This document shows, in pieces, positions 1-20,269 of a stretch of DNA of 20,269 nt. Positions within the stretch are counted from its first letter, which is position 1, and each line of letters begins with the position of its first letter. The DNA lies in IMG/VR virus record IMGVR_UViG_3300047300_000230, positions 1 to 20,269 of that record. One strand, written 5' to 3'. Under the pieces are notes generated by a model. It saw only the letters and a program-made list of their open reading frames with translations, was not told the origin of the DNA and searched no databases. The position numbers and the translations under genes are program-made. The DNA comes from a virus.

Positions 1-90
1 AGGCTTTAGAGCTCCTAAAGTTGATGGAGGCGTTATGCCGTCCTCAAATGCGTACTGGTCTCCAGTATTCTCGTTTATATAATATTGCAT
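1..90 (-). CDS. Partial hypothetical phage protein (N-terminal 30 codons)
   Basis: An open frame starts with ATG at 90 and runs off the left edge without a stop. It begins MQYYINENTGDQYAFEDG and continues to residue 30 (Lys-Pro). The start is supported by AAGG about 8 nt upstream, and the gene lies 4 nt after the stop of the preceding tip-domain gene, so it belongs to the same transcript. Short phage proteins that open with a Tyr-rich stretch followed by a YAFEDG-like motif are common next to tail fibre genes, and some are tail-fibre-assembly or chaperone-type proteins. That resemblance is weak and covers only the N-terminus. I do not assign a function. Confidence 0.6.
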   Translation of the reverse strand, partial: MQYYINENTGDQYAFEDGITPPSTLGALKP

Positions 91-94
91 TTAT

Positions 95-454
95 TTACCT
101 TAATTCATACCAATATGAAGGGGTTGATCCTGTTACAGCGTAAGTACCTCCAATAGGTACTATAACAGTACCCATAGTCTCAATATTTCCTCCTACACTA
201 TCTTGATAGCAGTAAGAATTGGGTACGCCATTAACTACTATTGAAAAGCTATACCCTCTAGTGGAAGGTGTACATACGTTTAAGGCTATAGGGAGCCCTG
301 TATCGTTAGTGTAAGTTGTATTGGCAAATCTGTCTACTGTTGGAGTAAACGTGGTCCACTTTTGATAGTACCCAAAACCTGAATAAGCTGCTGTGGATTG
401 GGTAGTACCGTCTGGTAGTGTGAAACCAAGTAAGGGGTCTAATCTTGTTGTCAT
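95..454 (-). CDS. Small tail-fibre tip-domain protein, paralogue 3
   Basis: This is a 119-aa protein and the last of three tandem paralogues. The N-terminus has the motif GFTLPDGTTQSTA (residues 10-22), matching the GFxFPDGTxQxT signature found at the start of many phage fibre-type proteins. The rest is beta-rich and Gly/Thr/Ser/Tyr-rich, and it ends in VTGSTPSYWYELR, like the ends of the two preceding genes. Single-domain proteins of this kind probably sit at the distal end of a fibre and bind the host surface; that role is inferred from family and position. I chose the ATG at 454 because GGAGG lies 11 nt upstream and the N-terminus then aligns with the paralogues (MTTRL). The start overlaps the upstream stop (TAATG). 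A GTG at 472 would add six residues. It has two Cys residues, and it is the most diverged of the three. Confidence 0.75.
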   Translation of the reverse strand: MTTRLDPLLGFTLPDGTTQSTAAYSGFGYYQKWTTFTPTVDRFANTTYTNDTGLPIALNVCTPSTRGYSFSIVVNGVPNSYCYQDSVGGNIETMGTVIVPIGGTYAVTGSTPSYWYELR

Positions 455-822
455 TATCTTAGTTCCCTCCACCTATTATAAGTAGTTGTGCCATCTAGTT
501 TATAATAATGTAGTGGCGGAACAATAGCTGTTAACATAGAGCTTGCTCCGCCATAATTACCTATTGATGTTCTAGCTGCAATGCCTATATTACCGGCCCC
601 ATCTTGAACGTATAAGATGTTCCAGGCACCATCACCACCATATCTATTTATACTAACCATAATAGCTTTACTAGTATTGTTTTGATACCATGTGCCAACT
701 ACTCTGGTAGTTAACTCATACCATTGCTGTGCTGTTCCTATTCCGACGCCAGAGGCAACGGTCTTTTGAACTGTACCATCTGGAAATACAAACCCTTGTG
801 TGCCATCAATTTTTATAGTCAT
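454..822 (-). CDS. Small tail-fibre tip-domain protein, paralogue 2
   Basis: This is a 122-aa protein with the motif GFVFPDGTVQKTV at residues 10-22, then a compact beta-rich domain (QQWYELTTRVVGTWYQNNTS, RYGGDGA) and the terminal sequence IVPPLHYYKLDG...WRELR. The pattern 'W..T..R..GT.Y.N.T' followed by 'IVP.G..Y.V.G....W.ELR' resembles the C-terminal domains of many phage tail fibres, here as a free-standing gene. It aligns with the paralogue at 824-1183 along its whole length, sharing FVFPDGT, WYQN or MYQN, GGDGA and YGG. It starts 1 nt after the upstream stop with only a weak GAAAG-type ribosome site, so translation is probably coupled. Its own last codons (W-R-E-L-R) contain the GGAGG used by the next gene. 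The function as a receptor-binding tip is inferred. Confidence 0.78.
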   Translation of the reverse strand: MTIKIDGTQGFVFPDGTVQKTVASGVGIGTAQQWYELTTRVVGTWYQNNTSKAIMVSINRYGGDGAWNILYVQDGAGNIGIAARTSIGNYGGASSMLTAIVPPLHYYKLDGTTTYNRWRELR

Positions 823-823
823 A

Positions 824-1183
824 TTATCTACTTTCGTACCATCCGCCTTGTGAGCCTGTTACATTATAGTAGTAACCCGCAGGCACTATACTGGTAACTG
901 TTAAGGATCCGCCATATCTATCTACAGCTGTATATACAGAGTTATATAAGAAGTCAGGGCTATCCCCCACATTAATACTCATAGTTGCACCATCACCCCC
1001 AGGCCTTTGCACAATAAGCTGTATAGGCCTAAGGGTAGTGTTTTGATACATAACCCCTACTAAACGCTGGGAAGTCATATTTTGCCAGGTTTGCCCAGTA
1101 GCAATATTTGGTGCAATAGCCGTAGACTGATAGGTTCCATCAGGGAATACAAATCCGTATGTTTGATGAAATTTTGTAGTCAT
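824..1183 (-). CDS. Small tail-fibre tip-domain protein, paralogue 1
   Basis: This is a 119-aa protein and the first of three tandem paralogues directly after the large fibre gene. Visible features are GFVFPDGTYQSTA (residues 10-22), TWQNMTSQRLVGVMYQNTT, a GGDGA turn and the end IVPAGYYYNVTGSQGGWYESR. It has no signal peptide or membrane segment. The ATG at 1183 is preceded by AAGGA with normal spacing and lies 8 nt after the fibre stop, so it is part of the fibre transcript. The small size, beta-rich composition and place after a fibre suggest a separately encoded tip or knob domain that decorates the fibre or tail tip. Alternatives are a fibre-folding accessory or a baseplate decoration protein. 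The family link is by pattern only. Confidence 0.77.
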   Translation of the reverse strand: MTTKFHQTYGFVFPDGTYQSTAIAPNIATGQTWQNMTSQRLVGVMYQNTTLRPIQLIVQRPGGDGATMSINVGDSPDFLYNSVYTAVDRYGGSLTVTSIVPAGYYYNVTGSQGGWYESR

Positions 1184-1191
1184 AATAATCC

Positions 1192-4100
1192 TTATACTAT
1201 TGTAATAGTGCTACTAGTTGGTACGGTTAGATTACCACTTAAAGTTATTGGCCCCACTGTAACTGCATTGTAGTACTCTTTTGTACTTATATTTCCTGCT
1301 ACAACGTTTTTATTTTGTAAAAACGGTAACTGTAAATTTAAGTAGCTACCATCAAAATAAATACTACTAGTAGTATTACCAGTATAGAATTTACCTGTTT
1401 TATCTATAGTAGTACCTTGCCCTACAGGTACTTGTGCAGGTGTATCAACTAATACTAAGCTTTTGTTACCAACTACCACTGTTCCTATTGCGCGAGGAGC
1501 CACGCCGTAAGTATAGACACCATAAGTTGAGTTAGAAACTGGTGAATAATCTTTCCAGCTTATACCACCATCAGACGACTTAAGTAAGGTACCATCTGCG
1601 TCACTAACTGCAAATATTATGCTAGAGTCTAGAGCTCGTAGCTTTCTTACATTTCTTAGTACATTAACTGCGGTCCAGGTAGAACCATCTGTACTATACC
1701 TTATATATTTGCCTTCTGCTATCAAATATTTAGCTCCAGTCCATATATGGTCACTAGACCAAGTACTTCCTAGAGAAGTCATAGCAATAGATGGGGACCA
1801 AGTAATAGTGCTACCACTTAAGGTACCCGCTTGCCAATTATCGCCGTTAAGAGCTACATAAGATACAATATTATTAGAACTATTATAGGTAATTATACCT
1901 TTAATTGGAGCCTGACTACTGCCCGCATTAGTTACTGCCGACCAGGTATTACCTTCATCTATGCTGCGGTAAATATTTATTAATCCATTAATTAACCAAC
2001 ATCCTTGCTGAGAGTGCCATACGGCCTTAGGCCATGCTATCGAACTACTACTCAGAGCAATAGTACTAATATCTACTGGTGTACTCCAAGTTATTAGTAC
2101 TCCGGAGTAATTAATACCAGTTATTACCCCTTTAGTTACTCGCAGGGTTGCGTCAGTGGAGTTGATCTGTTGATAACCTGCAAGAATGATTTCACTACCA
2201 TTCCAGGACATTGAAACATTAAACCAGTTTGTTGTCATAAATGCTGGCGGTGTGCAAAGTCCCCAGGTTGCGCCGGCATCCCCAGAGTAAATACCATATA
2301 CAACTACATCTATAGGTGTCTTTACTTTACCTACAGCTATAGCTAATGGCGTTCCACTGTATTCAGCATATACCACGTCGTAGAGTATGGTTTCACCTCC
2401 ACCAATGCCAGCCGGAGAATCTTTAGATACCCAGTTAGTGCCCACTTCAGTTGTTTGTGTATCTATAGTACCTACAGTGGTAGTACCTGCAAAAGTAGTT
2501 TCACCAGTTGTAGCGTTAATAGCAAACGTTGTATTGCCATTAGTATCTACACCAAGTAAACCGCCTGGTGTCATTGCAACACCGCTACCACTTGTACGGA
2601 CGCCGCTAGCATTCCACTGTAAGTTACCGGCTCGGAAACCAGCACCTGTTACAGAATTAATACTAATTGTGCTATCTAGAATATCTGCTGCTGATTTGTT
2701 TAAGGCACCTATACCTGCTGGCGTTACTTGACCACTTACTGAAGGTCCACCTAATGCAGTTATACTACCGTTGGACGCAACAATAAGGTTAATGCTTGCA
2801 TTATTAACAGTAGTACCAGCCCCAGTACCGATACCTTGTATAGCACCATTACCGTCTACCGAAATATTACTATTGTAGATACCCGCTGGCTGATTCGTAA
2901 TTTGGTTCCAATTGTTTGACGACATGGGACCAAATTTAACTTTAGATATCGAAGCACTGGTAGTATAAATAGAAGAATCAAAATACAGCGGAGATGTAAT
3001 GGTTGCTGGTACAGTTCTTCGTAATGTCCCGTTTTGATAATATCTAACATTAGATCCGTCGTACGTGATCGATAAGATATCCCCGGCAGCATATGTACCA
3101 AAACTACCCCTATCTGCACCACTCTCATAAATTCTAAGGTCTCCGCCGCCGACGCAATACCAGGAATAGTCCAAGGTATCATAACTAGCATTAGTAGTTG
3201 GGTCGGTATTTAAACCTACCATTAACCAAGCATTAGATTGATCTGGGCTAAATGATATATAGGCACCTGTGGTGTAGCTCTCTCTAGAGTATGCCTGGGA
3301 ATCCCAAGATGAATTTGTACCGGCAGTCTTCTTAACAACATTGCCGTTGACAGTTACATTAGTTGTACCAAAAGTTAATGTATCTAGGAAAGAGTTATTA
3401 ACCACTACATTGGCAGTACCAGTTCCTTGTAAAACACCATTAGCATCTACAGTTATTTTACTATTGCTAACTACTACATCAGCAGTACCAGTTCCTTGTA
3501 AAACACCATTAGCATCTACAGTTATTTTACTATTGCTAACTACTACATCAGCAGTACCAGTTCCTTGTAAAACACCTGCAGTATCTACAGTTATTTTACT
3601 ATTACTAACTACCGTTCCGCCGCCGTCGCTGACACCTTGTATTTTACCATCAGTGTCTACATAAGTTTTATTAGCATCTAAAGCCCCAGTGTACCCTAGT
3701 CCACCAATAGTAACTGATCCGCCCCCACCACCATTTAGTGTACCGTTTGAGCTAATACTAATGTTACTGTTTAATACAGCTGAGCTTTCAAAGTACTCAC
3801 GTAGGCTTGGTTCTGTGCCATCGACTACGTTAATCATTGGTCTGCCAAAATACTGTATAGATCCACTAGCTGCATAGTATTGATACGCTCTGTGGCCAGT
3901 TACTCCAGCAGAAGTATGACAATAGTTTGTTCCGGCCTGAACTTTAGCACCAGTTTTGCAATCCCAAATACCTGCACTATCACTTGTGTTGTTTACGGAG
4001 CCGTACGGGAATACATAGCCAACAAACAAGTACCATCTATCATTAGACAGCGTAGTTCTATCTGCTACTGCAAAGTAAGGGTTAGTATTTTCCGTTGTTG

Positions 4101-5913
4101 TATTTAAATTGCAAACTCCATTAGTACCCCAATAAGCATACCCATTAGTTTGAGTACCGCTTACACGAATTGGTACAACAAAGCGATATGTTTTTGCAGG
4201 GTCTAGTGTAGAGGAGATGTTAGCGCCCCAGCCGCCGCCGCTTTGACCATCGCCGCTATCCTCACGGCAGAACCATACCAAGTCATTACCGCCACGAGGG
4301 CCTAGACCTGTAATATCAGCTCCTGCAGGTGCTATGCTAAGTATACTATTGTACTCGGCATTTTGGCTCCAAGGAATTGTTGCTCCGCGTTTCCACCAAT
4401 CAACATTGATAAGGTTGCTTTTAAAAGCATCGTCTTTTAAAACCGCACCAGTACTATCTTTTAAGTTAGTACCGGCTTGAGCACCGTAAGTGGCATTTAA
4501 ATCACCAGTATAACCTAGTCCGCCAATAGTTACCTTACCGCCACCAGCATTATTTAGAGTACCGTCTGCACCAATATTAATATTGGTGTTTACCCAGCTA
4601 GCAGGTTCGGCAATATAAGAATCACTTAAAGGTACGCCAGCAGATAGAATAATATTACCATCAGCATCCTTAATACTTAGTCCACGTGAATCAATTTTAC
4701 TAGCTGTGATAGTATTCGCTACTAATCTATCGCCGGTAATAGTATTTTCTACTATTAAGCTACCAGGAATATAAGTTGTAAATAGTACCCAACTAGTTGT
4801 AAATTTGTAGTTTTTAGCACCAGTATAGTTACTATAACTAACAATAGCCATATCACCAGCCACAGGAGCACGACCAATTACATCTTGTACTTCTTGTAGT
4901 GTAGGCGCTGAGCTAGTATCAGACGTTCCGCGATCAATTAAGAAACTAGCACTTCCTGGGTTACCGTTCGTGCCGTTCGTGCCGTTCGTGCCGTTAGTAC
5001 CGTTAGTACCGTTCGTGCCATTAGTACCATTATATCCAACAGCACGTAGTGGGTAGCTGGCGTCATTCCATAACAAATCAGACTCTGTTACGGAGCCCGC
5101 AGCAGCAAGTGGAATTGTTATCTGCCATAGGTAGCTACCAGGAGTATTATTACTTGGAGCAGCAGAATACCATCCAGTTGGTGTACCAATATTAGCAGTT
5201 GCCCATGTGTACTTTAGTGGTACTACAAGGGCGTCTGGTCTAGCAGGTGGTGTGGAATCCGTTGTCCACTTATAAATACTTGGATAAGCTACCTTACTAC
5301 CTGGCGAACCAGTTTGACCTGGCTGACCATCGTAAACAACAGATAAATTAACGGTTTTAGTAAGTGCGCTAATAACATTAGTGCCGGTAACTGTTAAAGT
5401 AACCGATATACCAGTAGAACCTGATGCAGGTGTTACCGTAGTTGTTTGTCCAGTTGCGGCGCTAAGTGTACCGCCGGTAATACTCCAAGCATATTGTGGA
5501 TTAATAATATTTGACGTATTGGCTACAAGTTGGGCATTAGCTGGTGTAAAGCTAGTATCTACATGCTGCACAAAATTAGTGTAGCCAGATATATCTATTG
5601 ACTGTGCATCACCTTTTGGAGTACCAGTATAGGTACTAGAAACAGTATAAACATCTGGATCAATATCGCTTATAATAGCATACTTAACATAGTACTGTGT
5701 ACTAGGTGTTAATCCAGAAATAGTTATGTTTAAGCTATTTCCGTCATAAGCTAGCGTACCTTCGCCATTTTTAGGATTGAAATTAGCGTCAGTTGTAGAA
5801 TACCATACTTTAGCTCCAATAACATCATCGCGTAAAGTAACCCCGTCTATGTCCAACGGGGCATTTATATTAAGTAATAAGGATCCTTGTCCTACAGATA
5901 AAGAAGCGCTCAT
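1192..5913 (-). CDS. Large mosaic tail fibre / host-recognition protein
   Basis: This 1573-aa protein follows the J-like gene after a short gap (TAAGGAATCTTAATG, giving a good AAGGA site). Domains read by eye: fibronectin-III-like (about 1-100); Ig-like (about 105-200, ending in a short GQPGQTGSPG); a collagen-like Gly-Thr-Asn run (293-320); a J-type linker with LIVENTITGDRLVANTITAS (about 382-401); a possible carbohydrate-binding module with Trp-Trp, Cys and aromatic residues (about 494-708); 23-residue repeats (about 765-833); a lectin/SPRY-like beta-sandwich (about 838-996, YDGSNVRYYQNG); and a C-terminal part with four Asp boxes (S1210, S1317, S1407, S1446), as in BNR/sialidase-type beta-propellers. 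It is a trimeric-fibre candidate at the tail tip that does the work of the C-terminal part of lambda J. I see no evidence for enzymatic activity beyond the Asp boxes, which are structural. Confidence 0.85.
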   Translation of the reverse strand: MSASLSVGQGSLLLNINAPLDIDGVTLRDDVIGAKVWYSTTDANFNPKNGEGTLAYDGNSLNITISGLTPSTQYYVKYAIISDIDPDVYTVSSTYTGTPKGDAQSIDISGYTNFVQHVDTSFTPANAQLVANTSNIINPQYAWSITGGTLSAATGQTTTVTPASGSTGISVTLTVTGTNVISALTKTVNLSVVYDGQPGQTGSPGSKVAYPSIYKWTTDSTPPARPDALVVPLKYTWATANIGTPTGWYSAAPSNNTPGSYLWQITIPLAAAGSVTESDLLWNDASYPLRAVGYNGTNGTNGTNGTNGTNGTNGTNGNPGSASFLIDRGTSDTSSAPTLQEVQDVIGRAPVAGDMAIVSYSNYTGAKNYKFTTSWVLFTTYIPGSLIVENTITGDRLVANTITASKIDSRGLSIKDADGNIILSAGVPLSDSYIAEPASWVNTNINIGADGTLNNAGGGKVTIGGLGYTGDLNATYGAQAGTNLKDSTGAVLKDDAFKSNLINVDWWKRGATIPWSQNAEYNSILSIAPAGADITGLGPRGGNDLVWFCREDSGDGQSGGGWGANISSTLDPAKTYRFVVPIRVSGTQTNGYAYWGTNGVCNLNTTTENTNPYFAVADRTTLSNDRWYLFVGYVFPYGSVNNTSDSAGIWDCKTGAKVQAGTNYCHTSAGVTGHRAYQYYAASGSIQYFGRPMINVVDGTEPSLREYFESSAVLNSNISISSNGTLNGGGGGSVTIGGLGYTGALDANKTYVDTDGKIQGVSDGGGTVVSNSKITVDTAGVLQGTGTADVVVSNSKITVDANGVLQGTGTADVVVSNSKITVDANGVLQGTGTANVVVNNSFLDTLTFGTTNVTVNGNVVKKTAGTNSSWDSQAYSRESYTTGAYISFSPDQSNAWLMVGLNTDPTTNASYDTLDYSWYCVGGGDLRIYESGADRGSFGTYAAGDILSITYDGSNVRYYQNGTLRRTVPATITSPLYFDSSIYTTSASISKVKFGPMSSNNWNQITNQPAGIYNSNISVDGNGAIQGIGTGAGTTVNNASINLIVASNGSITALGGPSVSGQVTPAGIGALNKSAADILDSTISINSVTGAGFRAGNLQWNASGVRTSGSGVAMTPGGLLGVDTNGNTTFAINATTGETTFAGTTTVGTIDTQTTEVGTNWVSKDSPAGIGGGETILYDVVYAEYSGTPLAIAVGKVKTPIDVVVYGIYSGDAGATWGLCTPPAFMTTNWFNVSMSWNGSEIILAGYQQINSTDATLRVTKGVITGINYSGVLITWSTPVDISTIALSSSSIAWPKAVWHSQQGCWLINGLINIYRSIDEGNTWSAVTNAGSSQAPIKGIITYNSSNNIVSYVALNGDNWQAGTLSGSTITWSPSIAMTSLGSTWSSDHIWTGAKYLIAEGKYIRYSTDGSTWTAVNVLRNVRKLRALDSSIIFAVSDADGTLLKSSDGGISWKDYSPVSNSTYGVYTYGVAPRAIGTVVVGNKSLVLVDTPAQVPVGQGTTIDKTGKFYTGNTTSSIYFDGSYLNLQLPFLQNKNVVAGNISTKEYYNAVTVGPITLSGNLTVPTSSTITIV
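3414..3620 (-). repeat. Three tandem 69-bp repeats in the fibre gene
   Basis: Units at 3414-3482, 3483-3551 and 3552-3620 have a 69-bp period. The first two are identical over all 69 bases; the third differs at a few positions around its middle and at its end. Each encodes 23 residues of the type NSKITVDANGVLQGTGTADV. Diverged single copies of the same motif (N-x-x-I-x-[IV]-x-x-x-G-x-[LI]) occur elsewhere in the fibre, so the block looks like a local expansion of a fibre-shaft building unit. The period is a multiple of three, so gain or loss of a unit keeps the frame. Confidence 0.95.
3686..3773 (-). repeat. 88-bp diverged direct repeat, copy B (fibre)
   Basis: This is a diverged copy of 4505-4592 with high base identity and no length change. 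It encodes NSNISISSNGTLNGGGGGSV followed by TIGGLGYTG. It marks the end of one fibre module and the start of the next, immediately before the tandem-repeat block in protein order. Confidence 0.8.
4505..4592 (-). repeat. 88-bp diverged direct repeat, copy A (fibre)
   Basis: This pairs with 3686-3773 and encodes NTNINIGADGTLNNAGGGKV followed by TIGGLGYTG. The two copies bracket the domain I read as a possible carbohydrate-binding module (about residues 494-708), so homologous recombination between them could remove or swap that domain in frame. Confidence 0.8.
4954..5037 (-). repeat. Collagen-like Gly-X-Asn triplet run in the fibre
   Basis: Nine-base units encode GYN, seven GTN triplets, GNP and GS (about residues 293-320). 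Two codon versions alternate (GGT ACT AAC and GGC ACG AAC). Short Gly-X-Y runs are common in phage fibres and are thought to form trimeric triple helices or flexible stalks. A shorter one (GQPGQTGSPG) lies about 80-90 residues earlier. Confidence 0.9.
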
Positions 5914-5922
5914 TAAGATTCC

Positions 5923-8900
5923 TTACGGTGATATGTCATATAGTACGATTGAGGTTAGCGCACTGCTAGTGCTATAATTACCTGCATTATCTAGCATACG
6001 ACAGGCTATTCTATATTTGGTGCCAGTATGTGACAACCTAGGCGATACAAAGTCACTTAGGTTAACATTTAAAGTACCTACACTTGTATAAGTTTTTATA
6101 CTTGTATCAGTTGAGGTCCAGAAATCTCCAGTACCAGGATCTTTAAATACTTTAATCTCAAAGTATTTAAAATCATTAGGCATGGTACTAGTAAATGGTG
6201 TAATTACTAGAGTTTTCTTGGAGCGTTTTACTGATACGCTTGTTACTGTATTGTAATTTACTAACTTACCTGATACTGTATGGTTAAGCCATGTTGACCA
6301 TAAGCCAACTCTACCATCATTAGATAAGTATCGCAATCTAATTTTATATTCTTCACCAGCAATAACATTAGGTATTTCTACTGTATTGGACTTATACTCT
6401 ACAATTATACTTTTATAACCAGAAGAGTTTGTAGTGCTGCTATATGCATACTGACACTCCACACTACCTACAGTATTGGGTAGAGTAGTTGGGTTAGCAT
6501 AGCTAACTTTTATTTTATACGCATATGTTCCAGGACTAATAAGGTCAGCCACTAAGTCATCGCTTTGTATATAAGTAATTGTAGGCTTGTCAGTGCTTCC
6601 AAAACTATTTAACAACCCTTTAGCTGGTTGAGTTATTTGAGTTTCAAATACTGTAGCTTCTGTTAAGTTTTGGTAGTCAGTAAATATGTTATAAGTACTA
6701 GTTACACCATAATCTACCATAGTAATTCGTGCAGATTTATTACTGGTAGGCTCTATGTTTGTTATAATTAGGTCTTGTGCTTCCTGTTGGTATTCTCCAA
6801 ACAGGAATAGATCGTTGCTATTTACCTCGTCAATAATAGAAGTAGTAGTTAGCCCAATAGTATCATAGTAACCATCATTTAACTTTGCAGTACCAGTAAT
6901 TGTACCATTAGATATATTACTACCTGCTAGTACATACTTAAAATATCCAGTACCTACTTCTGTTACTTCTGCGCTAGATGTATTTAGAGCCGTATTGCTT
7001 GATGCAATAGTTAGCTTATCCCCTACTTGAATAGGATGACTCAATGTAGTTATGTTAATAGTTACGGTATCATTAGTTCTAGACCCACCGGATATGGTAA
7101 AGCTTTTTAATACTGTAAAATCGGTACTAGCACCTGTTGAGCTTCTGAATCTAATAGTGTAATTTTTTAGTAGTTCCATTGGTAACGACTCATCAAGTTC
7201 CATTACCGTACTACTTAACCTATTCTTTACTCTGCCACTGCCAAGGCCCCACATAGGTACGTCATGTGTTACTTTAACTCTGTCACCGCGGTTACATACT
7301 ATATACTCAATATCAGTATTTAGAGTATATACTTCTTTACGAAGTATTGCTTGAGCCATATGCCACTTAGCGTGGTCTATGACTAGGCTAGATTTAGTAA
7401 CTCCTGGTAAGCTAATTGACTCAAATAATTCTGCATTATCAATGTTTTTACCTATGTTATATACTATAGATTCTACTTCTTGATAATTTTGATCTTCATC
7501 ATAGAAACTTATTTTAAGAGCATCGGGAAGTTTAGGTAGCGCTTTAGTACTCTCAAAACCCCAACTATTATGTGGTGTAAAGTGCTGTATTATTGTAGAT
7601 TTAGGTTCATCTATTACTACTGACCACTTACCATCTAACATAGCTGGACTAGCTCGTCCGGCTGCACAAATGTCTCGAAGCGTGTCTAGCACACTGCGCT
7701 GTGACCCCATAACACTATTATAAGTGAAGCCTTTTGTAACGCAATAATCATGCCAGCGCTGTATTTCAGCTAAGTTTAGTTTAGTACTTATTTCGCTATC
7801 TAATATTCGTTGTGGATTAGCTGGATGCTGTAATACGTATCTATATAAATCAGCTGGATTATTGGTTGCGGCATATGCCCAGGTAGTACCGTTCCAGCTT
7901 AGACACCAGGTTTCTACGATCGCATTTATACCTTCAATCTGATTATTAAGCTGCTCACTTGCCTTAATTTGTAAGGCTGTTTTTGCAATCTTGCAGTTCT
8001 TTGGATCACGAGTTGGTTTAGTATTAGTCTTGAAATAAGTAGCTGATAGGAACGTTATTTCATGACTATATCTGTGATCGGGATTATCTTCTGTATTATC
8101 ACCTGTTTCGCGTCTAACGCGAACACTAACGGCTTGATTTGATACGTCATAAGTTTCAGTTACTGTAAATGCGTCCTTTTTAACTGCATCTGTTCCATAA
8201 GTAACCGTTTTCCAAAGTACCCAGTCACCACTACCAATCTTAACTTCAAATCTAACTTTAACTGTAGTGTTTGTACTATCTCCAGCTCCGTCACCTTTTA
8301 CCTTAATCTTGCGCAAACCTTGTGGAAAGTGTAGTGCAACTATTACTTTATTAACAGCTTGCGCATACGCGCTTACCTTCCAAGGACCTGGAGTTATATT
8401 TGTGTCTTCTGGATTACCATTGCAAGCTAATACTAAACTATCGTTATCTTGAAATACGTCTGAGCCGTAAATGGAATCAAATTTAGTTTGTACTTCCTCA
8501 GTTGGTTCTGTTTTTCGGTCAAGCGTAATAAACTTCTGCGATCCGTCACTAAATGTGTCCAGCACAAACTCGCTAAGCGCTACATCACCTATTTTTAAAG
8601 TTGCGGCGTCAATCTGTAGTGGTCCGTAACCCCACACTAACAACATAGTTAAGTAAGTATCACGCTCATTTTGATAACTAATAAAGTTATTAGCGCCTAA
8701 TGGAGGTGTTAGTTTTACTCGGCCTAATACTACTGGAATAGAGCCGTACGGATTAGCGCGATTAGCACTGCCAGTAACCATTAGCTGGCGTTCGCTAGAT
8801 CCTGGATCTGCAGCTTCGGCTGGAGGGCGAATAGGTGCAATGGCATTAATTAGCATCATGCCTACCATGCTAACCCCTGCGGTAATAGCGGCTGCCATTA

Positions 8901-9657
8901 TAGGTGAAGCTGCTGCAAAAGCTCCATAGGTTGTTGCAGCAGTTAATCCAGCTGTGTTTCCTATGGATAAGGCTATTTCTGGCGCTATAATAACCATTGC
9001 TAACATTGCAAACATACGGAAGCTATTACCGCCAGTAGCAACTGCACGATACTCAACGGAGTCTCCTACCTCAATAGTAGTAAGTGGCCATTCCGATTCT
9101 GGGATAGGCTTGCCCGCTACCATTACTAGGACTTTTCCGCCTAGTTCTGGCTGTATATTGTACTTTTGGTTTATGTTGCCAACTAGCTCTAGTACTGTAG
9201 TACCGGGTGTTATTGGTAATGTGAATCGCTCAGTACGTAGTGGGTGTGGCATTGCAGTCATTAGCTGCGTATTTTCTACGTATTTAAAATAACCTACTAT
9301 TCGTTTATTCCACTGCGGAGAATCAAATGACTCAACCGCACTGTCTTGTCCTTCGCGCGCATGTAGAAAGTGTGTACCGCTTACGGCTACACCAATATGT
9401 GACTCAGTTCCAAGTATACGGAATACGACCACACAACCTTCTACTGGTTGGTCAATAGGCTCCCAGCCTTCTTTATATTGGGATACTAAATCTTGAATTC
9501 GCTCTATGTCTTGTTGTATATATTCACCACTAAAACTAGGTAAAATTATGTTATATTCACGTTCATAAACAAGACGCACTAATCCCCAGCAATCTGTGCC
9601 GTCAAGATCTCGCCCTTTTTCTTTGTAGGGTATACCAATATATTTATTTGACCACAT
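5923..9657 (-). CDS. Fused K-I-J tail tip protein: NlpC/P60 peptidase + ubiquitin-like domain + tip attachment protein
   Basis: This is one 1244-aa reading frame. Residues 1-130 are an NlpC/P60 peptidase as in lambda gpK, with Cys23 in DGTDCWGLVRLVY, His87 in SHIGVAV and His99 in FLHA as the likely catalytic triad. Residues 139-210 look like a ThiS/MoaD-type beta-grasp (VLVMVAGKPIPESEW, then VGDSVEYRAVATGG), as in the gpI region or N-terminus of some J proteins. A hydrophobic stretch follows (about 214-275). From about 290 the protein is J-like (RQLMVTGSANRANPYG, LTMLLVWGYGPLQI, SQRSVLDTLRDICAAGRASP) and ends in fibronectin-III-like domains. J-type proteins close the tail tip, and the peptidase probably cuts peptidoglycan cross-links during DNA entry or processes a tail component. 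The start overlaps the L-like stop (TAATG). In lambda, K, I and J are separate genes, and the J C-terminal part is here a separate fibre. Confidence 0.9.
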   Translation of the reverse strand: MWSNKYIGIPYKEKGRDLDGTDCWGLVRLVYEREYNIILPSFSGEYIQQDIERIQDLVSQYKEGWEPIDQPVEGCVVVFRILGTESHIGVAVSGTHFLHAREGQDSAVESFDSPQWNKRIVGYFKYVENTQLMTAMPHPLRTERFTLPITPGTTVLELVGNINQKYNIQPELGGKVLVMVAGKPIPESEWPLTTIEVGDSVEYRAVATGGNSFRMFAMLAMVIIAPEIALSIGNTAGLTAATTYGAFAAASPIMAAAITAGVSMVGMMLINAIAPIRPPAEAADPGSSERQLMVTGSANRANPYGSIPVVLGRVKLTPPLGANNFISYQNERDTYLTMLLVWGYGPLQIDAATLKIGDVALSEFVLDTFSDGSQKFITLDRKTEPTEEVQTKFDSIYGSDVFQDNDSLVLACNGNPEDTNITPGPWKVSAYAQAVNKVIVALHFPQGLRKIKVKGDGAGDSTNTTVKVRFEVKIGSGDWVLWKTVTYGTDAVKKDAFTVTETYDVSNQAVSVRVRRETGDNTEDNPDHRYSHEITFLSATYFKTNTKPTRDPKNCKIAKTALQIKASEQLNNQIEGINAIVETWCLSWNGTTWAYAATNNPADLYRYVLQHPANPQRILDSEISTKLNLAEIQRWHDYCVTKGFTYNSVMGSQRSVLDTLRDICAAGRASPAMLDGKWSVVIDEPKSTIIQHFTPHNSWGFESTKALPKLPDALKISFYDEDQNYQEVESIVYNIGKNIDNAELFESISLPGVTKSSLVIDHAKWHMAQAILRKEVYTLNTDIEYIVCNRGDRVKVTHDVPMWGLGSGRVKNRLSSTVMELDESLPMELLKNYTIRFRSSTGASTDFTVLKSFTISGGSRTNDTVTINITTLSHPIQVGDKLTIASSNTALNTSSAEVTEVGTGYFKYVLAGSNISNGTITGTAKLNDGYYDTIGLTTTSIIDEVNSNDLFLFGEYQQEAQDLIITNIEPTSNKSARITMVDYGVTSTYNIFTDYQNLTEATVFETQITQPAKGLLNSFGSTDKPTITYIQSDDLVADLISPGTYAYKIKVSYANPTTLPNTVGSVECQYAYSSTTNSSGYKSIIVEYKSNTVEIPNVIAGEEYKIRLRYLSNDGRVGLWSTWLNHTVSGKLVNYNTVTSVSVKRSKKTLVITPFTSTMPNDFKYFEIKVFKDPGTGDFWTSTDTSIKTYTSVGTLNVNLSDFVSPRLSHTGTKYRIACRMLDNAGNYSTSSALTSIVLYDISP

Positions 9658-10211
9658 TAGAATAATCCTGGAAAATATACTGCGGTAAATGCATGCATAG
9701 GGAACGGTTCTCGTTCATAGTCTATCATGGACAGGTTAGCCACTACAGTATTAGAGTTATATGTTATGTCATTAATGTAGAAACCACTAAAACTAGCCTC
9801 TACTGTATCTGGTGACTTAGATAGTACTAACTCCATAGTAATCTTTGGAGGTTTACCAATACTTCTAATGATTGGAGTTAGGTGACGAGTAACATCGTGT
9901 AGTGTAAGGCTACAGCGAGGCGCTTGTGCTTCTTCTTCGCTTGGAAGGCTAATTTCCATTGGTAAAAATAAAAATTCTTTACTGCGACTTGTTACACCGT
10001 AATACACTTCATCTGGTGTTTCTGGGTAATCTACAGACAGTCTGCCTGTATAATTATCCGCTAAACGGACTAATACTTCTTGATCGTGTTCTGGATCTTG
10101 TGGGTCGTAATCTGGATCGTATACAGTTAACAAGAAGATAAGATCGCTATCTGCCTCTGGACTAAATACTGCGCGTATTGCATCCAAGGACATAGTAGTT
10201 AGCCTACTCAT
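9657..10211 (-). CDS. Minor tail protein, lambda gpL-like position (DUF1833-type)
   Basis: This 184-aa protein is acidic near the N-terminus (VYDPDYDPQDPEHDQE) and has a beta-rich body with FLFLPMEISLPSEEEAQAPR and a C-terminal FYINDITYNSNTVVANLSMI. The sequence and its place between the M-like and K-like proteins fit the DUF1833/gpL group of tail-tip proteins that build the hub between tube and tip. The ATG overlaps the upstream TGA by four bases (ATGA), with GGAG about 11 nt upstream inside the preceding gene. A second Met at residue 7 (MSLDAIRAVF) is possible, but the overlap favours the first. Lambda gpL binds an iron-sulphur cluster through its Cys residues; only one Cys is visible here (residue 99), so such a cluster is not expected. 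Confidence 0.78.
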   Translation of the reverse strand: MSRLTTMSLDAIRAVFSPEADSDLIFLLTVYDPDYDPQDPEHDQEVLVRLADNYTGRLSVDYPETPDEVYYGVTSRSKEFLFLPMEISLPSEEEAQAPRCSLTLHDVTRHLTPIIRSIGKPPKITMELVLSKSPDTVEASFSGFYINDITYNSNTVVANLSMIDYEREPFPMHAFTAVYFPGLF

Positions 10212-10579
10212 GGAAGTATCTCCATTTGTAGGCTAACGGTCCAGTATCCTGGGGCAAGATATGATAAGTTGTACATTGCACCTTCGCCTTGTGGAATTAG
10301 TCGTACTTCTACTGTTTGATGAGTACGAGGGTGTGTAAAACCAAATCTAGAAATACTACGTATAAAATTCGGGCCAAGTACAAATGTTTCTAGGGTTTGT
10401 ACTTGAGCATCAGTCATTATAAAACTTAATTGCATTGTTTGCGGTTTTTTACCGCGATATCTACGCTTTGCTATGCCCTGATCCATAGGAGTGCTAACTA
10501 TGTTAGCACCCCCGGTTTCTGTAAAACCTTTTTGCGGAACTTGCGGCAGTGTTGCAGGCCATACATAATTATATGCCAT
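10208..10579 (-). CDS. Minor tail protein, lambda gpM-like position
   Basis: This is a 123-aa protein. Visible features are an N-terminal WPATLPQVPQKGF, then MDQGIAKRRYRGKKP, a hydrophobic core and a C-terminal LAPGYWTVSLQMEILP. The pattern of a short WP-x-x-LP opening, a basic R/K cluster and a final strand is seen in small distal-tail proteins encoded directly after the tape measure. It most likely forms the ring joining tube and tip. Its ribosome site AGGAG is formed by the last two Arg codons of the tape measure (AGG AGA TAA), so the two genes are probably translationally coupled. It overlaps the next gene by four bases. Assignment rests on position and general pattern more than on a strong motif. 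Confidence 0.75.
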   Translation of the reverse strand: MAYNYVWPATLPQVPQKGFTETGGANIVSTPMDQGIAKRRYRGKKPQTMQLSFIMTDAQVQTLETFVLGPNFIRSISRFGFTHPRTHQTVEVRLIPQGEGAMYNLSYLAPGYWTVSLQMEILP

Positions 10580-10581
10580 AT

Positions 10582-13500
10582 TTATCTCCTAATTAGCTTA
10601 GGTTGTAGGCCAAAAGTATTTCTAATAGCCTTTTGTGGACCGCTACCACTACGAGATATTTCTCCGGCTGTCATATCACCAATAGTTACTTCTATGCGTC
10701 TATTACCACGACTATCTACAGTTTCAGTTGCTGTTGCTGTCTCGTTACCGTAATTGTTTACTACAACTTCAGTTTTCTGAGCGTTAGCGCGAACGCCTAA
10801 GTTACCTTGGCCGTCGCGCTTTAGGGGCATAATAGCTTCTGGACCCGCTTCACCCATCATTCCAGTACCCTGTGCGAATTTGAACAATGTAGGAGAGTTC
10901 ACAATACCGTTGGTAAATGAACCACCTTTGGCGAACATCTCAACGCCACCATTATATACTTTACCTTTTGCAGCAATAGTACCTAACATGGTAGTATTAC
11001 CCTGCATAGTTACCGCACCAGCAGCACCCTGGCTAGAGAATGGACTTAGTAGGTTCACTAGTCCTGGTCGTACAGCACCGAACAATGCTGAGGTTTGTTG
11101 GCGTAGTTCAAAACGTAGTAAATCGGCTAGCATTGTATTTATTAAATCTTTGAAACTTGATTTACCAGTTTCAGCAAATTTAACTATAGCATCAGCCATA
11201 CCGTCAAAAGATTTCTTAAATACGTCAGCATAAGCTATTTGTCTAGCATTTAAACTATCATTCAAAGCTTTGGTTTGTAACTTAAGATCGTACAAAGTTT
11301 TTTCGTTAGTAATAGCAGTAGCATAATAATCTTCTGTTTTACTCTTTAGAACTGTTAAACGCTCCTGCTCCTTTTCATCGCCAGCAGCCGACTCCATCTT
11401 CTTTTGTAGATCAGCTAACTCAGCAGCTCTTTGCTTATCTAAATCAGCTAGCTTCTTGGAATTTTCAAGAGCCATTTGGGCACCTTCCAGCGCTCTAGAC
11501 TGGTCTAGATACTCTTGTTGGGATAGCATGCCCTGATCTTGCTTTATTTTTAGTACTGCCTGTTCTTCTGACAGAATTCCTTGTGCTAAATTAAAGGCTA
11601 GATCTCTGTTTTTATTACGAAAAGCTTCTAGTTGTAATTCAAAATCGATAGCTTTCTGGTAGTTTTTAAGTTCCATTTCTTGTAAAGCTAATCTATTTTG
11701 CTCACCTCTATTATCTAATTCATATATTTGTCGTTCTACAACTAAAGCGCGCTGCTGCTGTAACTTTTTGACTTCTTCTTCATACTTAGCACCTTTTTGT
11801 TCCTGTGCATTTAGTATGCTTTGATCTATTTTATCTAGTTCTAGAGACTGTTTATTAATCAGATCCCTGGTTTCTAGAGACTGGACCTGCTTTAAAATGT
11901 CTTCAGACGTATTATTACTTAATTTCTGAGCAATATTTAATCTAGCTATATCTTGCGCTACTATTGAGCCGTTTAAGTTTAATAGCTTCTCTCTATCCGC
12001 TAACTCACCTGCTCGCTCTTTACGGATAGTTTCTTCGCTCTTAGCCTGTTTCTCAGCACCTACCAAGGTTTTGCTTGCTAGTTGCGGGGCAATCTTTTGC
12101 TCTCTGGCTAGTTGCATGGCCTTAACCATGTTAATAACATCTGGAGAAGCTCCACCCATTGCTTCAAAGTCTATTTTACCCTTACCACCTCTATCTAGAT
12201 AATCTTTAAAGATTTGGGCGGCTTGCTGGGCTTGTTCTAGTCTATCTGTAGGTTTCTTTTGATCTATGGCTTCTTTTAAGGCATAATTGGCGTTTGATAG
12301 GTTAATAGCAGCAGTTAATTTTTCTTGACTATTGATAAGGTCTATATTTGTATCAATAGCCCTCATCTGAATATCAAACTCTCGTTGTGCTATCTGACCT
12401 TCAGCTGTTGCAGCCAATCTGCCACTAAGGACTCCAGATCTTGATTTTTCTAGTATCAGGCCTGCTTTTTCTGCGGCCTGTCCAAGCGCTGTTGCAATAT
12501 ACTCAGCACCCTTTTTAAGGGCCTCATCCATACCTTGTCTAAATATATTAGCTGCTGATTGCATCTTATCTTTAGGCAATAAGTCTAACTCTTTTTGTAG
12601 GTATGGAATATCACTTTCCAAGCGTTTAAGATTTTGAAATGCATCTTTCTGAGCTGAACTTAGACGAGCCATGCCTTGAGGCTTATTTATATCAAAGCCT
12701 TTAGGTAAAAGAGCTTTATTAGTCTCGTACTCTTTTTCCAGATCTTGTAATCTAGAAGTATAAGCCCCTACCGCATCTGCTTGATCTAAGTAACCTTGGC
12801 GTATATCAACTAACTGATTTACAAACTTATCCCCAAATAGAACAGCTTTATCTGGATTTTTAGCTAGCTCGGTAAAAGCCTTATTTATGTCATCTATGCC
12901 ACCTGTAAATACTTCGGACATAGTTTTAGCTAAATTTTGTAATTCTGTACCTAATTTAAATAACGGGTTTGTATTACCAGTACTCTGTATAAACTCTTGA
13001 TAAGCTTTGGTTACATTTTCGGTTGCTGATTTAAACCCACTTAATCTACTGGCACTACTGGCTAGTTCATCATTTGCACTTGATAAAGCACTTTGTAGCT
13101 CTTTTTTAGCGGTATCAGATAGCTTGCTAAAAGCCTTAGTTACGCTTTCAAGATCAAGGGAATCAACATTTAGTATACTTTTAATAGTTGCTTCGAATTT
13201 ATCAGATTTGCCAGCTTTGCGAAGAATATCTATAGCTGAATCTATCTGTAGTCCAACAGTTTTTGCTAAATTCTTGTCAATGCCGCCACCAAACCAGCTA
13301 AAGAATCCGTCCTTTATCTTGTCCCAGGTGCCCATAGCATTTTTTGCAAGTTTAGCTGCTTGCATACTGTCATCCATTGCTGACGTTAGATTAGCAAAAG
13401 CATTGGACATAGCTACTGTAGCTTGTATAGTATTAAAAGCGGCTCCACCTTTGTTACTTAGAGTATCAAGAGTTCTTTTTACATTATCCACAGAATCTTT

Positions 13501-15273
13501 AGAATTATCTAAGGACTTATTAAATGCGTCCATTTCTCGAGCATTAGAACTCATCCACGTATCAAATAAGCTAAGAGCTTCTATAGCTAGACCTAGTCCC
13601 AGTAACCATGGACTAAATGCCTCTAGTGTTTTCCCTAATTTAGTACCTAGGATCCCTAGCGTAGCTGTTAGACCAGTATATGCTGCACTTAATCTTCCTA
13701 TTGCAGGAACTTTGGCCATGATAGCTTTACCAGCATCATCTACACCAACTTTTACTTCTAACATGCCCGCTTTAGCTTTATTTAGCTCTACACCTAGTTC
13801 TCGGAAAGCTGCACGCATACCATAAGTAGACTGTACTTCTGCTATCCTACTTTTTATACCGTCTCTGGAAGCTTGTTGTAACTGTCGTTGGTATATTAAC
13901 TCATTCTGACCTGCAGTAGTTGTGATACCACTAGTACCCTTTTCTACTGCTTCTTGTGCTATATTTCCTGCACGGTCTAAGTCTGCGCGTAGTCCTTTAA
14001 TTGTCTGTACATGCTTTCTTAAAGACTCCGCCTGAGCTTTGTTACTCTTATCAAGAGTACGAGCTCTACTCTCTAATGACTTTATTTCCTCTGAAGTCAT
14101 TTCAAAAGGATTCTTAGCGGCTAAAGCTGCCCAGTCTTTTTTGGACGTAGCTTCAAATTGTGCAGCTTCTTGTCTTAATGTTTTTACTTTTTGTGCAGTG
14201 GTAGCAGAAGCTCTAAACGCTGCCTCAGCCGCTACTGCGTTTCTACCAGCTAGATCGCCCAACGCATTTTGCTGGTCTAAGTATACCTTTGCAAAAGCAA
14301 GTCTGCTTGCTTCTGCTGTATTCTTAATATTCTGTGTAAACTGCCCTAGAGCTGGTATGGCTTGCTTTAGTAGTATTGTACCAATACCTGCTAGTACTGC
14401 CATTAGTGCTGTGGGGCTAGCTGATAAGAAAGTTACTAGCGGACCTAGCAATTTATTTACTACTTCTAAACCCTGCTGTCCTACGTTCTTTAAGCTGGCT
14501 AGCAGTTTATCATATGGGTTAGCTGCCATATCTATTGCACTAAACTTGTCTAGGCCTTCTTTAATAACGGCATTAGCAAATGCTTGTCGCTTTTCAAAGT
14601 CGGTTAGCTGTGCTGCAGTTTTACCTATACTACGAGCATAGTCTGTAGTAGCTTTTTCTACTTTGGTAAATATACCTAATTCGTCTAGTAGTTCTGGCTC
14701 TATTTTACTGATACCGCGACTTAGTCTGCTTAGCGCATCTGGCATAGAGATGCCCAGGGCTTGGGACGCTTTTTTAGCTACTTCAGCCATTTGACTTACT
14801 TGTTTTGCAGTCATGCCAGCAGCAGTGGCTTTTGTAGTAGCCTCCATAGCCTCGCGCATACTAACTGCACCATCGGTAGTTTCTACAAGGCGTTTGGCAA
14901 TAGAGCCAAGTGCTTGACCACTGGCAGCACCCAGCTGATCCATACCGCGAACCATATTCGTAGTATCTGCTGCTTCGCTTAGTGCGCGAAATGCTGCTCC
15001 AACAGCGAATAGGTTAGCAGCAAATGTAGCATAGACGTGAACAAGCCCGCCAAGACCTTGAGCTTGCTTAGCGAAATCTCTACCAGCAGCACCAGTACCT
15101 ACTGCACCTCGTGCTACACCATAACTTTGGCCTTCGCCTTCTTGCATAAAGCCAGCAGCTGCTAGTTTTTTTGATTGAGCTAGCTCTCGGTTCAGTCCCT
15201 TAACTCTTTCCGATGCGGCGTTAATACTACCATCATCACTAAGGTTAAGTTTAATATTTACTGTATTTGCCAT
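10582..15273 (-). CDS. Tail tape measure protein
   Basis: This 1563-aa protein spans the tail lumen and sets tail length. The N-terminus is NVKLNL-like (MANTVNIKLNLSDDGSINAA), followed by Ala/Gly/Lys-rich helical regions, hydrophobic segments (about residues 290-320 with LMAVLAGIGTILL, and FSPWLLGLGLAIEALSLF), long coiled-coil stretches rich in K/E/Q/L, and the typical tape-measure C-terminus (KAYNGG-like KVYNGGVEMFAKGG, GEAGPEAIMPLKRDGQGNLG). At the usual rise of about 0.15 nm per residue the length predicts a tail of roughly 230 nm if no processing occurs. The gene has its own perfect promoter and a leader of about 54 nt; GGGGGA lies 4 nt before the ATG. Transcription continues into the tip genes. 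Confidence 0.95.
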   Translation of the reverse strand: MANTVNIKLNLSDDGSINAASERVKGLNRELAQSKKLAAAGFMQEGEGQSYGVARGAVGTGAAGRDFAKQAQGLGGLVHVYATFAANLFAVGAAFRALSEAADTTNMVRGMDQLGAASGQALGSIAKRLVETTDGAVSMREAMEATTKATAAGMTAKQVSQMAEVAKKASQALGISMPDALSRLSRGISKIEPELLDELGIFTKVEKATTDYARSIGKTAAQLTDFEKRQAFANAVIKEGLDKFSAIDMAANPYDKLLASLKNVGQQGLEVVNKLLGPLVTFLSASPTALMAVLAGIGTILLKQAIPALGQFTQNIKNTAEASRLAFAKVYLDQQNALGDLAGRNAVAAEAAFRASATTAQKVKTLRQEAAQFEATSKKDWAALAAKNPFEMTSEEIKSLESRARTLDKSNKAQAESLRKHVQTIKGLRADLDRAGNIAQEAVEKGTSGITTTAGQNELIYQRQLQQASRDGIKSRIAEVQSTYGMRAAFRELGVELNKAKAGMLEVKVGVDDAGKAIMAKVPAIGRLSAAYTGLTATLGILGTKLGKTLEAFSPWLLGLGLAIEALSLFDTWMSSNAREMDAFNKSLDNSKDSVDNVKRTLDTLSNKGGAAFNTIQATVAMSNAFANLTSAMDDSMQAAKLAKNAMGTWDKIKDGFFSWFGGGIDKNLAKTVGLQIDSAIDILRKAGKSDKFEATIKSILNVDSLDLESVTKAFSKLSDTAKKELQSALSSANDELASSASRLSGFKSATENVTKAYQEFIQSTGNTNPLFKLGTELQNLAKTMSEVFTGGIDDINKAFTELAKNPDKAVLFGDKFVNQLVDIRQGYLDQADAVGAYTSRLQDLEKEYETNKALLPKGFDINKPQGMARLSSAQKDAFQNLKRLESDIPYLQKELDLLPKDKMQSAANIFRQGMDEALKKGAEYIATALGQAAEKAGLILEKSRSGVLSGRLAATAEGQIAQREFDIQMRAIDTNIDLINSQEKLTAAINLSNANYALKEAIDQKKPTDRLEQAQQAAQIFKDYLDRGGKGKIDFEAMGGASPDVINMVKAMQLAREQKIAPQLASKTLVGAEKQAKSEETIRKERAGELADREKLLNLNGSIVAQDIARLNIAQKLSNNTSEDILKQVQSLETRDLINKQSLELDKIDQSILNAQEQKGAKYEEEVKKLQQQRALVVERQIYELDNRGEQNRLALQEMELKNYQKAIDFELQLEAFRNKNRDLAFNLAQGILSEEQAVLKIKQDQGMLSQQEYLDQSRALEGAQMALENSKKLADLDKQRAAELADLQKKMESAAGDEKEQERLTVLKSKTEDYYATAITNEKTLYDLKLQTKALNDSLNARQIAYADVFKKSFDGMADAIVKFAETGKSSFKDLINTMLADLLRFELRQQTSALFGAVRPGLVNLLSPFSSQGAAGAVTMQGNTTMLGTIAAKGKVYNGGVEMFAKGGSFTNGIVNSPTLFKFAQGTGMMGEAGPEAIMPLKRDGQGNLGVRANAQKTEVVVNNYGNETATATETVDSRGNRRIEVTIGDMTAGEISRSGSGPQKAIRNTFGLQPKLIRR

Positions 15274-15333
15274 GTATCCCCCAAATCTTGTGGACGGCTA
15301 TAATTTATAGGAACATAAATTTATTTTGTAACC

Positions 15334-15362
15334 ATTATATCACAAGGGCAACAAGCTGTCAA
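15334..15362 (-). promoter_or_regulatory. Consensus sigma-70 promoter for the tape-measure operon
   Basis: On the minus strand, TTGACA (15357-15362) is followed by exactly 17 bases and TATAAT (15334-15339): both hexamers and the spacer match the bacterial housekeeping consensus. Transcription would start near 15327, about 54 nt before the tape-measure ATG. It lies 19 bases after a terminator, so it restarts transcription for the tape measure, tip and fibre genes. Confidence 0.9.
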
Positions 15363-15381
15363 ACTAAAAATTTTGACGACA

Positions 15382-15415
15382 AAAAAGCCTGTTAACTTCC
15401 GCTAACAGGCTTTTT
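15382..15415. terminator. Bidirectional intrinsic terminator after the chaperone genes
   Basis: A perfect inverted repeat has 13-bp arms (15382-15394 and 15403-15415) and an 8-nt loop. The GC-rich core AGCCTGT is flanked by A and T runs, so it can end transcription from either strand. The right-hand chaperone frame's stop codon (15392-15394) lies inside one arm. Confidence 0.92.
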
Positions 15416-15784
15416 GTTTTGCTCTTTGCGATTTATTTCTTCTGCTCGCACAGAATCAATCATTCTGACCAGCATAATAATTAACTTATGCTCGTCAGGC
15501 TCGACTTCTGTGGCTTCCAAAATATCCTTTATACCAATTAGTGATTTTCCGAGATACGATCCACTCATAGTGTCCCACTCATCTCGTAACATCCTATACA
15601 CACTAAAAGCTTGCTGAACTTCTAGCGGAAAGTCTTCGTATTCTACTGGTATTTCAGACTCAACTGGCTCATTGCCCAAAGTTTCGCACATTTCAAAGTA
15701 CATATCCTTTGTCATGCTAACCTGTTGATTCTGAATGTAGTTGACCAACTGCTTGTTTACTTCGCTGAGTTGGTCTTCGAAAAG
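15392..15784 (-). CDS. Tail assembly chaperone, -1 frameshift extension (gpT-like part)
   Basis: This frame has no convincing start of its own (the first start-type codon is TTG at 15748, without a proper ribosome site). It is open from the slippery site at 15784-15790, reading LFEDQLSEVNKQLVNYIQ and on through acidic, helical sequence to KEQNKKPVSGS. A -1 slip at codon 131 of the upstream frame fuses the two into a 261-aa product (131 + 130 residues). This matches the gpG/gpGT arrangement of lambda, where the longer form links tape measure and tube subunits during tail assembly. The extension has no recognisable domain beyond its charged, helical character. The stop codon is inside the following terminator. 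Confidence 0.85.
   Translation of the reverse strand, partial: LFEDQLSEVNKQLVNYIQNQQVSMTKDMYFEMCETLGNEPVESEIPVEYEDFPLEVQQAFSVYRMLRDEWDTMSGSYLGKSLIGIKDILEATEVEPDEHKLIIMLVRMIDSVRAEEINRKEQNKKPVSGS
15743..15775 (-). promoter_or_regulatory. Frameshift-stimulating stem-loop
   Basis: A perfect 8-bp stem (GACCAACT at 15768-15775 pairing with AGTTGGTC at 15743-15750, minus strand) encloses a 17-nt loop. It begins 8 nt after the slippery heptamer, within the spacing range typical of -1 frameshift stimulators. The stop codon of the upstream frame lies in its loop. Confidence 0.75.
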
Positions 15785-16176
15785 TTTCCCAAGTCACTTA
15801 CCTGCTCCGATACAAACGCATCAAAGTTTGAGGAAGCTTTCATCAAGTAAAGTGCGTTTTCCGCAGTAAACTCTAGCTCGTCTTCTGGGTCTTGGCTTGT
15901 TAAGTCAACAGGCGCTAGTTCTTCTAGATAACGTAATTTTAACCCCTTCCAGCCTTTTACAGCATTCTCAACATAAAGTTGCAAGAACAATTCTTCGTTG
16001 AAATCTTCTTGTGGTTGGCGATTTTTAAAAGTAGTTTTAGTAGACTTTTTACGAATGTTTAGTAGTGTTTCGCGGCTTAAAAAGGCCAAGTCTACAAAGA
16101 ACCCTGGCATCCCAGGAAATTCAACAGATACCGCTTTTGACGGCACTAGTAGAGATTTAAGAGAAATATTAGACAT
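15757..16176 (-). CDS. Tail assembly chaperone, zero-frame product (gpG-like)
   Basis: This 139-aa protein lies between tube protein and tape measure, the standard position of the gpG-type chaperone. It begins MSNISLKSLLVPSKAVSVEF, has a basic middle (IRKKSTKTTFKNRQ) and an acidic second half (SQDPEDELEF), and ends NFSKTNSAK. The family keeps the tape measure soluble and helps recruit tube subunits; these proteins do not enter the finished virion. Near the C-terminus the codons TTG GGA AAC form a -1 slippery site leading to the longer form. The leader between the tube-gene terminator and the ATG (about 24 nt) is A/T-rich and lacks a Shine-Dalgarno sequence, which is unusual among these genes. 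The function is inferred from position plus the frameshift architecture, since sequence conservation in the family is low. Confidence 0.88.
   Translation of the reverse strand: MSNISLKSLLVPSKAVSVEFPGMPGFFVDLAFLSRETLLNIRKKSTKTTFKNRQPQEDFNEELFLQLYVENAVKGWKGLKLRYLEELAPVDLTSQDPEDELEFTAENALYLMKASSNFDAFVSEQVSDLGNFSKTNSAK
15784..15790 (-). promoter_or_regulatory. -1 programmed frameshift slippery heptamer G GGA AAC
   Basis: The minus-strand heptamer GGGAAAC has the X XXY YYZ form and is in the correct register: G is the third base of codon 129, GGA is codon 130 and AAC codon 131 of the upstream frame. A slip of both tRNAs by one base enters the open -1 frame that ends at 15392. Lambda uses the closely related GGGAAAG at the same place. 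Confidence 0.9.
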
Positions 16177-16200
16177 GTTATATTTATTTTGGTTAAAAGG

Positions 16201-16226
16201 AGAGTCTGGAGATCAGCCCAGACTCT
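16201..16226 (-). terminator. Hairpin terminator after the major tail protein gene
   Basis: A perfect 9-bp inverted repeat (AGAGTCTGG / CCAGACTCT) with an 8-nt loop is followed on the minus strand by CCTTTTAACC. The T run is short, so it may be a partial terminator or an mRNA 3'-end stabiliser. It lies 17 nt after the tube-protein stop. Confidence 0.7.
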
Positions 16227-16242
16227 ATAAAAATACTACCGC

Positions 16243-17373
16243 TTAAGCAGCGTTAGTAGTATAGTATTCAACTGTTAGTTCGTTGGCTGTGCCTACATCA
16301 AACACGCCACTTGAGGAACCTTGAGCTGTGAAATCTAGTGAAGTAGAAACAACTTGCTCAGTTGAAACGCTAGGAATGCTTAACATAACTGCTGGCATTG
16401 TTAGGTCAACGTGAGTTGGGTTGCTACCGCCGATAACAATCTTTAAGTAGTAAGCTGGATCGGTATCGCTGTCAGCACTTGCTAGTAGTGCGGCCATTAG
16501 TGCACCTGTATTACCGCTACCACTACGTAGGTAAGCGTTTAAGCTGCCTTTGATACTACGAGTACCTGTGAAGTACGTAGCTGGCTTGTTAACAACACCT
16601 AGGTTAGCGGGCGTTAAGTAGCTAACGTTGTTAGAAATTGTGATGTTACCACCAGTTAGCGCTACGTTGTAGCTTGTACCACCAACACCGATACCGGCAT
16701 CTAGTGTTACTGTGCTTAGCTTGTTAGCGATATAAGGAGCTGTTACGTTCTTGCCGTTGGCAGTACCACTTAGACTACCACTTAGTGTAACAGTTGTTGT
16801 TCCGCTTAGTGTAGGAGAAGCGATTTGACGTAGGGTAGCACCTTTACCTGTCCAGGCAATAGCAGCAATAGCATCAAGACCGAAGTCGATAGTTGCTGTG
16901 TCTAGTACGCAGTTGTCGATTACAAAAGTTGTGCCGTCAATAACAACGATTAAACCAAATTTTTGTAGTTGGTGACGTTCCGAATTAGTAGCAACGCAAG
17001 TAGCTTTTGTAGTACCATCAGTCCAGGCCGCACCTGTGGCACCGATAGCAGCATCACTCATCATGGCGTTCCAAAGAACGGCTTCTTCAGCAGTGATGTT
17101 TGCTCCGCCATCTTGTGGGCGCATATAAGTTGAAAAGCTGAAATCTACGGCTTCTAGGGCTGTGTTAAAGCTGCGCTGACCACGAACTGGTGTAGCACCT
17201 GCTTCGTTTAGTGTAACTGTTTCTGTTGTAGAGGCTTGGCTGAAGCTAAATCCATCAAGAACTTGTAGTTCAAATGTATTAGTAGCATCGAAACCAGAAC
17301 TAGGTACTACGCCAGTCACAGGATCAAGAGTCGTAAAGAACACTCTACTGTTACGAATTAAATTAAATGACAT
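16243..17373 (-). CDS. Major tail (tube) protein
   Basis: This 376-aa beta-rich protein (MSFNLIRNSRVFFTT, then FELQVLDGFSFSQASTTETVTLNEAGATPVRG) has the look of a siphovirus tail-tube subunit: an early RNSRVFFTT strand, a T/S/G/A/V-rich body, and a final strand NELTVEYYTT. It polymerises as rings around the tape measure. Its position between tail terminator and chaperone genes supports the call. It is longer than simple tube proteins (often 150-250 aa). The Gly/Ser/Thr-rich segment around residues 185-265 (SPTLSGTTTVTLSGSLSGTA onwards) looks like an inserted or duplicated domain, possibly surface exposed. The ribosome site AGGA lies 8 nt upstream of the ATG. A hairpin terminator follows, which fits a very abundant product. 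Confidence 0.88.
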   Translation of the reverse strand: MSFNLIRNSRVFFTTLDPVTGVVPSSGFDATNTFELQVLDGFSFSQASTTETVTLNEAGATPVRGQRSFNTALEAVDFSFSTYMRPQDGGANITAEEAVLWNAMMSDAAIGATGAAWTDGTTKATCVATNSERHQLQKFGLIVVIDGTTFVIDNCVLDTATIDFGLDAIAAIAWTGKGATLRQIASPTLSGTTTVTLSGSLSGTANGKNVTAPYIANKLSTVTLDAGIGVGGTSYNVALTGGNITISNNVSYLTPANLGVVNKPATYFTGTRSIKGSLNAYLRSGSGNTGALMAALLASADSDTDPAYYLKIVIGGSNPTHVDLTMPAVMLSIPSVSTEQVVSTSLDFTAQGSSSGVFDVGTANELTVEYYTTNAA

Positions 17374-17449
17374 ATTTCATTTCCTTTTAGTAAGTGCCCC
17401 TTTACCTTTGCTAGATATTTATCTGCGACTAGTGCGTAGGCACGGTTTC

Positions 17450-17887
17450 TTACATTATTGCGTAGCGCACCTGTAAGTTGATCTCACCAATGGCATATGG
17501 CTGTAACAAGCCTTCATCCGTAGTGATTGACTGTATTAAAATTTCTGTTGTATCGTAGCCATTTGTGGAGTCGTAGACAATGTTGCGGTTATTATCTAAA
17601 CACTGCTCAATATCAGCAAGTAGTAGTTCTAGTTGTTCTTGTGAATCCTCACCTTTGCAATAAACTTTTAAACTAACGCCTAAAAAGCCCCACTTAAACT
17701 CGCTGGGTAAGTACTCACGTATTTCACTGCCAGCGGTTGCGTACACACAAGGGAAGTCATTGACTTCGTCCCAGAATTTTAATTTTGCATAGCTGTTTTG
17801 GTAGAGATTGGTTGCATAAGGTTGCTGGCCATTGATCTCACGTAATTTTTCAGCTATAGCTTTTGTTATTGAAGTTCGTCTACTCAT
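17450..17887 (-). CDS. Tail terminator / tail completion protein
   Basis: This 145-aa protein (MSRRTSITKAIAEKLREING at the start, then KFWDEVNDFPCVYAT, LGVSLKVYCKGEDSQEQLELLLADIEQCL, and INLQVRYAIM at the end) has the helix-strand-helix layout and length of gpU-type tail terminators, which cap the tube at the head-proximal end and stop its growth. The pattern 'P.v...G.E.......f.....l.v...v......eel..ll.die..l' is typical of the group. Its place just before the tube protein fits as well. It overlaps the preceding gene by four bases (ATGA). After its stop there are 76 non-coding bases before the tube gene, with no clear promoter. Confidence 0.85.
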   Translation of the reverse strand: MSRRTSITKAIAEKLREINGQQPYATNLYQNSYAKLKFWDEVNDFPCVYATAGSEIREYLPSEFKWGFLGVSLKVYCKGEDSQEQLELLLADIEQCLDNNRNIVYDSTNGYDTTEILIQSITTDEGLLQPYAIGEINLQVRYAIM

Positions 17888-19332
17888 ATTAGTACCGCTC
17901 GCAATCTATTGGTAACGGTCTCTGCCGCAATTTCTCTGATTGATTTGGAGATTAGCAATTTAGGGTCACGGCTACCTGGGTATTGTTGACGACCACCTGC
18001 GGAAAATGTTGCATACGGATATTTCATATACGTATAAAATGCGGTAATCATTCCGTCTCGGCTTTGAGAAAGCTTCTCTACTTTTACGCTACTAGCAAAG
18101 CGGCCAGTTCTGTAGTTGAGAATATCACGACGACTACCATCTCCCATATTTGCACTTACTACATCTTGTAAGTGTGCATCTAATAAGTTTTTAAGACTAG
18201 TTAGACTAGTTGTGTTTTCAGTTACTTTAGCATTTTTACTCTTGGCGCGAACAGCTTTAACTTTCTGTTTTTGTTTTACTAAAGAGTCTTTAGCCTTCTT
18301 TAAGCTTGCCTTACCTTTTCCGTCTACTCTGGAAACAGGTACTTTTGGTAACTGAATTTGTCCTGAATATTCTTTTTGAAGTACTGGTTTAAAATCATCT
18401 AGAGGTTTAAGTACCGCTTCTACAATCATATCCTTTAGTGTAGGACTTGATTTTTGATTTAATAGGTTTAGCTTGTTACTATCTGGAGCTTGCAAGCCTT
18501 CGTCTATGAACTGTTGTATAAAGTTCTTTACAACTGCTTCTGTAGCTTTACCCGTAAATACGCCGCGAGCACCAGTATGTGTAGCTGTTCCAGTTCTACC
18601 TAAAATTCTACCTACTTTGTTACCGGCACCTTGGTTTTCTGTATCAGCTTGCCACTCAATTAACCAATTAGTGGCAGTTTTTCTGTACTTGGCGTATATT
18701 TGAGCGTCTAAATCATCAATATCGGACGTTTGAATGTCAAAATCTTCAAGTACGTCTATTAGTGCATCTATATACTCGTCTAAAGCGTCTAGCTGTTCGC
18801 TGGTTATGTCATTTTGCGAGCCAAGTTTAGCAGATACACTGCGAAGTTCTTCTTTAGCTCTAAATAGTAGTGTGTTTCCAAACCCGAATACGTGACCGCG
18901 GTCAAGCTTTTGTGTTTTTCTAGCCGATACTATTTGTGATTTTATACCTTGTACGCCTATTTGACTACCAATAGAGTCTAAAACGTTCGATACTACTGTC
19001 TCTATTGACGAGAATTTAATATCTTTGATTACTATTTGCTCTTGTCCAGAAGGAGACTGCCTGTACTCAATACCCTCGTGCGCTAAATCTTGTGCTTGCT
19101 TTTTTGCGGCATTAAATAGTTTAGCAGCTGTACCAGGATCCAGCATAGAAGCTAGTCGCTCTTTTGGTAAAATGAAGTCTACTATAGAATCGTTAATAAA
19201 CTTCTTGGATTCTTTACGTCCTGTGTGCACAAAACTTTGATATGCACCCTTACCATAGTTACCCAGGTTTTTATCAAACCAATATTTAAAAACATTACTA
19301 TTAAATAAAGCTTTGAACTCTGGTGCACTCAT
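17884..19332 (-). CDS. Large neck / head-tail joining protein with HK97-gp10-like C-terminus
   Basis: This is a 482-aa protein between connector and tail terminator, where many siphoviruses encode a 110-150-aa gp10-type neck protein. Only the last 80 residues or so have that look (RTGRFASSVKVEKLSQ, YPYATFSAGGRQQYPGSRDP, then a final helix ending VTNRLRAVLI). The N-terminal 390 residues are mainly helical and I do not recognise them; they include RGHVFGFGNTLLFRAKEELR, an acidic stretch (LDALDEYIDALIDVLEDFDI), a Gly/Thr-rich loop (GRILGRTGTATHTGARG) and a Lys-rich linker (about 343-375). The ATG overlaps the connector stop (ATGA). Likely role: head closure or neck. Alternatives are a virion protein with an added internal or ejection function. 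Confidence 0.65.
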   Translation of the reverse strand: MSAPEFKALFNSNVFKYWFDKNLGNYGKGAYQSFVHTGRKESKKFINDSIVDFILPKERLASMLDPGTAAKLFNAAKKQAQDLAHEGIEYRQSPSGQEQIVIKDIKFSSIETVVSNVLDSIGSQIGVQGIKSQIVSARKTQKLDRGHVFGFGNTLLFRAKEELRSVSAKLGSQNDITSEQLDALDEYIDALIDVLEDFDIQTSDIDDLDAQIYAKYRKTATNWLIEWQADTENQGAGNKVGRILGRTGTATHTGARGVFTGKATEAVVKNFIQQFIDEGLQAPDSNKLNLLNQKSSPTLKDMIVEAVLKPLDDFKPVLQKEYSGQIQLPKVPVSRVDGKGKASLKKAKDSLVKQKQKVKAVRAKSKNAKVTENTTSLTSLKNLLDAHLQDVVSANMGDGSRRDILNYRTGRFASSVKVEKLSQSRDGMITAFYTYMKYPYATFSAGGRQQYPGSRDPKLLISKSIREIAAETVTNRLRAVLI

Positions 19333-19895
19333 GTGTAATCCGCTACATATTGATCTAAAACTCTGCGAATATGTGCAGGTAAGCTGGTTGTAGAGATATA
19401 TTCGATCTGTACGTTATTGCTACCTGGAGTTTTTGCACTGTGAATTGCTCCATCATTACGACGATAGTAGCTGATCAAGTCTAGGACAGCTAATTCAATA
19501 TCGTTTGGTACGTCGTCGTATCCAGCGCGATAAGTTACTTTGTAACCCTTAGTTGCGCGCTTAAAACCATTTGGATTTAAACTTAAAATCTTATCGCCGT
19601 CTAATACCCAGTCCGTGTATTCTGTTAACGCAGTATACGTTTGCCCGTAATCAGCACTATACTGTACACTTGCTATACTTACTACAGGAGTTTCTTGTAA
19701 GATTAGTGTGTCATATCCACCTTGGAATACTTCCACTTTATCTGTATCCATATAATCCACAAAGGTTCTACGGCAATATGTCTTAACTAGTTGTGAAACT
19801 TTAGGTAATAAGAAGTCGATTATACCGTCTTCATTTGTGCTTTTAATACCGGCATATGTCTTGTAATCTGCTCTTGTTGTTAGATTCAATGCCAT
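19329..19895 (-). CDS. Head-tail connector protein (HK97 gp6-like)
   Basis: This 188-aa protein (MALNLTTRADYKTYAGIKST...) has the gp6-like pattern: a helical N-terminus, KTYCRRTF, a beta section with VEVFQGGYDTLILQETPVVS, and the characteristic GYKVTYRAGYDDVPNDIELA followed by VLDLISYYRRND. Such proteins form a ring under the portal and make the first step of the neck. I chose the ATG at 19895: AGAAAGG lies 6 nt upstream. The in-frame ATG at 19937 would add 14 residues (MGLLSLFKRQERSH), but it sits inside a long hairpin and next to the capsid-gene terminator and lacks a ribosome site. It directly follows the major capsid gene and overlaps the neck gene by four bases. Confidence 0.88.
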   Translation of the reverse strand: MALNLTTRADYKTYAGIKSTNEDGIIDFLLPKVSQLVKTYCRRTFVDYMDTDKVEVFQGGYDTLILQETPVVSIASVQYSADYGQTYTALTEYTDWVLDGDKILSLNPNGFKRATKGYKVTYRAGYDDVPNDIELAVLDLISYYRRNDGAIHSAKTPGSNNVQIEYISTTSLPAHIRRVLDQYVADYT

Positions 19896-19911
19896 ATGTG
19901 ACCTTTCTTGT

Positions 19912-19944
19912 CTTTTAAATAGGCTCAGTAAGCCCATTTAAAAG
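19912..19944 (-). other. Second hairpin, in the connector-gene leader
   Basis: Arms of 14 nt (19912-19925 and 19931-19944) pair fully in the minus-strand RNA if one G-U pair is allowed, around a 5-nt loop. The stem touches the terminator hairpin by one base and ends 16 nt before the connector ATG. It may be a stability or RNase processing element, or it may limit initiation at the ATG within it. Confidence 0.75.
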
Positions 19945-19965
19945 ACAGGGCCGAAGCCCTGTCAA
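19937..19965 (-). promoter_or_regulatory. Possible promoter overlapping the capsid terminator
   Basis: TTGACA (19960-19965) stands 17 bases before TTTAAA (19937-19942). The -35 is perfect and the -10 matches four of six bases. The -35 overlaps the 5' arm of the terminator stem. It could restart transcription for the connector and neck genes, but the weak -10 makes chance quite possible. Confidence 0.35.
19944..19963 (-). terminator. UUCG-loop intrinsic terminator after the capsid gene
   Basis: A perfect 8-bp stem, GACAGGGC / GCCCTGTC, closes a UUCG tetraloop on the minus strand (C-UUCG-G, an especially stable loop), followed by TTTTAAAT. It begins 16 nt after the capsid stop codon. The short T run may allow read-through to the connector gene. 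Confidence 0.88.
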
Positions 19966-19979
19966 TATATTTTCACAGA

Positions 19980-20269
19980 TTAAGCTACGTAACGTAGTGT
20001 GCTTACGCCAGCACCTTGGTTAGTAGTTGTCTGAACTAGACCAGTACGTAGGCTAGCAACCATTACACGACGTTGTGTTTCCACTAGGTCTTGTGTATCG
20101 ATGCGTAGACCGCGTTGGTTACCAACTAGGAAGTTAGCTGGGGCAACAGCGATAGCACCTGCGGCACCTGCTGCCTTGTCAGCGAACTCGCTGGAAACGA
20201 TAACTGGGCTGTTACCAATAGAACCGATTTGACCGGTTAGTAGGGTAGCCTGTGTTCCAACTTGGTTCA
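19980..20269 (-). CDS. Major capsid protein, C-terminal part (HK97 fold)
   Basis: This frame enters from the right edge and ends with TAA at 19980-19982. It supplies 96 complete codons, including the stop. The visible end reads NFLVGNQRGLRIDTQDLVET, then QRRVMVASLRTGLVQTT and finally STLRYVA. An Asn-Phe-hydrophobic-x-G stretch followed by R-x-x-x-R-V and a 'RTG' strand is characteristic of the C-terminal part of HK97-fold capsid proteins. A Gly/Ala-rich loop (AGAAGAIAV) precedes it. The start lies outside the window, so cleavage of an N-terminal delta domain or protease association cannot be judged. All eight leucines in this part are encoded by CTA. A strong hairpin terminator follows, as expected for the most abundant virion protein. 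Confidence 0.88.
   Translation of the reverse strand, partial: NQVGTQATLLTGQIGSIGNSPVIVSSEFADKAAGAAGAIAVAPANFLVGNQRGLRIDTQDLVETQRRVMVASLRTGLVQTTTNQGAGVSTLRYVA

Follow-up and report, generated by a model that had tools for sequence, protein, structure and literature searches.

The window analysed here is the whole of an IMG/VR virus record, 20,269 bases long. A single gene runs from 9657 to 5923 on its minus strand, a strand that the preliminary description had not given. It starts with an ATG at 9657, its stop codon ends at 5923, and it encodes 1244 aa without an internal stop. Tape measure, M-like and L-like genes precede this fused gene, matching the H-M-L-K-I-J order of lambda, and the last base of the gpL-like gene is the A of the fused ATG. 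The features of the locus were assigned as follows.

10208..10579, minus strand: gpM-like gene, 123 aa (position; PHROG 384, virion structural protein, 2e-10)
9657..10211, minus strand: gpL-like minor tail gene upstream of the fused gene, DUF1833, 184 aa (Pfam 3.5e-4, just below cut-off; PHROG 396, 1e-15)
9274..9657, minus strand: NlpC/P60 peptidase domain, residues 1-128 (Pfam, invariant triad, Foldseek, predicted model)
9250..9273, minus strand: flexible link between NlpC and beta-grasp, residues 129-136 (pLDDT <50 at 129-144)
9040..9249, minus strand: ThiS/ubiquitin-like beta-grasp domain, the N-terminal domain of lambda gpI, residues 137-206 (Pfam in relatives, AF2 topology, Foldseek)
9028..9033, minus strand: Gly209-Gly210 codons (read directly; GG in 19/81 distinct sequences)
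8956..9024, minus strand: hydrophobic helix H1, equivalent of gpI H1, residues 212-234 (hydropathy peak 2.06 at 215; helix in both models)
8839..8901, minus strand: hydrophobic helix H2, equivalent of gpI H2, residues 253-273 (hydropathy 1.93 at 252; weak hhalign match to gpI 133-171)
8683..8838, minus strand: plug/strand region resembling the C-terminal part of gpI, about residues 274-325 (weak profile match)
5923..8682, minus strand: lambda-J-like hub and fibre body, about residues 326-1244 (profile, Foldseek, PHROG 31, NF040662)
3399-3612 and 4964-5032: repeat regions within ORF 5913..1192

Other parts of the window also carry tail-related features. A canonical -1 slippery heptamer (G GGA AAC, 15784-15790, minus strand) lies near the end of a tail-chaperone G-like gene; across the ORFs 16176..15757 and 15748..15392 the -1 frame is open to 15392, which matches the G/GT frameshift arrangement of lambda. 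ORF 5913..1192 encodes a 1573-aa fibre protein with three 69-base repeats (94% matches) and a 9-base Gly-Thr-Asn repeat with a weak collagen match. Three consecutive minus-strand ORFs (95-472, 454-822 and 824-1183), each of about 120 aa, share a GFxxPDGTxQ-like start, and one of them matches tail-fibre PHROGs; the trio possibly represents small fibre proteins derived by duplication.

The N-terminal region had been described as an NlpC/P60 peptidase with the triad C23/H87/H99, and this assignment held. NLPC_P60 (Pfam) matched residues 8-122 with an E value of 6.5e-13, and the papain-like Cys-His-His fold was recovered both by Pfam and by Foldseek matches to MepS and LytE. The triad codons lie on the minus strand at 9591-9589 (C23), 9399-9397 (H87) and 9363-9361 (H99), and all three residues are invariant in 81/81 distinct sequences. 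The predicted model of residues 1-128 was confident save about residues 41-60. Relatives of the domain with solved structures were mostly the peptidoglycan hydrolases MepS, LytE and SagA (Foldseek and profile searches); the score against TIGR02219, a phage cell wall peptidase model, was 29 bits, below its curated cut-off of 81.9. In a tree of NlpC domains, the fused forms grouped together more than expected by chance, a pattern compatible with one origin of the fusion or with several. Three related phages (L099, L114 and L115) carry, immediately downstream of the fused gene, a 230-aa ORF that matches an NlpC profile at residues 106-206; judged by this match, it possibly encodes a second peptidase.

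A ThiS/ubiquitin-like domain had been proposed to follow the peptidase. Pfam ThiS matched 33/36 relatives (best 1.1e-10), and Lambda_tail_I matched 11/36 (best E 6.7e-4) but not the window sequence, whose own segment 128-301 matched no Pfam model. The AlphaFold model of this part, made from 36 sequences (mean pLDDT 62, about 70-90 in the beta-grasp core), showed the beta-grasp order, followed by two helices. Structure prediction had been named beforehand as the check for a beta-grasp at residues 139-210, and the fold was present. The best PDB fold matches in Foldseek were nearly all ubiquitin-family or ubiquitin-derived proteins and ThiS (E about 2e-3, probability 1.00, none below 0.001). These three lines of evidence bear the assignment out. 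Ubiquitin matches of the A2 profile in a PDB sequence search were set aside, as they summed over repeats and held no significant single domain. In a second model, residues 129-144 were flexible (pLDDT <50) and the beta-grasp then extended to residue 206; the PHPL motif at residues 137-140 is well conserved among relatives.

This second model covered residues 1-870 (62 sequences, mean pLDDT 72.5) and contained helices at 212-234 and 253-273, low confidence to residue 304, and then a mostly confident hub. The A3 family profile aligned at 220-325 with gpI 103-208, weakly (E 0.055) and in order with its match to lambda J 100-513 (E 3e-6). When A2 was aligned directly with lambda gpI by hhalign, the match was likewise weak and covered H2 alone (E 0.068). 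APIRPP follows H2 in the fused protein and APKARTP follows H2 in gpI. Given the second model and the in-order gpI and J alignments, the stretch previously noted simply as hydrophobic most likely corresponds to the H1/H2-plug region of gpI. The lambda counterpart of this region sits inside the lumen of the tip, and its entry into the outer membrane has been proposed (PMC10721106, PMC11101478). For the remaining body, Foldseek matched the hub model to lambda gpJ with an E value of 7e-19, recovering the HD and FNIII fold of gpJ. Pfam placed FNIII-A_GpJ at 425-525 and Phage-tail_3 at 653-803, PHROG 31 'central tail fiber J' matched at E 3e-67, and NCBIfam TipJ (NF040662) scored above its cut-off.

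NlpC, beta-grasp and plug were found in a single frame in 127 proteins from two scans; with the window included, there are at least 81 sequences distinct over the first 290 residues, and nearly all are environmental. The cultured Curvibacter phage P26059A (84-kb genome) carries the same fusion in a 1644-aa protein, its 'tail component'. The search for related phages suggested in the preliminary description thus gave, with the window counted, at least 81 distinct sequences and an isolate. As far as sequence and predicted structure go, all 81 share the domain order NlpC, beta-grasp, H1/H2, gpI-like plug/strand and J hub. With the uninterrupted frame, the domains of all three proteins in order and the same arrangement in relatives, the earlier claim that K, I and J form one chain is confirmed. 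An assembly artefact was rejected, as the fusion recurs on many independent contigs and in an isolated phage, and so was a separate I-J protein made by internal restart, M133 and M136 not being conserved among relatives. Wherever the contig allows it, relatives have a single frame; the exceptions are four in which it is interrupted within J and one whose sequence contains a run of N. In the four (L071, L116, L117 and L126), an in-frame stop is followed by a GGAG-like ribosome-binding-like site and an ATG in the same frame; the hub gene has a second break point here, within J. The short frame of L019 (630 aa) was rejected as a real stop, as the run of N causes it. When the I part alone was searched by tblastn against phage records, the Curvibacter phage was the sole find, and a scan seeded with lambda gpI returned near-identical copies only, which served just for checking the frame of K. 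A separate NlpC gene beside a beta-grasp-helices-J chain occurs in other phages.

The Gly-Gly described at the end of the beta-grasp domain is literally present in the window, at residues 209-210 (plus-strand positions 9028-9033), and its position is the equivalent of the junction reported to be processed in lambda. However, it is not a family feature: GG stands at the junction in 19/81 sequences, column 209 is gapped in 43/81, and 5 of the 24 clusters formed at 60% identity are uniformly GG. A single Gly at the second or third residue past the last strand (beta-5) was found in 80/81. The fused-family junction is mostly P-G-K or P-x-G, with a variable spacer of 6-11 residues before H1; in 16 phages with a separate gpI, the tail is mostly G(S/A)K-x-(G/A)G immediately before H1. 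GG-dependent cleavage is not supported as a family mechanism. Because one junction Gly is conserved so widely, a single-Gly cleavage site is possible.

In lambda, gpK with a deubiquitinating domain was reported to cut the ubiquitin-like domain off gpI once gpI has joined the tip complex (2025 conference report, PMC12908700); that domain, unnamed in the report, is taken here to be JAB. The fused junction is equivalent to this processed gpI junction. Published models begin at residue 101 in lambda gpI (GG at 100-101) and at residue 92 in T1 gp34 (GG at 91-92), starts that could be explained by cleavage at this point or by the edge of a disordered part; other lambda gpI models begin at 133-135. 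Lambda gpK was not found in virions (PMC10721106). JAB (PF14464) was present in 16/16 phages with a separate gpI (lambda, T1 and 14 others), in 0/13 K-I-J records (12 environmental records of 51-101 kb and the Curvibacter genome, with positive controls), and in 0/6 records in which the fusion joins I and J alone, hence 0/19 fused records in all; because the phages compared are related these are not counts of independent events, the environmental records may be fragments, and the Curvibacter genome alone among the K-I-J records is declared complete. A JAB encoded elsewhere in the genome was likewise not found in those 12 environmental records or in the Curvibacter genome, and Pfam detected none in the fused frame of the window. 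In Iyer, Burroughs and Aravind (2006, PMC1779556), fused forms were already remarked to lack JAB almost always, TAPK (JAB, possibly NlpC) was proposed to process TAPI, and I-J and I-K fusions were listed. In the lambda reference itself (NC_001416 14127-14443; L137), the JAB part of gene K is split over two frames, and 26/26 prophage relatives compared with lambda K have one extra base at the same place; the break is either a frameshift of the reference strain or a sequencing error.

In our reading, the gene probably belongs to a lambda-like siphophage and encodes its tail-tip hub as a single chain, a fusion of the NlpC part of gpK with gpI and gpJ that holds the plug and a wall peptidase in cis. 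The preliminary description had instead suggested self-processing during tip maturation. In this reading NlpC would cut its own chain past the beta-grasp and release NlpC-beta-grasp while plug-J stays in the virion, replacing the JAB cut. The suggestion is partly supported, in that the junction is homologous to one reported processed in lambda. An invariant triad lies in cis, one junction Gly is conserved, another enzyme would be needed since JAB was not found, and Iyer et al. (2006) allowed for an involvement of NlpC (PMC1779556). However, self-cutting at Gly-Gly is not supported, because the site is not conserved and JAB, the presumed enzyme of the matching lambda cut, was not found; as a general rule it is unlikely. 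The spacer to H1 also varies, the nearest relatives of the NlpC domain are peptidoglycan enzymes, and phages with I-J fused carry related NlpC domains as a separate gene. We therefore consider self-processing unlikely. Its more specific form, in which phages with an I-J fusion lost JAB and NlpC acts as a papain-like 'deubiquitinase' that removes the ubiquitin-like domain in cis at the single conserved Gly, maturing its own tip, is more doubtful still. Slightly less probable again is a cut elsewhere or by another enzyme, for example a host or other phage protease acting at the flexible residues 129-144 and simply freeing NlpC. The low pLDDT there and the boundary at about this place in several related phages that encode K and I-J separately would suit such a cut, but the stretch includes the conserved PHPL and no protease candidate was identified. 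That the beta-grasp is an active ubiquitin-like modifier, conjugated or thiolated via its Gly, is very improbable despite its ThiS-like fold and conserved Gly, as the GG is internal to the encoded chain and not conserved, unlike the free C-terminal Gly-Gly of conjugated modifiers (ThiS/MoaD/Ub), and without cleavage there is no free C-terminus.

For the single-chain hub, three copies of the fused chain would form the tip cone. The H1/H2-plug part would shut the lumen and, on opening, insert in the outer membrane, as has been suggested in lambda and T5. The NlpC domain is proposed to be retained in the virion and would ride on the plug, cutting peptidoglycan where the phage injects, a role already suggested for the RcGTA and R4C tail peptidases; RcGTA g14, the analogous enzyme, degrades peptidoglycan (PMC7296036). 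Action on peptidoglycan appears likelier than NlpC cutting its own chain. On the other hand, there may be no room inside or beneath the tip for three uncut NlpC-beta-grasp units, and some processing would then be favoured. The beta-grasp would be the former gpI assembly domain, which gpK is reported to remove in lambda as a timing step. Since no JAB was detected and most of the fused family has no (G/A)G tail, this step was probably lost or replaced there. The family thus offers a natural experiment on lambda tail-tip timing, with the ubiquitin-like domain kept without JAB and mostly without the (G/A)G tail, and comparison with lambda would tell whether the hub cannot do without domain removal or whether this is an extra step of hubs made from split genes. 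Moreover, a wall-peptidase-type domain covalently on the plug gives a testable model for how a peptidase reaches the periplasm.

The same domains in the same order are found in lambda gpK, gpI and gpJ and in T1 gp35, gp34 and gp33, with the beta-grasp followed by H1/H2 and a J hub fold. Lambda and T1, however, use three genes, with JAB in gpK and usually (G/A)G at the gpI junction, whereas the fused family has one gene, no JAB found and mostly no (G/A)G. I-J and I-K fusions and TAPI processing were already put forward in 2006, and the triple fusion is an incremental variant of these. The TAPI-TAPJ and TAPI-TAPK fusions (PMC1779556) resemble the present chain in that I is fused to J or K and JAB is usually lacking in fused types, but those listed in the passages covered join two parts and not all three. 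To the extent that the 2006 account is accessible, an all-in-one K-I-J chain is not described in it (PMC1779556); the literature covered leaves out most subscription papers. The Sf11 paper makes no mention of plug, NlpC or gpI. In the phages Nitrincola 1M3-16, Rhizobium RHph_Y3_1, Pelagibaca P1, Microcystis Mwe-Yong1, RcapMu and RC1, NlpC is likewise followed by a chain of beta-grasp-like region, helices and J, but is encoded separately, by a gene that abuts or overlaps that of I-J; JAB was not found in the first four (four of six such phages searched). RcGTA and R4C encode the tail peptidase g14 beside the megatron g15, a hub with N-terminal membrane-penetrating helices (PMC7296036, PMC10276861); they differ from the fused chain in having separate genes and a megatron whose N-terminus starts with the penetration helix. 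T5 pb3 is a single-chain hub with an internal plug, so that hub and plug are in one polypeptide, as here (PMC10721106). While pb3 includes the gpL part, in the present phage gpL is separate and NlpC and the beta-grasp domain are added to the chain.
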